In this document: in pieces, positions 1 through 64,000 of the stretch
Position numbering within the stretch: position 1 is the stretch's first letter
Layout: each line of letters begins with the position of its first letter
Assembly (NCBI GenBank): GCA_017848795.1
Contig: JAFIHG010000035.1
Location: 1 to 64,000, forward strand
DNA: 64,000 nt
Reading direction: 5' to 3'
Origin: Candidatus Nanopelagicales bacterium
GTDB taxonomy: Bacteria > Actinomycetota > Actinomycetes > S36-B12 > CAIYMF01
The notes under the pieces: model-generated
Databases searched by the model: none
What the model was told of the DNA's origin: nothing
Seen by the model: the letters and a program-made list of their open reading frames with translations, nothing else
Program-made: the position numbers and the translations under genes

Positions 1-75
1 CAACCGTCCTGCTGCCGCAGGACAGCGGCGGAGGTCTCTCACCTCCACTCGATCAACAAGCGCCTCACGGCGCAC
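1..75 (-). mobile_element. Probable group II intron, 5' end only (continues beyond the window)
   Basis: Read on the minus strand from position 75, the DNA starts with GTGCG, the group II intron 5' consensus (GUGYG). Three short hairpins follow: GCGCC/GGCGC with a GTGA loop, GGAGGT/ACCTCC around GAGAG, and GTCCTGC/GCAGGAC with a GGCA loop. This order, including the GGTGAGAGACC-type stem, resembles domain I of bacterial group II introns. The boundary falls exactly where the DUF222/HNH reading stops looking like its family, directly after the residues CRFPG and at a codon boundary. The intron lies in sense orientation, so splicing could restore the host gene. The maturase, domains V and VI and the 3' exon lie outside the window, so the call rests on the 5' end only. 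Confidence 0.65.
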
Positions 76-1350
76 GCCCGGGAACCTACAGTGCCGGTCT
101 CGGAGGGTGAGCATCCGCCACACCCGTGGGGTGACGTGCCGGTGCTCCCGGCCCAGCCAGAGCACCTCCCGCGAGGCCCCGCGCAGCCTGGCCGCGAGCG
201 TCGAGAGCAGGTCCCCGTCAGCGGGCATCACACCCGCGCCACGGCCGGCGGCCTCGTGTTGGGTGTCCAGGGCGCGGGTGATCGCCAGAGTGATGTCGGC
301 ATCACACCCCAGGCGGGCGAGCGTGGCGACCGGCACCAGCGCTGGTTCGGTGCCTGGGACGTCGAGGGTGCCGGTGCCGCGGCCGGCGAGCAGATCGGCC
401 AGCTCCACGGTGAGCACCAGATGGGGGCGTATCCCGTGGCTGGTGCCGGCGTTGCCGTCGTCGAGGAACTGGCGGGCCAGCTCCACCAACGCCAACGCCC
501 GCAAATGGTCGGCCTTGCCCCGCTGCACCCCACCGGTCCCACCGTTCTTCGCGGCTTCGATCGCGGCGTCGGTGGCCTCCTGGTCGATCTCACCCGTGAC
601 CGGGTCCAGGACCGGCTGCGGACCGAGGACACCCTCCCGGTACCAGCGGTCCACGATCCGATCCAACGCAGTACTCAAGAGGGCCTCGGACTCGGCCGAC
701 AGCATCCCGCGCACGTCGGTCTCATTCCCGACGCGGGTCAGGCGCAGGTGCTGGGCGTGGTAGGCCTCCTGCTCATCGGCGCTGGCCCCGTCGGGGAACA
801 CCGTTGCCAGGATCCGCTGGGCCGCGGCGCGGACGTGGTCGGCGTTCTCACTCTGCGCGATGTCGAGCAGCACCTGCTGGCACTCCCCGAACACCAACGC
901 CGTCAGTTCGGGGTCGGTGCGGGTCTTCTTCTCACACGCCACCAGCCCCAAGCTGAGCTCCCGCACCCCCGCCCCCACCACCCGACCCGCGAGCCACGCC
1001 GACCGGGTCGCCGCGAACTCGGGCCGCTGCAGATCCCGGGACCGGGCCAGCAGGCGAGCGGCGTCCCGGTCCCCGCACCGGGTCGTCTGCTTCAACCAGG
1101 CTTTGGTGGACACGAACCCGCGCCCGCGCAGCACGCCACAGTCGTGCGTACGACCCAACGCCGCCGTCGCGGCAGCGGTCGCGGCATCCGCGGCCGCGAG
1201 CAGGCCTGCGGTCAGTTCCGGCAGCGCCTCGTCCGCGGTATCGATCAACACGCCAGCAGCAACCGCTTCGTTCACCAGAGCAAGATCCGCCCGCGCCCGA
1301 TCCAGCGCGGCATGAACCTCCCGCGGCCCGACTGCCGGCGTCTGCAACAT
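76..1350 (-). CDS. DUF222/HNH endonuclease-family protein, 5' exon, interrupted at the HNH motif
   Basis: The 425 codons read MLQTPAVGPREV... through the alpha-helical DUF222 region (for example LARQFLDDGNAGTSHGIRPHLVLTVEL) and reach RDRHCRFPG, the usual start of the C-terminal HNH zinc-binding motif. In the family a second Cys and then HH residues follow. Here the frame runs on without a stop to the window edge, but its residues (VRREALVDRVEV...) have no family resemblance, and the DNA has the look of a group II intron. The family corresponds to the 13E12-type repeats that are multicopy in actinobacteria; its function is uncertain. The start is the first plausible ATG. It has no Shine-Dalgarno sequence, but TACAGT lies 7 nt upstream, so the mRNA may be leaderless. 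The 266 bp between this gene and glgC hold only an 11-bp direct repeat (CTCCGACAAGA at 1387 and 1405). Confidence 0.75.
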
Positions 1351-1616
1351 ACGAACAACTGTAGGAGGGGGGGGTCCGACAGTCCCCTCCGACAAGACCT
1401 GCCTCTCCGACAAGATCGAAGAGCACCTGTCGCACAGCATCCGCATCGTCCTGCACGCCGGCGCCGACAGGCCCACAGGTCAGCAGAGGACTCGGGGAAC
1501 GTTTTCGCCCGGGACCCACCTCACGTCAGGAGAGCCAGATACCGTGACCGGCAGCGTGTCGTTGCTGGCGAAGGGGATTCCAGTTCGCGCCGGGCTGTTG
1601 ACTCGCGAGGGCCGGT

Positions 1617-2834
1617 TCAGGGCTCGACCTTCTGGCCCTTGCCCAGCACGACCACGCCGCCGTCGCTCACCGTGTAGCGGTCACGGTCCAGGTGCAGGTT
1701 GACACCGACCTGGGCCCCGTCCGGGACGACGACGTTCTTGTCCAGGATGGCGTTGCGCACGACCGCCCCCCGGCCCACCCGCACCCCGGGCATGAGCACC
1801 GACCCCTCGACGTACGCACCGTCGAGGACGGTCACGTCCGCGGACACCACGCTCGAGCGCACGTGGCCGCCGGCGATGATCGAGCCGCTCCCGACCATCG
1901 ACTCGTGCGCGTTACCGCCCTCGACGAACTTGGCCGGGGGCAGCGGCGGCAGGTGGGTCAGGATCGGCCATCTGCGGTTGTAGAGGTTGAAGATCGGGTG
2001 GACGCTGACCAGGTCCATGTGCGAGTCGTGGTACGCGTCGATCGTCCCGACGTCGCGCCAGTAGCCGCGGTCGCGTTCCGTCGCGCCCGGCACCTCGTTC
2101 TCGTCGAAGTTGTAGACCCCGGCAAGGCCCTGCGCGGTCAACATCGGCAGGATGCTCCCGCCCATGTCGTGGACCGACCCCTCGTCGCCCGCGTCGATCC
2201 GCAGCGCCTCGACCAGCGCCTCGGTGGTGAAGACGTAGTTGCCCATCGAGGCGTAGCAGTTGTCCTCGTCGCCGGGGATCCCCGGCGGGTCGTCCGGTTT
2301 CTCCAGGAACCCCGCGATGGTGCGCCCGTCCGGGGCGGTCTCGATGATGCCGAACTGGTCGCCCTGCTCGCGTGGCACCCGGATACCTGCGACGGTGACC
2401 CCGGCGCCGCTGTCGATGTGCTGCTCCACCATCTGCCGGGGGTCCATCCGGTAGACGTGGTCGGCACCGAAAACGACGACGTACGCAGGAGATTCGTCGT
2501 ACACCAGGTTCAGGCTCTGGTAGATGGCGTCCGCACTGCCGGTGAACCACCGCGGTCCCAGCCGCTGCTGTGCGGGCACCGGTGTGATGTAGTCGCCGAG
2601 CATCGTCGACATCCGCCAGGTGGTCGTGATGTGGCGGTCGAGCGAATGGGACTTGTACTGCGTCAGCACGCAGATCCGCAGGTAGCCGGCGTTCACCAGG
2701 TTCGACAGTGCGAAGTCGATGAGGCGGTACGCGCCGCCGAACGGGACGGCCGGTTTGGCCCGATCCGTGGTGAGGGGCATGAGGCGCTTGCCCTCGCCGC
2801 CGGCGAGGACGATCCCGAGCACCTCCCTGCCCAC
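1617..2834 (-). CDS. glgC: Glucose-1-phosphate adenylyltransferase (ADP-glucose pyrophosphorylase)
   Basis: GlgC makes ADP-glucose from glucose-1-phosphate and ATP, the donor for glycogen or maltose-1-phosphate-based glucan synthesis in the cytoplasm. At 405 aa it is full length. The nucleotide-binding N-terminus reads [20 protein letters not shown] (about residues 10-29), followed by the [10 protein letters not shown] catalytic loop near residue 125 and FLEKP near 175. The last ~110 residues form left-handed beta-helix repeats ([20 protein letters not shown]). It lies head-to-head with the glucan synthase gene, with only 35 bp between the starts. This is the arrangement known from mycobacteria, and it implies a shared control region. 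Confidence 0.95.
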
Positions 2835-2869
2835 GCGACAAGGGTATCCGCGGTCGTACGCTGACGTCC

Positions 2870-4039
2870 GTGCTACGGGTCGGAATGCTCACCAAGGAGT
2901 GGCCGCCCGAGGTCTACGGCGGTGCCGGCGTCCACGTGACCGAGCTGGTCCGGGCACTGCGACCGCTCGCGGACGTGCGCGTGCACTGCTTCGGGGCGCC
3001 CCGCGAGGACGCCTGCGCGCACCCGGTGCCGGCCGGCTTCCGGGACGCGAACCCGGCCCTGCAGACGCTCGCCGTCGACCTGGAGATGGCGCGTGAGCTC
3101 GCCGAGCTCGACGTGCTGCACTCCCACACCTGGTACGCGAACCTGGCCGGGCAGGTCGGGGGACTGCTCCACGGGCTGCCGCACGTGCTGACGGCGCACT
3201 CGCTCGAGGCGCGCCGGCCGTGGAAGGCCGAGCAGCTCGGTGGCGGCTACCGGCTCTCGTCCTGGGCGGAGCGCGTCGCGTACGCCGACGCCGCCGCGGT
3301 GATCGCGGTGTCCGACCGGATGCGCGTCGAGATCCTCGAGACCTTCCCGCTGCTGGACCCGGACCGCGTCCACGTGGTGCGCAACGGCATCGACACCGAG
3401 CAGTTCCGGCCCGACCCGGCCACCGACCGGGTCGAGGCGTACGGGATCGACCCGGCGCGGCCGTACCTGCTCTTCGTCGGGCGCATCACCCGCCAGAAAG
3501 GGCTGGCGCACCTGCTGCGCGCAGCCGACCGGTTCGAGCCCGGCCTGCAGCTGGTGCTGTGCGCCGGCGCCCCGGACACCCCGGAGATCGGGGCGGAGAC
3601 CGCCCGGCTGGTCGCGGATCTCGAGCGAAGCCGCGGCGGCGTGCACTGGATCCGTGAGCATCTGGACCCGGCGGCCCTGCGCCAGCTGCTCACCGGCGCG
3701 CTGGCGTTCCTCTGCCCGTCGGTGTACGAACCGCTCGGCATCGTCAACCTCGAGGCGATGGCGTGCGAGACGGCGGTCGTCGCGTCGGCGGTCGGCGGGA
3801 TCCCCGAGGTCGTCGAGGACGGACGCACCGGGCTGCTCGTGCCGTACGACGAGCGCGAGCCGCGTGCGTTCGAACACGCGTTCGCCGACGCCGTGAACCG
3901 GCTCGCGCTCGACCCGCGTACCGCGGTCACGATGGGTGCGCGGGGGCGGGCTCGCGCGGTCGAGCTGTTCGGTTGGGACCTCGTCGCGGCGCGCACCCTC
4001 GAGGTGTACCGCGCGGCGATCGAGGTCTGCGCCAGGTGA
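2870..4039 (+). CDS. glgA: GT4-family glycogen synthase / maltose-1-phosphate synthase
   Basis: This is a 389-aa retaining glycosyltransferase using ADP-glucose (UDP-glucose less likely), of the short GT4 actinobacterial type rather than the ~480-aa GT5 GlgA. The N-terminus [20 protein letters not shown] is typical of the Corynebacterium GlgA / mycobacterial GlgM group. The C-terminal Rossmann domain carries the EPLGIVNLE (E-x7-E) motif and [17 protein letters not shown]. Sequence cannot decide whether the acceptor is a glucan or phosphate-activated glucose (GlgM activity). The start is GTG at 2870; TACGCT just upstream could be a -10 for a leaderless transcript. The end overlaps the next gene by 4 bp (GTGA). 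Confidence 0.9.
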
Positions 4040-5031
4040 GCCCGGACGACGGGCCGACGCCGCCGTCCGGGTCGAGCAGCGAGGCCGGCGCGAGCGGCGC
4101 CATGAGCATCGTGTCCTCGCCGCCGCGGCACCGCGCGGCCGCCGTCGGCTACCTGCTCTACCTGCCGGCCGCGCTGATGTTCGCGCTCAACGGCACGGTG
4201 TCCAAGCAGCTGCTGGTCGGCGGGGTCGAGTCGACCCGGCTCTCGCAGCTGCGGGTCACCGCTGCCTTTCTCGTGCTGCTGGTGTTCGTGACCCTCACCC
4301 GCCCGGCCGCGCTGCGAGTGAAGCGCCGGGAGTGGCCGACCCTGCTGCTGTACGGCTTGGCCGGGATCGCCATGACGCAGTGGCTGTACTTCGTAGCGAT
4401 CGAGCGGCTACCGGTGGGCATCGCGCTGCTGATCGAGTTCACCGCGCCCGTGATGGTCGCGCTGTGGGTGCGTTTCGCGTGGCACCATCCGGTACGCGAC
4501 GCCGTCTGGGGTGCCCTTGCCCTTTCTCTCGTGGGGCTGGCGATGGTCGGCCAGGTCTGGGAGGGGTTCGCACTCGATGCGATCGGCGTCGCGGCGGCGT
4601 TCGGCGCCGGGGCGGCGCTCGCCATCTACTACCTGTCCGGCGAACGCGGCGTCCGTACGCGCGACCCGGTGTCGCTCACCATGTGGGGGTTCGCCGCCGC
4701 CTCCGCGATGTGGGCGGTGGCAGCGCCGTGGTGGTCGTTCCCCTGGGATGCGGTGACCGCGGTGCGCGGCGAGATCGGACCGCTGACGGCGATACCCGGA
4801 TGGTGGCTGGTCGCCTACATGGTGCTGCTCGGCACGGTGGTGCCGTTCGCGCTCATCCTGTTCTCGCTGCGACACCTTTCCGCCTCGCAGGCGTCGGTCG
4901 TCGGCCTGGCCGAGCCGCTGCTCGCCACGGTGATCGCGTGGGTCGTTCTCGGCGAGGCGCTCACCCCGGTGCAGATCCTCGGCGGCGGCATCGTCCTGGC
5001 CGCCGTCCTGATCGCCGAGAACTCCCGCTGA
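4036..5031 (+). CDS. EamA-family (DMT) metabolite exporter
   Basis: This is an integral membrane protein with about ten hydrophobic segments in two EamA repeats, for example YLLYLPAALMFALNGTVSK in the first half and LSASQASVVGLAEPLLATVIAWVVLGEALTP in the second. The GLAEPLLATVIAWVVLGE signature is typical of EamA exporters of amino acids or small metabolites such as RhtA; the substrate is unknown. The GTG at 4036 overlaps the glgA stop and suggests translational coupling. ATG 4102 is an alternative start that removes a 22-residue hydrophilic tail. It converges on the CoA-transferase gene with only 4 bp between the stops. Confidence 0.85.
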   Translation: MSPDDGPTPPSGSSSEAGASGAMSIVSSPPRHRAAAVGYLLYLPAALMFALNGTVSKQLLVGGVESTRLSQLRVTAAFLVLLVFVTLTRPAALRVKRREWPTLLLYGLAGIAMTQWLYFVAIERLPVGIALLIEFTAPVMVALWVRFAWHHPVRDAVWGALALSLVGLAMVGQVWEGFALDAIGVAAAFGAGAALAIYYLSGERGVRTRDPVSLTMWGFAAASAMWAVAAPWWSFPWDAVTAVRGEIGPLTAIPGWWLVAYMVLLGTVVPFALILFSLRHLSASQASVVGLAEPLLATVIAWVVLGEALTPVQILGGGIVLAAVLIAENSR

Positions 5032-5035
5032 ACGC

Positions 5036-5860
5036 TCAGCGGAGCGCGACCAGCGGGACATCGTCGCTGCTCGCCCACCCGGTCCAGTGCTCGGTCGGGT
5101 GGGCGGCGAACGCCGCATCCCAGCCGTCGGGGGGGCCGAGCCGATCGACGACCCGTTGGTAGAACTGCGGCTCCAGCGCCGCGAGCGCGACGTGCCCGTC
5201 GGCGGTGCGGTACGTGCGGTAGTGCGGGAGCGCTCCGGACAGCGGCCCGCCGGGAGCTGTGAGCCCGTACCGCAGCGGCGACGCGAGCGACTGCGCCGCG
5301 TCGGCGAGCGACACCTCCCGGTACGTCCCGTGCCCCGCGCGCGCCTCGACGACGGCCACGATGCCCATGGTCGCGGCCTGCTCCGCGCCGAGCAGGTCGA
5401 CGAACAGCGAGCGTGGCATCGCGTCGTCGGCGAGCAGCCCGGCCGCGGCCTGGTAGGTGAGGTCGTGCCCGGCCTGCTCCGCGTCGGGGCCGCTGCCCCC
5501 GGTGATCGCGACCTGGGCGAGCCGCGGGAAGTCGCGGTGCAGCCGCTTCCAGGAGAGCCCGAGCCGGGCCAGCGCGGACGGGCGGCTCGCGGTGAGCAGG
5601 ACCTCCGCGTCGCCGAGCAGCCCGTCCAACTCGCGGCGCGCTACAGGGTCCTTCAGGTCCAGGGTGCGTACGGCCTGGCCCTCGACGAGCTCGCGGTACC
5701 AGTCGGGGGCGACCTCGGCCAGCGGGTCGCCGGACGGCGGCTCGACCTTCGTCACCCGGGCACCCAGGTCCGCCAGCCGCCGCGCGGCCAGCGGCCCGGG
5801 CAGGTTGATCGCGAGACTCACGACGCGGGCGCCGGCCAGCGGGGCGGTCACCGCCGTCAC
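5036..5860 (-). CDS. Type III (CaiB/BaiF) CoA-transferase family protein, short form
   Basis: Family III CoA-transferases move CoA between acyl groups, and some members are alpha-methylacyl-CoA racemases. The N-terminus PGPLAARRLADLGARVTKVEPPSGDP is the characteristic family start. The segment SLFVDLLGAEQAATMGIVAVVEARAGHGTYREVSLADAA covers the domain crossing, but the usual catalytic Asp was not assigned with certainty. At 274 aa it is clearly shorter than the usual 350-400 aa, with the C-terminal part reduced, so activity is uncertain. Its ATG overlaps the stop of the preceding ATPase gene (5857-5860). This makes it the last gene of the six-gene ABC transporter operon and suggests it acts on the imported compound or its CoA ester. 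Confidence 0.8.
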   Translation of the reverse strand: MTAVTAPLAGARVVSLAINLPGPLAARRLADLGARVTKVEPPSGDPLAEVAPDWYRELVEGQAVRTLDLKDPVARRELDGLLGDAEVLLTASRPSALARLGLSWKRLHRDFPRLAQVAITGGSGPDAEQAGHDLTYQAAAGLLADDAMPRSLFVDLLGAEQAATMGIVAVVEARAGHGTYREVSLADAAQSLASPLRYGLTAPGGPLSGALPHYRTYRTADGHVALAALEPQFYQRVVDRLGPPDGWDAAFAAHPTEHWTGWASSDDVPLVALR

Positions 5861-6633
5861 GGCATTCCCACCGGGTCCAGCCGGGGCACCGCCGCCAGCA
5901 GGGCGCGGGTGTACTCGTGCACGGGCGCCTCGAACAACCGGCCCACGGGCGCGTGCTCCACGATCCGTCCGCCCGACATCACCGCGACATCGTCGCTCAC
6001 CGCGCGTACGACGCCGAGGTCGTGGGAGATGAACAGCAACGTGAGGCCCAGCTCGGCGCGCAGCCGGGCGAGCAGGCGCAGCACCGTCGCCTGAACCGAG
6101 ACGTCGAGGGCGCTGACCGCCTCGTCGGCGAGCAGCACCTCCGGCTCGACGGCGAGGGCCCGGGCGATCCCGATCCGCTGTCGCTGGCCACCGGAGAGCG
6201 CCGCCGGGTAGCGATCGAGCACGTCCGCCGGCAGCTCGACCAGCTCGAGCAGCTCGGCGGCGCGGTCCCGGGCGGCCGCCCCGGTACGCAGCCCGTGCAC
6301 CCGCAGCAGCTCGGTCAGGATGCCTCCGACCGTGCGGCGCGGGTTCAGCGAGGAGCTCGGGTCCTGGAAGACCATCTGGATGCGGCGAGCGGTCACCGGG
6401 TCACGGCGGACGGGCAGCGGCGTGCCCGCCAGCAGCACCTGCCCGGCGGTGGGAGCCAGCAGCCCGCAGATCACCTTGGCCAAAGTGGACTTTCCGCAGC
6501 CGGTCTCCCCGACCAGCCCGAGCGACCGACCGCGGGCGACCGTCAGGTCCACCCCGTCCAGGACCGTGACCTGCGACCGGCGCGGTCCCGGGTAGCGCAC
6601 TCGCAGGTCCCGCACCTCGAGGTAGGCGCTCAT
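5857..6633 (-). CDS. Peptide/nickel-type ABC transporter ATP-binding protein (DppF/OppF-like)
   Basis: This 258-aa ATPase has Walker A GETGCGKST (about residue 40), a Q-loop in MVFQDPSSSLNPR, signature LSGGQRQRIGIARAL, Walker B VLLADEAVSALD and the switch SHDLGVV. The FQDPSSSLNPR sequence is typical of Dpp/Opp ATPases. It pairs with the neighbouring 334-aa ATPase to energise the two permeases encoded upstream. The start is the ATG at 6633, which overlaps the preceding stop by 4 bp (ATGA). Longer in-frame openings upstream only read through the previous gene. Confidence 0.9.
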   Translation of the reverse strand: MSAYLEVRDLRVRYPGPRRSQVTVLDGVDLTVARGRSLGLVGETGCGKSTLAKVICGLLAPTAGQVLLAGTPLPVRRDPVTARRIQMVFQDPSSSLNPRRTVGGILTELLRVHGLRTGAAARDRAAELLELVELPADVLDRYPAALSGGQRQRIGIARALAVEPEVLLADEAVSALDVSVQATVLRLLARLRAELGLTLLFISHDLGVVRAVSDDVAVMSGGRIVEHAPVGRLFEAPVHEYTRALLAAVPRLDPVGMP

Positions 6634-7634
6634 CCTCGTACCACCCCCGCCGCAGGCGTCTCGGACCCTTCGCTGACCCGGATGCAGGCAACCGAGCGGG
6701 TCGGATCCATCGTCACCAGCGCCGGCTCCGTGAGCCGGCAGCGTTCGTCGGCCAGCGCGCACCGCGGCGCGAAGCGGCAGCCCGTACCGCGGGCGGCGGG
6801 TGCGGGCTGGCTGCCCGGGATGCCGTGGGGCAACCGCCCGTCGCCGAACGCGTCGGGTACGGCGTCGCGCAGGGCGACGGTGTAGGGGTGCCGGGGGTCG
6901 TGCAGTACGGCAGCGGTCGTGCCCTGCTCGACGACGCGGCCGGCGTACATCACGGCGACCCGCCCCGCCAGCCGGGAGACGACCCCGAGGTCGTGCGTCA
7001 CGAAGAGCATCGCGAGGCCGCGCTCCCGGCGCAGCCGGTCGAGCAGGCCGAGCACCTGGGCCTGCACCGTGACATCCAGCGCGGTCGTGGGTTCGTCGCA
7101 GAGCAGCAGGCGGGGGTTGCCGGCGAGCGCGGCCGCGATCGCCACCCGCTGGCGCAGCCCGCCGGAGAGCTGGTGGGGAAAGGCCTTGGCGCGGCGGGCC
7201 GGCTCCGAGATCCCCACTTCCTCGAGCAACTCGACCGCCCGGGTCCGGGCATCCTTGCGGCGCAGCCGCCCGCCAGAACCGACCACCAGCACGTCGGCGA
7301 CGCTGTCACCGGCCCGCCGGGTCGGGTTCAAGGCGGTCATCGGCTCCTGGAACACCATCGCGACTCCCCGACCGCGCACCTGCTCGGGGCGGTACGCCAC
7401 CGGTTCCGCCCCGGGGGTCGAGGCGAAACGCAGCTCGCCGCCGCTCCGGCGCACGTTCCGGGGCAGCAACCCGATCACGGCGCGCAGGGTGAGGCTCTTG
7501 CCCGAGCCGGACTCGCCGACCAGCCCCAGGCACTCCCCCGCGGCAACGTCGAGGCTGACGCCATCGACCGCGGGCGCACCGGCGGCGTCCACCCGCAGGT
7601 CGCGGACCGCGAGTACCGCGCACCCTGGGCTCAT
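6630..7634 (-). CDS. Peptide/nickel-type ABC transporter ATP-binding protein (DppD/OppD-like)
   Basis: This 334-aa ATPase has Walker A GESGSGKS, signature LSGGLRQRVAIAAAL, Walker B LLLCDEPTTALD and a C-terminal oligopeptide/dipeptide transporter domain ending with the Cys-rich CRFAPRCALADERC. The two cysteines plus a conserved-looking segment fit the C-terminal extension of the DppD group. The start at 7634 overlaps the stop of the permease gene (ATGA), so five of the six operon genes are joined by 4-bp overlaps. Confidence 0.9.
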   Translation of the reverse strand: MSPGCAVLAVRDLRVDAAGAPAVDGVSLDVAAGECLGLVGESGSGKSLTLRAVIGLLPRNVRRSGGELRFASTPGAEPVAYRPEQVRGRGVAMVFQEPMTALNPTRRAGDSVADVLVVGSGGRLRRKDARTRAVELLEEVGISEPARRAKAFPHQLSGGLRQRVAIAAALAGNPRLLLCDEPTTALDVTVQAQVLGLLDRLRRERGLAMLFVTHDLGVVSRLAGRVAVMYAGRVVEQGTTAAVLHDPRHPYTVALRDAVPDAFGDGRLPHGIPGSQPAPAARGTGCRFAPRCALADERCRLTEPALVTMDPTRSVACIRVSEGSETPAAGVVRG

Positions 7635-8500
7635 CGTCGCTTCAGCCGATCGTCGAGGGCGTCGCCGATCAGAGCAAGCCCGATACCGAGCAGGGCGATC
7701 GCCAGTCCCGGGGTCACGATCAGCCACCACTGCTGCGCGAACCGGTCCCGGCTCTCCGCGATCATCGTGCCCCACTCCGGGATCGGGCTCGGGATGCCCA
7801 GCCCGAGGAACGACAAGGTCGCGAGGGCGAGGATCGCGAGACCGACGTCGAGGACCACGTAGACGATGGTCTGGTTCAGGACGTTGGGCAGCACGTGCCG
7901 GGTCAGCACGCGCCACCGCGAGAGGCCGGCGCCACGGGCGGCCTGGACGTACTCCAGGTCGCGCACCCGGATCACCTCGCCGCGCACCAGGCGCGCGTAG
8001 ACCACCCAGCCGACGACGGCGAAGACGACGATGACGGGGATCTCCCCGGGCCCGAACGGGCCCCAGCCGACGGAGCCGCCGATGGCCGCCAGCAGCGCGA
8101 GGAAGAACACCAGTACCGGGAACGACTGGACGAGCTCGATCACCCGGCTCACGACACCGTCGACGACGCCTCCGAAGAAGCCGGCGAAGGCACCCAGCGC
8201 GGTACCGATCAGCATGGGCAGCAGCGCGCACAGCACGCCCACCCGCAAGTCCACCCGGGCGGCGTATAGCAGGCGGGAGAACACGTCCCGGCCGAGCGCG
8301 TCGGTGCCGAGCAGGTGGCTGGCGCTCGGGTTCGCGAGCCGGTGCAGCAGATCCTGCGCCAACGGGTCGGCGGGAGCGATCACCGGTGCCAGCAGGGCGA
8401 CGAACACGAACAGCCCGACGATGCCCAGACCGACCGCCAGCTTGCCGGGCCGGCGTACGCGCGACGCCGCTGCCGGGCGCGCGACAACCGCCGCCGTCAC
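7631..8500 (-). CDS. ABC transporter permease, DppC/OppC-like
   Basis: This is a 289-aa inner-membrane permease. An N-terminal membrane segment (LAVGLGIVGLFVFVALLAPVI) is followed by HLLGTDALGRDVFSRLLYAARVDLRVG, a hallmark of DppC-type permeases. The EAA loop reads EYVQAARGAGLSRWRVLTRHVLPN, the coupling site to the ATPase. It forms the translocation pore with the DppB-like partner directly upstream. Confidence 0.92.
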   Translation of the reverse strand: MTAAVVARPAAASRVRRPGKLAVGLGIVGLFVFVALLAPVIAPADPLAQDLLHRLANPSASHLLGTDALGRDVFSRLLYAARVDLRVGVLCALLPMLIGTALGAFAGFFGGVVDGVVSRVIELVQSFPVLVFFLALLAAIGGSVGWGPFGPGEIPVIVVFAVVGWVVYARLVRGEVIRVRDLEYVQAARGAGLSRWRVLTRHVLPNVLNQTIVYVVLDVGLAILALATLSFLGLGIPSPIPEWGTMIAESRDRFAQQWWLIVTPGLAIALLGIGLALIGDALDDRLKRR

Positions 8501-9441
8501 TGGGGACGCACCCGTGGGTCGAGCGCGCCCTGCAGCACGTCGGCGACCAGGTTGACGGCCACGACCGCCACGGCGAACACCAGGGTGATGGCCTGGATGA
8601 CGAGCAGGTCCTTGCCGACGGCGGCGGTCACCAGCGTCGAGCCCAGGCCGTGTATGTCGAACGTCGCCTCGAGCACCACGACGCCGAACAGCAGGAACCC
8701 CGCCTGCACGGCCAGCAGGCTCACGGCGGGCGAGAGGGAGTTGCGCAGCACGTACCAGCGGAACAGTCGCGCGCCACTGATCCCACTGGCCCGGGCGGCG
8801 GCGACGTACTCGGAGTCGAGCACCTCCACCATGCTCGAACGCAGGCTGCGTGCGATGACCGGGGCCAGGGACAGCGACAGCGCGAAGGCGGGGAGCACCA
8901 CGGACCGCAGCCGGCTCGCCGGGTCCTCACCGAAGCCGGCCACCGGGAACCACCCGGTCGGTAGTGCCACGAACCGGATCAGCACCAGCCCCACCCAGAA
9001 GGTGGGCAGGTAGAGCACGACGATGCTCGCGGAGCGCAGCGCGTGGTCGAGCCAGCCGTCCCGGTGCGTCGCCGCGGTCCAGGCGAGCGGCACCGCGATG
9101 AGCGCGGTCAGCAGCACGCTGGCGGCCACCAGCCACAGCGTCGGTGCGAGGTGGGAGCCGATCACCTCGGCGACCGGCTGGCTGGTGCGCGCCGAGGTGC
9201 CGAGCTCACCGCGGACCAGGTTGCCGAGGAACGTGGCGTACTGCACCAGCACGCTGCGGTCGTAGCCGAGCTGGTGGCTCAGCGCCGCGACGGCCTCCTC
9301 GCTCGCCCGGGGACCGAGGATGATCCGCGCCGGATCGCCCGGGGTGACCTTGGTGATCAGGAAGACGAGCAGGGTCACGGCCAGCAGCAGCGGGGCGGTC
9401 TGCAGCAGCCGCCAGCCGACGTAACGGGCCCAGCCGGTCAC
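8497..9441 (-). CDS. ABC transporter permease, DppB/OppB-like
   Basis: This 314-aa permease has the classic N-terminus (GWRLLQTAPLLLAVTLLVFLITKVTPGDPA) of DppB-type proteins. Its EAA loop reads EYVAAARASGISGARLFRWYVLRNSLSPA. Five to six membrane segments are visible. Only 13 nt separate it from the solute-binding protein gene. Its last codons overlap the DppC-like gene by 4 bp. Confidence 0.92.
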   Translation of the reverse strand: MTGWARYVGWRLLQTAPLLLAVTLLVFLITKVTPGDPARIILGPRASEEAVAALSHQLGYDRSVLVQYATFLGNLVRGELGTSARTSQPVAEVIGSHLAPTLWLVAASVLLTALIAVPLAWTAATHRDGWLDHALRSASIVVLYLPTFWVGLVLIRFVALPTGWFPVAGFGEDPASRLRSVVLPAFALSLSLAPVIARSLRSSMVEVLDSEYVAAARASGISGARLFRWYVLRNSLSPAVSLLAVQAGFLLFGVVVLEATFDIHGLGSTLVTAAVGKDLLVIQAITLVFAVAVVAVNLVADVLQGALDPRVRPQ

Positions 9442-9454
9442 CGTCGCGCTCCGG

Positions 9455-11014
9455 TCACGACGCCGGGGCGACCCAGAGCCGCGCCGCGTCGTACAGGCCG
9501 GACGGCAGCAGCTCCAGCCCGTGCACGGAGGTGCCGGCGACGGCCGCGACCGCAGGGGACAGCAGTGGGGCGACGGCGGTGGTGTCGTACGCGTCCTTCT
9601 CGAACGGCGCGACGGCCGCGGCCTGACCGGTCGTGCCCTCGGCGGCGGAGACCGCGGCGATCGCGGTACCGGCGGCTGTCACATCGGCCCCGCTGAACAG
9701 GAAGCCGGTCGCGGCCACGAACGACAGCGGGTCGACGGGAGTCGGCGCCATGGCGGCGTAGTTGCCGATCGCCATGGTGTAGTCGCCGCCGGCGAGCTTG
9801 GTCAGGTACGTCGCGGAGTCGACCTGCTTGATCTGGGTGGCGATCCCGGCCGCCTCCAGCATCGGCCCGATCGCCTGGGCGGCGAGCAGATCGACGCCGC
9901 GGGAGGAGTCGACGAGCAGCTCGACCGGCGCGCCGGAGTAGCCGGACTTGCCGGCCTCGGCCTTGGCCGCGGGCGCATCGAAGGCGGACCAGTCGCAGGT
10001 CGGGCAGCCCTCGTCGCCGGGCACCACCGCGGGCAGCACGCCGGTCGCGACGGTGGCGTCACCCGCGTACACACCGGAGATCAGCCCGGCGCGGTCGATG
10101 GAGAGGGACACGGCACGCCGGAAGTGGGCGTCCGAGGTCGGAGCCGCGGCGTGGTTGAAGATGAGCAGGCTGATCGTCGACGAGGGGACCTTGACGATCT
10201 GGGGGTCCCCCGTGACGGTGCCCAGCGAGTCCAGCGGTACCCGGTCCGCCATCCCCGCGTCGCCGCTCGCCACCTGGACCAGCCGCTGGGAGGTGTCGGC
10301 GACCACCCGGTAGGTCAGCTTGTCCAGGTACGGCTGGCCCGCGGCGTAGAAGTGCTGGTTGCGCACGAGCGTGATGCTGTCGCCGGGCTGCTCGGACTCG
10401 ATCGCGTACGGTCCGGCTCCGACCGGCTTGGCGAAGAACTCCTTCTTGCTCTTGCCGCCGAAGTCGGCCGGGAGCACCGCCGACGTGCTCCAGGTCAGGA
10501 TGGGCACGAGCGCGGAGGACGGCGCGGTCAGCGTCAGCACCACGGAAGAGTCGCCGGAGGCCTTGGCGCTCTTGATGATTCCGCTGTAGAGCGGGCCGTA
10601 GTTCGCGCCCGCCTTCCACTGCTCCACCGAGAACACCAGGTCCGCGGGGGTCACCGGCGCGCCGTCGCTGAAGGCGGCGCCGTCTGCGAGGGTCAGGGTG
10701 AGCTTGGTACGGGAGTCGTCGTACGACCAGGACTTGGCCAGCCCCGGGACGACCTCGGTGCCGTCCGGGCTCAGCTCCAGCAGCGGCGCGGTCACCTCGC
10801 GGATCAACTGGTACGTGGAAACCTGCATCGCGGTCGCCGGGTCCCAGCCGTCGATGGCATCCGGAATGACGACGGTCAGGCTGCCGCCGGTGACCGGTGT
10901 CCCGGGCACCACCGTCGAACCGTCGGACGGCGCAGCGCTCGAACACGCTGCCAGGCCGGCGCACAAGACAGTGGCGGCGCCCACCGCCACGATCGTCCTG
11001 ATCCGCTGGATCAT
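9455..11014 (-). CDS. ABC transporter solute-binding lipoprotein, SBP_bac_5 family
   Basis: This 519-aa lipoprotein has signal peptide MIQRIRTIVAVGAATVLCAG and lipobox LAAC (Cys about residue 23), so it would be anchored outside the cell. The body shows the family pattern PLLELSPDGTEVVPGLAKSWSYDDSRTKLTLTLADGAAFSDGAPVTPADLVFSV. Family 5 proteins bind peptides, nickel or diverse small compounds, so the ligand cannot be named. It is the first gene of the operon ending at 5036 and is transcribed away from a TetR regulator. A weak promoter (TATCTT at 11088-11093) lies upstream next to an inverted repeat. Confidence 0.92.
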   Translation of the reverse strand: MIQRIRTIVAVGAATVLCAGLAACSSAAPSDGSTVVPGTPVTGGSLTVVIPDAIDGWDPATAMQVSTYQLIREVTAPLLELSPDGTEVVPGLAKSWSYDDSRTKLTLTLADGAAFSDGAPVTPADLVFSVEQWKAGANYGPLYSGIIKSAKASGDSSVVLTLTAPSSALVPILTWSTSAVLPADFGGKSKKEFFAKPVGAGPYAIESEQPGDSITLVRNQHFYAAGQPYLDKLTYRVVADTSQRLVQVASGDAGMADRVPLDSLGTVTGDPQIVKVPSSTISLLIFNHAAAPTSDAHFRRAVSLSIDRAGLISGVYAGDATVATGVLPAVVPGDEGCPTCDWSAFDAPAAKAEAGKSGYSGAPVELLVDSSRGVDLLAAQAIGPMLEAAGIATQIKQVDSATYLTKLAGGDYTMAIGNYAAMAPTPVDPLSFVAATGFLFSGADVTAAGTAIAAVSAAEGTTGQAAAVAPFEKDAYDTTAVAPLLSPAVAAVAGTSVHGLELLPSGLYDAARLWVAPAS

Positions 11015-11108
11015 GGGTCCACCTCGTTCTGCGGGTTCGTGGCACGGGGCCGGGTGGAGCGGGAAGAGTGCACGCGACCGAATCGCTAAGATAGGAGTCG
11101 GACGTTGT

Positions 11109-11125
11109 TCGTAGAATGTTTACGA
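11109..11125. promoter_or_regulatory. Putative operator between the SBP and TetR genes
   Basis: An inverted repeat TCGTA-N7-TACGA lies in the 122-bp divergent region, 11 nt before the TetR start and just outside the weak SBP promoter. TAGAAT inside it (11112-11117) could be the -10 of the regulator gene. This is the usual place for autoregulation by a TetR protein. The match is short (5 bp per arm), so the assignment is tentative. Confidence 0.45.
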
Positions 11126-11136
11126 TGGGAGGGCGC

Positions 11137-11877
11137 ATGTCAAGGGTTTCGAAGGAAAGACCAGCACGCGCCCGCCGTCGCAGCGCGCAGACCACGCGCG
11201 CTCTCATGCTGCGAGCCGGCACCGATCTCGCGATCGAGGCCCTTCACGAGGCCGACGAGGATGCCGCGGCGCGCGCGCTGTCCCACATCCGCCTCACCGA
11301 GGTGGCGCGCAAGGCGACCGAGCTCGAGTCGTCAGATGACGGCGCTCCGGTCGCCCCGATCACGACCGGCGCGATCTACCAGCTCTGGCCCTCGCAGGCC
11401 GCCTACCAGGCCGACCTGATGGTCCACGTGCTGAGTGAGGCCCCGCTGCCGGTGCCCGCCCGGCTGCACAGCAGAGCGCTCGAGCTGATCGCCGCTGGCA
11501 CGCCCGCGGAGCAGATCATGGGCGAGCTCGCCGACCTGGCCTTCTCCCGGGCCCGCGCCACCCCGGAGTACGACCTGGCCCTGCTGTTCGTGCCGTACAG
11601 CACGCTGCCTCGCGTGGGCGAGACGCTGCGAGAGACCTACCGTGAGCAGGACCGCGCGGCACGTCCCATCTACCAGGCGGTACTGACCTCGGGGCGCCTG
11701 CGGGTGCGTGCCCCCTGGAAACTCGACGACCTGATGGCGGCGATGTCCGCGCTGCACGACGGGTTCCGGGTGCGGCTGCACAGCGACCCGACGATCGTGC
11801 GCAACCGCAAGGGCCAGTCCCTGCTGGCGGAGGCGAGCATCGCGCTGTTCCGCAGCTTCACCGAACCCATCGACTGA
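11137..11877 (+). CDS. TetR-like transcriptional regulator
   Basis: This 246-aa protein has a basic N-terminus (SKERPARARRRSAQTTRALMLRAGTDLAIEALHEADEDAAARALSHIRLTEVARKATE...) and a helix-turn-helix segment ending ITTGAIYQLWPSQAAYQADLM, which matches the TetR recognition helix pattern (x-x-G-x-[IL]-Y-x-x-[FW]). The C-terminal ~170 residues are a helical ligand domain without clear assignment. ATG 11137 was chosen because GGGAGGG precedes it at good spacing; ATGs at 11116 and 11125 lie within or just after the -10/operator region. It lies between the transporter operon and the catabolic genes and is the natural candidate for controlling both. Confidence 0.8.
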   Translation: MSRVSKERPARARRRSAQTTRALMLRAGTDLAIEALHEADEDAAARALSHIRLTEVARKATELESSDDGAPVAPITTGAIYQLWPSQAAYQADLMVHVLSEAPLPVPARLHSRALELIAAGTPAEQIMGELADLAFSRARATPEYDLALLFVPYSTLPRVGETLRETYREQDRAARPIYQAVLTSGRLRVRAPWKLDDLMAAMSALHDGFRVRLHSDPTIVRNRKGQSLLAEASIALFRSFTEPID

Positions 11878-11903
11878 CGGGCGCGCCGCCCCTCACCCCG
11901 CGT

Positions 11904-11958
11904 GTCCCTGCTCGAAACGTCGTCAACTCGCCGGGATAACGACATTTCGAGCAGGGAC
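11904..11958. repeat. Intergenic palindrome family A, copy 1
   Basis: Arms 11904-11923 (GTCCCTGCTCGAAACGTCGT) and 11939-11958 pair over 20 bp with one G-T mismatch, around a 15-nt loop. The element sits between two convergent genes, 27 nt after the TetR stop and 20 nt after the hydrolase stop. The same arm sequence recurs at 20205 and 36899. It may act as a bidirectional terminator. No T-run follows. Confidence 0.9.
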
Positions 11959-11977
11959 GCGGGACAGGGGGCGACCG

Positions 11978-13249
11978 TCAGGCGAGGGTCTCGATGTAGG
12001 ACGTGATCGCCTCGCAGATCGCCGACTCGTCGGTGTCGCGTTCGGCGTTCACGGCGTCCGGCGCGGACGCGAGACGGACGATCACCAGATCGTTCGCGTG
12101 GTCGACCCAGAGGATCTGACCGCAGACTCCCCACGCCGTCGGCCGTCCTCCTGGAGCCACCCACCACTGGCCGCGATAGCTCCATCCGGCCATGTGCGCG
12201 CTCTCGGGCGACCGGGCGAAGGCCTCGACGTCGCCACCGGCCCGCAGCTGGTCGATCACCTGCTCCGGCCAGACCACCTCGTCCCCGCGTCGCCCTCCCT
12301 CGAGGACGAGCTGGCCGAACCGGGCCAGGTCGCGAGCCGTGACGTTGAGCCCGCCGCTGGTGACCGGCGTCCCGGTGGGGTCGAGCAGCAGCATCCCGGA
12401 GCGTTCCGCGCCGATCCGGGACCAGATCCGTTCGGAGAGCGTCTGCACGTACGACTGACCGTGCACCATCGTCAGGATCCAGCCGAGCACGTCGGTGGCG
12501 GGGGTCAGGTACTGGAACCGGCGTCCCGGCGTGCCGCGCGGTGTCAAGGTGCGCGTGAAGTCCCAGACTCCCCAGCCCGGGTCGTGCGCGTTGTCGACCC
12601 AGGAACCGGTCGCCCGCAGGAACTTGAGGAACTGTGCCTCCTCCTGCCCCGGGTCCGGGTCGTCGCCGAGCCACTCGAGCTCGTCCCACTCCATCTCGAA
12701 GACCATGTCCAGCACCTGCTGCACGGTGGCGCCGGCGAACCCGGACCCGGCGAGCGCCGGCACGTAGTCGGCGGGGCTGCGGTCCGGGTCGACCAGTCCG
12801 TCGTGGATCGCGAGCAGCATCAGGAAGCCGGTGAAGGACTTGGTCACCGACGCCAGCAGGTGCCGCTGGTCGGGGGCCAGGTCGTTGTCGTAGCGCTCGT
12901 ACAACAGGTGCCCGTGGTGCAGCACCAGCAGGGCGTCGCTGTACGTCCGCTCCAGCATCTCGCGCAGCGGCCGTGCCGTGCCGGTGTGGTCGACGACGGG
13001 CAACGCCTCGAGCGCCTCGACGTGTCCGGACCGCTCCGGCAGCTCACGCACCTCACCACTCCCGCGTGAGACCTCGGCACACGGCATCAGCTCAGTCATG
13101 TGCGAGAACGCCCAACGGTTGTACGGCGGGAAGAGCCAGTTCCCCCGGTTGACCCGCGCCTCGCGCGGCGGGGGACATCCCACCATGAGCCCGAGCTCCC
13201 GTGCGGTCGCGTACGCCGATACCGGACCTGCGGAAACCGATGCCACCAT
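11978..13249 (-). CDS. Beta-lactamase-fold serine hydrolase (NylB/class C-like)
   Basis: This 423-aa protein is of the serine hydrolase family that includes class C beta-lactamases, DD-peptidases, esterases and 6-aminohexanoate-dimer hydrolase. The nucleophile motif SVTK (S-x-x-K) occurs in LLASVTKSFTGFLMLLAIHDGLVDPDRSPADYVPAL. The neighbouring WDFTRTLTPRGTPGRRFQYLTPATDVLGWIL resembles NylB relatives, where a Tyr follows. No convincing signal peptide is seen, so it is probably cytoplasmic. ATG 13249 is chosen because a strong -10 (TATGAT, 13275-13280) lies over the upstream ATG at 13279. In context it would hydrolyse an ester or amide that the transporter imports. Confidence 0.82.
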   Translation of the reverse strand: MVASVSAGPVSAYATARELGLMVGCPPPREARVNRGNWLFPPYNRWAFSHMTELMPCAEVSRGSGEVRELPERSGHVEALEALPVVDHTGTARPLREMLERTYSDALLVLHHGHLLYERYDNDLAPDQRHLLASVTKSFTGFLMLLAIHDGLVDPDRSPADYVPALAGSGFAGATVQQVLDMVFEMEWDELEWLGDDPDPGQEEAQFLKFLRATGSWVDNAHDPGWGVWDFTRTLTPRGTPGRRFQYLTPATDVLGWILTMVHGQSYVQTLSERIWSRIGAERSGMLLLDPTGTPVTSGGLNVTARDLARFGQLVLEGGRRGDEVVWPEQVIDQLRAGGDVEAFARSPESAHMAGWSYRGQWWVAPGGRPTAWGVCGQILWVDHANDLVIVRLASAPDAVNAERDTDESAICEAITSYIETLA

Positions 13250-13264
13250 GCACCTCCATGTGTC

Positions 13265-13293
13265 TTGTTTCTTCATCATAGAAGTTCTATGGT
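13265..13293. promoter_or_regulatory. Divergent promoters with a central palindrome
   Basis: On the plus strand, TTGTTT (13265-13270) and TATGGT (13288-13293), 17 bp apart, form a good sigma-70-type promoter for the Rieske operon. On the minus strand, TATGAT (13275-13280) is a -10 for the hydrolase gene, with TTGACT 19 bp upstream. A perfect palindrome, ATAGAA-G-TTCTAT (13278-13290), overlaps both -10 boxes, so a bound repressor would shut both genes. Confidence 0.65.
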
Positions 13294-13325
13294 GCGGTCA
13301 GTCAATGCTCTCCCGGAGGAATCGG

Positions 13326-14432
13326 ATGACGCTGCTCGACACGGAACGCGCCACTGCGGTCACCGCGCCGGCCGCGGCGGAGTACACCGATCCCACGCTG
13401 TTGCGGGCCGAGCTCGCGGCCGCGTTCCGCCGGAGCTGGCAGGTCGCCGTCCCTGCCGCCGCCGTCGCCGAGCCGGGCTCGTACGCCGCCACCACGATCG
13501 CCGGCACGCCCGTGGTGGTGACCCGTGACCAGGACGGCGTGCTGCACGCCCTGGCCAACGTCTGCCGGCATCGCGGGATGATCCTCGCGGAGGGGTGCGG
13601 CCCGGCCAGGAACCTGGTGTGCCCCAACCACGCCTGGGTGTACGACCTGTCCGGTCGGCTGGTCGGCGCGCCCCGCACCGGCGCCGAGCCGGGCTTCGAC
13701 CCGGACCGGATCGCGCTACCGCGGCTCGCCGTGCACGAGTGGGGTCCGCTCGTGCTCGCGAACCTGGACGGCGCCGCCGAGCCACCGCGCCACGAGCTGG
13801 ACGTGATCGAGACCGGCCTTGCCGAGTCCGGTCTCCGGTTCGCCGACCTCGCGCCGTACGGCGCGACGGTCGACTGGTCGATCGAGGCCAGCTGGAAGAT
13901 CGTCGTCGAGAACTATCTGGAGTGCTACCACTGCGGTCGCGTGCATCCGGACCTGGCACGAGTGATCGACACCAGCCTGGAGAAGTACGCGCTCGACCCC
14001 GACGGTGACCTGCTCTCGGCACGCTCCCCGATCCGCAGCGCCGGCGACCCGGCCCGCCAGCAGCAGATCCTGCGCACCGACGGTCCGGTCGAGCTCAGCC
14101 AGTGGCACCTGCTGTTCCCGGCGACGACGATCAACGTCTACCCGGGCCAGGGTGCCGTCGAGGTGACCTGGTACTGGCCGGTGGACACCGGGCTCACCGC
14201 GGCGCGGACCCTGGTGCTCGCTCCCCCGGGCGCCGACCCGGCGTACCTGGACCAGGTCGTGGAGCTGCTCACCCGGGTGGGTGAGGAGGACAACGCCATC
14301 TGCGAGTCGATGCACGCGGGCCTGCTCTCGGGCACCCTCGAACGGCCGATGTTCCTGGCGCACAACGAGAAGCTGCTGGGCCACTTCCACGCCGCGCTCC
14401 GAGCCCGGCTCGGCGCGGGTACCGAGCGGTGA
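13326..14432 (+). CDS. Rieske-type non-haem iron oxygenase, alpha subunit
   Basis: This 368-aa protein has a Rieske [2Fe-2S] site CRHRG (about residue 80) plus CPNH (about 99), spaced as in ring-hydroxylating oxygenases. The mononuclear iron region ENYLECYHCGRVHPDLARV supplies the two His ligands near residues 200-210. Such enzymes hydroxylate aromatic, steroid or quaternary-amine substrates using electrons from a separate reductase, which is not encoded in the window. The start ATG has GGAGGA 5 nt upstream. It is the first gene of a seven-gene plus-strand cluster and overlaps the thiolase gene by 4 bp. Confidence 0.92.
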   Translation: MTLLDTERATAVTAPAAAEYTDPTLLRAELAAAFRRSWQVAVPAAAVAEPGSYAATTIAGTPVVVTRDQDGVLHALANVCRHRGMILAEGCGPARNLVCPNHAWVYDLSGRLVGAPRTGAEPGFDPDRIALPRLAVHEWGPLVLANLDGAAEPPRHELDVIETGLAESGLRFADLAPYGATVDWSIEASWKIVVENYLECYHCGRVHPDLARVIDTSLEKYALDPDGDLLSARSPIRSAGDPARQQQILRTDGPVELSQWHLLFPATTINVYPGQGAVEVTWYWPVDTGLTAARTLVLAPPGADPAYLDQVVELLTRVGEEDNAICESMHAGLLSGTLERPMFLAHNEKLLGHFHAALRARLGAGTER

Positions 14433-15622
14433 GCGCGCTCGGCGGCAAGGCCCGGGTGGCCGGGGTCGGGATGGTGCCCTTCCGCACGCCGCGTACCGCC
14501 GATCCGTACGACGTGATGGCGCCGGCCGCGGTCCGTGCCGCGCTCGCCGATGCCGGACTCGAGTACGGGCAGGTGCAGCAGGCGTACGTCGGGTACGTGT
14601 ACGGCGACTCGACCTCCGGCCAGGCCGCGCTGTACGAGGTCGGGCAGAGCGGCATCCCGGTCGTGAACGTGAACAACAACTGCGCCACCGGGTCGACCGC
14701 GCTGTTCCTCGCCCGGCAGGCGATCGAGGGCGGCCAGGCCGACTGCGTGCTCGCGCTCGGCTTCGAGCAGATGCAGCGCGGCGCGCTCAGCACGCTCTGG
14801 GACGATCGGCCCAGCCCCTTCGCCCGCTCGGACCGGATCGTGCTCGACCTGCAGGGCCCCAGTGACGCGCCGTTCGCGGCGCAGTACTTCGGCGGCGCGG
14901 GGGCGACGTACGCCGCGGCGTACGGCACCCCGCCCGAGACCTTCGCCGCGGTCTCCGTGAAGGCGCGCGCGCACGCCGCGAACAACCCCTACGCCGTCTT
15001 CCGCGACCCGGTGACCGTCGAGCAGGTGCTCGCCTCGCCGCAGGTGTACGGCCCGCTCACCCGGCTGCAGTGCTGCCCGCCGACCTGCGGTGCCGCGGCT
15101 GCCGTCCTGGTGTCGGAGCAGTTCGCGCGCCGCCACGGCCTGCCGGCGGGAGTGGCGATCCGCGCCCAGGCGATGACGACCGACACGGCGACGAGCTTCG
15201 AGCCTCCGGACCTGCGCCGCCTCGTCGGGTACGACATGACCCGCGCGGCCGCGCAGCAGGTGTACGAGGACGCCGGCGTCGACCCGCTCGACGTCCCGGT
15301 CGTCGAGCTGCACGACTGCTTCACCACCAACGAGGTGCTGTCCTACGAAGCGCTCGGACTCACCTCCGAGGGCAGCGCCGAGAAGTTCGTGGCCGAGGGC
15401 GACAACACGTACGGCGGCCGGGTCGTGACGAACCCCTCCGGCGGGCTGCTGTCCAAGGGCCACCCGCTCGGGGCGACCGGTCTGGCCCAGTGCGCCGAGC
15501 TCGTGTGGCAGCTGCGTGGGACCGCGGGCGCGCGCACCGTGCCCGATGCCCGACTGGCGCTGCAGCACAACATCGGTCTCGGCGGCGCCGCCGTCGTCAC
15601 CCTCTACGAGAAGGCCGGCTGA
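14429..15622 (+). CDS. SCP2-type thiolase / lipid-transfer protein family
   Basis: This is a 397-aa thiolase-fold protein. The nucleophile region NVNNNCATGSTALFLARQ is present, as is the His loop GGLLSKGHPLGATGLAQCAEL. The C-terminal CxG motif of classical thiolases is replaced by QHNIGLGGAAVVTLYEKAG, which places it with SCP2 thiolases/Ltp proteins. In steroid side-chain degradation such proteins (Ltp2) act as retro-aldolases with a DUF35 partner, but no DUF35 gene lies nearby. The GTG start overlaps the oxygenase stop. It may cleave the beta-oxidised CoA ester made by the genes that follow. Confidence 0.9.
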   Translation: MSALGGKARVAGVGMVPFRTPRTADPYDVMAPAAVRAALADAGLEYGQVQQAYVGYVYGDSTSGQAALYEVGQSGIPVVNVNNNCATGSTALFLARQAIEGGQADCVLALGFEQMQRGALSTLWDDRPSPFARSDRIVLDLQGPSDAPFAAQYFGGAGATYAAAYGTPPETFAAVSVKARAHAANNPYAVFRDPVTVEQVLASPQVYGPLTRLQCCPPTCGAAAAVLVSEQFARRHGLPAGVAIRAQAMTTDTATSFEPPDLRRLVGYDMTRAAAQQVYEDAGVDPLDVPVVELHDCFTTNEVLSYEALGLTSEGSAEKFVAEGDNTYGGRVVTNPSGGLLSKGHPLGATGLAQCAELVWQLRGTAGARTVPDARLALQHNIGLGGAAVVTLYEKAG

Positions 15623-16084
15623 ATGCCCATCGACCGCGACCGGGCGCTCGCCCTGGTGATCCCCGACCGCACCGTCACGGTGGAGCGCGGCGCCCTGCGG
15701 GCGTTCGCGCAGGCGACCGGCGACGACCGGCCGGCGAGCCACGAGGTCGCGGCGGCCCGCGGGGACGGAGCACCCGACCTGCGGGTGCCGCCGACGTACT
15801 TCTTCAGTTTGGAGCTGTTCGCGCCCGACCCGTTCGGCTTCCTGTCGGATCTCGACATCGACCTGCGCCACGTCCTGCACGGCGAGCAGCACTTCGAGTA
15901 CTTCACGTCGTGCCACGCCGGGGACGAACTCACGCTGCGGTCCCGGATCACCGACGTGACCGCCAAGAAGGGCGGGCCCATGGAGCTGCTCACCAAGGAG
16001 ACCGACGTCCACCGCGGCGATGCGCCGGTGGCGCGGATGCGCACCGTGCTCGTGGTCCGCAACCCCGCGGGGAGCGCAGCATGA
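15623..16084 (+). CDS. MaoC-like dehydratase, FAS1-like N-terminal type
   Basis: This 153-aa protein of the hot-dog FAS1-like/MaoC_dehydrat_N group begins VIPDRTVTVERGALRAFAQATGDDRP, with RVPPTYFFSLELF and FEYFTSCHAGDELTLRSRITDVTAKKGG later on. The group usually supplies the non-catalytic half of a two-subunit enoyl-CoA hydratase, and the catalytic half is the next gene. It starts 1 nt after the thiolase stop and overlaps the next gene by 4 bp, which supports a stoichiometric heterodimer. Confidence 0.85.
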   Translation: MPIDRDRALALVIPDRTVTVERGALRAFAQATGDDRPASHEVAAARGDGAPDLRVPPTYFFSLELFAPDPFGFLSDLDIDLRHVLHGEQHFEYFTSCHAGDELTLRSRITDVTAKKGGPMELLTKETDVHRGDAPVARMRTVLVVRNPAGSAA

Positions 16085-16539
16085 CCGAGCAGCTCACCGC
16101 CGGCCCGCGCACCGCGCCCACCGTTCGCCTGGAGCCCGGCCAAGAGCTGCCGGCCCTCGCACTCCCGCCGATCACCCGTACCACGCTGGCCCTGTTCGCC
16201 GGAGCGTCCGGGGACCACAACCCGATCCACATCGACCTCGACGCCGCCCGCTCCGCCGGCCTGGACGACGTGTTCGCCCACGGCATGCTGTCCATGGCCT
16301 ACCTCGGGCGGTTGCTCACCTCGTACGTCCCCCAGCAGCGCATCCGGTCCTTCGGCGCCCGGTTCGTCGCGATCACCCCGGTGCACGCCCGGCCGACCTG
16401 CCGAGCAACGGTCGTCTCCATCCGGAACGGGATCGCCGCGCTCGAGCTGCGGGTGGAGCTCGCCGACGGCACCACCACCATGACCGGTCACGCCGAGGTG
16501 GACGTGACGATAGATCCGCACACCGACGGAGGCGAATGA
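16081..16539 (+). CDS. MaoC-like enoyl-CoA hydratase, catalytic subunit type
   Basis: This 152-aa MaoC-domain protein carries the hydratase-2 signature FAGASGDHNPIHIDLDAARSAGLDDVFAHGMLSMAYLGRLL, with the catalytic Asp/His pair in GDHNPIH. It would hydrate a 2-enoyl-CoA together with the preceding half-subunit. It starts at ATG 16081, inside the ATGA overlap, and ends 1 nt before the SDR start. Confidence 0.9.
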   Translation: MTEQLTAGPRTAPTVRLEPGQELPALALPPITRTTLALFAGASGDHNPIHIDLDAARSAGLDDVFAHGMLSMAYLGRLLTSYVPQQRIRSFGARFVAITPVHARPTCRATVVSIRNGIAALELRVELADGTTTMTGHAEVDVTIDPHTDGGE

Positions 16540-16540
16540 C

Positions 16541-17380
16541 ATGAGCCCGAACGGAACGCTCGCAGGGAAGGTGGCGCTCGTCAGCGGCGCGGGCCGGGGC
16601 ATCGGGCAGCAGATCGCCTCCAGGCTCGTCGCCGAGGGCGCCGCCGTCGTCGTGAACGACCTCGATGCCGCACCGGCACAGCAGACCGTCGACCAGCTCA
16701 CCGCCGCCGGTGGGCGAGCCGTCGCGTACCCCGGGAGCGTCACCGCGCCCGGGTTCGCCGACGGGTTCGTCGCCGCCGCCGTGGAGGCGTTCGGCGGCCT
16801 GGACATCATCGTGAACAACGCCGGGTACACCTGGGACAACGTCATCCAGAAGATGACCGACGAGCAGTGGGAGGCCATGCTCGGGGTCCACCTGACGGCG
16901 CCCTTCCGGATCCTGCGCGCCGCCCAGCCGGTCATCTCCGAGCGGGTACGCGCCGCCCGCGCCGCGGGCGAGCCGGTCCCGTGCCGCAAGGTCGTGAACG
17001 TGTCCTCGATCGCCGGGCTGGGCGGGAACGCGGGGCAGGCCGGGTATGCCGCGGCGAAGGCCGGCATCGTCGGGCTCACCAAGACCCTCGCCAAGGAGTG
17101 GGGGCGCTACAACGTCACAGTGAACACTGTCGCCTTCGGCATGATCGACACTCGGCTGACCTCGACACCGGCAGGCGGGGACGGCGCGATCGAGATCGAG
17201 GGCCGCCAGATCAAGGTCGGGGTCAACCCGGAGCTGCTCGGGACGCTGGAGGCGATGATCCCGCTCGGCCGTTCCGGAACCCCGCAGGAGGCGGCGGGGG
17301 CGGTCTACCTGTTCTGCACCCCCGACTCCGACTACGTCAGCGCGCAGACCGTGGTCTGCGGCGGCGGTTTCATGTTCTAG
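16541..17380 (+). CDS. Short-chain dehydrogenase/reductase
   Basis: This 279-aa SDR has the cofactor loop GAGRGIGQ, NNAG (in IIVNNAGYTWDN), catalytic Ser in NVSSIAGLGG and YAAAK (Tyr-x3-Lys). It closely follows the hydratase pair and most likely oxidises the 3-hydroxyacyl-CoA to the 3-ketoacyl-CoA cleaved by the thiolase. An internal segment, VRAARAAGEPVPCRK, is longer than in FabG. Cofactor choice is not certain, although NDLDAAP after the second strand suggests NAD(H). Confidence 0.9.
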   Translation: MSPNGTLAGKVALVSGAGRGIGQQIASRLVAEGAAVVVNDLDAAPAQQTVDQLTAAGGRAVAYPGSVTAPGFADGFVAAAVEAFGGLDIIVNNAGYTWDNVIQKMTDEQWEAMLGVHLTAPFRILRAAQPVISERVRAARAAGEPVPCRKVVNVSSIAGLGGNAGQAGYAAAKAGIVGLTKTLAKEWGRYNVTVNTVAFGMIDTRLTSTPAGGDGAIEIEGRQIKVGVNPELLGTLEAMIPLGRSGTPQEAAGAVYLFCTPDSDYVSAQTVVCGGGFMF

Positions 17381-17409
17381 GCCAGGCGAAGGACAGGGAA
17401 GGGCAGGGC

Positions 17410-18627
17410 ATGCGCCGCGCGCTCTACGAGCCGGAGCACGAGAGCTACCGGCAGAGCATCGGCGCGTTGCTGGACGCCGAGGTCGTACCGCACTACGGGA
17501 GGTGGGAGGCCGACGGCATCGTGCCGCGCGAGCTGTTCGCCTCGCTGGGCGCCTTGGGCGCCTTCGGGTTCTCGGTCCCGGAGGCGTACGGCGGGAACGG
17601 CGTCGACGACTTCCGCTACAACGCGGTGCTGCACGAGGAGTCGGCCGCCCGGTTCGTGGGGCCGGCCCTGCTCGGCGCCGGTCTGCAGGCCGACGTCTGC
17701 CTGCCCTACTTCGTCGACCTGGCGGACGAGGACCAGCGCGCGCGCTGGCTCCCCGGGATCGTCTCGGGGCGCACGGTCCTTGCCATCGCGATGACCGAGC
17801 CGGGCACCGGCTCGGATCTGGCGGGCATCCGTACGAGCGCGGTTCCGGACGGCGACGGGTACCGCCTCGACGGGGCGAAGACGTTCATCACCAACGGCCT
17901 GAACGCCGACCTCGTCATCGTCGTCGCGCGTACCGGACCGCACCCGCACCGCGGCCTGAGCCTGCTGGTCCTGGAGCGTGGGATGCCGGGTTTTGCGCGG
18001 ACCGGCCCGATGCACAAGATCGGGCTGCGCGCGCAGGACACCGCCGAGCTGCACTTCGACACCGTCCACGTGCCCGCCGCGAACCTGCTCGGCGCGCCGG
18101 GAACCGGGTTCGAATCCCTGATGCACCACCTCGCCCAGGAGCGGCTCTCGATCGCCGTCTCGAGCGTGGCGCAGGCCCGCGCCGCGTTCCGGGCCACCGT
18201 CTCGTACGTGAAGGAGCGCACCGCTTTCGGGGCCGCAGTGGCCTCCTTCCAGGCGGTGCGCCACCGGCTCGCCGAGCTCGACACCGAGCTGGACGTCGCC
18301 GAGCAGTTCCTCGACCGGTGCATCCTCGAACGCAACGCCGGCCACCTGGACGCGGTCGACGCGGCGAAGGCCAAATGGTGGTGCACCGAGTTGCAGGGGC
18401 GGGTCCTCGACGCCGCGGTGCAGTTCCATGGCGGGTACGGCTACATGCAGGAGTACCCGGTTGCGCGGGCCTGGGCCGACGGCCGGGTGTCTCGGATCTA
18501 CGCCGGGACGACCGAGGTCATGAAAGAGATCATCAGCCGCGCGCTGCTGCCCGACCCACGCTCCGCCCGCCCCGCCGGCCAAGACCGTCCACGCGCCAGG
18601 ACCACCGCCCAGGCCCACCAGCCATGA
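17410..18627 (+). CDS. Acyl-CoA dehydrogenase
   Basis: This 405-aa FAD-dependent dehydrogenase introduces the 2,3-double bond in the CoA ester. It contains AMTEPGTGSDLAGIRTSA (flavin/substrate loop), ITNGLNADLVIVVART, and the C-terminal QFHGGYGYMQEYPVARAWADGRVSRIYAGTTEVMKEIISRAL, typical of the family. The ATG at 17410 follows GGGCAGGGC. A C-terminal tail rich in Pro/Arg/Ala after the family end is probably unstructured. Confidence 0.92.
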   Translation: MRRALYEPEHESYRQSIGALLDAEVVPHYGRWEADGIVPRELFASLGALGAFGFSVPEAYGGNGVDDFRYNAVLHEESAARFVGPALLGAGLQADVCLPYFVDLADEDQRARWLPGIVSGRTVLAIAMTEPGTGSDLAGIRTSAVPDGDGYRLDGAKTFITNGLNADLVIVVARTGPHPHRGLSLLVLERGMPGFARTGPMHKIGLRAQDTAELHFDTVHVPAANLLGAPGTGFESLMHHLAQERLSIAVSSVAQARAAFRATVSYVKERTAFGAAVASFQAVRHRLAELDTELDVAEQFLDRCILERNAGHLDAVDAAKAKWWCTELQGRVLDAAVQFHGGYGYMQEYPVARAWADGRVSRIYAGTTEVMKEIISRALLPDPRSARPAGQDRPRARTTAQAHQP

Positions 18628-18672
18628 CCCCCAGGCGCCTGACCAGCAGGCCCTGGCCCCCAAGGAGGATCC

Positions 18673-20193
18673 ATGCCGACCATCGCCGGCACGCTGCGCG
18701 CCACCGCTGCCCAGGCACCCGACAGCGACGCCCTCAAGTTCGGTGAGCGGGAGTATACGTACGCCGAGCTCGACCACGCCGTCGACCGCGCCGCCGCCGC
18801 GCTGCAGTCCCTGGGCGTCGCCAAGGGCGACCGGGTCGCCCTGATGGCGACGAACTCCGACACGTTCGTGATCGCGTTCTACGCGGTGCTGCGCCTGGGC
18901 GCGATCTTCGTCCCGGTCAACCCGGCGCTCGCCCCGCCCGAGGTCGCCCACGTGGTGAGCGACTCCGGCGCGACGGTGCTGCTGTTCGACCCGGCTCTCG
19001 CGGCCACGGTCGTCGCCGCTCGCGACGGCGGCCAGGTCGACGGCGTACGGGAGTTCGTCGCACTGGAAGCGCTCCCCGGATTCCCGGACCTGCCGGCGCT
19101 GGTCGCGGGCGCCGCCCGGCTCGCCGAGCCCGACGTACGCGAGGACGACGACGCGCTGCTGCTCTACACCTCCGGTACCACCGGCCGCGCCAAGGGCGCG
19201 CTCTTCGACCACCACCGAGCGATCTGGGTGGCGGTCAACTGCATGACGGTGTGCGGCATGCGGGTCGGGGACCGGTTCCTGCACGTCGCCCCGCTCTACC
19301 ACGCCGCCGAGCTCGGCGTGATGCTGCTGCCCGGGACGCTGGTCGGCGCCAAGCACGTGATCCTTTCCGGGTTCGACCCGGTCGTCGTCGCGGACACGCT
19401 GGCCGCGGAGCGGATCACGATGTTCTTCGGCGTCCCGACGATGTTCCAGTTCCTGCTGCGGGTGCCTGACCTCGCGGCGCGCGACCTCTCGGCCTGGCGC
19501 ACCGGGCTGTTCGGCGCCGCCCCGATGCCGCCCGCGGCGGTCAGCGCGCTCGTCACTGCGCTGCCGCACGTCGAGTTCATGCAGCTGTGCGGGCAGACCG
19601 AGGGCGGCCCCGGAGGGATCTACCTGACCGGGGAGGAGGTCCGGGCCCGACCCGACGCCAGCGGCCGTCGTCCGCTGCCGCTGACCGAGGTCCGGGTCGT
19701 GGACGCGGACGGTGAGCAGGTGAAAGCCGGTGGGGTCGGTGAAGTTCTGCTGCGCGGCGAGACGATCATGAAGGGGTACTGGAACAACCCGGAGGCGACC
19801 GCCGCCACGCTGCGCGACGGCTGGCTGCACACCGGCGACCTGGCCCTCGTCGACGAGGACGGCTACCTCACTCTCGTCGACCGCCTCAAGGACATGATCA
19901 TCACAGGGGCGCGGAACGTGTACTCGGTCGAGGTGGAGAGCGTGATCGCCGGGCACCCGGCCGTGCAGGAGGCAGCAGTCGTCGGTCGCCCTCACACCGA
20001 CTACGGCGAGAGCATCGTCGCCGTTGTGACGACCAAGGACGGCGCCGAGCTGACGATCGCCGAGCTGAAGGAGTTCTGCCAGGGCAAGCTCGCCTCGTAC
20101 AAGATCCCGCACGACCTGGTGATCGGCGCCATCCCGCGCAACGCGTCCGGCAAGGTCCTCAAGCACGAGCTGCGCACCCGGGTCACCGCCTGA
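18673..20193 (+). CDS. Long/medium-chain acyl-CoA synthetase (AMP-forming, FadD-type)
   Basis: This 506-aa adenylate-forming ligase activates the carboxylic acid substrate to its CoA thioester. Its motifs are LLYTSGTTGRAKGALFDH (A3), QTEGGPGG, DGWLHTGDLALVDEDGYLTLVDRLKDMI (A7/A8) and the catalytic Lys in NASGKVLKHEL near the C-terminus. AAGGAGG lies 5 nt before the start. It is the last gene of the oxygenase/beta-oxidation cluster and is followed by a perfect palindrome. Confidence 0.92.
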   Translation: MPTIAGTLRATAAQAPDSDALKFGEREYTYAELDHAVDRAAAALQSLGVAKGDRVALMATNSDTFVIAFYAVLRLGAIFVPVNPALAPPEVAHVVSDSGATVLLFDPALAATVVAARDGGQVDGVREFVALEALPGFPDLPALVAGAARLAEPDVREDDDALLLYTSGTTGRAKGALFDHHRAIWVAVNCMTVCGMRVGDRFLHVAPLYHAAELGVMLLPGTLVGAKHVILSGFDPVVVADTLAAERITMFFGVPTMFQFLLRVPDLAARDLSAWRTGLFGAAPMPPAAVSALVTALPHVEFMQLCGQTEGGPGGIYLTGEEVRARPDASGRRPLPLTEVRVVDADGEQVKAGGVGEVLLRGETIMKGYWNNPEATAATLRDGWLHTGDLALVDEDGYLTLVDRLKDMIITGARNVYSVEVESVIAGHPAVQEAAVVGRPHTDYGESIVAVVTTKDGAELTIAELKEFCQGKLASYKIPHDLVIGAIPRNASGKVLKHELRTRVTA

Positions 20194-20204
20194 CCGGACC
20201 CCGA

Positions 20205-20259
20205 GTCCCTGCTCGAATCGTCGTCACCGGAGCCGGTAGACGACGATTCGAGCAGGGAC
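20205..20259. repeat. Intergenic palindrome family A, copy 2
   Basis: Arms 20205-20225 and 20239-20259 are perfect inverted repeats of 21 bp (core GTCCCTGCTCGAATCGTCGT). A further CCGG-AG-CCGG lies inside the loop, so almost the whole 55 nt can fold. It lies 12 nt after one convergent gene and 16 nt after the other, which fits a shared bidirectional terminator. Confidence 0.93.
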
Positions 20260-20274
20260 GCGCGGCCGGGCGCG

Positions 20275-21777
20275 TCAGGTGGCCAGGCGGAAGGCTGCGT
20301 CGTACGGCAGATCGGCGACGTCCATCTGCGCCTTCTGCAGCCGGCCCGACCAGTCCCAGTTCACCGCCTGCCAGCGGGTGAACTGGTCCAGCACCCACAG
20401 CCCGCTCTGCCGCGACCCGTTGCCCGAGCGTCCGTTCCCGCCGAAGGGCAGGTGCGCTTCGGCGCCGGAGGTGGAGTTGTTCACCGACACCATTCCCGCA
20501 CCGACACCGGCCCGGAAACGCCAGACCGACTCCGGCGAGGTGGTGTAGATCGACGCCGAGAGCCCGTAGCCGTGCCCGTTGGCCAGTTCCAGCGCCTCGT
20601 CGAGCGAGGAGAAGCGGCCGAACCCGACAAGCGGCCCGAAGGTCTCGGTGTCGTAGAGCGCGTCACCGGGACGTACGCCCTCGACGATCGTGGGGTGCGC
20701 GAACACCCCCGCATCGGGGTCGCCGACGAAGCCGGCGCGCGGGTTGGCCGTCGTGATGCGCCCGGTGCCGCTCGACCCGTGGACGCGGTGACGGTCGGTG
20801 ACCAGGCCCAGGTTCTTCTCGTGCCGGTCCAGGTACGCCGGCGAGATCATGGGGCCGTACAGGACGTCCTGCACCGGGTCGCCGATCGCGGCCTGCTCGA
20901 TAGCGGCGACGTACCGGCTCAGCAACTCATCGGCGACGTCCTCGTGCGCCCAGAGCGTTCCGAGCGAGGTGCAGCGCTGGCCGGCCGTGCCGAACCCGCC
21001 GAACAGCGCGCCCTCCACGGCGAGGTCCAGGTCGGCGTCCGGCATGACCACCATCGGGTTCTTGCCGCCCAGCTCGAGGCATGCGGACTGCAGGTGACGG
21101 CCCGCGAGCTCGCCGATGCGCCGGCCCACGTCGGTCGATCCGGTGAATCCGATCTTCTGCACCAGGCCTTTGCCGAGCGCCGCCTCGAGCCCGTCGTACG
21201 TCTGCTGTCCCTCGGCCACGACCGTCTGCAGCACGTGCTCCGGCACGCCACCGGCGCGGAACAGGTCGGTGAGCGCCGCCGAGACGGCGGGCGCGGTCTC
21301 CGAGGGCTTCCACACCACGCAGTTCCCGCAGAGCAGTGCCGGCACGAGGTACCACGACGGTACGGCCGCCGGGAAGTTCGCCGCCGTGATGATGAACGCC
21401 GTGCCGACCGGCTCGCGATAGGTGAACAACTGCTTGTCGGCCATCTCGCTGGGCACCGTCTGCCCGTACAGCCGCCGCCCCTCGCCCAGGAAGAAGTCGC
21501 AGGTGTCGATGACCTCCTGCACCTCGCCGAGTGCCTCGCGGTACGGCTTGCCCACCTCCCGCGTGACGAGGGCGGCGAGCGCGTCCTTGTTCGCCTCCAC
21601 GAGCCTGCCGACCTGCGCGATCACCCGCCCGCGTGCGGGCGCGGGCACCTCCGCCCAGCCCGGCTGGGCGGCATGGGCGGAGGCTGCCGCAGCGCAGACC
21701 TCGGCGCTGGACGCGGTCGTGACCGTCGTCACCAGGTCGGACAGGTCGGCGGGGTTACGGCTCTCGAGGCTGCTCAC
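20275..21777 (-). CDS. NAD(P)-dependent aldehyde dehydrogenase
   Basis: This 500-aa ALDH-superfamily enzyme has the catalytic Glu in [13 protein letters not shown] and the catalytic Cys in [11 protein letters not shown]. It also has the NAD-binding [13 protein letters not shown] and [23 protein letters not shown] near the C-terminus. The substrate is not clear; the best fit is a general or ALDH7-like semialdehyde type. GTG 21777 ([15 protein letters not shown]) is chosen over longer upstream starts. It may finish oxidation of an aldehyde released by the neighbouring cluster, but it is transcribed separately. Confidence 0.9.
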
Positions 21778-21920
21778 GAGCCCATCCTGCCCTCGGTACG
21801 TGCGCCCAGGGGTGTCGGACTTGCATCGACCCGGCCCGCACTGATCCAATGCTCGCGCTCATGGCGCCTGGAGGGCCCGACCGTGCCCCCGACCCGTCGC
21901 CGACCCATCCGGAGGACCCC

Positions 21921-22937
21921 GTGCCTGTCCGCCTGCCCGCTTGTCGTCCACGCGCCCTCGCGGCGGTCGTGAGCGTCGCTGCCCTCCCGTTCGGCGCCGT
22001 CGTGCTCGCCCCGTCCGCGCACGCCGCCCCGGACCCGACGCCGCCCGCCGGACCCGCCCCGACGGTGTTGACCCTCACCGCGAAGCCCGGTGAGCGGGTG
22101 GAGGCCGGTCGGGCGCTTCGCCTTCGGGTACGGGTCGCACCGCAGGTCGCCGGCACCGTACGGCTGACCGACGCCGGCAAGGGCGTCGCGGCGGCGAAGG
22201 TCAAGGACGGCGTCGCGATCTTCGAGCTGACCGCCAAGCGCGGCGAGCACCCGTACGCCGCCGCGTTCACGCCGAAACATCCCGACCGTTACGCCGCCTC
22301 CGTCACGACCACGCACCTCGTCCGGGGCGTCGCGGCGCAGCGGCTGCCGCTGCGCAAGGGCGCGTACGGCCCGCTCGTCCGCAAGACCCAGCACCAGCTG
22401 AGCTGGGCAGGGGTGCTCGTGCGCGCCAGCGGAACCTACGACGGTCGGACCATCGCCGCGGTCAAGCGCTTCCAGGGCAAGTTCTTCCTGCCGCAGTCCG
22501 GGATCGTCAACAAGCGCACCGCGGCCGAGCTGCGCGAGCTGAAGCTGAAGCGGCTGCCGAACGCGTGCCGTTCGGTGTCGCGGGCGATCTGCATCGACAA
22601 GACCCGCAAGGTCGCGCAGTTGGTGGTCGGCGGCAAGGTGAAGATCTCGCTGGACGCCCGTTTCGGTTCGACGAGCTCGCCGGCGCTGCAGACCCGCGAA
22701 GGCATCTTCTCCATCCAGCGCAAGGCCGTCTCGCACATCTCCTCGCTCTACCGCACGTCGATGCCGTACTCGATGTTCTTCTCCGGTGGCCAGGCGGTGC
22801 ACTACTCGCAGTACTTCGCCGCGGACGGCTACAGCGGCGCCTCCCACGGCTGCGTCAACATCCGGGACATGGCCGGCATCAAGAAGATGTACGCACAGGC
22901 GCCGCTCGGCACCCGCGTCTACGTCTACCGCTCCTGA
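21921..22937 (+). CDS. Secreted L,D-transpeptidase with peptidoglycan-binding domain
   Basis: This 338-aa protein starts at GTG 21921 after GGAGGA. A signal peptide (LAAVVSVAALPFGAVVLAPSAHA) is followed by an Ig-like stretch (residues ~45-140) and a PG_binding_1 segment (LRKGAYGPLVRKTQHQLSWAGVLVRASGTYDGRTIAAVKRFQ). The YkuD catalytic motif SHGCVNIR has its Cys near residue 311. It would cross-link peptidoglycan (3-3 bonds) outside the membrane. An additional Cys pair lies in NACRSVSRAICID. Confidence 0.9.
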   Translation: MPVRLPACRPRALAAVVSVAALPFGAVVLAPSAHAAPDPTPPAGPAPTVLTLTAKPGERVEAGRALRLRVRVAPQVAGTVRLTDAGKGVAAAKVKDGVAIFELTAKRGEHPYAAAFTPKHPDRYAASVTTTHLVRGVAAQRLPLRKGAYGPLVRKTQHQLSWAGVLVRASGTYDGRTIAAVKRFQGKFFLPQSGIVNKRTAAELRELKLKRLPNACRSVSRAICIDKTRKVAQLVVGGKVKISLDARFGSTSSPALQTREGIFSIQRKAVSHISSLYRTSMPYSMFFSGGQAVHYSQYFAADGYSGASHGCVNIRDMAGIKKMYAQAPLGTRVYVYRS

Positions 22938-22943
22938 CCCCCT

Positions 22944-23023
22944 CCTCGTTGATCAAGGAGAAGGTGACATTTTCGATCACCGTTTCATGATCGAACCGGG
23001 CACCTTCTCCTTGATCAACGAGG
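22944..23023. repeat. Intergenic palindrome family B (nested)
   Basis: Perfect 23-bp outer arms (22944-22966, core GTTGATCAAGGAGAAGGTG, and 23001-23023) enclose a second inverted repeat TTCGATCA/TGATCGAA (22972-22979, 22988-22995). The structure begins 7 nt after the L,D-transpeptidase stop and ends 47 nt before fumC. A terminator role is likely from position, but there is no T-run. Confidence 0.92.
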
Positions 23024-23069
23024 GCGGGGCGGGTGGGGACGGCGCGTCGCGGCATGGGAGAGTCGAGCC

Positions 23070-24533
<1,464 letters not shown>

Positions 24534-24594
24534 CGACCCGCTCCGACTGACGGCCCGGCCCGGCACGACGCGCTCGTACGGACGCGGTGTCGCG

Positions 24595-25506
24595 TCAGGG
24601 TTTGTCGTCGCCGAGATCGCGCAGGAAGTCCTCGAGCTGGGCGGCGATCTCATCGCCCGACGGGAGCGAGGCGCCCGGGGTGCCGCCGGTACGGCTCGCG
24701 GCGACCGCGTCGTACTGCGCCTCCAGCATCTTGATCGCCTCGACGTTCTCGGGGTTCTCGGCGACCTGGGTGTCGATCTCCCGGTCCGCGGTGTCGGCGG
24801 CGGTGACCAGCTCGTCGGCGGGGATCACCAGCCCGGTGCTGTTGGCGACCTCGCGCAGCATGGTCAGGGCCGCGCGCGGGTACTCGGCGCCCACCAGGTA
24901 GTGCGGCACGTGCACCGCGAACCCGATCGCCGGCTTGCCCTTCTTGCCGAGCTCGAACTCGAGCATGCCGCCGAGGTGGCCGGGGACCTCGATGACCCCG
25001 CCCAGCGACTCCTGGCCCGCGATGAGGTCCGAGGAGGTGGCGTGGGCAGTGACGCCGACCGGTCGGGTGTGCGGGGTGGCCCACGGGATCGCGTTGACCC
25101 CCACGGTCAGGCGTACGTCGAACCGCTCGACGAGCGCGAGCACGCCGCGGATGAACCGCTGCCATCCCACATCCGGCTCCGGTCCGTGCAGCAGCAGGAA
25201 CTTCGTCCCGGCGGCGTCGGTGACCTCCGAGAGCAGCATCTCCGGCAGGTCGACGGAGGTGAACTTGTCGGAGTCGAAGACCATGCGCGGGCGCCGTGCC
25301 CGGTAGTCGAAGGAGTCGTCGAGGTCGTACGAGGCGACCGTACGGTGCGAGAGGGTGGCCAGCAGGTGGTCGACGGCGAGCTTGCGGGCGTTGCCCGCGT
25401 CGAGGAAGCCGGAGAGGGCGTGCACCAGAACTGGCTGCCCCTCGACGGCGGGTCCGTCGAGCAGCTCGAACGCGTCGTCCGCAGTCGGTTCGGGTGTGTC
25501 GGTCAT
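24595..25506 (-). CDS. PAC2-family protein
   Basis: This 303-aa protein matches the actinobacterial PAC2 (proteasome assembly chaperone-like) family: LVHALSGFLDAGNARKLAVDHLLATL, FDYRARRPRMVFDSDKF, FLLLHGPEPDVGWQRFI and VHVPHYLVGAEYPRAALTMLREV. The acidic, helical C-terminus ends EDFLRDLGDDKP. Members sit near ATP-grasp or proteasome genes in other genomes, but the biochemical role is not established. ATG 25506 is chosen because upstream frames only read through the neighbouring CPBP gene. Confidence 0.85.
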   Translation of the reverse strand: MTDTPEPTADDAFELLDGPAVEGQPVLVHALSGFLDAGNARKLAVDHLLATLSHRTVASYDLDDSFDYRARRPRMVFDSDKFTSVDLPEMLLSEVTDAAGTKFLLLHGPEPDVGWQRFIRGVLALVERFDVRLTVGVNAIPWATPHTRPVGVTAHATSSDLIAGQESLGGVIEVPGHLGGMLEFELGKKGKPAIGFAVHVPHYLVGAEYPRAALTMLREVANSTGLVIPADELVTAADTADREIDTQVAENPENVEAIKMLEAQYDAVAASRTGGTPGASLPSGDEIAAQLEDFLRDLGDDKP

Positions 25507-25574
25507 ACCAGCGGCAACCCGCTGCTGCCCCGGGGCATTCCGGGACACCCCCCGCCACCGCTTCGGTCTCCAGC

Positions 25575-26384
25575 TCACGGCAGCCAGCCCACCTTCCCGT
25601 GCAGGTAGAGGTACCCGACGAAGCCCACCGCATCGATGAGGAAATGCGCTACCACCATCGGCCCCACCCGACCCCATCGGCGGAACAGGTAGCCGAACAA
25701 CACTCCCATGACGACGTTGCCGACGAACCCGCCGAAGCCCTGGTAGAGGTGATAGCTCCCGCGCAGCAGCGCCGACGCCCCGATCTGGACCCACGGCCGC
25801 GCTCCGAGCTGGCCGAGCCGGCGCATGAAGTAGCCGAGGGTGATGACCTCCTCGAGGACGGCGTTGTACGCCGCCTGCACCAGCAGCACCGGCACCGTCC
25901 ACCAGACCTGTTCCACGGCGGCGGCAGCGATCTTGACGCTGAGCCCGAGCTGGTACGCCACGACGTAGAGGGCGAGCCCGGAGAACCCGATGAGGGCGGC
26001 GAGCGCGACGCCGCGCACGGCGTCCCAGCGGGGTCGGGTCAGGTCGAAGCCGATGCCCGCGAGCCCCTCGCCGCTGCGGCGCAGCAGGTGGGCCACCAGC
26101 AGCACCGGCACCAGCGCGAGGGCCACGTAGACGAGCTGGTAGGTCAGATCCAGCCACGGCCGGTCCGGGGTGTACGTGCCGACGATGACCGCGGTCTGGC
26201 CGGACAGCGAGACGTTCTTGGTCAGCGAGTCGATCAGGGAGAGCAGCGAGCGGGTCGCGGACGCGGCGATCGACAGGAACAGCACGATCGCGAGCTCGTC
26301 GCGCAGCGTGCGGCGATCGAGCGGTGCACCGGGCACCGCCGAACCGGCGCCAGGGTCGGTTCCCACCCCGGCATCCTGTCCCAC
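25575..26384 (-). CDS. CPBP-family intramembrane metalloprotease
   Basis: This 269-aa membrane protein has about seven to eight hydrophobic segments and the CPBP/Abi zincin motifs: NAVLEEVITLGYFMRRL (Glu-Glu), SYHLYQGFGGFVGNVVMG (His) and VVAHFLID (His). The Arg usually found in EExxxR is absent; G-Y takes that position, which occurs in an actinobacterial subgroup. It may process membrane proteins or prenylated substrates, but no substrate is known here. It is the second of several minus-strand genes with short gaps. Confidence 0.85.
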   Translation of the reverse strand: MGQDAGVGTDPGAGSAVPGAPLDRRTLRDELAIVLFLSIAASATRSLLSLIDSLTKNVSLSGQTAVIVGTYTPDRPWLDLTYQLVYVALALVPVLLVAHLLRRSGEGLAGIGFDLTRPRWDAVRGVALAALIGFSGLALYVVAYQLGLSVKIAAAAVEQVWWTVPVLLVQAAYNAVLEEVITLGYFMRRLGQLGARPWVQIGASALLRGSYHLYQGFGGFVGNVVMGVLFGYLFRRWGRVGPMVVAHFLIDAVGFVGYLYLHGKVGWLP

Positions 26385-26405
26385 GGACGACCCCGTTCGC
26401 GGGTG

Positions 26406-27392
26406 TCAGCCGCGCGCGGCCTGCGCCGCGGTCGGTACGTGCGCGACGACGTCGGCCACGACCGCGTACGGTCCGCCGCCGCTGCCGAGCGGCAGCTGCA
26501 GCAGCACGCGGCTGCCCACCGGTACGCCGAGCAGCGAACCGAAGGGGTTGCTCGCATCACCCGGTGTCAGCGCCAGGCCCGCGGGCACCGAGTCCCAGGT
26601 GGACTCGACCGGCGTGTCCTTCCAGTCGACCGCGACGTACTGCAGCACGGCGAGACCTGCGGGCAGCTTCTCGCCGCTACCGCGCGCGAGGACGGTGGTG
26701 ACGACCTTCTTCGGTTCCGGGGTGCCGGCGGCCACCTTCACCTGTGGCTCGGCGCCGAGCTGGCCGGTCACGGTGATCCCCTCGGGCGCGCTGCCGGCCG
26801 GGGTCGCATCGGCCTGCCCGCCCTTGTCGGGCGGGAAGGCGCCGACGATGTCGACGACGAACACGAGCGTGTCGGTGCCGGTGATCCCGGCGTTCGCGTT
26901 GCCCTCCGCGCCGTAGCCCTGGTCCGGCGGCAGGCTGATCAGTACGCGGCTGCCGACCTTCATCCCGACGAGGGTGTTGTCCCACCCGGGAACGACCTGA
27001 CCGACGCCGATGCCGAAGGCGGCAGGCTGGCCGCGGTCGTAGGAGTTGTCGAACACCTTGCCGCCCCAGATCTGGCCCAGGTAGTCGGCGGCGAGCAGCT
27101 CGCCCTTCTGCACCGTGGCGCCGTCACCCTCGTGGAGCACCGCCCGTGACAGGTCGGTCGGCGGGGAGTCCGAGGGGAAGGTGAGGGTCGGTTTCTCGCC
27201 GTAGCTGCCGGAGACCTCGGGCACGTCCTTCGTCCAGTCCACGGGGGTGACCGCGCCGGGCGCGGTCACCGGCGCCGTAGCGGTGCTCGTCGCGTCCGGG
27301 CTGGACCCGTTCGACGACGAACTGCCGCATCCGGCGAGGGCGAGCGCGCCGGCGGCGAGCAGGGCGGCAAGAGCTCGGGTTCGAGCGCGCAA
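26406..27392 (-). CDS. Lipoprotein with two FKBP-type peptidyl-prolyl isomerase domains
   Basis: The lipobox LAGC follows LRARTRALAALLAAGALA, so it is a probable membrane-anchored chaperone outside the cell. The first FKBP domain is typical (YLGQIWGGKVFDNSYDRGQPAAFGIGVGQVVPGWDNTLVGMKVGSRVLISLPPDQGYG). The second (VLQYVAVDWKDTPVESTWDSVPAGLALTP...LLGVPVGSRVLLQLPL) is recognisable but lacks several aromatic pocket residues, so it may be binding-only. TTG 27392 has GAGG at good spacing; the GTG at 27443 gives a 17-residue extension before the signal and no Shine-Dalgarno sequence. It follows the MoxR/DUF58/VWA genes and is probably co-transcribed. Confidence 0.83.
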   Translation of the reverse strand: MRARTRALAALLAAGALALAGCGSSSSNGSSPDATSTATAPVTAPGAVTPVDWTKDVPEVSGSYGEKPTLTFPSDSPPTDLSRAVLHEGDGATVQKGELLAADYLGQIWGGKVFDNSYDRGQPAAFGIGVGQVVPGWDNTLVGMKVGSRVLISLPPDQGYGAEGNANAGITGTDTLVFVVDIVGAFPPDKGGQADATPAGSAPEGITVTGQLGAEPQVKVAAGTPEPKKVVTTVLARGSGEKLPAGLAVLQYVAVDWKDTPVESTWDSVPAGLALTPGDASNPFGSLLGVPVGSRVLLQLPLGSGGGPYAVVADVVAHVPTAAQAARG

Positions 27393-27449
27393 GAGGACCT
27401 CGGTGGTGTCGAAGGGGTACGGCGAAGGTTCGCCAGCGGTCACGACGCG

Positions 27450-28421
27450 TCAGACGACGCGCTGGTTCCAGTAGAGAGCAGCACAGCACGCGATCAGCGC
27501 GAGCACCAAACCGGCCCCCGTGAACCGGCCGGTCAGGTCGACCGGCTGCTCCTCGTAGGCCACGTCCCGGCCGATCTGGTCGTAGACGTCACGGAGCTGG
27601 TCGGCCGACTCCGCGGTGAAGGCGCGACCCCCGCTCGCCTCGGCCAGCTGCGCCATGGTGTGCGGGTCGTACGGCACGGGGACCACCTGCCCCTGGACCT
27701 CGACGGTCCCGGTCGCGGTGCCGAACGCGATCGTGTAGATCGGCACGCCCGCGGCCTTCGCGGCCGCCGCCTCGGCGAGCGCCGCGTCGATCGGGTTCTG
27801 GTCCGGGGTCGTCGCGATGGTCGGTGAGCCGTCGCTCATCAGCACGATCGCGGCCGGGGTCGGCGCACCCGACTCGCCGGGCGGGCGCGCCGCGATCTGG
27901 GCGAGCGCGGTGTCGATGCCGGCGGCGGTCGCCGTCCCGGCGCCGACCTGCAGCCGGTCGATCGCGCCCACCAGCTCGTCGTAGTTCGCGGTCGGCGCGA
28001 CGAGGGTGCGGGCCTGGGTGTCGAAGGACACCAGCCCGACCTGCAGCCCGTCGGGCAGATCGGTGACGAAGTCGCGCGCCTGGGCCTGCGCCGCCGCGAG
28101 CCTGCTCGGCGCGATGTCGTCGGCCTTCATCGATGCCGACGTGTCGAGGGTGAGCATCACGGTGGCCCGTTCGAGCGCGACCCGTTCGGTCGCGGTGGGA
28201 CCGGCCAGCGCGACGGCGAGCACCCCGAGCGCGGCGATCAGGCCCACCGCCGAGACGTGCCGCTGCCAGCCGGGCCGGCGCGGAGCGACGGACGCGAGCA
28301 GCTCGACGCTGGTGAAGCGCACGACCGTACGGCTGCGACGACGCTGGATCAGCAGGTACGCCACGGCGACCGCTGCGGGCGCGAGCAGCAGCAGCAGCCA
28401 CCACGGGGAGGAGAAGCTCAT
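27450..28421 (-). CDS. Membrane VWA-domain protein (BatA-like)
   Basis: This 323-aa protein has two N-terminal membrane helices (WWLLLLLAPAAVAVAYLLIQ and VSAVGLIAALGVLAVALAGPTA), a von Willebrand A domain with intact MIDAS motif LDTSASM, and a C-terminal helix (GAGLVLALIACCAALYW). It has the same layout as BatA of MoxR-associated operons. It overlaps the DUF58 gene by 4 bp. The complex is thought to act in metal-dependent assembly or stress tolerance at the membrane. Confidence 0.88.
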   Translation of the reverse strand: MSFSSPWWLLLLLAPAAVAVAYLLIQRRRSRTVVRFTSVELLASVAPRRPGWQRHVSAVGLIAALGVLAVALAGPTATERVALERATVMLTLDTSASMKADDIAPSRLAAAQAQARDFVTDLPDGLQVGLVSFDTQARTLVAPTANYDELVGAIDRLQVGAGTATAAGIDTALAQIAARPPGESGAPTPAAIVLMSDGSPTIATTPDQNPIDAALAEAAAAKAAGVPIYTIAFGTATGTVEVQGQVVPVPYDPHTMAQLAEASGGRAFTAESADQLRDVYDQIGRDVAYEEQPVDLTGRFTGAGLVLALIACCAALYWNQRVV

Positions 28422-29401
28422 CGCAGGCTCCCGGAGACGATCGGGTGGTCGGGCCGGTGCGCGGGTGCGACACGGGCGCGTCGTCCGGTGACGAAGCGCA
28501 CCGTGTCGAGGACCCAGTCACGGTCGGTCGACAGGTGCAGGTACTCGGCACCGCTGCCCCGCAGCGCCTCGGTGATGGCCTCGTGCCGGGCCTGCGCGGC
28601 CGCGGCGTAGCGCGCGCGCAGCCGGGCCGAGCGGGTCTCCACGTGCAGCTGCCGCCCGGTCTCCGGGTCGACGACGGCGAGCATCCCCACGTCGGGTATC
28701 GCCAGCTCGCGCGGATCGGTGACGTGGGCGGCGATGACCTGGTGACGGGATGCCAACGCCCGCAGCGGGTCGCGCCATGCCGACCGGTCGAGGAAGTCCG
28801 AGACCACGACCAGTTGGCCGCGCCGCACCTGCAGGCGCAGCAACCGGGCGAGCGCGCCCGCGAGGTCGCTCCCCGCGGCGGCACCGGGCCCCAGGCGCGG
28901 GCTGTCGTACACCTGCGCCAGCGCTGCCATCACGGCGGTCCGTCCGCTGCGCGCCGGGCGGGGGCGCAGGTTCCCCGGGCCGGCGACGAGCACGCCGAAA
29001 CGGTTGGCCGACCGGGCGGTGAGGACGCCGAACGCGGCGGTCACCGCCAGGGCGACCTCGCGCTTCTCGCAGCGCGCCGTACCGAAATCCATGCTCGCGG
29101 ACCGGTCGACGACGACCCACGTCTCGAGCTCCCGGTCCGCCTCGGTGGTGCGTACGTGCGGGTCGAGCGCGCGGGCGCTCAGGCTCCAGTCGATGAGGCG
29201 GGCGTCGTCACCGGGTTCGTAGCGCCGCGCGCTGGCCCGCTCGCTGCCGGGACCGACGGCTCTGGTGCGGTGGTCGCCGGAGAGGAGCCCGTCGAGGCGA
29301 CGATTGATGTCGAGCTCGAGGCGCCGCAGCACCTCGGCCTTGGCGGCGAGCTCGCCGGCGGTCGCCGACGGCGGGGCCGGCGCGTTGCTGGGTGCTGGCA
29401 T
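28418..29401 (-). CDS. DUF58 domain protein
   Basis: This 327-aa protein has the DUF58 core RRYEPGDDARLIDWSLSARALDPHVRTTEADRELETWVVVDRSASMDFG, including a VWA-like DRSASM metal site. It sits between the MoxR ATPase and the VWA membrane protein, the standard order of MoxR-DUF58-VWA modules. It is predicted to be cytoplasmic because no membrane segments are seen. The start is 2 nt after the MoxR stop. Confidence 0.9.
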   Translation of the reverse strand: MPAPSNAPAPPSATAGELAAKAEVLRRLELDINRRLDGLLSGDHRTRAVGPGSERASARRYEPGDDARLIDWSLSARALDPHVRTTEADRELETWVVVDRSASMDFGTARCEKREVALAVTAAFGVLTARSANRFGVLVAGPGNLRPRPARSGRTAVMAALAQVYDSPRLGPGAAAGSDLAGALARLLRLQVRRGQLVVVSDFLDRSAWRDPLRALASRHQVIAAHVTDPRELAIPDVGMLAVVDPETGRQLHVETRSARLRARYAAAAQARHEAITEALRGSGAEYLHLSTDRDWVLDTVRFVTGRRARVAPAHRPDHPIVSGSLR

Positions 29402-29403
29402 CG

Positions 29404-30486
29404 TCAGCCCGCCGCCCGCTCGCCCGGAGCCGTCGCCAGCACCGCCGTCTCGCCGTGCGCGGCGGCGCTGGGGTCCTGGTGCGGGGCGACGCGTGGGGCG
29501 GGGACCGTCTCGAGGATCTCGCGCAGCAGGGTCTCGACGGTGACGTCCTGCGCGAGCGCCTCGTACGACAGCAACAACCGGTGGCGCAGCACCTCCGGGG
29601 CCACGTCGTACACGTCCTGCGGCACGAGGAATCGCCGGCCGCGCAACAACGCCAGCGCCCGTCCGGCCGCGATCAGCCCGAGCGTGCCGCGCGGGCTGGC
29701 GCCCAGGCTGAGGTACGCCGCGTGCTGCGCCAGGCCGAACCGCTCCGGATCACGGGTCGCCATCACGAGCCGTACGGCGTAGTCCTGGACCGCGTGGTGG
29801 ACGAACACGTCCTGCGCCGAGCGCTGGATGGTCCGGAGCTGGTCGAGGGTCACCACCTGCGTCGCCTGCGGCGGTGTCCCGCTCATCCGGCGCGCGATCG
29901 CGTTCTCCTCCTCGTACGTGGGCTGGGGCACGAGCACGTGCATCAGGAACCGGTCGCGCTGCGCCTCCGGCAGCGCGTAGACCCCTTCGGACTCGATGGG
30001 GTTCTGCGTCGCGAGGACCAGGAACGGGTCCGGCACCGCCCGCGTCTGCCCGGCGATCGACACGTGCCGCTCGGCCATCACCTCGAGCAGCGCGGACTGC
30101 ACCTTGGCCGGTGCGCGGTTGATCTCGTCGGCGAGCACCACGTTCGCGAACACCGGTCCCCACTCGATGTCGAAGCTCTCCTGCGACGGCCGCCACACCC
30201 GCGTGCCGACCAGGTCCGCGGGCACCAGGTCGGGCGTGAACTGCAGGCGGGCGAACTCGCCGCCGACGACCTGCGCGAGCGCCTTGACCGTCAGCGTCTT
30301 GGCAAGACCCGGTACGCCCTCGATCAGGCAGTGCCCGCCTGCGATCAGGCACAGCAGGGCCCGCTCCACGAGACGGTCCTGCCCGACGACGACCCGCTTG
30401 ACCTGGAACAGCGCGTCCTCGAGCAATTCCGCGTCCCGGCGGTACCCCACGTCGGAGCGGTCGGGCGCGGGCGTGGTGTCGGTCAT
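29404..30486 (-). CDS. MoxR-family AAA+ ATPase
   Basis: This 360-aa ATPase has Walker A IEGVPGLAKT, Walker B VVLADEINRAP, sensor VLATQNPIESEGVYALPEAQRDRFLMHV and the MoxR lid domain. These chaperone-like ATPases act on VWA/DUF58 partners, which are the next two genes. ATG 30486 has GGAGGGAC upstream, and longer frames read antisense to the DUF2510 gene. It diverges from that gene across 193 bp in which no clear promoter was recognised. Confidence 0.92.
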   Translation of the reverse strand: MTDTTPAPDRSDVGYRRDAELLEDALFQVKRVVVGQDRLVERALLCLIAGGHCLIEGVPGLAKTLTVKALAQVVGGEFARLQFTPDLVPADLVGTRVWRPSQESFDIEWGPVFANVVLADEINRAPAKVQSALLEVMAERHVSIAGQTRAVPDPFLVLATQNPIESEGVYALPEAQRDRFLMHVLVPQPTYEEENAIARRMSGTPPQATQVVTLDQLRTIQRSAQDVFVHHAVQDYAVRLVMATRDPERFGLAQHAAYLSLGASPRGTLGLIAAGRALALLRGRRFLVPQDVYDVAPEVLRHRLLLSYEALAQDVTVETLLREILETVPAPRVAPHQDPSAAAHGETAVLATAPGERAAG

Positions 30487-30679
30487 CGTTGTCCCTCCGT
30501 CGGACGGTCGGTCGGTCGCTGCGGCGCACGACACCCTGGCGAGCGACGCTGTACGTCCGCTGTACGCGCGGTGTGGAACCGGCCCGAACCGCCACCACCG
30601 CGCGCCGCGGACCGCGCGTGGTTCCAGAATGGCCTGCCAGCGCGCCGTACGCGGCGGGCCGTCCCCGGGAGGTGCGATC

Positions 30680-31810
30680 GTGGCCGAGCACGAACGGCCG
30701 GACGAGCGACCCGCCGCCGCCCCGCAGCCCGTACCCGACACCGCCGACACGGCCCGGCCGGGGTGGTACCCGGACCCGTGGACCGCCGACGCGCGCCGGT
30801 ACTGGACGGGTTCGCAGTGGACACCGATGTCCTTCCCGGACCGGACGGCAGGTCCCGAGGCCGGTGCGGCGCTGCGCGCCGGGCACCCCGACCCGTTCGC
30901 GACAGCGGCCACGCCCACGCCACCCGCCGCGCCTCCCGCCCCGGCGTGGGTACGGCCCGACCCGGCGGCGCACGCCGCCGACCCGGACCCGCCGGTGGCG
31001 CCGGTCGCGGTCTCGGCACCGGCGCCCGCCGCCGGTGGGGGCGGCCGCTGGGCGCTGCTGGCGACCACGCTCGCCTTGCTGCTGGCGGTCGCGCTGATCG
31101 GCGGCTTCGTCGCGATCCGCGGGCCCGGCACTCCGGTCGCGCAGCACTCCGTCCCGCCCGCCGCGCCGTCGACGAGCCCGCCCGCGCCGTCACCCCCGGT
31201 CGACCCCGGTGCGCTCTCCGACCTGGCCCGCCTCGGCCTGCGCCAGAGCGACGTCACCGGCGCGGTCCTCGTGCTGCCGATCGACGGCGGCCTGCAGGTC
31301 GCGGGCGAGACGACCCTCGACCTGTGCGATGCGGCGTACCCGAGTGAGGCGCTGCGCGAGGAGCGCGTGCAGGTCGCCGGCTACGAGGCGGACGGTACGA
31401 CACGGCTGAGCACCGAGGCGGTGCGCTACCGCGACGAGCGCGCGGTCGCTCAGGGCTGGGCGGAGATCGAGGCCGCCGCCCAGCGGTGCGCGAGCACCGA
31501 GCCGGGGACGACCGCCGCCCCGATCGGGAGCGGCTGGCGCGACGTGCCGGGCGTACGCCGGCTCGCGTACGAGCTCACCCGTACCGCGCCCGACGGGAGC
31601 CGGACGCGGTACGTGGTGGTCTACCTCTCGCGGGGCAACGTGCTGCTCGGCGTGTACTTCCCGCGGCCGGACGGCGAGCAGCTCGACGTAGCGGGGGCCG
31701 ACACCGTCCCGGACATCGTGGACGTCTTCGCCCAGCGCCTGGCCGAGCTGCCGCCGAGCGGGCTGTCGGCGGGGTCCGGCGGTCCAGGCGGCGTCGGGCC
31801 CACCGCGTGA
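30680..31810 (+). CDS. DUF2510 membrane protein
   Basis: This 376-aa protein contains the DUF2510 motif GWYPDPWTADARRYWTGSQWTPMS near residue 30, then a Pro/Ala-rich linker, one transmembrane helix (ALLATTLALLLAVALIGGFVA) and a ~220-residue extracytoplasmic domain starting PVDPGALSDLARLGLRQSDVTGAVLVLPIDGG. The outer domain has two Cys and no recognised fold. GTG 30680 is preceded by GGGAGGTG. The function is unknown; DUF2510 is common on actinobacterial membrane proteins. Confidence 0.85.
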   Translation: MAEHERPDERPAAAPQPVPDTADTARPGWYPDPWTADARRYWTGSQWTPMSFPDRTAGPEAGAALRAGHPDPFATAATPTPPAAPPAPAWVRPDPAAHAADPDPPVAPVAVSAPAPAAGGGGRWALLATTLALLLAVALIGGFVAIRGPGTPVAQHSVPPAAPSTSPPAPSPPVDPGALSDLARLGLRQSDVTGAVLVLPIDGGLQVAGETTLDLCDAAYPSEALREERVQVAGYEADGTTRLSTEAVRYRDERAVAQGWAEIEAAAQRCASTEPGTTAAPIGSGWRDVPGVRRLAYELTRTAPDGSRTRYVVVYLSRGNVLLGVYFPRPDGEQLDVAGADTVPDIVDVFAQRLAELPPSGLSAGSGGPGGVGPTA

Positions 31811-31822
31811 CAGGACGTCCGG

Positions 31823-31852
31823 TTGATACCAGGTACCCCTAGGGGGTACTGT
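31823..31852 (+). promoter_or_regulatory. csoR promoter with a copper-repressor operator in the spacer
   Basis: TTGATA (31823-31828) and TACTGT (31847-31852) are 18 bp apart. Between them lies GTACCCCTAGGGGGTAC (31833-31849), the G/C-tract pseudo-palindrome typical of CsoR operators. The csoR ATG is only 8 nt after the -10, so the transcript is probably leaderless. Autorepression relieved by Cu(I) is the expected control. Confidence 0.8.
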
Positions 31853-31859
31853 CGCGGGC

Positions 31860-32165
31860 ATGACTGCACCGGCTGTGGCGCACGACCCCGGTTACCACGA
31901 GGTCAAGGACGCCTATCTCAAGCGACTCCGACGGGTCGAAGGTCAGGTGCGCGGGCTGCAGCGGATGATCGAGCAGGACACGTACTGCATCGACGTGCTC
32001 ACCCAGATCTCGGCCGCCACCAAGGCGCTGGAGTCCGTCGCCCTGCTGCTGCTCGATGATCATCTGTCGCACTGCGTCTCGGACGCGATCAAGAACGGCG
32101 GCACGGACGCGGACGACAAGGTCCGCGAGGCGTCCGCTGCCATCGCCCGCCTGGTCCGGTCCTAG
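31860..32165 (+). CDS. csoR: CsoR-family copper-sensing repressor
   Basis: This 101-aa all-helical protein has the Cys-His-Cys copper ligands in DTYCIDVLTQISAA, LLLLDDHLSHCV. The N-terminal basic helix (LKRLRRVEGQVRGLQRMIE) contacts DNA. It heads the csoR-copZ-copA module and overlooks its own operator. RcnR/FrmR relatives are less likely because the Cys-His-Cys set and the copper genes fit CsoR. Confidence 0.93.
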   Translation: MTAPAVAHDPGYHEVKDAYLKRLRRVEGQVRGLQRMIEQDTYCIDVLTQISAATKALESVALLLLDDHLSHCVSDAIKNGGTDADDKVREASAAIARLVRS

Positions 32166-32202
32166 CGCAGGCGGGGCCCGCCGACCCGTACATCCGCCTC
32201 CA

Positions 32203-32232
32203 TCCGATAGCTGCCCTGATCCGATAGCTGCA
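32203..32232 (+). repeat. Direct repeat upstream of copZ
   Basis: ATCCGATAGCTGC occurs at 32203-32215 and again at 32220-32232, a 17-bp period, immediately before the copZ ribosome-binding site (AAGGAGCGAC). Both copies fall in the 76-bp gap between csoR and copZ. It may be a small duplication or a tandem binding site; nothing else is seen in the gap. Confidence 0.7.
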
Positions 32233-32241
32233 AGGAGCGAC

Positions 32242-32460
32242 ATGAGCCTTCAGACCGTCCAGGTGACCGGACTCACCTGCGAGGACTGCGCGAACGCCGT
32301 ACGGGAGCAGGTCGCAGCCCTGCCGGGGGTGACCGACGTGACGGTCCGGCTCGCGCCCGGCGCGACCTCGAGCGTCAGCGTCAGCGCCGATGCCCCGCTG
32401 TCCGACGAGCAGTTGCGCAGCGCGCTGCAGGAGGCCGGCGACTACCAGCTCGTCGGGTGA
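32242..32460 (+). CDS. copZ: CopZ-like copper chaperone (heavy-metal-associated domain)
   Basis: This 72-aa single HMA domain carries the copper site GLTCEDC (CxxC; Leu replaces the usual Met before Thr) and a VRLAPGATSSVSVSADAPLSDEQLRSAL betaalphabeta core. It would pass Cu(I) to the CopA exporter encoded next. The ATG has AAGGAGC at 7 nt. Its stop codon lies inside the left arm of an inverted repeat. Confidence 0.9.
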   Translation: MSLQTVQVTGLTCEDCANAVREQVAALPGVTDVTVRLAPGATSSVSVSADAPLSDEQLRSALQEAGDYQLVG

Positions 32461-32503
32461 ATGTGGCAGGACTCCGCCTAGAACGGACTTCTGCCACATT
32501 CAC
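32457..32503. repeat. Intergenic palindrome family E (copZ-copA)
   Basis: Arms 32457-32476 (GTGAATGTGGCAG then TCCG) and 32484-32503 are inverted repeats over 20 bp with two mismatches, with a 7-nt loop. The first arm includes the copZ stop codon. It may cut copA expression relative to csoR-copZ or act as an RNA-processing hairpin, because copA has no obvious promoter of its own in the 98 bp that follow. Confidence 0.88.
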
Positions 32504-32601
32504 CGGGAACCCGGCGCAGCTGACCACCCTGAAAGCCCGGGCCGTGCGGCCCGGAACCGACCGGCCGTCCGCGGGCGACCGCAGCACGTGAGGAGGGCAC
32601 C

Positions 32602-34860
32602 ATGGGCGCGCCGCGCACCGTGGACCTGGAGATCGGCGGCATGACCTGCGCGTCGTGCGCCACCCGCGTCGAGAAGAAGCTGAACCGGCTCGAGGGCGTT
32701 GCGGCGACCGTCAACTACGCGACCGCGAAAGCGCACGTCACCTACCCCGATGCGCTCGCCCCCGAGGACCTGGTCCAGGTCGTCGAGGCGGCCGGGTACC
32801 ACGCGCAGCTGCCGGCGCCGGTCGACAGCGAGCCCGCCGAGCAGACGTCGTCACCGCCAGACGCGACGGTGTCGCTGCGCCAGCGGCTGTACGCCTCGAT
32901 CGCGCTCACCGCCCCGGTCGTGTTGCTGTCGATGGTCCCGGCCCTGCAGTTCACGAACTGGCAGTGGGCCGCATTGACGCTCAGCTCCCCGGTGGCCGTG
33001 TGGGGCGCCTGGCCGTTCCACCGGGCGGCCTGGGTCAACCTCCGGCACGGCACGGTCACGATGGACACGCTGGTCTCGCTCGGGGTCAGCGCCGCGTACC
33101 TCTGGTCGGTGTGGGCGCTGTTCCTCGGCGACGCCGGGATGCCGGGCATGAAGATGACCGTCACGCTGCTGCCGGTGCAGGGATCGGGCCAGCACGAGAT
33201 CTACCTCGAGGTCGCGGCCGCCGTCACGACCTTCATCCTCGCCGGCAGGTACCTCGAGGCCCGCGCCAAGCGCCGTTCCGGCGCGGCGCTGCAGGCGCTG
33301 CTCGACCTCGGGGCCAAGGACGTCGCCGTGCTCACCGGTCCTGGCGGCAGCACCCGGGAGACCCACATCCCGGTCGACCGGCTCGCCGTCGGCGACCGCT
33401 TCGTCGTACGCCCCGGGGAGAAGATCGCGACCGACGGCATCGTCGAGGAGGGTGCGTCGGCGATCGACGCCTCACTGCTGACCGGCGAGCCGGTCCCGGT
33501 CGAGGTGGGGCCCGGCGACGCGGTGACCGGGGCGACGATCAACGTGGGCGGCCGACTCGTCGTACGGGCCACGCGGGTCGGCACGGAGACCCAGCTCGCG
33601 CAGATCACCCGGCTGGTGGAGCAGGCGCAGAGCGGCAAGGCGGACGTGCAGCGGCTCGCGGACCGGGTGTCCGCGGTCTTCGTACCGATCGTGATCCTGA
33701 TCGCGCTCGCGACGCTGGTCGTCTGGCTCGCCGTCGGAGCCGACGGAGGTACCGCGCTGACCGCCGCTGTCGCCGTGCTGATCATCGCCTGCCCCTGCGC
33801 ACTGGGACTCGCGACCCCTACTGCGCTGCTGGTCGGGACCGGCCGCGGCGCGCAGCTGGGCGTGCTCATCCGCGGCCCGCAGGTGCTCGAGTCGACCCGG
33901 CACATCGACACCGTCGTGCTCGACAAGACGGGCACCGTCACCACCGGCCGGATGGCGGTCAGCGCGGTGGTGGCCGCGCCGGGCGAGGACCGGGCCCGGG
34001 CGCTCGCGCTGGCCGGGGCCGTCGAGCACGCGTCGGGTCACCCGATCGCCGTCGCGGTGGCGGCCGCGGCGCAGCAGGACCGTGAACTGGCGCCCGTGGA
34101 CGGGTTCGACAGTCACGACGGCCGTGGTGTCTCGGGCGTCGTCGACGGACGAGCCGTGGCGGTCGGTCGTCGCGGCTGGCTCGAGCAGGAGTGGTCGGCG
34201 AGGGCGCCTTCGGAGCTGCTCGACGCGGCGCAGGAGTGGGAGTCGCGCGGCAGCACGCCGGTATGGGTCGCCTGGGACGGCGCGATCCGCGCAGTGATCG
34301 TCCTCGCCGATACCGTGAAACCGACCTCCGCGGCTGCAGTGCAGGAACTGCGCGCGCTCGGGCTGCGCCCGGTGCTGCTCACCGGCGACAACGCCCGTAC
34401 CGCGGGCGCCGTGGCGGCCGAGGTCGGCATCGACGCGCAGGACGTGATCGCCGAGGTGCTCCCGGAGGGCAAGGTCGAGGCGGTGCAGGAACTGCAGGCG
34501 CGCGGGGCCGTGGTGGCCATGGTGGGAGACGGCACCAACGACGCGCCGGCGCTGGCGACCGCCGACCTGGGGATCGCGATGGGGACCGGGACCGACGTCG
34601 CCATCGAGGCCGCCGACCTGACGCTGGTACGCGGGGACCTGTGGTCGGTCGTCGACGCGATCCGGCTGTCCCGCGCGACGCTGGGCACGATCAAGGGAAA
34701 CCTGTTCTGGGCCTTCGCGTACAACGTGGCGGCCCTCCCGCTCGCGGCGTTCGGGCTGCTCGGGCCGTTGATCGCGGGGGCCGCCATGGCGTTCAGCTCG
34801 GTGTTCGTGGTGACCAACAGCCTGCGGCTGCGCCGCTTCCGGCCGACCGCCGCCGCCTGA
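32602..34860 (+). CDS. copA: Cu(I)-exporting P1B-type ATPase
   Basis: This 752-aa membrane pump begins with one HMA domain (GMTCASC, residues 13-19). The transmembrane metal site [17 protein letters not shown] lies near residue 396, the phosphorylation loop DKTGTVTTG near 440, SGHPIA in the N-domain, and [10 protein letters not shown] near 643. The C-terminal [13 protein letters not shown] and [15 protein letters not shown] carry the YN and MxxSS residues of Cu(I) P1B-1 pumps. It exports excess copper. GAGGAGGGC precedes the ATG. Confidence 0.95.
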
Positions 34861-34874
34861 CACGCGACCGCCGG

Positions 34875-34906
34875 CCTGGGTACCCACCGAACGGTGGGTG
34901 CCCAGG
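34875..34906 (+). terminator. Strong hairpin terminator after copA
   Basis: Arms CCTGGGTACCCACC (34875-34888) and GGTGGGTGCCCAGG (34893-34906) pair over 14 bp with one G-T, around a GAAC tetraloop, 15 nt after the copA stop. It lacks a clear T-run, as is usual in actinobacteria. Confidence 0.8.
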
Positions 34907-34997
34907 TGCGTTCGGGGCATGTACCGGCGGCTTTCGCGGCTCGCACAATGGCCCGGTGCCGTCCACCTCCGGACGGCGGCAAGGAGGGTCACACCCG

Positions 34998-36383
34998 GTG
35001 AAGAAGACAGCCCGCACCACGACAAGAGCGTTGATCGCGACCGGCCTCGCCGCCGGCCTGGTCGTGGGTACGCAGGTCGGCCCGGTCGCAGCCGCCGCAC
35101 CGCCGGCGCCCAACCCCAACCTCGCCGTCTCCTGCGGGCTCGACGTGGTGCTCGCGATCGACGCGTCGTACTCGATCAAGTCGTCGGACCACACGCTCGT
35201 GCAGATGAAGCAGACCATGAACAACCTGGTCAAGGCGTTCGCCGACAAGAACACCCGGGTCGGCATCGTCACCTTCAACATCGCGGCCGACCGGGCGGTC
35301 CCGCTCACCTACGTCACCTCGCAGTCGACCGCCCCCGGTGGCGTGCATCGCGACGCGATCGGCGTGAACAGCCGCACCGGCTACAAGTCCGCGTGGGGCA
35401 CGAACTGGCAGCGCGCGCTCGACGCCGTGCGTACGACCTTCCAGGGCGCCCGGCCGGGAGTGTCCAAGCTCGCGGTGTTCGTCAGCGACGGCGCGCCCAA
35501 CCTCAAGGGGAACGAGACCGCTGTCGAGAAGCCGATCTCGACCGCGTGGACCCGGGCGACCGCGGCCGCAGTGCCGGTCGCGAACGCGCTGAAGGCGTCG
35601 GGCGTGCACATGCTCGCGGTCGGCACCGGGAAGGCGCTCGCACCGCACGACGACCAGTACAAGGACGCCCTCATGCAGGTCTCCGGCACCGACGTCGTGC
35701 CGCCCGCCGCTCTCGACGCCCGTACGGTCGACCTGGTGATGCAGGAGGACCTCGCCGCGTTGACCGCGCAGTTCCGGACGCTCGCAGCGCAGGCGCTCGA
35801 TGCCCCGGGGTGCAGCTATCTCTCGGTGCAGCCGACCCCGCGCAAGCTGACGTACGGCACCACCGGTCTCACCGTCCGCGCGTCGCTGACGGGCCAGTCC
35901 CGCACGCCGCTCGCCGGGCGCGTCGTACGCCTCGAGAGCCGCGTCCCGGGTGGGTCCTGGAGCACGCTTCGCACCGGCAAGACGAACGCTGCGGGCCAGC
36001 TGACGGTCAGCACCAGCACGAAGAAGACGCGTGAGTACCGCGGGATCTTCGCGGGTGCCGGCGGTCAGGCAGCCGCGACGTCCGCCACGACCTCGGTGCT
36101 CGTGGTCCCGAAGGTGACCTTGAAGATCAGCAAGCACCGGGTGAAGCGCGTCGCGCACGTGGTGTTCAAGGGCAAGGTCAAGCCGCGCAAGGCCGTCAAG
36201 AAGATCCTGCTGCAGAAGAAGATCCACAACGGATGGGTGAAGCAGGCCAAGACCAAGCCGAAGGCCCACGGCAAGTACCGGTTCGAGCGCACCATCACCA
36301 GCAAGGGCAAGTGGCGCGTCTACGCCAAGGCAACCGGCACGTTCGGTGACGGCCACAGCAAGAAGGTGAAGCTCAAGGTCTGA
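34998..36383 (+). CDS. Secreted VWA-domain protein
   Basis: This 461-aa protein starts at GTG 34998 after AAGGAGGG. A signal peptide (RALIATGLAAGLVVGTQVGPVAAAAPP) is followed by a VWA domain with MIDAS motif DASYS, then a threonine site in GTNW and a metal-loop DGAPN near residue 165. The last ~180 residues are two Ig/bacterial adhesin-like repeats rich in Lys (KHRVKRVAHVVFKGKVKPRKAVKKILLQKK). No sortase or lipid anchor is seen. A role in adhesion or surface binding is possible but unproven. Confidence 0.83.
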   Translation: MKKTARTTTRALIATGLAAGLVVGTQVGPVAAAAPPAPNPNLAVSCGLDVVLAIDASYSIKSSDHTLVQMKQTMNNLVKAFADKNTRVGIVTFNIAADRAVPLTYVTSQSTAPGGVHRDAIGVNSRTGYKSAWGTNWQRALDAVRTTFQGARPGVSKLAVFVSDGAPNLKGNETAVEKPISTAWTRATAAAVPVANALKASGVHMLAVGTGKALAPHDDQYKDALMQVSGTDVVPPAALDARTVDLVMQEDLAALTAQFRTLAAQALDAPGCSYLSVQPTPRKLTYGTTGLTVRASLTGQSRTPLAGRVVRLESRVPGGSWSTLRTGKTNAAGQLTVSTSTKKTREYRGIFAGAGGQAAATSATTSVLVVPKVTLKISKHRVKRVAHVVFKGKVKPRKAVKKILLQKKIHNGWVKQAKTKPKAHGKYRFERTITSKGKWRVYAKATGTFGDGHSKKVKLKV

Positions 36384-36396
36384 CGCAGTTGTGCGA

Positions 36397-36428
36397 CGGC
36401 CCCGTTCCCGCGATCGGGAACGGGGCCG
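36397..36428. terminator. Bidirectional hairpin terminator
   Basis: A perfect 13-bp stem (CGGCCCCGTTCCC / GGGAACGGGGCCG) with a 6-nt loop lies 13 nt after the VWA gene stop and 9 nt from the stop of the convergent small gene, so it can serve both. Confidence 0.85.
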
Positions 36429-36437
36429 CGCGACGTC

Positions 36438-36677
36438 TCAGCTGACGGCGGGGAAGGTCATCCGCTGCGCGTGCGGGCCCACGGCGAGCAAGTCACCGCC
36501 GTACATCTCCTCGGCGATGTCGGCCACGGCGTACTCCAGCTCGCGAATCTGGTCGGAGGAGTACGGGGGCTCACGCCGCGACAGGGTCGCTGCCGCGTTC
36601 TGGCGCTCCGCGTCGAGCAGTGCCACGCGGGCGTCCTCGAGCCGCTCGGCAAGCTCCTGGGGATTGCTGTCGTGCAT
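36438..36677 (-). CDS. Small conserved-looking protein of unknown function
   Basis: This 79-aa acidic protein reads MHDSNPQELAERLEDARVALLDAERQ..., with a helical N-terminal half, and ends DLLAVGPHAQRMTFPAVS. ATG 36677 follows GGGAGGCAACGCA, a good ribosome-binding site. The first ~45 residues could form a coiled coil. No family is recognised. It is monocistronic, flanked by a terminator downstream and a 270-bp gap upstream in which no gene is seen. Confidence 0.65.
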   Translation of the reverse strand: MHDSNPQELAERLEDARVALLDAERQNAAATLSRREPPYSSDQIRELEYAVADIAEEMYGGDLLAVGPHAQRMTFPAVS

Positions 36678-36898
36678 TGCGTTGCCTCCCGAGCCCATCC
36701 CCGTGCCGTCGTACGATCCGGCAGTGTCTCCCCTGCACCGGCCCCGATGGGAGGGCCTTGACCGGATCTTTCATCTTCCTTGGGGGCTATCGGCGGTACG
36801 GCCCCTGTGGCGCTCGGCCGAACGGATGATAGACGGCGCAGGTCTCTAGCGCTGCGCTCGGCTACCGCCCCCACTGCGCGGGGCAGGCTGGATCCCGC

Positions 36899-36953
36899 GT
36901 CCCTGCTCGAAACGTCGTCAACTCGGCGCGTTGACGACGTTTCGAGCAGGGAC
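36899..36953. repeat. Intergenic palindrome family A, copy 3 (perfect)
   Basis: Arms 36899-36922 and 36930-36953 are perfect 24-bp inverted repeats with a TCGGCGC loop and the family core GTCCCTGCTCGAAACGTCGT. It lies 17 nt after the stop of the minus-strand DUF3817 gene. The rest of the 36678-36970 gap shows no gene; GGCCC-CGAT-GGG-near-repeats at 36755 are the only other structure. Confidence 0.93.
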
Positions 36954-36970
36954 ACGCGCAGCCGTACGGC

Positions 36971-37435
36971 TCAGGCGGCGCGTCCGCCTGGAGGCCCGAT
37001 GACGAGCAGCGTCACCATGACGACTCCGACGACCGCGACGAGCGCGACCGCCAGCAGCACCGGGCGAGCCAGCATCCAGCGCAGCCACGGGTCCGGCCAG
37101 CGCTGGTCGCGCGGGTCGTCGCTCGCCTCGGTGCGCCAGACGCCGTCGAGCATCCGATGGCGTTCCAGCCAGGCGTCGAAAGGCACCGTCGCGTACGGCA
37201 CGACGGCCGTGAGAACGGCGGCGACGATCCGTCGAATCGGCCACCGCTGGTTGAGCCCGACGAGCACCGCGGTGGCGCCGTAGCTCAGGAACACCAGCCC
37301 GTGCAGCGAGCCGGCGACGAGGACCGGCCAGTCCCCGATCCGCACCGCGTACTTGAGCACCATCCCCAGGATGAGCAAGGTCCACGTCACGTACTCGGCT
37401 ACCGCGACGATCCGGTAGAGGGAACGAGGCGCCAT
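36971..37435 (-). CDS. DUF3817 membrane protein
   Basis: This 154-aa protein has four hydrophobic segments: YRIVAVAEYVTWTLLILGMVLKY, VLVAGSLHGLVFLSYGATAVLVG, RIVAAVLTAVVPYATVPFDAWLERHR, and a C-terminal VLLAVALVAVVGVVMVTLLVIG. The first three match DUF3817; the extra C-terminal helix is not always present. ATG 37435 fits the family start better than ATG 37444. No function is known. Confidence 0.82.
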   Translation of the reverse strand: MAPRSLYRIVAVAEYVTWTLLILGMVLKYAVRIGDWPVLVAGSLHGLVFLSYGATAVLVGLNQRWPIRRIVAAVLTAVVPYATVPFDAWLERHRMLDGVWRTEASDDPRDQRWPDPWLRWMLARPVLLAVALVAVVGVVMVTLLVIGPPGGRAA

Positions 37436-37502
37436 GCCGTCCATGGTCTCAGCCGGGCACGGGCGGTCCGTCCGCGGGGAAGCGGTCCGACACAATGAGC
37501 CG

Positions 37503-38519
37503 GTGCGCATCGACGTGATCCTCGACGCGCGTGCCGCCCCCGAGGAACTCGCCGAACTGGGCGTGCTCGCCGAGGAGTACGGACTGGGTGGGGTCTGGGT
37601 CTCCAGCCTGCTAGACGGGCGGGACCCGTACGCCAACCTGAGCCTGCTGGCGCAGCGCACCTCGCGGATCCGGCTCGGCCCGATCGCGGTCAACCCGTAC
37701 GACACCCACCCGGTCCGTACGGCCGCGTCGCTGCTCACCCTCAACGAGCTCGCCGACGGTCGGGCGCAGGTCGTGGTGGGCGGTGGTGGCGAGGTGTTGC
37801 AGGCCTTGGACATCGCACCCCGCCGCCGGGTACGGGCGGTCCGCGAGTGCGTGCAGATCCTGCGCGGTGCGGCTCGCGGCGACGTGGTCCATCACGATGG
37901 CGAGCTGTACCAGGTGCGCGGGTTGCGCTTCGGGTGGCTGACGCAGCAGCCGCCGCCGATCTATGTCGGGGCGAGCCAGGACCAGATGCTGGCGATGGCC
38001 GCCGGCTGCGCGGACGGGATCATGATGAGCGACATGCCCGCCGCATCGGCGGCCCGCGCGCTCGCCACCCTCGACGCTGCGCACCCGCCGCCCGGTTTCG
38101 CCACGACCGCGTTCGCGGCGCTGCACCTGTCCGGCGACGCTGGGCACCGCGTACGCGAGGCGCGGCGCTGGCTGTTGTTGCGCGGACTGTTCCGGCCGTG
38201 GCTGCTCGCGACGTTCCTGGACCAGGAGGACGTCGAGCTGGTCATGAGCAGGCGTAGCGCGTTCGTGCAGGCGTACCAGGACGGCAGTGGCGTGGTCGAC
38301 GGTGTCCCGGACCGGGTCCTGGACGCGCTCGTGGACAACCTCACGATCTCGGGTTCCCCCGAGGACCCGGCTCCGGTGCTGGCCAAGCTCCGCGACCTGC
38401 GACGAGTCGGCCTCGGCGCGATCGCGCTTCGCCTGTACGCCGACCCGGCCAGCACGATCACGTTCCTCGGCGAGGTCATCCAACCGGCGTTGCACGCCCA
38501 ACCGGCGTCGAGACCCTGA
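37503..38519 (+). CDS. LLM-class (F420- or FMN-dependent) oxidoreductase
   Basis: This 338-aa TIM-barrel protein of the luciferase-like family has LAEEYGLGGVWVSSLLDGRDPYANLSLLAQRTSRIRLGPIAVNPYDTHPVRTAASLLTLNELADGRAQVVVGGGG, which is characteristic of F420-binding actinobacterial members. The substrate is unknown. GTG 37503 has no Shine-Dalgarno sequence. CACAAT ends 7 nt earlier, so the mRNA may be leaderless; the ATG at 37495 is out of frame. Confidence 0.87.
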   Translation: MRIDVILDARAAPEELAELGVLAEEYGLGGVWVSSLLDGRDPYANLSLLAQRTSRIRLGPIAVNPYDTHPVRTAASLLTLNELADGRAQVVVGGGGEVLQALDIAPRRRVRAVRECVQILRGAARGDVVHHDGELYQVRGLRFGWLTQQPPPIYVGASQDQMLAMAAGCADGIMMSDMPAASAARALATLDAAHPPPGFATTAFAALHLSGDAGHRVREARRWLLLRGLFRPWLLATFLDQEDVELVMSRRSAFVQAYQDGSGVVDGVPDRVLDALVDNLTISGSPEDPAPVLAKLRDLRRVGLGAIALRLYADPASTITFLGEVIQPALHAQPASRP

Positions 38520-38557
38520 GGCGCGCGACTCGTCCGCGCCGGTTTCTGCGTACCTCT

Positions 38558-38617
38558 GTCGATCATGATGTCGGTCGGCTCACCGTCCACCCCGCGCCCA
38601 CCAACGTCATGATCAAC
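38558..38617. repeat. Intergenic palindrome family C, copy 1
   Basis: Arms 38558-38579 (GTCGATCATGATGTCGGTCG...) and 38596-38617 are inverted repeats over 22 bp with a few G-T or single mismatches and a 16-nt loop. It starts 39 nt after the LLM oxidoreductase stop. The core GATCATGA recurs in the element at 59427. Confidence 0.85.
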
Positions 38618-38705
38618 CCCTGGTCGGCGAGTCACGCCGTGGAGACCTGCCGGAGCCGGCCCGGTAGCCTCGCTGCCGCAGCGCACCGAACGAGGGAACT
38701 GACCG

Positions 38706-39002
38706 ATGACGCGCACGCTCTTGACCGCCATGACCGCAGCCGCTCTGATCGCTGGCGCGATCTGCGCCGCACCGGCCGTCGAGGCGGTGGCCATCAAGGC
38801 AACGACGTTCAAGAACTGCACCGAGATGCACAAGAGGTACCCGGGCGGCGTGGCTCGCAGCAAACAAGTCCGGAACATGAAGACGGTGTCCGGAACGAAG
38901 GTCCCGGCCACCTCCCGGTACAAGCCCAAGATCAGCAAGAAGCTGTACGACGCCAACACGCGGCTCGACCGCGACAAGGACGGGATCGCCTGCGAGGCCT
39001 GA
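38706..39002 (+). CDS. Secreted Excalibur-domain protein
   Basis: This 98-aa protein has a signal peptide (LLTAMTAAALIAGAICAAPAVEA) and an Excalibur calcium-binding-type domain: FKNCTEMHKRYPGGVARS at the start and RLDRDKDGIACEA at the end, with two Cys and the DxDxDG-like loop. Between these, a Lys-rich insert (KTVSGTKVPATSRYKPKISKKLYDANT) is longer than in many members. It is probably a cell-surface calcium-binding protein. Confidence 0.87.
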   Translation: MTRTLLTAMTAAALIAGAICAAPAVEAVAIKATTFKNCTEMHKRYPGGVARSKQVRNMKTVSGTKVPATSRYKPKISKKLYDANTRLDRDKDGIACEA

Positions 39003-39054
39003 CCTCACGCACCGGTCCCCGATCGAGCGGACGCCTCGGACCCGGTCAAGCGGG

Positions 39055-39127
39055 TGGGCCGCCTGGGGATCGAACCCAGAACCCGCGGATTAAAAGTCCG
39101 CTGCTCTGCCAATTGAGCTAACGGCCC
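39055..39127 (-). tRNA. tRNA-Lys (anticodon TTT)
   Basis: On the minus strand the 73-nt sequence folds with a 7-bp acceptor (GGGCCGT/GCGGCCC), D arm AGCTCAATTGGCAGAGC, anticodon stem GCGGA/TCCGC with loop CTTTTAA (anticodon TTT), and T arm GGTTCGATCC. The variable loop is short. The genomic 3' end reads A then CC; a full CCA is not encoded. Confidence 0.97.
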
Positions 39128-39380
39128 GGACCCAGCGGATCAGGACGCTCGTCAGGAGAGCTGCCAGGCACTCCCCGCGTGTTGTACGTCGTCTCCACCG
39201 AACCCCGACATCATGCCAGGCGCCGTGACGGGGCCCGCAAGCCAGCCATCTTCCGTCTCAGGCGGCTGCCGTCCCGTGCGCTGCGGCCCGTACGCCGCGG
39301 TACCCCGAACGAGGGAATGTGGCGGCTCAGAGGTCGTCCGTCGACGACATCGCGCCGACAGGTGTACGGGAGGGAAGTCC
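39128..39380. other. Gene-free leader region upstream of the HD-GYP gene
   Basis: The 253 bp hold no gene I can support. GC-rich short inverted words (GGGGCCCGCAAGCC, CGGCTGCCG, ACGAGGGAATG) could fold as an mRNA leader. A c-di-GMP riboswitch was considered because of the downstream gene, but the conserved GEMM core is not present. Confidence 0.4.
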
Positions 39381-41135
39381 ATGCCTGCACGGGAACCGAC
39401 GGCGTCCCAGGCCGCCTCGAACTCCGGCACGCGTGGCGCCCGCCGTGATCCGGCGTCGCAACGCTGGGTCGCGCGTCCGGTGCTCGCTGGCGGCCTTCAG
39501 GTGCTGCTGGTGCTCGCCCCTGTCTGCGTGGCCGCGCTCGTCGTGCGCGTACTTGCCGGTCCGCTCGCAGGGGAACCGTGGTGGGTACGGTTCGCCGTCG
39601 CGGCGGCGGTCGCGATCTGTGCTGCGCTGATCGCGGATCGCCTCCTGCGACGCTTCCTGCCCGTCGCGGCGCTGCTGCGCATGACGATGCTCTTCCCGGA
39701 CCGCGCCCCCTCCCGGCTCGCGGTCGCGCGGCGAGTTGGGCACCCGAGTGCGCTCGCCCGGGCCGCTGCCAGCCCGGACGAGACGCTCGGCCAGGCAGCC
39801 GAACGGATCCTGGTGCTGATCACCGCGCTCGGGGTGCACGACCGCCGGACCCGGGGGCACTCGGAGCGGGTGCGGGTGTTCACCGACCTGGTCGGCGAAC
39901 AGCTCGGCCTGCACCAGTCCGCGCGCGACCGGCTCCGTTGGGCAGCCCTGCTGCACGACCTGGGCAAGGTCGAGGTTCCCGCCCGCGTGCTGAACAAGCC
40001 CGAGAAACTCGACGCCGCCGAGTGGGAACTGATCCGGCGGCACCCGGAACGCGGCACCGAGCTCGCGGGCTCGCTCGGCGCATGGCTCGGACCGTGGGGG
40101 TCGGCCATCGGAGAGCACCACGAACGGTTCGACGGCACGGGGTATCCACTCGGCCTGCGCGGACCGGACATCTCCCTGGCCGGTCGGATCGTGGCAGTAG
40201 CCGACGCGTTCGAGGTCATGACCGCGGCGCGTTCGTACAAGCGGCCGATGTCCGTGCGCGCGGCCCGCGCCGAGCTCGTGCGTGCCGCGGGCACGCAGTT
40301 CGACCCGCGATGCGTACGCGCGCTGCTGTCAGCCTCGCTGCCTCGCTTGCTCTGGAGCGTCGGCCCCTTGTCGTTCCTCGCTAATCTGCCCATCATGCGC
40401 TCGGTCGCCACTGTCGGCAGAGCGCTCGACGGCACCGCGACGGTCACGGGCGCACAGGCCGCCGGCGCTGCCGTCGCTGCCATGACCGGCGTCGCCATGC
40501 TCACGGGAGCATCACCCAGCGCGCAGGTATCGCCGGAATCGACGCCTGCGGCAACGGTCATCCGCCCGGCAACGCCGACTCCCGCTCCCACGGCAGCCCG
40601 GTCGCCGAGCGTCGGACCGCCGACCGCGACGCCCTCCACGTCCGCCCCGGCGTCGCCGACCCTCCGTCCAGACCGGCAGCGTGCGACCGGGTCCGGCACG
40701 CCGTCCGCGCAACGCACCGTCGACAGGCCGCTCCCATCCCTGACGACACCCGTGCGGCCCCCGCGTACCAGGCCGGCGCCGAGCGCGACGCGCCGCGCCC
40801 CCTCGCCGACACCGGTCGCGGACCGCCCCGCTCCAGCTCCCGCACCGGTGCAGGAACCAACGCCCGACCGGACGCCGCCGTCACTGCGGATCACCGCGGC
40901 GCCGGTCCTGCGGCTGCTGACGAGCACCGCGACGATCGCCTTCGAATCCGACGATCCGCACGCACAGTTCCGCTGCCGGCTCGACCGCGGCACGTGGGAT
41001 ACCTGCACCAGCCCGACCAACTTCACGCACCTCAAGCTCGGAGCGCACCGGATCGAGGTGTACGCCGTCGACGCCGCCGGGAACGAGTCCGAGCGCCAGC
41101 GGGTGGACTTCTTCGTCGTGTCGTTGTCCCTGTAG
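39381..41135 (+). CDS. HD-GYP phosphodiesterase with transmembrane anchor and extracellular Ig-like tail
   Basis: This is a 584-aa protein. Residues ~30-85 hold two membrane helices. The HD-GYP domain has HDLGK (residue ~192), HPERGTEL (~220) and HHERFDGTGYP (~246), so the c-di-GMP phosphodiesterase metal site looks complete. Near residue 356 a hydrophobic Ala-rich segment (GAQAAGAAVAAMTGVAMLTGA) may cross the membrane. It is followed by a Thr/Pro/Ser linker (~375-505) and a C-terminal Ig-like domain with Cys pair (FRCRLDRGTWDTCTSP) similar to chitobiase/adhesin folds. ATG 39381 has GGGAGGGAAG upstream. An outside-facing Ig domain on an HD-GYP enzyme is unusual. Confidence 0.85.
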   Translation: MPAREPTASQAASNSGTRGARRDPASQRWVARPVLAGGLQVLLVLAPVCVAALVVRVLAGPLAGEPWWVRFAVAAAVAICAALIADRLLRRFLPVAALLRMTMLFPDRAPSRLAVARRVGHPSALARAAASPDETLGQAAERILVLITALGVHDRRTRGHSERVRVFTDLVGEQLGLHQSARDRLRWAALLHDLGKVEVPARVLNKPEKLDAAEWELIRRHPERGTELAGSLGAWLGPWGSAIGEHHERFDGTGYPLGLRGPDISLAGRIVAVADAFEVMTAARSYKRPMSVRAARAELVRAAGTQFDPRCVRALLSASLPRLLWSVGPLSFLANLPIMRSVATVGRALDGTATVTGAQAAGAAVAAMTGVAMLTGASPSAQVSPESTPAATVIRPATPTPAPTAARSPSVGPPTATPSTSAPASPTLRPDRQRATGSGTPSAQRTVDRPLPSLTTPVRPPRTRPAPSATRRAPSPTPVADRPAPAPAPVQEPTPDRTPPSLRITAAPVLRLLTSTATIAFESDDPHAQFRCRLDRGTWDTCTSPTNFTHLKLGAHRIEVYAVDAAGNESERQRVDFFVVSLSL

Positions 41136-41172
41136 CGACACGGGCACAGTCCACGCGGGCGGCCCAGGCGCG

Positions 41173-41736
41173 TCATACCGAGGCTGTCAGCAGCAAGGCG
41201 ACCGCCTCGTCGGTGAGATCGGTCCATCGCGACCCGCCGAGGTCGTTGCTGATCTGCTGGCTGATGAGACCGGTGATCACGGCCGTCCACAGGTCGACCG
41301 CCCGCGCGCTGGTGACCCCGGCGGCAGCGAGTGCGGTGCGCATCCGGTCGAGCAGGTCGACAGCGACGGCGTACGACTCCGGGCTCGGCGTGAATCCCGG
41401 GACCGAGTGCTGGAACAACAGCTGGAACAGGGCCGGGCGCTCGCTGCAGTAGTCGACGAACGCCCGCATGCCCGCCCGTAGCTGGTCCTGCGCCTCGCGG
41501 CTGCTGTCGATCTCGGGGAGCACCGCCAACAGGTCTCGGCAACCTTCGGAGAACATCGCGTCGTAGAGATCGTGCTTGCTGGAGAAGTAGCCGTACAGGG
41601 ACGGAGCCTGCATCCCGAGGGCGGACGCCACATCGCGCAGCGTCCACCCGGTCAGTCCGTCCCGGCCCGACAGCTCCCAGGCGGCCTCGACGATCTCGCG
41701 GCGGGTACGAGCGTGACGCGCCGCACGACGGTCCAT
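41173..41736 (-). CDS. TetR/AcrR-family transcriptional regulator
   Basis: This 187-aa regulator has the N-terminal DNA-binding region RREIVEAAWELSGRDGLTGWTLRDVASALGMQAPSLYGYFSSKHDLYDAMF (complete TetR HTH). The C-terminal domain (LFQHSVPGFTPSPESYAVAVDLLDRMRTALAAAG) is of the WHG type. Its start is 3 nt from a near-perfect palindrome. It diverges from a DinB/maleylpyruvate-isomerase-like gene, which it probably controls along with itself. Confidence 0.92.
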   Translation of the reverse strand: MDRRAARHARTRREIVEAAWELSGRDGLTGWTLRDVASALGMQAPSLYGYFSSKHDLYDAMFSEGCRDLLAVLPEIDSSREAQDQLRAGMRAFVDYCSERPALFQLLFQHSVPGFTPSPESYAVAVDLLDRMRTALAAAGVTSARAVDLWTAVITGLISQQISNDLGGSRWTDLTDEAVALLLTASV

Positions 41737-41738
41737 CG

Positions 41739-41761
41739 TTTTCCTAATCTGATTCGGAGAA
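41739..41761. promoter_or_regulatory. TetR operator (23-bp palindrome)
   Basis: Half-sites TTTTCCTAATC and GATTCGGAGAA flank a central T. Eight of eleven positions match by inversion. It sits directly before the TetR ATG (41736). TTGACG (41767-41772) just beyond it could be the -35 of the divergent gene, so one dimer of dimers could regulate both directions. Confidence 0.7.
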
Positions 41762-41812
41762 CCTATTGACGTAAGCCTACCGGAGCCGCATGCTGGGGTA
41801 CGGAGGTGCCCG

Positions 41813-42520
41813 ATGACTCACGACGAATGGCTGGCCGCCGCTGCCGAGGAGTACCGGCGGCTGGGCGACCTGCTCGACGAGCTCGACGAGGCCGGGTGGA
41901 AGGAGCCGACCGAGTGCGCAGGCTGGGCCGTACGTGATGTCGTCGCGCACCTCGTCGGTGCCGCCTGCGTGACCACGGGGATGCGGGAGGGAAGACGGCA
42001 GGCGCGCCTCGGTCGAAAACTCGCCGCCGGCCGGACGATGGTCGACGGCATGAACGAGGTGCAGGTCCGGGAGCGAGCGGACCGCACGCCGCAGCAGCTG
42101 CAGGCCGAGCTCGCTGAGGTTGTCCCGCGTGCACTGCGCGCCCGTCGGCGCATCCCGGCCCTGGTTCGGGCGGTACGGGTGCCCTTCGGCCCGCCCCTGG
42201 GTACCGCACCGATCGGCTACCTGACCGACACGATCTATACCCGGGACGCGTGGATGCACCGCGTCGACATCACGCGCGCCACGGGTGCCCCACTCGTGCT
42301 CACCGCGGAACACGACGGACGGCTGGTGGCGGACGTCGTCGCGGACTGGGCACGTCGCCACCGCGCGCCGTACCGCCTCGAGCTGACCGGTCCGGCCGGC
42401 GGCTCGTTCCAGCGCGGCACCGACGCGCCGCTCGTGGAACGGGACGCGGTCGAGTTCTGCCGCGCGCTGGCGGGCCGCGACGCGCCCACCGTCCCGCACC
42501 TCGCGGAGATCCCCTTCTGA
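41813..42520 (+). CDS. Mycothiol-dependent maleylpyruvate isomerase / DinB-like family protein
   Basis: This 235-aa protein has an N-terminal DinB-like four-helix bundle (WLAAAAEEYRRLGDLLDELDEAGWKEPTECAGWAVRDVVAHLVGAA), which carries the metal-binding H, plus later Asp/His in YTRDAWMHRVDITRATG. Family TIGR03083 members act on mycothiol conjugates. The C-terminal ~75 residues resemble an SCP-2-like sterol carrier fragment. The divergent TetR gene suggests stress- or substrate-induced expression. Confidence 0.82.
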   Translation: MTHDEWLAAAAEEYRRLGDLLDELDEAGWKEPTECAGWAVRDVVAHLVGAACVTTGMREGRRQARLGRKLAAGRTMVDGMNEVQVRERADRTPQQLQAELAEVVPRALRARRRIPALVRAVRVPFGPPLGTAPIGYLTDTIYTRDAWMHRVDITRATGAPLVLTAEHDGRLVADVVADWARRHRAPYRLELTGPAGGSFQRGTDAPLVERDAVEFCRALAGRDAPTVPHLAEIPF

Positions 42521-42562
42521 TCGCGCCGTTAGCGTCGCTGGTCCAGCCGCTGTCATCGAACC

Positions 42563-43177
42563 TCAGCGCGTCGAGGCGCCCTCCTCGCAGGGGCCACCGA
42601 TCCGTGGGGTGCCGGTATCGAAGCTGATGCACCGGTGGACGCCGGCAAGGGCGACGTTGTAGGCGCCGTCGGCGCTACGCGACAGCACGGTGACGCCCGC
42701 CGCCGTGGCGCTGCGATCCGACAGCGCACGGTCCAGCGTGGCCCGGTCGGTCTCGACGTCCCCCGTCATCGCGGCACGCAGCGCGCGGTCGGTCTGCACG
42801 GCCTCGATCGCGCCGTTGGCCGTACGGACCTCCTCCCCGAAGCGGACCACGGCCTGCCCGGCGAGCGCGTCGGCGATCACGAACAGCGCGACCAGCACCG
42901 CGGTGCCGAGCCGCGCGACGATGTTCACCCGCCGTGCCGCGCCGTCCCGCCCACCGGCGACATGGACCAGGACGAGCGCGAGGGCCGCGAGGTACGCGGC
43001 GGCGACGACGGCGGCGAGCCGTGGACCGACGAGCAACGCGGCGACGGCGACGGTCGCCACCGCCCCGGCGATCGCCGCTGCGGACACCGGGCTCGGAGGG
43101 ACGGGCGGCCCGCTGCCCGCCGGGCCGTACGGCTCCTTGGCAAGGGGCCGGACCGTACGGTCGTCGTTGCCGGACAT
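42563..43177 (-). CDS. Membrane protein of unknown function
   Basis: This 204-aa protein has a Pro-rich N-terminus (SGNDDRTVRPLAKEPYGPAGSGPPVPPSP), three adjacent hydrophobic helices (residues ~30-110: AAIAGAVATVAVAALLVG, LAAVVAAAYLAALALVLVHVAGG, LGTAVLVALFVIADALAGQ) and a C-terminal extracytoplasmic part ending CISFDTGTPRIGGPCEEG with two Cys. ATG 43177 follows GGTGAGGAGGGCG. No family is recognised. Confidence 0.68.
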   Translation of the reverse strand: MSGNDDRTVRPLAKEPYGPAGSGPPVPPSPVSAAAIAGAVATVAVAALLVGPRLAAVVAAAYLAALALVLVHVAGGRDGAARRVNIVARLGTAVLVALFVIADALAGQAVVRFGEEVRTANGAIEAVQTDRALRAAMTGDVETDRATLDRALSDRSATAAGVTVLSRSADGAYNVALAGVHRCISFDTGTPRIGGPCEEGASTR

Positions 43178-43342
43178 CGCCCTCCTCACCTTCCGGTCCC
43201 ATGTGTGAACGCCCATCCTCCACTGTCCGGATAAGGATCTTCCGCGAGGTAGCGCCGCGCCCGACGCCGCCGTCGCCTCTTTCGCGACGGGCGCTCGGAT
43301 CCACCGCTGGACAGGCCGCAGGTCAGGCGATGGGATGGCACG

Positions 43343-44122
43343 GTGACGATCAGGAACGAGCCCTGGCCGCCGGGGACCCCGTGCTGGGTCGACCTGACCG
43401 CGCCGGACGTCTCCGAAGCCACCGGCTACTACCGCGAGGTGCTCGGCTGGGAGTTCACCGAACCCGACGCCGCGTACGGCGGCTACGTGATCGCCCACGT
43501 CGATGGGGCTGCGGCAGCCGGTGTCGGGCCGGTGCACGGCGAGGGCCGGCCGGCGTGGACGCTGTACCTCGCGGTGACGGACGCGGACCGCGCCGCGGAA
43601 GCCGTGAGCACCGCCGGCGGGACGATCCTGCTCTCCCCCACCGACGTCGGACCGCTCGGTCGGATGTTCGTCGCAGCCGATCCGACCGGCGCGGTGTTCG
43701 GATGCTGGCAAGCCGGCGCCCACATTGGCGCCGGTGTCGTCAACGAGCCCGGCGGTCTCACCTGGGAGGACCTGCGCTCGACCGACCCGGTAGCGGCGAA
43801 AGCCTTCTACCACAAGGTGTTCGGCTACTCCTACCAGGACCTGCCCGGCGGCGGCTCCGACTACGGCACCGTCCACCTGGCGCCCGGTCTGCCGCCGGTC
43901 GGCGGAATGGGAGGAATGCTCGGAGTACCCGGAACGTCGCACTGGCTGGTCTATTTCGCCGTTCCCGACACCGACGCCGCACTCGCTGCTGCCGCGACGA
44001 ACGGCGGCGCCGTGCTCGCCCCCGCCTTCGACTCGCCGTTCGGGCGCATCGCCGTGCTCGCGGACCCAGGTGGCGCCGGGTTCGCGGTGATCACCCCGGC
44101 GACGGGCACGAGCGGTTCCTGA
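43343..44122 (+). CDS. VOC (glyoxalase/extradiol-type) protein with two domains
   Basis: This 259-aa protein has two vicinal-oxygen-chelate modules. The first is PGTPCWVDLTAPDVSEATGYYREVLGWEF, and the second EPGGLTWEDLRSTDPVAAKAFYHKVFGYSYQDL. Similar two-module VOC proteins are found as hydroxylase-associated or antibiotic-related proteins, but no activity can be assigned. The GTG at 43343 is the family start (TIRNEPWPPGTPCWVDL). It ends 8 nt before the next gene's GTG. Confidence 0.85.
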   Translation: MTIRNEPWPPGTPCWVDLTAPDVSEATGYYREVLGWEFTEPDAAYGGYVIAHVDGAAAAGVGPVHGEGRPAWTLYLAVTDADRAAEAVSTAGGTILLSPTDVGPLGRMFVAADPTGAVFGCWQAGAHIGAGVVNEPGGLTWEDLRSTDPVAAKAFYHKVFGYSYQDLPGGGSDYGTVHLAPGLPPVGGMGGMLGVPGTSHWLVYFAVPDTDAALAAAATNGGAVLAPAFDSPFGRIAVLADPGGAGFAVITPATGTSGS

Positions 44123-44130
44123 GCGTCACG

Positions 44131-44997
44131 GTGCTGCCCGAGCTCGACGGTGACGACCGCTACCGGGCGATCGCGAGCGAGCTGCTCCGTTCGGCACCGA
44201 CCGACTTCGTGAAAGCACGCAGCCGCGCGGTCGCGCAGGCCCGCGCGGACGGCGACCAGCAACTCGCCGGCAGGCTGCGCACACTTCGCAAGCCGACCAC
44301 CGCGGCGTACGCGATCAACCTCTACGCACATGAGAACGCCCCACGACTCGCCGAGTTCATCGAACTCGGCCGGCAGGCGCGCGACAAGCACCTCGCGCTC
44401 ACCCCGGCGGCGCTGCGGGAGATCAGCGACCTGCGCAGCACTCTCGTCGCCACGCTCTCCGCCGCCGTCCGGGACGGCGCGGTCGCGGCCGGGGTGCCCG
44501 TCGGGCCCACGGCGCGGGACGACATCGTGACCACGTTGCTGGCGGTGCTCGCCAACGACGAAGCCGCACAGGTCGCGGCCGCCGGCCTGCTGCTCACGCC
44601 GCTGCAGTACTCCGGACTGGGGTTCGACGGCGAGGTGACGAACGCCGGCGCGGGCCGTACGTCGGCCGGGGCGAGGCAGCGCGGCACCGGGACAGCGCCA
44701 CCCCGTCGCACCGACGATCTCGGGGCCGCGGCCGCGCGGCGCAGAGCGAGAGCCGACGCGCAACGTGCGATGGACGCTGCGGCCGAGCAGCTCAGGGCGG
44801 CGGAAGAGGAGGCAACGCAACGCGGAACCGAGCTCGACGCGGCGCGGTTGCGGGTCGCGTCGGCAGAGCGCGACCTGCGGGCCGCGACCGACGCGGAGCA
44901 GGAGGCGGAATCCGCGGTCCGACGTGCCACGACGCAGGTCGCCACCGCGCGCGAACGGCTCCTCGCAGCCGAGCGCGAGGCACACGAGCGGCGATAG
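44131..44997 (+). CDS. Coiled-coil-rich actinobacterial protein of unknown function
   Basis: This 288-aa protein has an N-terminal part (LPELDGDDRYRAIASELLRSAPTDFVKARSRAVAQARADGDQQLAGRLRTLRKPTTAAYAINLYAHE) that is common in actinobacteria as an unnamed family. Residues ~190-288 are almost pure Ala/Arg/Glu heptads (AQRAMDAAAEQLRAAEEEATQRGTELDAARLRVASAERDLRAATDAEQE) and should be a long coiled coil. GTG 44131 is uncertain because the ribosome-binding site is weak. Its short gap after the VOC gene suggests co-transcription. Confidence 0.7.
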   Translation: MLPELDGDDRYRAIASELLRSAPTDFVKARSRAVAQARADGDQQLAGRLRTLRKPTTAAYAINLYAHENAPRLAEFIELGRQARDKHLALTPAALREISDLRSTLVATLSAAVRDGAVAAGVPVGPTARDDIVTTLLAVLANDEAAQVAAAGLLLTPLQYSGLGFDGEVTNAGAGRTSAGARQRGTGTAPPRRTDDLGAAAARRRARADAQRAMDAAAEQLRAAEEEATQRGTELDAARLRVASAERDLRAATDAEQEAESAVRRATTQVATARERLLAAEREAHERR

Positions 44998-45147
44998 TGC
45001 CGGACCCGACCTGGGCACGGGGCGCCGCTGCGCGTACTTTCGAGAGCAGGCACCCGTGGGCGTTCCCGCGGCGGCGCCACGTTCGGCGCGGAGCACCACG
45101 TCTGCCGGTGCGATCACGAAAGCGCACGGTCGGTGGGAAGGACCGCG

Positions 45148-45753
45148 ATGGCCGACAGCCTCACACGCTTCGAGTGCGCGCTCGCCGCGTTCGATCAGCC
45201 GATGCGCGCATTGACGTTCGACCGGTTGACGTCCCCGACCCCCTGCGACGACTGGGACGTCAGCGCGCTGGTGAGCCACGTCGTCGGGCTGCTCGACGAC
45301 GTACCCGAGCTGATGGACGGCCGCGCTTCCGCAGCAGCTCTCGACGCCGAACCGCGCGCGCTCCACGCCGACCCGTGCACCGCCTGGCAGCGCGCGTCGG
45401 GCCGCGCACGCAACGCGTTGCGGCAGCGGGGAACTCCGGGGCCGACGCTTGCGCGCCAGAACGGTGACCAGCACGTCGAGGCGTACCTCGACCAGCTCAG
45501 CTTCTCGTTGCTGGTCCACTCCTGGGACCTCGCCCGGGCGGTCGGCCACGACGACGTGCTGCCGCGCGGACTGGTCACCTGGGCGCAGCGCTGGCTCCCC
45601 CCGCAGGTGCAGACCTACCGCGCGGTCGGCCTGATCGGTCCTCCCGCGGCCGAACCGGCCACGACCGATCCGCAACCCTGGCTGCTGGCAGCGGCCGGCC
45701 GCGAGAGCAGCTGGACGCCGCGGTCCGCGCCCCTCAGGCGGCGTACGCCTTGA
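45148..45753 (+). CDS. TIGR03086-like mycothiol-linked metal-binding protein
   Basis: This 201-aa protein has a DinB-type bundle: LTRFECALAAFDQPMRALTFDRLTSPTPCDDWDVSALVSHVVGLLDDV, then LLVHSWDLARAVGH with the His ligand pair typical of maleylpyruvate-isomerase-like TIGR03086 proteins. ATG 45148 is preceded by GGGAAGGACC. The last 20 nt overlap the 3' end of the convergent DJ-1-like gene. It is the second member of this superfamily in the window. Confidence 0.8.
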   Translation: MADSLTRFECALAAFDQPMRALTFDRLTSPTPCDDWDVSALVSHVVGLLDDVPELMDGRASAAALDAEPRALHADPCTAWQRASGRARNALRQRGTPGPTLARQNGDQHVEAYLDQLSFSLLVHSWDLARAVGHDDVLPRGLVTWAQRWLPPQVQTYRAVGLIGPPAAEPATTDPQPWLLAAAGRESSWTPRSAPLRRRTP

Positions 45754-46285
45754 TCGCGGCCTGCGAGAAGGCCGGGATGTCGCCCGGCTTTCGGCTGCTG
45801 ACGAGCATCCCCGGACCGGCCTCGCACACGACGACCTGCTCGTCGTGCCAGTCCGCACCGGCATTCGTGAGGTCGGTGCGCAGGCTCGGCCATGAGGTCA
45901 TCCGCCGCCCCTGCAGCTGACCGGTCTCGACGAGAGTCCACGGGCCGTGGCAGATGACCGCCACCGGCACGCCGTCGCGCAGCGCGTCACGAAGCAGTCG
46001 TACCGCATCCTCGTCGGTGCGCAGGAAGTCCCCGTTCACGACTCCACCCGGCAACAAGAACCCGTCCGCGGTCGAGGCGTCGACCGCGGAGATCGCAAGG
46101 TCGGCAGGCACGCTTCCGGCCTTGTCCAACCCGTCGAACGTCTGGACCTGGTCGCCGGAGGGTGAGGCGAGCAGCACCCGTGCGCCGGCCTCCTCGAGCG
46201 CGGAGCGCGGCTCGGTCAGCTCCACACGTTCGACCCCTGCGTCCGCGGTGAGCGCGATGATCGTCTTTCCCTCGAGCGTGGCCAT
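45734..46285 (-). CDS. DJ-1/PfpI-superfamily (type 1 glutamine amidotransferase-like) protein
   Basis: This 183-aa protein has the nucleophile elbow VICHGPWTLVETGQL (Cys-His) after DGFLLPGGVVNGDFLRTDEDAVRLL. It matches the YhbO/PfpI stress-protein group, whose members are proposed deglycases, peptidases or chaperones. ATG 46285 has CCAGGAGGAC upstream. Its last 20 nt overlap, on the other strand, the 3' end of the 45148-45753 gene, so no terminator separates the two. Confidence 0.87.
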   Translation of the reverse strand: MATLEGKTIIALTADAGVERVELTEPRSALEEAGARVLLASPSGDQVQTFDGLDKAGSVPADLAISAVDASTADGFLLPGGVVNGDFLRTDEDAVRLLRDALRDGVPVAVICHGPWTLVETGQLQGRRMTSWPSLRTDLTNAGADWHDEQVVVCEAGPGMLVSSRKPGDIPAFSQAAIKAYAA

Positions 46286-46379
46286 GTGCGTCCTCCTGGG
46301 ATCCTCGGGTGTCCCTCCACCCTCCGACCACGCGCCGCGACCCGCCACTCGGGGTCAGGTCCGCCCGCCGTCCGCAGTT

Positions 46380-46489
46380 GGTGGCGTCACTGTCCTGGTG
46401 GCGTCACTGTCCTGGTGGCGTCACTGTCCTGGTGGCGGTCTACAGCCGGATCCGAGGGGAGTTCTCGACCGCCAGGACAGTGACGTCGC
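46380..46489. repeat. Intergenic palindrome family D, copy 1, with triple tandem repeat
   Basis: Three exact head-to-tail copies of GGTGGCGTCACTGTCCT (46380-46396, 46397-46413, 46414-46430) are followed 40 nt later by one inverted copy (core CCAGGACAGTGACG, 46472-46485). The third copy plus GG and the inverted copy form a 14-bp stem; the other two can pair with it in competition. It begins 25 nt after the argS stop. The spacing (17 bp, no spacers) rules out CRISPR. Confidence 0.9.
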
Positions 46490-46514
46490 GAGAGGCGGTG
46501 CACTCGGAGCGGAA

Positions 46515-48251
46515 TCACATCTGGTCGGGGACGGTCACTCCGAGCAGGTCGAGGCCCGTGACAAGCGTGCGCAGCGAGGCCGCGCAGAGCGTCAACCGGC
46601 TCTCGCGCACGACCGGATCGTCCGCCTTGAGCACCGGGCACTGCTCGTAGAAGGTCGTGAACGCGCTCGCGAGGTCGAACAGGTAGGTGCACAGCCGGTG
46701 CGGTTCGAGGAGCGTGTCGACCTCCGCAACTGCTGCGCCGAAACCCAGCAGCTGCAAGGCGAGTGCGCGCTCGGCCGGCGCGTCGAGCCGCACCGGCGCC
46801 GTGGCGTCCTCCGGCTTGATACCGGCCTTGCGGAAGATCGAACGGGCCCGGGCCGCGGCGTACTGCAGGTACGGTCCGGTGTTTCCCGACAGGGCGAGCA
46901 TGCGGTCGAAGTCGAAGACGTAGCCGGTGTCGTGCGCGGTCGACAGGTCCGCGTACTTCACTGCGCCGACTCCCACCGCGTGCGCGATCGCCTGGTGCGT
47001 GGGCGCGTCGAGTTCGGGCCGGGTCTCGCGTACCACGGTGAGCGCGCGCTCCACGGCCTCCTCGAGCAGCGCCATCAGCCGGACCGGTGCGCCGCTGCGC
47101 GTGCGCAGCAGCTTGCCGTCCTCGCCCAGCACGTTGCCGATCGCGACGTGGATGGCCGCCACCTCCGGGGGGAGCCAACCGGCCAGCCGCGCGGTCTCGT
47201 AGACCATCGACAGGTGCAGTGACTGCGGGGCCCCGATCACGTAGACGATCCGGGTCGCGCCGAGGTCCCGCACCCGGTAGCGCACCGCCGCGAGGTCGGT
47301 CGTCGCGTAGCCGTACCCGCCGTCGCTCTTGCGGACGATCAGCGGTACCGGGTTGCCCTCACGCCCGGTGTACCCGTCGAGGAACACGCACAGCGCACCC
47401 TGGCTGACCGTCGCGAGCCCCTTGGCCTCGAGCTCGTCGCACACCTCGGCGAGCCACTCGTTGTAGATGCTCTCCCCGGCCAGATCGTCGTCGGTGAGCG
47501 TCACGTCGAGCATCCGGTAGATCCGGTTGAAGTAGACCTTGGACAGGTCGACGAGTTCCTGCCAGAGGCGCAGCGTGTCCGCGTCGCCGGCCTGCAGGGC
47601 GACGACCCGGCGCCGGGCCCGGTCGGCGAAACCCTCGTCGTTGTCGAACTTCTCCCGCGCCGCCTGGTAGAAGGCGTTCGGGTCGCTCTGCAGCAGCTCG
47701 GCCTGCTCCGAGTGCTCACCGACGTCGAGCAGGTGCTCGATCAGCATCCCGAACGGAGTGCCCCAGTCCCCCAGGTGGTTCTGGCGGATCACCCGGTGGC
47801 CGCGGAACTCGAGGGTACGGGCGAGCGCGTCACCCACGACGGTCGTGCGCAGGTGCCCGACGTGCATCTCCTTGGCGACGTTCGGCGCGGAGTAGTCGAT
47901 GGGTATCACGTCGCGGACGTCGGCCTGCTGCGCGCCGCAACGCGGGTCGGCCGCGAGCGCGGCGGCCTGCGCGGCGAGCCACTCGTCGCGCAGCGTGAGG
48001 TTGAGGAACCCTGGTCCGCTCACCTCGACCTTCGCGCAGACGTCCCCCGCGTCCAGTTGCCCGGCGATCGCCGTCGCCACCTCCCGCGGTGGACGACCGA
48101 GCGCCTTTCCCAGCGGTAGCGCGACGTTGGCCTGGAAGTCCGCGAACTGGGACGGGCGGATGAGCGGGTCGGTCCCGGCGTGCTCGGCGCCGAACGCTGC
48201 GGCGAGCGCGTCTCGGAGCAGCTCGGCCAGCACAGCCTTCGGGTCGGACAT
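46515..48251 (-). CDS. argS: Arginyl-tRNA synthetase
   Basis: This 578-aa class I synthetase has the N-terminal ArgRS additional domain, the HIGH variant in DYSAPNVAKEMHVGHLRTTVVGD, the ArgRS-specific YGYATTDLAAVRYR, a KMSKS-equivalent in EDGKLLRTRSGAPVRL, and the C-terminal DALR anticodon-binding domain ending in LGVTVPDQM. ATG 48251 is chosen because it has GGAG at proper distance and gives the family N-terminus. It is monocistronic and followed by the tandem repeat element. Confidence 0.95.
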   Translation of the reverse strand: MSDPKAVLAELLRDALAAAFGAEHAGTDPLIRPSQFADFQANVALPLGKALGRPPREVATAIAGQLDAGDVCAKVEVSGPGFLNLTLRDEWLAAQAAALAADPRCGAQQADVRDVIPIDYSAPNVAKEMHVGHLRTTVVGDALARTLEFRGHRVIRQNHLGDWGTPFGMLIEHLLDVGEHSEQAELLQSDPNAFYQAAREKFDNDEGFADRARRRVVALQAGDADTLRLWQELVDLSKVYFNRIYRMLDVTLTDDDLAGESIYNEWLAEVCDELEAKGLATVSQGALCVFLDGYTGREGNPVPLIVRKSDGGYGYATTDLAAVRYRVRDLGATRIVYVIGAPQSLHLSMVYETARLAGWLPPEVAAIHVAIGNVLGEDGKLLRTRSGAPVRLMALLEEAVERALTVVRETRPELDAPTHQAIAHAVGVGAVKYADLSTAHDTGYVFDFDRMLALSGNTGPYLQYAAARARSIFRKAGIKPEDATAPVRLDAPAERALALQLLGFGAAVAEVDTLLEPHRLCTYLFDLASAFTTFYEQCPVLKADDPVVRESRLTLCAASLRTLVTGLDLLGVTVPDQM

Positions 48252-48423
48252 CGGGGCTCCGTTCAGGGGACGTGACACGGGCTGTCCACGATACGGGCCG
48301 GGTCCGCTCGTCCCTCACCCGTCCGGGCGGACAGGTCCGCCCCGCGGCGACCCGACTCCTCTACAGTCACCCCGCCGATCCGGGCGGCTGTCCGTTTCGA
48401 CCCTGCTGAGAAGGACTGATCGC

Positions 48424-50895
48424 GTGCCGAGCGTGCCTGGACGCCGCCCCCGAAGACGCGCCCCTGGCGCGGCCGTGCTCGCCGCACTGGCCGTCGTGGT
48501 CGCCGTCCTGCCGGCCAGTGCGCCCGCCCAGGCGGCTGACGATGCGGGGCCGTGGCTGGACGCCGGTTCGCTGCGGCCGGCGAACGGGGCGGCCGGGCCG
48601 CTGAGCCCCGCGCTCGCCGCGGTGCGCGCCACCGGCGAGCTGCGCTCCAACGCGTTCGCGCCGGCAACGGCGCAGCAGGACCCGGCGGGGCGGGTCCTGG
48701 TGCAGGTCAGGGTGACCGACCTGACCCCGGCGACGCTCGCGGCCGTAGGTGCGTACGGGGAGGTGCTCGTCGTCGCGGCGCCGATGCGGCGGGTCACGAT
48801 GCGGGTGTCCCCGGCTGCGCTGGACGGGCTCGCGGGGCTGCCCCAGGTGCAGTACGCCGACCTGGTGCCCGCTCCGCTCACCGCGGGTCCCGGTCTTGTG
48901 GGCCGCGCGCCCGGCGCCTCCGCGCCGCTCACCCGGGCGGGCGGGCCGTGCACCGGGTCGGTGGTCTCCGAGGCCGACCAGCAGCTGCAGGCCGCCGCCG
49001 CGCGCGCTGCGGTGGGGGTCGACGGTGCCACCGTGCCGATCGGGGTGCTCTCGGACTCGTTCGACAAGGCCACCGGTACCGCCACGCGCGCGAGCGACGA
49101 CGTCCGGCGCGGGGACCTGCCGGGGCCAGCCAACCCGTGCGGGTACCGCACCGCGGTACGGGTCGTCCAGGAGACGCCGGACCCGTCCAACGCGTCGGAC
49201 GAGGGTCGGGCGATGCTGCAGTTGATCCATGACCTCGCCCCGGGCGCCCCGCTGCTCTTCGCCTCCGCCAGCGGGGGTGAAGACGTCATGGCACGCAACA
49301 TCCGGGCACTGGCCAAGGCCGGTGCGAAGGTGATCGTCGACGACATCTCCTATCTCGCCGAGCCGTTCTTCCAGCAGGGTGTCGTCGACCAGGCGATCGC
49401 CGAGGTGACCGCCGCCGGCGTGACGTACCTGAGCGCCGCGGGGAACAGCAACGTCGTCCTCGGGGGTCGCGACGTCGGATCGTGGGAGACCCCGCGGACC
49501 CGGCTCACCCGGTGCACGACCTCCGGCGGGCGCTGCGTGGACTTCGACCCGCGGGGCCGCGGCGACTGGAACAACGCGTTCACCGTGGCGCCGGGCGGCG
49601 CGGTGCAGGTGGTGGCCCAGTGGGCGCAGCCGCTCGGCAAGGTGACGACCGACTTCGACCTCGTGCTCGTGGACGCCGCCTCGAACCGCGCCATCGGACA
49701 GACCAGCAGCGACAGCCGCCGCAGCCAGCAACCGGTCGACGCGTTCGGCTGGCGCAACGACGGGTTCGCTGCCCGCAAGCTCAAGCTCGTGGTGCTGCAC
49801 AACGGCGGGAAGGCGATGCCGCGGCTGAAGGTGCAGTTCGTCCGCGCCGCCGGCGTGACGAAGATCGAGTACTCCCGCAGCGCGGGCGGCAACGTCGTAG
49901 GACCCACGATCTTCGGCCACAACGGTGGCCCCGCCACGCTGTCGGTCGGCGCGGTGCCGTACGACAACCGCAACCGGGTCGAGCCCTTCTCCTCGCGCGG
50001 GCCGGTCACGCACTACTTCGCACCGGCGCGCGCCGACGGCTCACCGCGGCTGGCCGCCCCGCAGGTGACCCGCGCCCCGCAGCTCGCCGCGACCGACGGG
50101 ACCGCGACGAGCTTCTTCGCCGAGAAACAGGCGGGCGTGTGGCGGTTCTACGGCACCTCGGCGGCCGCACCGCACGCGGCCGCCGTCGCCGCGCTGCTGC
50201 TGCAGGCGCAACCCGACTTGACCCCGCGCGAGGTGCGCGAGCAGCTGACCGCGACCGCCGCCCGCGTGGGCAGCGCACACCCGGCGGCGGTCGGCGCCGG
50301 ACTCGCCGATGCGCTCGCCGCGCTGACCGCGCCCGGCCCGGCGCACATCACCCGGACGCTCGCCGGCCGCGGTTCGGCGACGGTGCAGTTCACCGCCCCG
50401 GCGCGGGTCGGCGTGCCCGCGCTGAGCTCGTACGGCGCGCGGTGCACCAGCCCGCACGGCGCGACCCGGCAGGTCGACCGCGCGGGCGACGCGACGACGG
50501 CGCTGCGCGTGACCCGGCTGACCACCGGTGTCCCGTACCGCTGCGTCGTCCTGACCTCGAACGGGAAGCGGACGACCGCCTCGGCGCCGGGGGCCCTCAT
50601 CGTCCCGACCGGCACACCAGGCAGACCGGGCAAGCCGGCCGTCAGCCCGGTCCGGCGCGCGATCAAGGTGACCGTCCGCGGAGCGACCAACACCGGCGGT
50701 CTGCCCGCGACCTACCGCGCGACGTGCGCTCCGGTCGGCGGCGGCAAGACCCGCGCGCGGACCGGCCGGGCCACCGTCCTGAAGGTCACCCGGCTCTCCC
50801 CGTCGGCGGTCTACCGCTGCTCGGTCCAGGTGCGCAACGCGCTCGGCACCGGCCCCGCCTCACCGCGTTCGGTGAAGGTCCGGCCCCGGCGCTGA
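48424..50895 (+). CDS. Secreted subtilase-like (S8) protein with FN3-type C-terminus, paralogue 1
   Basis: This 823-aa exported protein has signal peptide RAPGAAVLAALAVVVAVLPASAPAQA. The subtilase core has the Asp motif GVLSDSFD (residue ~208), AAGNSN for the oxyanion hole and the Ser motif GTSAAAPH (~577). The canonical HGTHVAG is missing; the equivalent position reads DEGRAMLQLIHDLAPGA (~259), so catalysis may differ from classical subtilisins. Residues ~640-823 form two FN3-like repeats with Cys pairs. The following gene is a paralogue with the same order of blocks. Start GTG 48424 follows AAGGAC. Confidence 0.85.
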   Translation: MPSVPGRRPRRRAPGAAVLAALAVVVAVLPASAPAQAADDAGPWLDAGSLRPANGAAGPLSPALAAVRATGELRSNAFAPATAQQDPAGRVLVQVRVTDLTPATLAAVGAYGEVLVVAAPMRRVTMRVSPAALDGLAGLPQVQYADLVPAPLTAGPGLVGRAPGASAPLTRAGGPCTGSVVSEADQQLQAAAARAAVGVDGATVPIGVLSDSFDKATGTATRASDDVRRGDLPGPANPCGYRTAVRVVQETPDPSNASDEGRAMLQLIHDLAPGAPLLFASASGGEDVMARNIRALAKAGAKVIVDDISYLAEPFFQQGVVDQAIAEVTAAGVTYLSAAGNSNVVLGGRDVGSWETPRTRLTRCTTSGGRCVDFDPRGRGDWNNAFTVAPGGAVQVVAQWAQPLGKVTTDFDLVLVDAASNRAIGQTSSDSRRSQQPVDAFGWRNDGFAARKLKLVVLHNGGKAMPRLKVQFVRAAGVTKIEYSRSAGGNVVGPTIFGHNGGPATLSVGAVPYDNRNRVEPFSSRGPVTHYFAPARADGSPRLAAPQVTRAPQLAATDGTATSFFAEKQAGVWRFYGTSAAAPHAAAVAALLLQAQPDLTPREVREQLTATAARVGSAHPAAVGAGLADALAALTAPGPAHITRTLAGRGSATVQFTAPARVGVPALSSYGARCTSPHGATRQVDRAGDATTALRVTRLTTGVPYRCVVLTSNGKRTTASAPGALIVPTGTPGRPGKPAVSPVRRAIKVTVRGATNTGGLPATYRATCAPVGGGKTRARTGRATVLKVTRLSPSAVYRCSVQVRNALGTGPASPRSVKVRPRR

Positions 50896-50977
50896 GCCGC
50901 TCGACCGCGCCGCGGCCCGGGATACAGTGGCCGCCCGGTCCGCACCCTCGCGGGCTCGACAAGGAGCGCCTTCGGCG

Positions 50978-53467
50978 ATGCCCGCACCCCCGGTCCTGCG
51001 CCGCCCGGTGGCCTGGCTGGCCGCCGGGCTGACGACCGTCGCCGTGCTCACCGCGGCGCCGGCGCAGGCGCTCGAGCCGGCCGCGACGCCGGCCGCACCG
51101 CTGCGACCGGACGGTGCGCTCTCGGCACGGCTCGCCACGCTGCAGGACCTGGACCCGCACGCCGCGACCGCACCGGCGCTGTCGATGGCCCGCTCCGGGG
51201 CGGGCTCCCTGGTCGAGGACGCGAGCGGGCGCGTGCTGGTGCAGGTGCTGCTCACGGACACCGACCCGACCACCGTCGCGGCACTGCGCCGGCTCGGCGA
51301 GGTGATCGACGTACGGCGCACACTGCAGCGCGCGACGCTGCTGGTCCCCGTCGCCGGGCTCGCCGCCCTGGGTGAGGTCCCCGGCGTCCGTTTCGCCGAC
51401 CTGGTCCCGGCGCCGCTCCACGGTACGGGCGTACGCACCGCGGTGGGGCGGGCAGCAGCCGCGCGGGGCAAGGACTGCCACCCGCTGCGGACCGAGGCCG
51501 ACGGCACGGTGCGCGCGGGTACCGCCCGCAGCCGGTTCGGGGTCGACGGGTCGGGCGTACGCGTCGGAGTGCTCTCGGACTCCTACGACGTCGACCCGGA
51601 CGCCGCGACATACGCCTACGACGACGTCCGGTCCGGCGAGCTGCCGGGGCCGCAGAACCCTTGCGGTTACACCACTCCTGTGGATGTCCTGGCCGAGGGG
51701 AGCAGCCTCGACGGGACCGGGCTCACCGACGAGGGACGCGCCATGCTGCAGGGCGTGCACGACCTCGCGCCGGGCGCGGCGCTGTCGTTCGCCAGCGCGC
51801 TCGGCGGGCCCGACATGTTCGCCAAGCAGATCCGGCGGCTGGGCCGCAGCGGCGCAGACGTGATCGTCGACGACATCACCTACCTCACCGAGCCGTTCTT
51901 CCAGCAGGGGGTCGTCGACCGCGCCGTCAGCACGGTGGTGGCGAACGGCGCGACGTACTTCAGTTCCGCCGGGAACAGCAACACGGTCTACCGCGGACGC
52001 GACGTCTCTTCCTGGGAGACCCCGGCGGTCCGGCTCGCGGACTGCCCGCTGGTCGAGGTGCCGTCGTCGTACGGCCCGCTCGGGCGTTGCGTCGCCTTCG
52101 ACCCGGCAGGCAGCGACACCGGCTACGACCTGACCCTGGCGAGCCGGGGGACGATCACGCCGGTGCTGCAGTGGGCGGAGCCGGTCAACGGGGTGAGCGA
52201 CGACTTCGACCTGTTCGTGGTGGACGCGACGACCGGGGAGGTGCTGGCGAGCAGCACGACCGTGCAGGCCCGCAGCCAGACCCCGGTCGAATACCTGTCG
52301 TGGACCAACCGGTCCCCGGCCGACCGCGCGGTGCGGGTCGTGGTGAACCGGTTCTCGGGCAAGAAGACACCGCGGCTGAAGCTGACCTTCGTGACGATGA
52401 CGGGGCTGCAGTCCCTCGAGCACGACCGGTCGGCCGGCCCGGACATCGTCGGTCCGACGGTGTTCGGCCACAACGGCGGCGTCGATGCGATCTCGGTGGC
52501 CGCCGTCCCGTACGACGCGCCCGCGCAGGTGCAGGCGTACTCCGCGCGCGGTCCGGCCACCCACTACTTCGGTCCCGTCAAGGGGACCCGCGCGGCGAAG
52601 CCGTTGGCGACACCGCGCATCATCCGCGCGCCGCAGCTCGCGGCACCGGACGGCTGGCGCACCACGTTCTTCGGTCCGCTGGTAGGAACGGCCCACCGCT
52701 TCTACGGCACCTCGGCCGCGGCGCCCGTGGCCGCGGCCGTCGCGGCCCTGATGCGGGCGGCGACCCCGTCGCTCTCGGCGCGGCAGGTGCTCACGGCACT
52801 GCGCGCGACCGCACGCAGCGTCGACGCTCCACCGGCCGCGGCCGGCGCCGGGCTCGTCGACGCCGTACGCGCCGTCGCTCTGGTGGCACCGCCCCCCGCA
52901 CCGTTGGTGACCGCCACCAAGTCCAAGCCGCGGGCGGTCAAGGTGTCGTTCCGAGCGGCCGCCGTACGCCCGGGCGGTGCGCCGGTGCTGTCGTACCAGG
53001 CGCGCTGCGAGAGCCCGGGCCGGGCCGCACGTACCGCCAGCGCGGGGAGCGCCGGCCACATCCTCGTCGGTGGGTTGCACCGCGGCAGCCGCTACGACTG
53101 CGCGGTGCGGGCGCTCACGACGTACGCCGCGGGCCCGTACTCGGCCGCCGGGCCCTCGCAGGTCGCGGCGGGCAAGCCCAGCAGGCCGCGCCGGGTGCAC
53201 GCCGAGGTGACCGGCCGGCGTGCACTGACCGTCCACTTCCGAGCCCCCGCCAACAGCGGCGGACGCAAGCTGCTCGGCTACCTCGCGCGGTGCGAGCCGA
53301 CCGGCGCCGGCAAGGCGCGCCACAGCGCCACGGCGGATGCCGGTGCGACAACGCTGAAGGTACGCAAGCTGACCCGGGGGGCGGCGTACCGGTGCATCGC
53401 GTACGCCAGCAACAAGCTCGGGACGAGCAAACCGTCCAAGCCCTCCGCACGGGTGCGGCTGCCCTGA
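50978..53467 (+). CDS. Secreted subtilase-like (S8) protein, paralogue 2
   Basis: This 829-aa protein has a signal peptide (PVAWLAAGLTTVAVLTAAPAQA) and the same blocks as its neighbour: FADLVPAPL before the core, GVLSDSYD (~198), TDEGRAMLQGVHDLAPGA (~251), SSAGNSN, GTSAAAPVAA (~577), then two FN3-like repeats ending KPSARVRLP. A promoter (TCGACC 50901-50906, TACAGT 50923-50928, 16-bp spacing) lies in the 82-bp gap, so it can be expressed separately. The missing HGTHVAG is shared, so the change predates the duplication. Confidence 0.85.
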   Translation: MPAPPVLRRPVAWLAAGLTTVAVLTAAPAQALEPAATPAAPLRPDGALSARLATLQDLDPHAATAPALSMARSGAGSLVEDASGRVLVQVLLTDTDPTTVAALRRLGEVIDVRRTLQRATLLVPVAGLAALGEVPGVRFADLVPAPLHGTGVRTAVGRAAAARGKDCHPLRTEADGTVRAGTARSRFGVDGSGVRVGVLSDSYDVDPDAATYAYDDVRSGELPGPQNPCGYTTPVDVLAEGSSLDGTGLTDEGRAMLQGVHDLAPGAALSFASALGGPDMFAKQIRRLGRSGADVIVDDITYLTEPFFQQGVVDRAVSTVVANGATYFSSAGNSNTVYRGRDVSSWETPAVRLADCPLVEVPSSYGPLGRCVAFDPAGSDTGYDLTLASRGTITPVLQWAEPVNGVSDDFDLFVVDATTGEVLASSTTVQARSQTPVEYLSWTNRSPADRAVRVVVNRFSGKKTPRLKLTFVTMTGLQSLEHDRSAGPDIVGPTVFGHNGGVDAISVAAVPYDAPAQVQAYSARGPATHYFGPVKGTRAAKPLATPRIIRAPQLAAPDGWRTTFFGPLVGTAHRFYGTSAAAPVAAAVAALMRAATPSLSARQVLTALRATARSVDAPPAAAGAGLVDAVRAVALVAPPPAPLVTATKSKPRAVKVSFRAAAVRPGGAPVLSYQARCESPGRAARTASAGSAGHILVGGLHRGSRYDCAVRALTTYAAGPYSAAGPSQVAAGKPSRPRRVHAEVTGRRALTVHFRAPANSGGRKLLGYLARCEPTGAGKARHSATADAGATTLKVRKLTRGAAYRCIAYASNKLGTSKPSKPSARVRLP

Positions 53468-53474
53468 CACGAGA

Positions 53475-53534
53475 CGACCCCCGAGCGGTCGTCCTGCGGG
53501 ACGGTCGACTGGACGGGTCGACACTCGGGGGTCG
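53475..53534. terminator. Inverted repeat ending the protease gene and the minus-strand small locus
   Basis: An 11-bp inverted repeat (CGACCCCCGAG at 53475-53485 and CTCGGGGGTCG at 53524-53534) starts 7 nt after the protease stop. It also lies at the 3' end of the putative minus-strand small transcript, so it can end both. Confidence 0.75.
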
Positions 53535-53667
53535 GGTGGCTGACGTGGTCTGGCTCGCCGGGAGGGCGCGACCAGAGGTGGTCAGCGATCCATGTCTCGC
53601 GGCTAGCTCTCAGCCACCTCACGTGTCCGTTGCTCTATCAAGATCGGACCACCTCCCTCCTCGTGTA
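53478..53667 (-). ncRNA. Putative small RNA or leader transcript
   Basis: A convincing promoter at 53674-53701 points to the left into 190 nt that lack a conventional gene and end in an inverted repeat. Inside are a strong ribosome-binding site (GGAGGTG, 53650-53656), a 12-codon frame, and a long-range 8-bp pairing GGTGGCTG (53535-53542) with CAGCCACC (53611-53618). GACCACCTC/GGTCGCG-type words add further structure. The locus is unrelated in orientation to rocD, whose 3' end lies 34 nt beyond the promoter. It could be a regulatory RNA with a leader peptide, or a tiny gene. No Rfam family could be named from memory. Confidence 0.5.
53603..53641 (-). CDS. Possible 12-aa leader peptide in the small-RNA locus
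   Basis: TTG at 53641 opens a frame reading MIEQRTREVAES and ends at TAG 53603-53605. The Shine-Dalgarno sequence GGAGGTG is 8 nt upstream (53650-53656), the strongest feature in the region. Ending within the hairpin arm would let a translating ribosome unfold it, as in attenuators. A second frame from the internal GTG (53622-53620, MRWLRASRETW...) is open for ~115 codons but runs through the terminator into the protease gene antisense, so I prefer the short one. Confidence 0.35.
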   Translation of the reverse strand: MIEQRTREVAES

Positions 53668-53673
53668 CCGGCC

Positions 53674-53701
53674 ACCCTACGCCGGACCCGGCGCACTGCA
53701 A
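53674..53701 (-). promoter_or_regulatory. Promoter of the minus-strand small locus
   Basis: On the minus strand, TTGCAG (53696-53701) and TAGGGT (53674-53679) are 16 bp apart, a good sigma-70-type match. Transcription would begin near 53667 and run away from rocD. Confidence 0.6.
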
Positions 53702-53735
53702 GCGATTTCCGGCTCGACCGCGCCGCGGACGCGCG

Positions 53736-54965
53736 TCACCCAGCGTGCAGCGTCTCGATGATCGCATCGACCGCGGTGTCGAGGTCCGGCTCGCTGATCA
53801 CCAGCGGCGGGGCGAAGCGCACGGTCCAGGTGTGCGTGTCCTTGGCGAGCACGCCGCGTCCCATGAGGTCCTCGCACACCTGCCGACCGGTACGCCCGCC
53901 GGGCTGCATCTCGATCGCCCACCACAGGCCACGACCGCGTACCTCCCGGACGCGCGGCAGCCGCGCGTCCCGCAACCGGTCCAAGACATGCGCGCCGAGT
54001 TGCGCGCTGCGCCGTTGCAGATCCCCGGGACGCAGCAAGCCGACGACGGCGGTCCCGATCGCGGCGGCGAGCGGGTTGCCGCCGAACGTGCTGCCGTGCT
54101 CGCCGGGCCGGATCACGCCCATCACGTCCCAGTCGGCGACGACCGCCGACAGCGGGAGGATGCCGCCGCCGAGCGCCTTGCCGAGGATGCGCACGTCCGG
54201 TCTCACGTTCTCGTCGTCGCAGGCGAAGGTCTGGCCGGTACGGCCCAGCCCGGCCTGGATCTCGTCGGCGACGAACAGCACCCCGCGGTCCCGGCACAGC
54301 TCGCGCGCGGCGGTGAGGTAACCCGGCGGCGGCAGGATGACACCCGCCTCACCCTGGATCGGCTCGACGAGGAACGCCACGGTGCGCTCGGTTATCGCCG
54401 CGGTGAGTGCGTCGAGATCACCGAACGGCACGGTCACGAACCCCGGCGTGTAAGGGCCGTACCCGCCCCGCGCCTGATCGTCGTCGGAGAACGAGACGAC
54501 GGTGACCGTACGTCCATGGAAGTTCCCGCCGCAGACGACGATCTCGGCCCGGTCGGCCGGTACGCCCTTGCGCTCGTAACCCCACTTGCGGCTGAGCTTC
54601 ACCGCCGTCTCCACCGCTTCGGCACCGGAGTTCATCGGCAGCACCGCGTCCTGGTCGCACAACGCGGCGAGCTCGGCGCAGAACGTACCGAGCTGGTCGT
54701 TGTGGAACGCCCGGCTGGTGAGCGTGAGCCGGTCCAGCTGCTGCTGCGCGGCCGCCATGAGCGTGGGGTGCCGGTGCCCGAAGTTGAGTGCGGAGTACGC
54801 CGACAGCAGGTCGAGGTAGCGACGGCCCTCGACGTCGGTCACCCAGCACCCTTCGCCGTGGCTGATCACCACCGGTAGCGGGTGATAGTTGTGGGCGCAG
54901 TGCGCTTCCTCCGCCGCGATGGCCGTCTGCGTGATACCCATTGCGGCCGTGTCCAACGCTGACAC
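53736..54965 (-). CDS. rocD: Ornithine aminotransferase
   Basis: This 409-aa class III PLP-dependent aminotransferase converts ornithine and 2-oxoglutarate to glutamate semialdehyde and glutamate. The family blocks are YLDLLSAYSALNFGHRHP, PMNSGAEAVETAVKLSRKWGY, the PLP Asp in FVADEIQAGLGRTG and the Schiff-base Lys in RILGKALGGGILPLSA. The N-terminal AHNYHPLPVVISHGEG is typical of OAT rather than acetylornithine aminotransferase. GTG 54965 follows GGAAGGGAG. No argI/arginase partner lies nearby. Confidence 0.9.
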   Translation of the reverse strand: MSALDTAAMGITQTAIAAEEAHCAHNYHPLPVVISHGEGCWVTDVEGRRYLDLLSAYSALNFGHRHPTLMAAAQQQLDRLTLTSRAFHNDQLGTFCAELAALCDQDAVLPMNSGAEAVETAVKLSRKWGYERKGVPADRAEIVVCGGNFHGRTVTVVSFSDDDQARGGYGPYTPGFVTVPFGDLDALTAAITERTVAFLVEPIQGEAGVILPPPGYLTAARELCRDRGVLFVADEIQAGLGRTGQTFACDDENVRPDVRILGKALGGGILPLSAVVADWDVMGVIRPGEHGSTFGGNPLAAAIGTAVVGLLRPGDLQRRSAQLGAHVLDRLRDARLPRVREVRGRGLWWAIEMQPGGRTGRQVCEDLMGRGVLAKDTHTWTVRFAPPLVISEPDLDTAVDAIIETLHAG

Positions 54966-55010
54966 CGGTTCTCCCTTCCGGCCGGTGTCGCGATGGGGCG
55001 GTGGCCCCGA

Positions 55011-55850
55011 TCAGGCGGCTCCGGCGTCCCGTTCCGCTACCTGGTCAAGTTTGTCCACGACCAGCTCGATGACGCCAGGGTCGGCGCCCATCGCCATGTG
55101 CGTCGCGTCCACCTCGACCTGCTCGGCCGCCGGGTCCAGGCACGCCCGCCAGTCCACGACGCCGTCACTCGTCGAGAAGACCGCCAGGTACGGCACGCCG
55201 GCGGGGAAGTCGCTCGTCAGTGCCGCGTGCACACGGGCCGCACACTCCCCGCTCAGGCAGTCCTGCCCGAGCACGCCGTGCACGCCCCAGGAGTGCAGCC
55301 GGGTCAGCAGCCGCACCTGGTGCGCCAAGGTGCGGTTGATGGCGAGCGGGTCCATGTTCGGCGAGGCCAGCGTCACGAGCGAGGCCACGAGGTCGGGACG
55401 CCGCCGGGTGACGAGCGCTGCCAGCGTGCCGCCGCGGCTCCAACCGACGAGCGCCACCTGCCGACCGCGACGGCGGGCGATCCGGATCAGCCGTTCCTCG
55501 ACCGCGTCGGCGAGCTCGATGGTGCAGCCGGCGTTCGGCGCGATGTGCGCGCCGGCCGTCCAGTGGCCCGCAGCCCGCAGCGCGTCGGCCATCGGGCGCA
55601 TCGCGAAGTCGCCGGAGAGGAACCCGGGGACGAGCAGGACCGGCACCCGGTCCGGGTCGGGCGGCGGAGCAGCAGGACGTGGACGCAGCACGCGGGATCC
55701 GACCGCGAGCATCGACAGGTTCTCGCGCAACCGGGTGCGTACGCCCGGGTGGAAGTCCGCAGCGCGGCGAAGGGCGAGCTCGGCCACCTCCTCGACCGCG
55801 CCACGCACCGGGACAGGCGTCCCGGTGTGGTTGCCACCGCTGCTTCGCAC
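55011..55850 (-). CDS. Alpha/beta-hydrolase fold protein
   Basis: This 279-aa protein has the nucleophile elbow GWSRGG in ALVGWSRGGTLAALVTRRRPDLV, a likely Asp in VFSTSDGVVDW and the His in DATHMAMG, giving a complete Ser-Asp-His triad. LLVPGFLSGDF supplies the oxyanion hole. It resembles lipase/esterase-like proteins with a helical cap (VHGVLGQDCLSGECAARVHAALTSDFP, two Cys). It starts at GTG 55850 and ends 45 nt before rocD; co-transcription with rocD is possible. Confidence 0.85.
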   Translation of the reverse strand: MRSSGGNHTGTPVPVRGAVEEVAELALRRAADFHPGVRTRLRENLSMLAVGSRVLRPRPAAPPPDPDRVPVLLVPGFLSGDFAMRPMADALRAAGHWTAGAHIAPNAGCTIELADAVEERLIRIARRRGRQVALVGWSRGGTLAALVTRRRPDLVASLVTLASPNMDPLAINRTLAHQVRLLTRLHSWGVHGVLGQDCLSGECAARVHAALTSDFPAGVPYLAVFSTSDGVVDWRACLDPAAEQVEVDATHMAMGADPGVIELVVDKLDQVAERDAGAA

Positions 55851-56022
55851 AAGACCATTCTGCCGCGCGTTGATCGTCGACGCCGGTCGAGGACGGTGTT
55901 GCCGCCCGCGCGGTCAGGACCGATGACCGTTAGGACCGCCGGGCGACCGGCCTTTCGGTGGCACCGCCTCGGTCAGTGCGCCGGTCCTTCGCCCCTGGAC
56001 GGGTGACGAGGCGCTCCGCGAT

Positions 56023-58698
56023 GTGACAGCCCGCACGATGGTGACGGATGATCCAGACATGCAAGGGGGTCACGCGCGCCTGGTCCGCGGGGCGGACGAG
56101 GTGCGGGCCTTGGGCCCGCCCACCGACCCCGCGTTCTCGGCGCGCGCCGCGGCGGCAGCCGTCGGTGAGATCGTCGTCCACGAGAGCGACTCGGTCAGCT
56201 GGAGCGAGGCCGCGTACCGCTGGCACGGCAGGCCGCGCTGGCGCCGCGTGCGCACCACGGCCGACGCCCTGCAGGGGGTCGCGGAAGGCGGCGCTGCGCT
56301 GCGCCGCGCCTACCGGGAACTCGCCCGCCAGCGCGCCGGCGACCCTGCCCCGCTCGAGGCGCTGACCTACGTCGCGGTCGACGAGTACGGCCTGCGCCAT
56401 CCGTTGCTCCTGGTCCCCGTGGGGCACGGCACGGCGCTGGTGGTGAGCGGGGGGCCGGTGCAGCGGCCGACCGACGCGCCGCGGGAACGTCCCGTGGTTC
56501 CCCTCCCACAGCCCTTCCCCGCTACCGAGTCGGACCCATCGCCCCGCGGGACGGGTCCGGCGGAGACGGACGCGGATCTGGTCGCACCGGTGGAGCCGGC
56601 CGGCCCGGTCGAGCCGGCCGCGCCTGATACCCAACCCGACCGATCCGAGCAGCGCGAAGAAGCCGAGGAACCCGAAGAACCGGAGCGGGCCGGGGAACCG
56701 GAAGGACCGGAGCGGGCCGCGGAAGCCGCGGAATCCGAACTGCTCGAGGCGGCAACTGCGGCGGATGCAGCGAGCGCGGACGCCCGCGAGCCGGATGGCG
56801 ACGCGAGCGACGAGGCCGAGGACGCCCGCGAGGCCAGCGAGGGCGCCGAGGCCGCTGATGCCGACGAGGCCAGCGAGGGCGCCGAAGTCGTTGATCCCGA
56901 CGAGGTCGCTGATCCCGACGAGGTCGACGACGCGGACGACAGTTGGATCGAACTGCTCGAAGCTGCGCCGGTGGCGATGGCGGTGCTCGACGCGGACGAC
57001 CGGCTCGGTGAGGTGAACGACGCGCTGTGCGAGCTCGCCGGGCGGCACCGCAACGAGCTCGCCGCGCTGCGGGTCGCAGACCTCACCCCTGGCACGACGG
57101 CGCCGGCTACGAGCCGAGACGGCGAGCGGCCGGCCGAGCTCGAAGCGCCGCTGCGCCGGCCCGACGGCCAGCACCGCTGGGTACGCATCGCGTACTCCGA
57201 CGTCGAGCTCCACGGCCGGCTCCGACACCTGGTGATCTTCGAGGACGCGACCGAGGCGCACGAGATCGAGTCCCGGTTGCGCCGCCAGGCGCTGCACGAC
57301 GAACTCACCGGGCTTCCCAACCGGCGGCTGCTCGTCGAGGCGCTCACCCAGGCGCTGTCCCGCGCCCGCCGCGCCGCCGGCAAGGTCGGGGTGTTCTTCG
57401 TCGACGTGGACGGCCTCAAGCGCGTGAACGACACCCACGGGCACAGCGGGGGTGACGCGCTGATCCTCGCGGTGGGGCGCGGGCTACGGGAGGCGCTGCG
57501 GGAGAGCGACGTGCTGGCGCGGATCGGCGGCGACGAGTTCGTCGCGGTCTGCGAGGACGTCGGGGAGGGGCGCACCCTGGACGAGATCGGCCAGCGCATC
57601 ATCCACTCGGCCACCCGGCCGGTCGTACTGGACGGGGACGAGGTGCCCGTCTCCGTCAGCGTGGGAGTCGCGGTGCCGCAGTCCGCCGACGAGAGCGCCG
57701 AGACGCTGCTCGCCCGCGCCGACGCGGCGATGTACCGCGCCAAGGCCGGCGGCGGCGGGCGGCTGTGGGGCGGGACGGGGCGGTGGAACACCGTCGCCGA
57801 CGACCGGCCCGGCGCGGAGGACTGGATCGAGGCGATGCGCCGCGGGCAGCTGCGGATGCTGTACGAGCCGGTGGTCACCGCCGAGGACGGAGTGCTGCTC
57901 GGCGTCGTCGGCAAGCTGCGCTGGACCCACCCCGAGCACGGCGAGCTGACCGGCACCGACCTGCTCGAGACCCGGGAAGCGGCGAGCGCCACGGTGCCGC
58001 TGCTGCGGTGGGCGGTGCGCAAGGTGCTCGGCGAGGTCCGCACGCTGGGCGACGCCCCGCTGCGGGTGTGGCTCACCATGCCGGCCCGGGCGTTGCTGCA
58101 GCCCAGCGTCGCCGAAGAGGTGACGCTCGCGTACGCCGAGCTCGGCGGACGCCGGGCCCCCTCGCTGGTGATCGACGTACGGGAACGCGACCTCGCGGCG
58201 CTGCTGCACCGCGGCGGCCCGCCGGAGTCGATCGAGCGGCTGACCTCGGCGGGCCCGGTCGCCCTCGGCATCGACGGGTTCCGCGGCGATGCGGTACCGA
58301 TCGGGCTGCTCTCCCAGCTCGCGCTGCGCAGCCTGCGCCTGCACTCCAGCCTCATGCGCTCGGCGGCACGCGCCGATCAACCGGCCGCACGCGCGCTGCT
58401 GGACGGGATCGTGGCAGCGGCGACCGCTGCCGGCGTCACGAGCATCGCGGCCAAGGTGGACGATCTCGAGAGCCTGCGGGTGGCCCGCGAGGTGAAGGTG
58501 CTCGCCGTCCAGGGGTTGGTCGTCGCACCCGCTCGTACCATCGACGGCCTGGCCGCGATCCTGCACTCGCGCCAGGTGGTGCTGCCGGCGACCGCACTGC
58601 CGCAGCGGACGGCGGGAGGTGAGGTCGCAGTCGATCTGACCGTCGACATCGGCGCCGCCCTCGCCGCCGAGACCGGCGTCCAGCTGCCGGACGGCTGA
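56023..58698 (+). CDS. PAS-GGDEF protein with degenerate EAL domain
   Basis: This 891-aa cytoplasmic protein contains no membrane segments. Residues 1-~150 form an unrecognised domain (EIVVHESDSVSWSEAAYRWHGRPRWRRVRTTADALQG). Residues ~165-305 are Glu/Asp/Ala-rich low complexity with an internal repeat (EASEGAE...DADEASEGAE). A PAS domain (SWIELLEAAPVAMAVLDADDRLGEVNDALCEL) follows at ~306. The GGDEF domain from ~425 keeps HDELTGLPNRR and IGGDEF (~502), so diguanylate cyclase activity is expected. The C-terminal EAL-like domain (~600-891) has GKLRW in place of EALLRW and lacks the metal ligands, so it is probably inactive or ligand-binding. Confidence 0.85.
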   Translation: MTARTMVTDDPDMQGGHARLVRGADEVRALGPPTDPAFSARAAAAAVGEIVVHESDSVSWSEAAYRWHGRPRWRRVRTTADALQGVAEGGAALRRAYRELARQRAGDPAPLEALTYVAVDEYGLRHPLLLVPVGHGTALVVSGGPVQRPTDAPRERPVVPLPQPFPATESDPSPRGTGPAETDADLVAPVEPAGPVEPAAPDTQPDRSEQREEAEEPEEPERAGEPEGPERAAEAAESELLEAATAADAASADAREPDGDASDEAEDAREASEGAEAADADEASEGAEVVDPDEVADPDEVDDADDSWIELLEAAPVAMAVLDADDRLGEVNDALCELAGRHRNELAALRVADLTPGTTAPATSRDGERPAELEAPLRRPDGQHRWVRIAYSDVELHGRLRHLVIFEDATEAHEIESRLRRQALHDELTGLPNRRLLVEALTQALSRARRAAGKVGVFFVDVDGLKRVNDTHGHSGGDALILAVGRGLREALRESDVLARIGGDEFVAVCEDVGEGRTLDEIGQRIIHSATRPVVLDGDEVPVSVSVGVAVPQSADESAETLLARADAAMYRAKAGGGGRLWGGTGRWNTVADDRPGAEDWIEAMRRGQLRMLYEPVVTAEDGVLLGVVGKLRWTHPEHGELTGTDLLETREAASATVPLLRWAVRKVLGEVRTLGDAPLRVWLTMPARALLQPSVAEEVTLAYAELGGRRAPSLVIDVRERDLAALLHRGGPPESIERLTSAGPVALGIDGFRGDAVPIGLLSQLALRSLRLHSSLMRSAARADQPAARALLDGIVAAATAAGVTSIAAKVDDLESLRVAREVKVLAVQGLVVAPARTIDGLAAILHSRQVVLPATALPQRTAGGEVAVDLTVDIGAALAAETGVQLPDG

Positions 58699-58700
58699 GC

Positions 58701-59051
58701 TCAGGCGTAGCCGAGCTCGTGCAGCCGGTCGTCGTCGATGCCGAAGTGGTGCGCGATCTCGTGCACCACCGTGATGTGCACCTCCTCCACGACGTCCTCG
58801 CGCGTCTCGCAGATCGCCAGCGTCGGCAGCCGGTAGACGCTGATGCGGTCGGGCATCGCCCCCGCGTACGTGGCACCGCGCACGGTGAGGGGTACGCCCT
58901 CGTACAGGCCGAGCAGACCCGGCTGGTCGGGTGGCGGCTCGTCCTCGACGACAACGACGACGTTGTCCACCAGGGCGGCGAGCTCGGGCGGCACGTCGTC
59001 GAGCGCGAGCGCGACGAGGTCCTCGAACTCCTCCAGCGGCACGTCCAGCAT
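58701..59051 (-). CDS. Small zincin-like metallopeptidase family protein
   Basis: This 116-aa protein of the PF06262-type family contains HEIAHHFGIDDDRLHELGY (HExxHxxGxxD) near the C-terminus, the zinc site. The upstream block LALDDVPPELAALVDNVVVVVEDEPPPDQPGLLGLYEGVPLTVRG is the family hallmark. Its substrate is not known. ATG 59051 has GAGG before it. It ends 2 nt from the convergent GGDEF gene. Confidence 0.88.
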   Translation of the reverse strand: MLDVPLEEFEDLVALALDDVPPELAALVDNVVVVVEDEPPPDQPGLLGLYEGVPLTVRGATYAGAMPDRISVYRLPTLAICETREDVVEEVHITVVHEIAHHFGIDDDRLHELGYA

Positions 59052-59182
59052 GGCTCGATCCTCTCCCGCCGTACCGCATCGGGGCACCTGTTGCGCGAAG
59101 CCGGGGCGGGCGGGTTTTGGTTGCCGGTGACCGGTCCACTATGCTTGCGCGGTCCCCGACAGGTGGCGTCGGGTGCCCACCG

Positions 59183-59255
59183 GCCCCCATCGTCTAGCGG
59201 CCCAGGACACCGCCCTTTCAAGGCGGCAGCGCGGGTTCGAATCCCGTTGGGGGTA
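59183..59255 (+). tRNA. tRNA-Glu (anticodon TTC)
   Basis: It folds with acceptor GCCCCCA/TGGGGGT, anticodon stem CCGCC/GGCGG with loop CTTTCAA (anticodon TTC), and T arm GGGTTCGAATCCC. CCA is encoded directly after the discriminator A (59256-59258). Confidence 0.97.
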
Positions 59256-59291
59256 CCACAGCTGGAGGCAGCCGGGTCACCGGTCGCCCGA

Positions 59292-59365
59292 GGCCCGGTA
59301 GCGCAGTTGGTTAGCGCGCCGCCCTGTCACGGCGGAGGTCGCGGGTTCAAGTCCCGTCCGGGTCG
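59292..59365 (+). tRNA. tRNA-Asp (anticodon GTC)
   Basis: It folds with acceptor GGCCCGG/CCGGGTC, anticodon stem CCGCC/GGCGG with loop CTGTCAC (anticodon GTC), and T arm GGGTTCAAGTCCC. The discriminator is G, normal for tRNA-Asp. It lies 33 nt after tRNA-Glu, so the two are likely co-transcribed. Confidence 0.97.
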
Positions 59366-59426
59366 CTCGCTCGTCAGTCCGGGGTGGGCCGGCCCGGCCC
59401 ATCACCCGCCCGTCGCTCGGCGCCTC

Positions 59427-59522
59427 GTCGTTGATCATGAGGTGGTACGCGCTCGCGCGAGTCGATCATGATGTCGTCGGTCCCTACGGCCGTTTGCGAC
59501 CCGCATCGTCATGATCAACGAC
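59427..59522. repeat. Intergenic palindrome family C, copy 2 (three arms)
   Basis: Outer arms GTCGTTGATCATGA (59427-59440) and TCATGATCAACGAC (59509-59522) are perfect over 14 bp. Between them is a third related arm (GTCGATCATGATGTCGTCGG, 59461-59480) almost identical to the left arm of the element at 38558, and a CTCGCGCGAG palindrome (59452-59461). It ends 4 nt from the mgtC-like stop, and lies 61 nt after tRNA-Asp. Confidence 0.88.
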
Positions 59523-59526
59523 GCGG

Positions 59527-60246
59527 TCAGACGTCCTCCACCTCGCCGCGGTCGACCCGTACGACGCCCTCGAGGGCGCCTAGCGCCCCGGCCGCCTGCG
59601 CCACACCGGGACCGCTGAGCGTGACGGCGACCGCGACCAGGTCCGATCCGTGGTCGGCGGTCAGCTCGGCGGGCACCGGCCGTCCGCCGAGGGCGCTCAG
59701 GGAGGTCACGTTCCAGCCGTGCGCGGTGCAGGCGGCCAGGAAGGTACGCAGCACCCCGCGCCCGTCCTCGTACACCACGGTGAAGTCGAGCTCGGCCGTC
59801 CCCCGGGCGGCGATCCACGAGCTGAGCTGGGTGTAACCCAGCACGACGACGAAGTGCAGCGCCGTCACGACCAGGGCCAGCACCGGCAGGCCGGCACCGG
59901 CGGCCATCCCGATCGCCGCGACCTCCCACACTGCCGCGGCGGTCGTCAGCCCGTGGATCGCCCCGCGCCGGGTGATGATCAGGCCGGCCCCGAGGAAGCC
60001 GATGCCGGTGACCACCTGTGCCGCCACCCGGGAGGGGTCGAGCGCGACGGTGCCCTGGGACAGCACGTCGCCGAAGCCGTACTTGGAGACCTGCAGGAAC
60101 AGCGCGGACGCCGTACCCACGATCGCCTGGGTGCGCAGACCCGCGCTCTTGCCCCGGAACTGGCGCTCCATGCCGATGAGCGATGCCAGCCCGAAGGCGA
60201 GCAGCAGCTCGCCGATCTGCAACCAGCCCTGCCCGTTCACGATCAC
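59527..60246 (-). CDS. MgtC/SapB-family membrane protein
   Basis: This 239-aa protein has four to five membrane helices, GLASLIGMERQFRGKSAGLRTQAIVGTASALFLQVS (family signature with conserved ER and R-G-K) and GIGFLGAGLIITRRGAIHGLTTAAAVW. The C-terminal ~80 residues form an ACT-like soluble domain (ELDFTVVYEDGRGVLRTFLAACTAHGWNVTSL). Family members are linked to magnesium adaptation and survival in macrophages, but many are housekeeping. GTG 60246 is the start. Confidence 0.87.
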   Translation of the reverse strand: MIVNGQGWLQIGELLLAFGLASLIGMERQFRGKSAGLRTQAIVGTASALFLQVSKYGFGDVLSQGTVALDPSRVAAQVVTGIGFLGAGLIITRRGAIHGLTTAAAVWEVAAIGMAAGAGLPVLALVVTALHFVVVLGYTQLSSWIAARGTAELDFTVVYEDGRGVLRTFLAACTAHGWNVTSLSALGGRPVPAELTADHGSDLVAVAVTLSGPGVAQAAGALGALEGVVRVDRGEVEDV

Positions 60247-60347
60247 ACCCTGACCCGAGCACGCGCCCGGTGCACGGCGAGCGCGCGCCGGGCCCCACGC
60301 TTCGCTGCGGTAAGGTGTGCGCTCGACCGGCCCGCGAGCCGGTCAAC

Positions 60348-60421
60348 GGCCAGGTAGCTCAGTTGGTACGAGCGTCCGACTGAAAATCGGAAGGTCGGCG
60401 GTTCGACCCCGCCCCTGGCCA
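60348..60421 (+). tRNA. tRNA-Phe (anticodon GAA)
   Basis: It folds with acceptor GGCCAGG/CCTGGCC, D arm GCTCAGTTGGTACGAGC, anticodon stem TCCGA/TCGGA with loop CTGAAAA (anticodon GAA), and T arm GGCGGTTCGACCCCGCC. The discriminator is A. It lies divergent from the mgtC-like gene. The 126 bp from here to 60547 contain no feature I can support. Confidence 0.97.
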
Positions 60422-60547
60422 CCCGCAGAACTGCGTAGATCTTCAGGATCGCTGCGCGACGACATCAGTGGCCTGCTCATCGACTCCTGCTCGCGACGAC
60501 ACCGGCTCGTACTGACCGCAGGCAATGCTGGACGTGCCGCAGTGGCC

Positions 60548-63427
60548 TCAGTCGGTGCGGCGGGTCAACGGGATTCGGCTGCGGGTGAAGGTCCACGCGA
60601 CCGCGGCGGTGATCAGCGGTACGCCGACCGCGATCGCAAGAAGCATCAGCCATGGCACCGTGAAGAAGTCCGAGCCGGGGATCTGGTGACCCTCGACACC
60701 GGCCCCACCGGACTGCCAGCCGACACCCCAGAGTCGGGCCAGCGCCCAGCCCGGCACGAGTCCGGCGACGACCCCGACGACGCAGCCCAGGCCGGCGACC
60801 ACCAGGGCGCTGGCGGCGGCGTACGTCCGCCGGGAGCGGGGCGGTGCACCGACCGCGGCCATGGTAGCGAGATCGGGCCGAGCGTCGACGAGGGCGAGTG
60901 CGGTCACCGAGAGCGCCGCGAACAGCGCGAGTGCAAGGGTTCCGGCGACCAGCAGGCCGAGCACCACGCGCAGGTCGTCCTGGTAGCCGGCTTCGAGGTA
61001 CGCATGCCCGCTGCGAGTCCAGCGCCCGCCGGTCCCCGCGGACAGTGCGCCGGTAGCGGCTTCGACCGCGGCCTGGGCGCTCGACCCGTCGGGTCCGGCA
61101 GGCGGCACGACCGCGACCGAGACAGTCCCATCTCTTCCCCAGCCCTTCGGCAGGGTGGTGCTCGGCCCCACGATCACGCGCGGTCCGACGATGTTGAACG
61201 CCGCCAGCCGTGCCGGCAACGCCGTAGTACGGATGCTGGCGGTCTCGCCGTTGTCATCGAGCGTGGTCGTCGCCAACTCGACCGTGCCGTCCTGCAGGGC
61301 CTGCGGATCAAGCACGATCGCTTCGCCGGTCGCGAGCGCCGCCCGCATCTCGGGCCGGGTGTCGCCAGTGACTGCCGCATACCACTGGTCGTCAGCTCTC
61401 ACCACGCCGGACAGGGTGTAGTTCGGGCTGGAGTACATGCAGTCCTCGGACGAGCCGGTGAGCGGCATGCCGTCCTCGGCCATGGGGTGAGGGCAGTCCG
61501 GCAGGTGCAGCACGACGGTCGTGTTCTGGTTCCCGTTCGCGGCGTAGCCGCCGAGCTGCCGCGCCACTCCGATCGTCGCGCCCGGCAATGACTCGGCGAG
61601 CTGTGCCCGGAGTGCCGCAACGGCCCGTTCGGGATCGGCTCGCTCGGGATGCTCACCGGCGTATGTGATATCGGCCAGCACGACACCTGGTTGGGCTCGT
61701 GGGGCGTAGAAGTGGCTGCGGCCAGCCACGTTCGACGCGGTCCCGACCAGGGTCGCGGTCGCGCCGATAGCGGCCGCAGCGACCGCGCTGACCGCGGCGA
61801 CGGTACGCATCCGGCTGCGCGCCGCATCCCGCGTCGCCAGCCGCAACGACAGCGGCAGCCGTCGTCCGCCCCGTGCGAGCGCGTTCACCAGCCACGGCAC
61901 CAGCAAGATCGTGCCGACCTGGAAGGTCAGCAGTCCCAACGTGATCGACACCGCCTCGGCCAAGACCGCGCCGATCGCGATCAGCCCCGTACCGCCCGCG
62001 ACCAGCCCCGCGCCGAGTCCGGCCACCCAGTGGCGCAGCGGTCCCGATGGGCGCCGCCCCCGCAGCGCGTGCAGCACGTCGGTGCGCCCCGCAATCCGCG
62101 CCGGAACCCACGCCGCCGCTACCGCAGCGATGACCGCCACCAGCGCGACTGCGACGACCTCCGGCGCCAGGACCGGGTTCGGCCACATCGACTTCCCGAA
62201 CCGAGGGGCGAGCATGCCGCCCAGGCGCACGATCAGCCAGGCCACCGCGACCGCGGTCCCGGCGGCGACCAGGCCGAGCACGAGCGCGGACGACAGGATC
62301 GCCCGACGCAGGTCGGTGGGCGTACCGCCGTTCGCGCCGATCAGCGCGAGATCGCGCTGGCGGCGCCGCAGCGAGACCGCGAACGCGGGGCCGGCCATCA
62401 GCGCGACTTGCAGGAGCGCCAGCATCCCGACCGCAGCCAACGCCGCGGCCTCGTCGGGACGCATGCTCAAGTTGATCGAGCCGGCCTCGCCGGCGTCAGG
62501 GCCGCTCGGCAGGGGTGCGTCATCCATGCACGCCTGGTCTATCGCGCAGAACGCCGGCGGGTCGGTGAGCACCGAACGCGACGTGAGCACCAGCCCGCGC
62601 TGGTTCTGCGCGCGGATGTCGGACCAGGTCAGGGGGCTGGGAGTCTCCACCAGCCAGCTGGTGGTCATCGCGGTGCCCGCGTCCCCGGGGAGCAGTCCGG
62701 GCATGGCGCCGATCGTGAAGCTCTCCGGGCCGTTGGCGATGCCGATGATCGTCGCCTGGCCCAGCGGCTGGCCGGCGTTGCCATTCTGGTCCTGGGAGTA
62801 CAAGACCAGCGGTGAGCCGACCGGGAGATCGAGGCTGTTCGCCAGCTCGGTGTCCAGGACCACCTCACTGGGCGTCACGGGCAGCCGGCCCTCGACGACC
62901 GCGTAGGTCCCTGCCACCAGCGGGTCGCGGGTATCACCGACGGCGACGTTCACACCCCACTCACTCTGGCCGCTGCGCACAGTGACGGTGTCGGTCCAGA
63001 TCCGGGTCGTACGCCACTCCGGCGGGAGCAGCGCCTGCACCTTGAGTACCGCGAGGTCGGTCGACCAGTCCGACAGCCGCCCATCCCTGGTGAGGGTCGA
63101 GTACGTCGACGCGTCCGGGCTCTGTGCCGCGGGCCGGGTGAATCCCGCAACGACGCGCGCGTTCGCGGCAGTGCCGATCCGCTCCATCCCTTGCCAAGCG
63201 GCCGATCTTGTGAGGTTGTCGGTACGCACGTACACGTCGATGGTGGTCAGCACCGCGACCGGCGCCAGAATGATCGCCACCACCAGCAGCGAACGCCACT
63301 TGTCCCGCCAGGCGTCGCGCCGGGCGACGCGCAGCGCCACGCGCCAGGAGCGCCACCAGCGTCGTACGCCTCCGGTCGCCGGCACCGGTCGCTGCGGCGG
63401 CGCCTCCTCCGGCGCCGTTATCGTCAC
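60548..63427 (-). CDS. FtsX-type ABC transporter permease (large)
   Basis: This 959-aa permease begins with a cytoplasmic Pro-rich stretch, then a helix (WRSLLVVAIILAPVAVLTTIDVYV), and a large periplasmic-type domain of ~260 residues (RTDNLTRSAAWQGMERIGTAA...). FtsX cores follow: ALAAVGMLALLQVALMAGPAFAVSLRRRQRDLALIGANGGTPTDLRRAI and, near the C-terminus, LFAALSVTALALVDARPDLATMAAVGAPPRSRRTYAAASALVVAGLG. The organisation matches MacB/LolCDE-like exporters in which one polypeptide carries two FtsX domains. It pairs with the ATPase encoded immediately upstream. Confidence 0.88.
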   Translation of the reverse strand: MTITAPEEAPPQRPVPATGGVRRWWRSWRVALRVARRDAWRDKWRSLLVVAIILAPVAVLTTIDVYVRTDNLTRSAAWQGMERIGTAANARVVAGFTRPAAQSPDASTYSTLTRDGRLSDWSTDLAVLKVQALLPPEWRTTRIWTDTVTVRSGQSEWGVNVAVGDTRDPLVAGTYAVVEGRLPVTPSEVVLDTELANSLDLPVGSPLVLYSQDQNGNAGQPLGQATIIGIANGPESFTIGAMPGLLPGDAGTAMTTSWLVETPSPLTWSDIRAQNQRGLVLTSRSVLTDPPAFCAIDQACMDDAPLPSGPDAGEAGSINLSMRPDEAAALAAVGMLALLQVALMAGPAFAVSLRRRQRDLALIGANGGTPTDLRRAILSSALVLGLVAAGTAVAVAWLIVRLGGMLAPRFGKSMWPNPVLAPEVVAVALVAVIAAVAAAWVPARIAGRTDVLHALRGRRPSGPLRHWVAGLGAGLVAGGTGLIAIGAVLAEAVSITLGLLTFQVGTILLVPWLVNALARGGRRLPLSLRLATRDAARSRMRTVAAVSAVAAAAIGATATLVGTASNVAGRSHFYAPRAQPGVVLADITYAGEHPERADPERAVAALRAQLAESLPGATIGVARQLGGYAANGNQNTTVVLHLPDCPHPMAEDGMPLTGSSEDCMYSSPNYTLSGVVRADDQWYAAVTGDTRPEMRAALATGEAIVLDPQALQDGTVELATTTLDDNGETASIRTTALPARLAAFNIVGPRVIVGPSTTLPKGWGRDGTVSVAVVPPAGPDGSSAQAAVEAATGALSAGTGGRWTRSGHAYLEAGYQDDLRVVLGLLVAGTLALALFAALSVTALALVDARPDLATMAAVGAPPRSRRTYAAASALVVAGLGCVVGVVAGLVPGWALARLWGVGWQSGGAGVEGHQIPGSDFFTVPWLMLLAIAVGVPLITAAVAWTFTRSRIPLTRRTD

Positions 63428-63447
63428 GACTGGCCCCCCATATTTCG

Positions 63448-63520
63448 CGACGTCACTGGCCTCCTGGCGGAAAACTCCTGGGTTTCAGGTCGATAACCCA
63501 CCACCAGCACAGTGACGTCG
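63448..63520. repeat. Intergenic palindrome family D, copy 2
   Basis: Arms CGACGTCACTG (63448-63458) and CAGTGACGTCG (63510-63520) are perfect over 11 bp, and further similarity to the D core (GCTGGTGG) continues inward. It lies 13 nt after the ATPase stop and 20 nt before the permease start, in the middle of an otherwise two-gene unit, so it could reduce permease expression or process the mRNA. Confidence 0.83.
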
Positions 63521-63533
63521 GCACAGGGCGGCG

Positions 63534-64000
63534 TCATGAGGAGGTGGCGATCGCCTGGGGGGTGACCGCGTATGCGGTCTCGTCGACTACGGCGCCGTCG
63601 CGCAGGAACACCACCCGGTCCGCCCAGCCGGCGTGCCGGGCCTCATGGGTCACCAGCAGACCGGCTGCCCCGGCGTCGCAGCGGGCGCGCAACAGGCGTA
63701 GCACCTCCTCACCGGTCTCGGAGTCCAGCGCGCCTGTTGGTTCGTCGGCCAGGATCAGACGGCGGTCGCCGACCAGAGCACGGGCGATCGCGACCCGCTG
63801 CTGCTGCCCGCCGGACATGTCGTCCGGGAACCGGTCCACCAGTTCGAGCAATCCCACCTCAGCCAGCGCTTCGCGGGCCTGCCGGCGTGCGATACAGGCG
63901 GTGGCGCCGTCGAGCTCGAGGGGGAGCGAGACGTTCTCGGCGGCGGTGAGAGCGGGGATCAGATTCAGGTCCTGGAACACGTACCCGACGTGGCGGCGGC
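63534..64000 (-). CDS. ABC transporter ATP-binding protein, partial (5' end beyond the window)
   Basis: The visible 155 codons cover the Q-loop (RRHVGYVFQDLNLIP), signature SGGQQQRVAIARAL, Walker B LILADEPTGALDSETG and the switch LLVTHEARHAGWADRVVFL. The Walker A lies outside. This is typical of MacB/LolD-type ATPases that partner FtsX permeases, which is the next gene. The in-frame GTG at 63980 is internal and not the start. Confidence 0.93.
   Translation of the reverse strand, partial: RRHVGYVFQDLNLIPALTAAENVSLPLELDGATACIARRQAREALAEVGLLELVDRFPDDMSGGQQQRVAIARALVGDRRLILADEPTGALDSETGEEVLRLLRARCDAGAAGLLVTHEARHAGWADRVVFLRDGAVVDETAYAVTPQAIATSS

Follow-up and report, generated by a model that had tools for sequence, protein, structure and literature searches.

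REP-like palindrome families behind stop codons of a Nanopelagicales genome: apparent spread within one lineage and a possible role as U-less terminators

The window analysed here is a stretch of 64,000 nucleotides on contig G000:C9 of a Candidatus Nanopelagicales bacterium; its G+C content is 72%, and an Actinobacteria sRNA family (RF02471) was matched within it. A sequence-only reading of the window had described nine palindromes, sorted them into five families (A to E) and placed one edge of each near a stop codon. Inverted arms were present at all nine sites, the sorting into families was correct, and each site had an edge no more than about 40 nt from a called stop codon.

The family A palindrome at 11904-11958 lies between convergent genes whose stop codons are 26 nt and 19 nt away. 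Another copy of this family (20205-20259) separates the convergent genes of an AMP-binding enzyme and an aldehyde dehydrogenase, with stops 11 and 15 nt off, and a third (36899-36953) is found 17 nt from the stop of a minus-strand DUF3817 gene. Family B is represented between tandem genes for an L,D-transpeptidase and, following it, a fumarase/aspartase-like lyase (22944-23023), at a site where the aligned spacer of a sibling genome has no comparable palindrome. One family C palindrome with weaker arms (approximately 38560-38616) is 3' of a luciferase-like monooxygenase gene, and one with nested or tandem arms (59423-59526) sits between tRNA-Asp on the plus strand and an MgtC-family gene on the minus strand. 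The family D copies lie behind argS on the minus strand (46383-46492) and between the minus-strand genes for an ABC ATPase and an FtsX-like permease (63448-63520). In the copy behind argS, the left arm is repeated three times in tandem with a 17-nt unit (46383-46435), giving three left arms and one right arm. The family E palindrome (32456-32504) separates a copZ-like gene (HMA domain) from a copA-like one, and its own TGA ends the copZ-like reading frame. The gene identities given earlier for the neighbours of the copies at 32457 and 63448 were confirmed, and both pairs are of a kind often co-transcribed.

The genome surveyed is a single draft assembly of 3.445 Mb in 57 contigs, 98% complete. 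The claim of a repeated element depended on copies outside the window, and these were found genome-wide, in more than 150 places over at least five unrelated families of palindromes measuring 50-80 nt. The arm word of family A gave 137 matches with none for the reversed word, and its full-palindrome pattern gave 81 matches against 6 in the reversed control, that is, about 75 copies. For family B, 36 arm matches formed 18 pairs and thus 18 copies (reversed word, 0); for family E, 63 matches corresponded to about 31 pairs or copies (reversed word, 0); and for family D, 39 matches against 4 for the reversed word indicated about 20 copies. The family C arm word is too short for a clean count (82 matches against 10 for the reversed word), with at least 11 palindromes identified in the stretches used for placement. 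Those stretches, 60 of up to 20 kb each picked around copies, together with the window, total 1.22 Mb or about one third of the genome; a codon-usage gene finder built for this analysis called 1127 genes in them (88.7% coding). Applied to the same 1.22 Mb, a de novo palindrome finder returned 144 palindromes at a score of at least 16 and none in order-3 Markov shuffles, and a single cluster of shared repeat families took in 133 of the 144. The genome also holds a further palindrome family, G, and a family F based on the word GGTCGAGCGTAGTCGAGACC, which frequently occurs as inverted pairs 9-12 nt apart (e.g. L151:15540-15595, L176:584-639 and L206:18521-18574).

The families share one plan, in which the core length is fixed, the arms are conserved and the loop varies freely. 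Cores measure 55 nt in A, 70 in B, 71 in D and 49 in E. In these four families the conserved columns next to the core are complementary between left and right, and no conserved column is one-sided; the true stem is therefore longer than the core, and a one-sided tag is absent. Standard pairs occupy 94.6% of cells in A and 95.1% in E, and none of 500 shuffles reached the covariation score observed, although the kinship of the copies makes this comparison overstate the significance. These paired changes support constraint at the level of the hairpin. Computed mean fold energies range by family from -39 to -55 kcal/mol.

The placement of the elements is far from random. The expectation that copies would concentrate at stop codons was strongly borne out over the 1.22 Mb, and copies deep inside genes were almost never seen. 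Among 127 copies of A-E, 78% had a stop codon no more than 20 nt away, compared with 10.6% at random intergenic placement, while divergent spacers held 4.7% compared with 28.4%. Median distances to the stop codon were 8 nt for A, 7 for B, 4 for D, 0 for E and 26 for C. Of the 135 gene ends that face an element of family A, B, D or E, 32 have their stop codon inside it. Family F contrasts with A-E, stop codons being a median of 114 nt away. A C-rich flank 3' of the stop codon was considered as a target signal and rejected, since the C-richness is present also where palindromes are not.

No convergent or tandem spacer in the 1.22 Mb held two elements, even of different families, although 12.4 extra occupants would be expected under independence. 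Other hairpins were likewise scarcer in element-holding spacers (convergent, p=0.044; tandem, p=0.099). On the grounds of these two observations, we read the one-element-per-spacer pattern as functional equivalence of the families. It could also arise from insertion restricted to unoccupied gene ends.

No family has a U-tract: the 8 nt downstream of A-E contain on average 0.8-1.1 T against a background of 1.2, and four or more T occur behind none of them, so that textbook intrinsic termination is not supported. The unique hairpins of this genome are placed in a similar way and are mostly without a U-tract as well. In Streptomyces, Term-seq commonly finds hairpin 3' ends that have no U-tract, and these have been linked to I-shaped or Rho-dependent ends (PMC8269248). 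The elements share with such U-less terminators of high-GC actinobacteria a stable GC-rich hairpin just 3' of the stop codon and the missing U-tract. The difference is that U-less terminators were not described as sequence-repeated families (PMC8269248), whereas here arms are common to up to about 75 copies.

Family A carries an additional regularity. Of 116 arms, 112 have TGA, TAG or TAA as the variable inner codon (e.g. 11937-11939) and one has TGG, on both strands and even where pairing is broken. Per copy, about 16 TGG would be expected if the two columns were independent and 1 was seen; counted by distinct haplotype (TAA 8, TAG 5, TGA 6, TGG 1), the departure is not significant. Another A copy with TGG lies outside the aligned set (G000:C7:60224). 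The frames of the gene stop and the element stop are distributed 28/27/15, a weak preference. Taken from the aligned copies, this pattern is suggestive of a stop-codon constraint on the inner codon.

In the relatives searched, the A and E arm words are private to this lineage. The A word is all but missing from the genomes of 98 relatives and, among 84,980 species, gave scattered single matches only, in 54 stretches; the E word found at most one inexact match per relative. The sibling genome, G001, belongs to the same genus (about 80% nucleotide identity in best-matching genes) and has one A-like 55-nt copy with identical outer arms as well as palindrome families of its own. Seven element-holding spacers could be aligned to it, and in none of the seven does G001 have a comparable palindrome (score of at least 11). 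At the clearest, a convergent A site where both gene ends align, the spacer measures 88 nt here and 44 nt in G001. Because the aligned G001 spacers lack palindromes and the arm words are absent elsewhere, we conclude that the elements were most probably gained in the present lineage after its split from G001, loss in G001 being formally possible. The suggestion of a mobile-like spread is thus supported by both the palindrome-free sibling sites and the absence from other genomes.

Relatives of the same family possess their own palindrome families with other arm words (L256 in G008, L247 and L252 in G002, L237 and L240 in G001), examples being CCACGTCGAACCCAGG in G008 and CCCGTCGTTACTGCC in G002. 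A minor type, GATC...GGCAGT with a CCC/GGG centre, is alike in G001 and the present genome (L165:2809-2847, L182:13864-13996, L240:7032-7072) and is possibly an older family common to both.

Several established routes of spread were examined and set aside. Mobilisation by a RAYT enzyme was rejected for lack of the Y1 family: Y1/RAYT transposase (PF01797) had no match in the 98%-complete genome, with control genomes positive. Target-site duplications of 2-9 nt were not above those in shuffled flanks, and a MITE with target duplication was rejected for want of them. A phage origin was dismissed in view of viral contigs, which are essentially without the arm words (single arms only, 1 A and 4 B matches). 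Identity with attC or integron sites, raised by GTT-RRR-like words, was rejected because the word sits in the inner arm and the 7-mer misfits. A MITE would also share its ends with a full-length transposon of the genome; as to this mark, the sole widely split A-arm pair among the matches listed is interrupted by an insertion of the IS1595 family, whose ends bear no relation to the palindrome arms. This insertion, with an ISXO2-like transposase, lies in the right arm of an A palindrome (L189:3580-4770; G000:C7:13579-14768) and shows an apparent 8-bp target duplication.

The premise of the sequence-only reading, that sequence-conserved palindromes at gene 3' ends are unusual, was too strong, as REP elements show them in many genomes (PMC3733652). 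REPs are generally defined as extragenic, palindromic and highly similar sequences of about 14-40 nt present in many copies per genome (PMC12306157). Families A-E agree in extragenic position, palindromy, similarity and copy number and differ in length, with cores of 49-71 nt. In the GTAG and CGTC super-families, REPs measure 20-40 bp, carry GTAG or CGTC on one side as an unpaired tag and are known mostly from Proteobacteria (PMC3733652). They are high-copy, often species-specific and of several families in one genome; most are found where the neighbouring genes converge or run in the same direction, and in most convergent spacers they lie within 20 bp of both 3' ends; the termini of GTAG REPs often provide the gene's stop codon, and CGTC REPs have no known transposase (PMC3733652). 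Both stop-codon adjacency and stop-codon supply are thus already described for REPs, and A-E resemble the two super-families in these respects, in copy number and in the presence of several families. In contrast, A, B, D and E are symmetric, with paired conserved flanks in place of a one-sided tag.

The REPINs of Bertels and Rainey (2011) are reportedly associated with RAYT transposases and consist of short palindromic repeats multiplying within one lineage. Lineage-bound multiplication is common to both, but each copy of A-E forms one hairpin where a REPIN has two inverted REPs, and the genome is without a Y1/RAYT gene. Family F, with its two inverted copies of the same word, resembles a REPIN, likewise in the absence of the Y1 transposase. 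DNA-uptake words are mostly single and dispersed; the arms here occur almost solely as fixed-spacing pairs, and of five words, not one. Inverted uptake sequences of Neisseria and Haemophilus act as terminators (PMC2267715), and in both cases repeated words form 3'-end hairpins. Judged by these comparisons, the elements would behave as REPs do and probably also as U-less terminators, while departing from classical REPs in size, tag and enzyme.

We come to an explanation that we consider probable on the sequence evidence. Several unrelated families of REP-like, untagged palindromes would have spread after the sibling split and been kept behind stop codons, where any one of them could serve in place of another as a U-less hairpin terminator working in both directions or as a barrier at the 3' end. 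The families would multiply in the lineage after its split from the nearest relative compared, presumably copied by some enzyme, and copies would be retained where they came to lie directly behind a stop codon. The RNA of each copy is predicted to form a very stable hairpin from either strand. Most likely this hairpin would end transcription, as an I-shaped U-less intrinsic terminator or as a barrier defining a Rho-terminated 3' end, and would block 3' exonucleases. One element would then serve one gene or two converging genes. Counting against this explanation are the missing U-tracts, the two copies between genes often co-transcribed (32457 and 63448), the other possible source of the one-element-per-spacer pattern and a mobilising enzyme not found in the genome.

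The elements might instead be purely selfish REP-like passengers, moved by a copying enzyme, with their 3'-end pattern reflecting the least harmful or enzyme-preferred insertion sites. The lineage-private amplification and the palindrome-free sibling sites speak for such passengers, as does the fact that REPs elsewhere are placed alike and widely held to be mobile (PMC3733652). Tolerance alone, however, predicts about 12 doubly occupied spacers where none was seen, other hairpins tend to be missing from element-holding spacers, and the arms are nearly invariant while the loops are free; we regard pure selfishness as rather unlikely. Less plausible still is translational or mRNA-stability control, in which a hairpin within 15 nt of the stop codon would stall ribosomes or protect the mRNA and transcription would not be ended. 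E. coli REPs near stop codons have been reported to stabilise mRNA or to affect ribosomes, and the median stop distances of 0-8 nt in A, B, D and E are inside their range of less than 16 nt (PMC12306157). Yet terminators in tight spacers predict the same closeness, and sequence does not separate the two readings; heavy use is also made of convergent spacers, the setting in which termination matters most. A further reading takes the palindromes as sites bound by a nucleoid factor or another DNA-binding protein, with the symmetry fitting a dimer and not a hairpin. It would suit the near invariance of arm columns 1-12 and the free loop in family A (58 copies) but is very improbable, as five arm sequences with no relation to one another would call for several factors and nevertheless be mutually exclusive at gene ends, and the paired arm changes favour a hairpin, even if a symmetric protein site also favours symmetric changes.

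Beyond the terminator or barrier role itself, we tentatively raise the idea, doubtful as it is, that the terminator positions of genes are contested, and captured, by several palindrome families independent of one another. These would be portable two-way terminators spread by a non-Y1 route, and a stop codon kept on each strand might belong to the module. The usual REP-like picture is one of one-sided tags, a GTAG type tied to the RAYT enzyme and mostly proteobacterial hosts, in which it is disputed whether the repeat is a parasite or a useful hairpin. In the present case, an actinobacterium without the Y1 enzyme, the same niche is filled by unrelated families, with never two elements per spacer. 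Together with the sibling, which is without elements at the few alignable sites, this gives a natural opportunity to test if copied repeats can become terminators.
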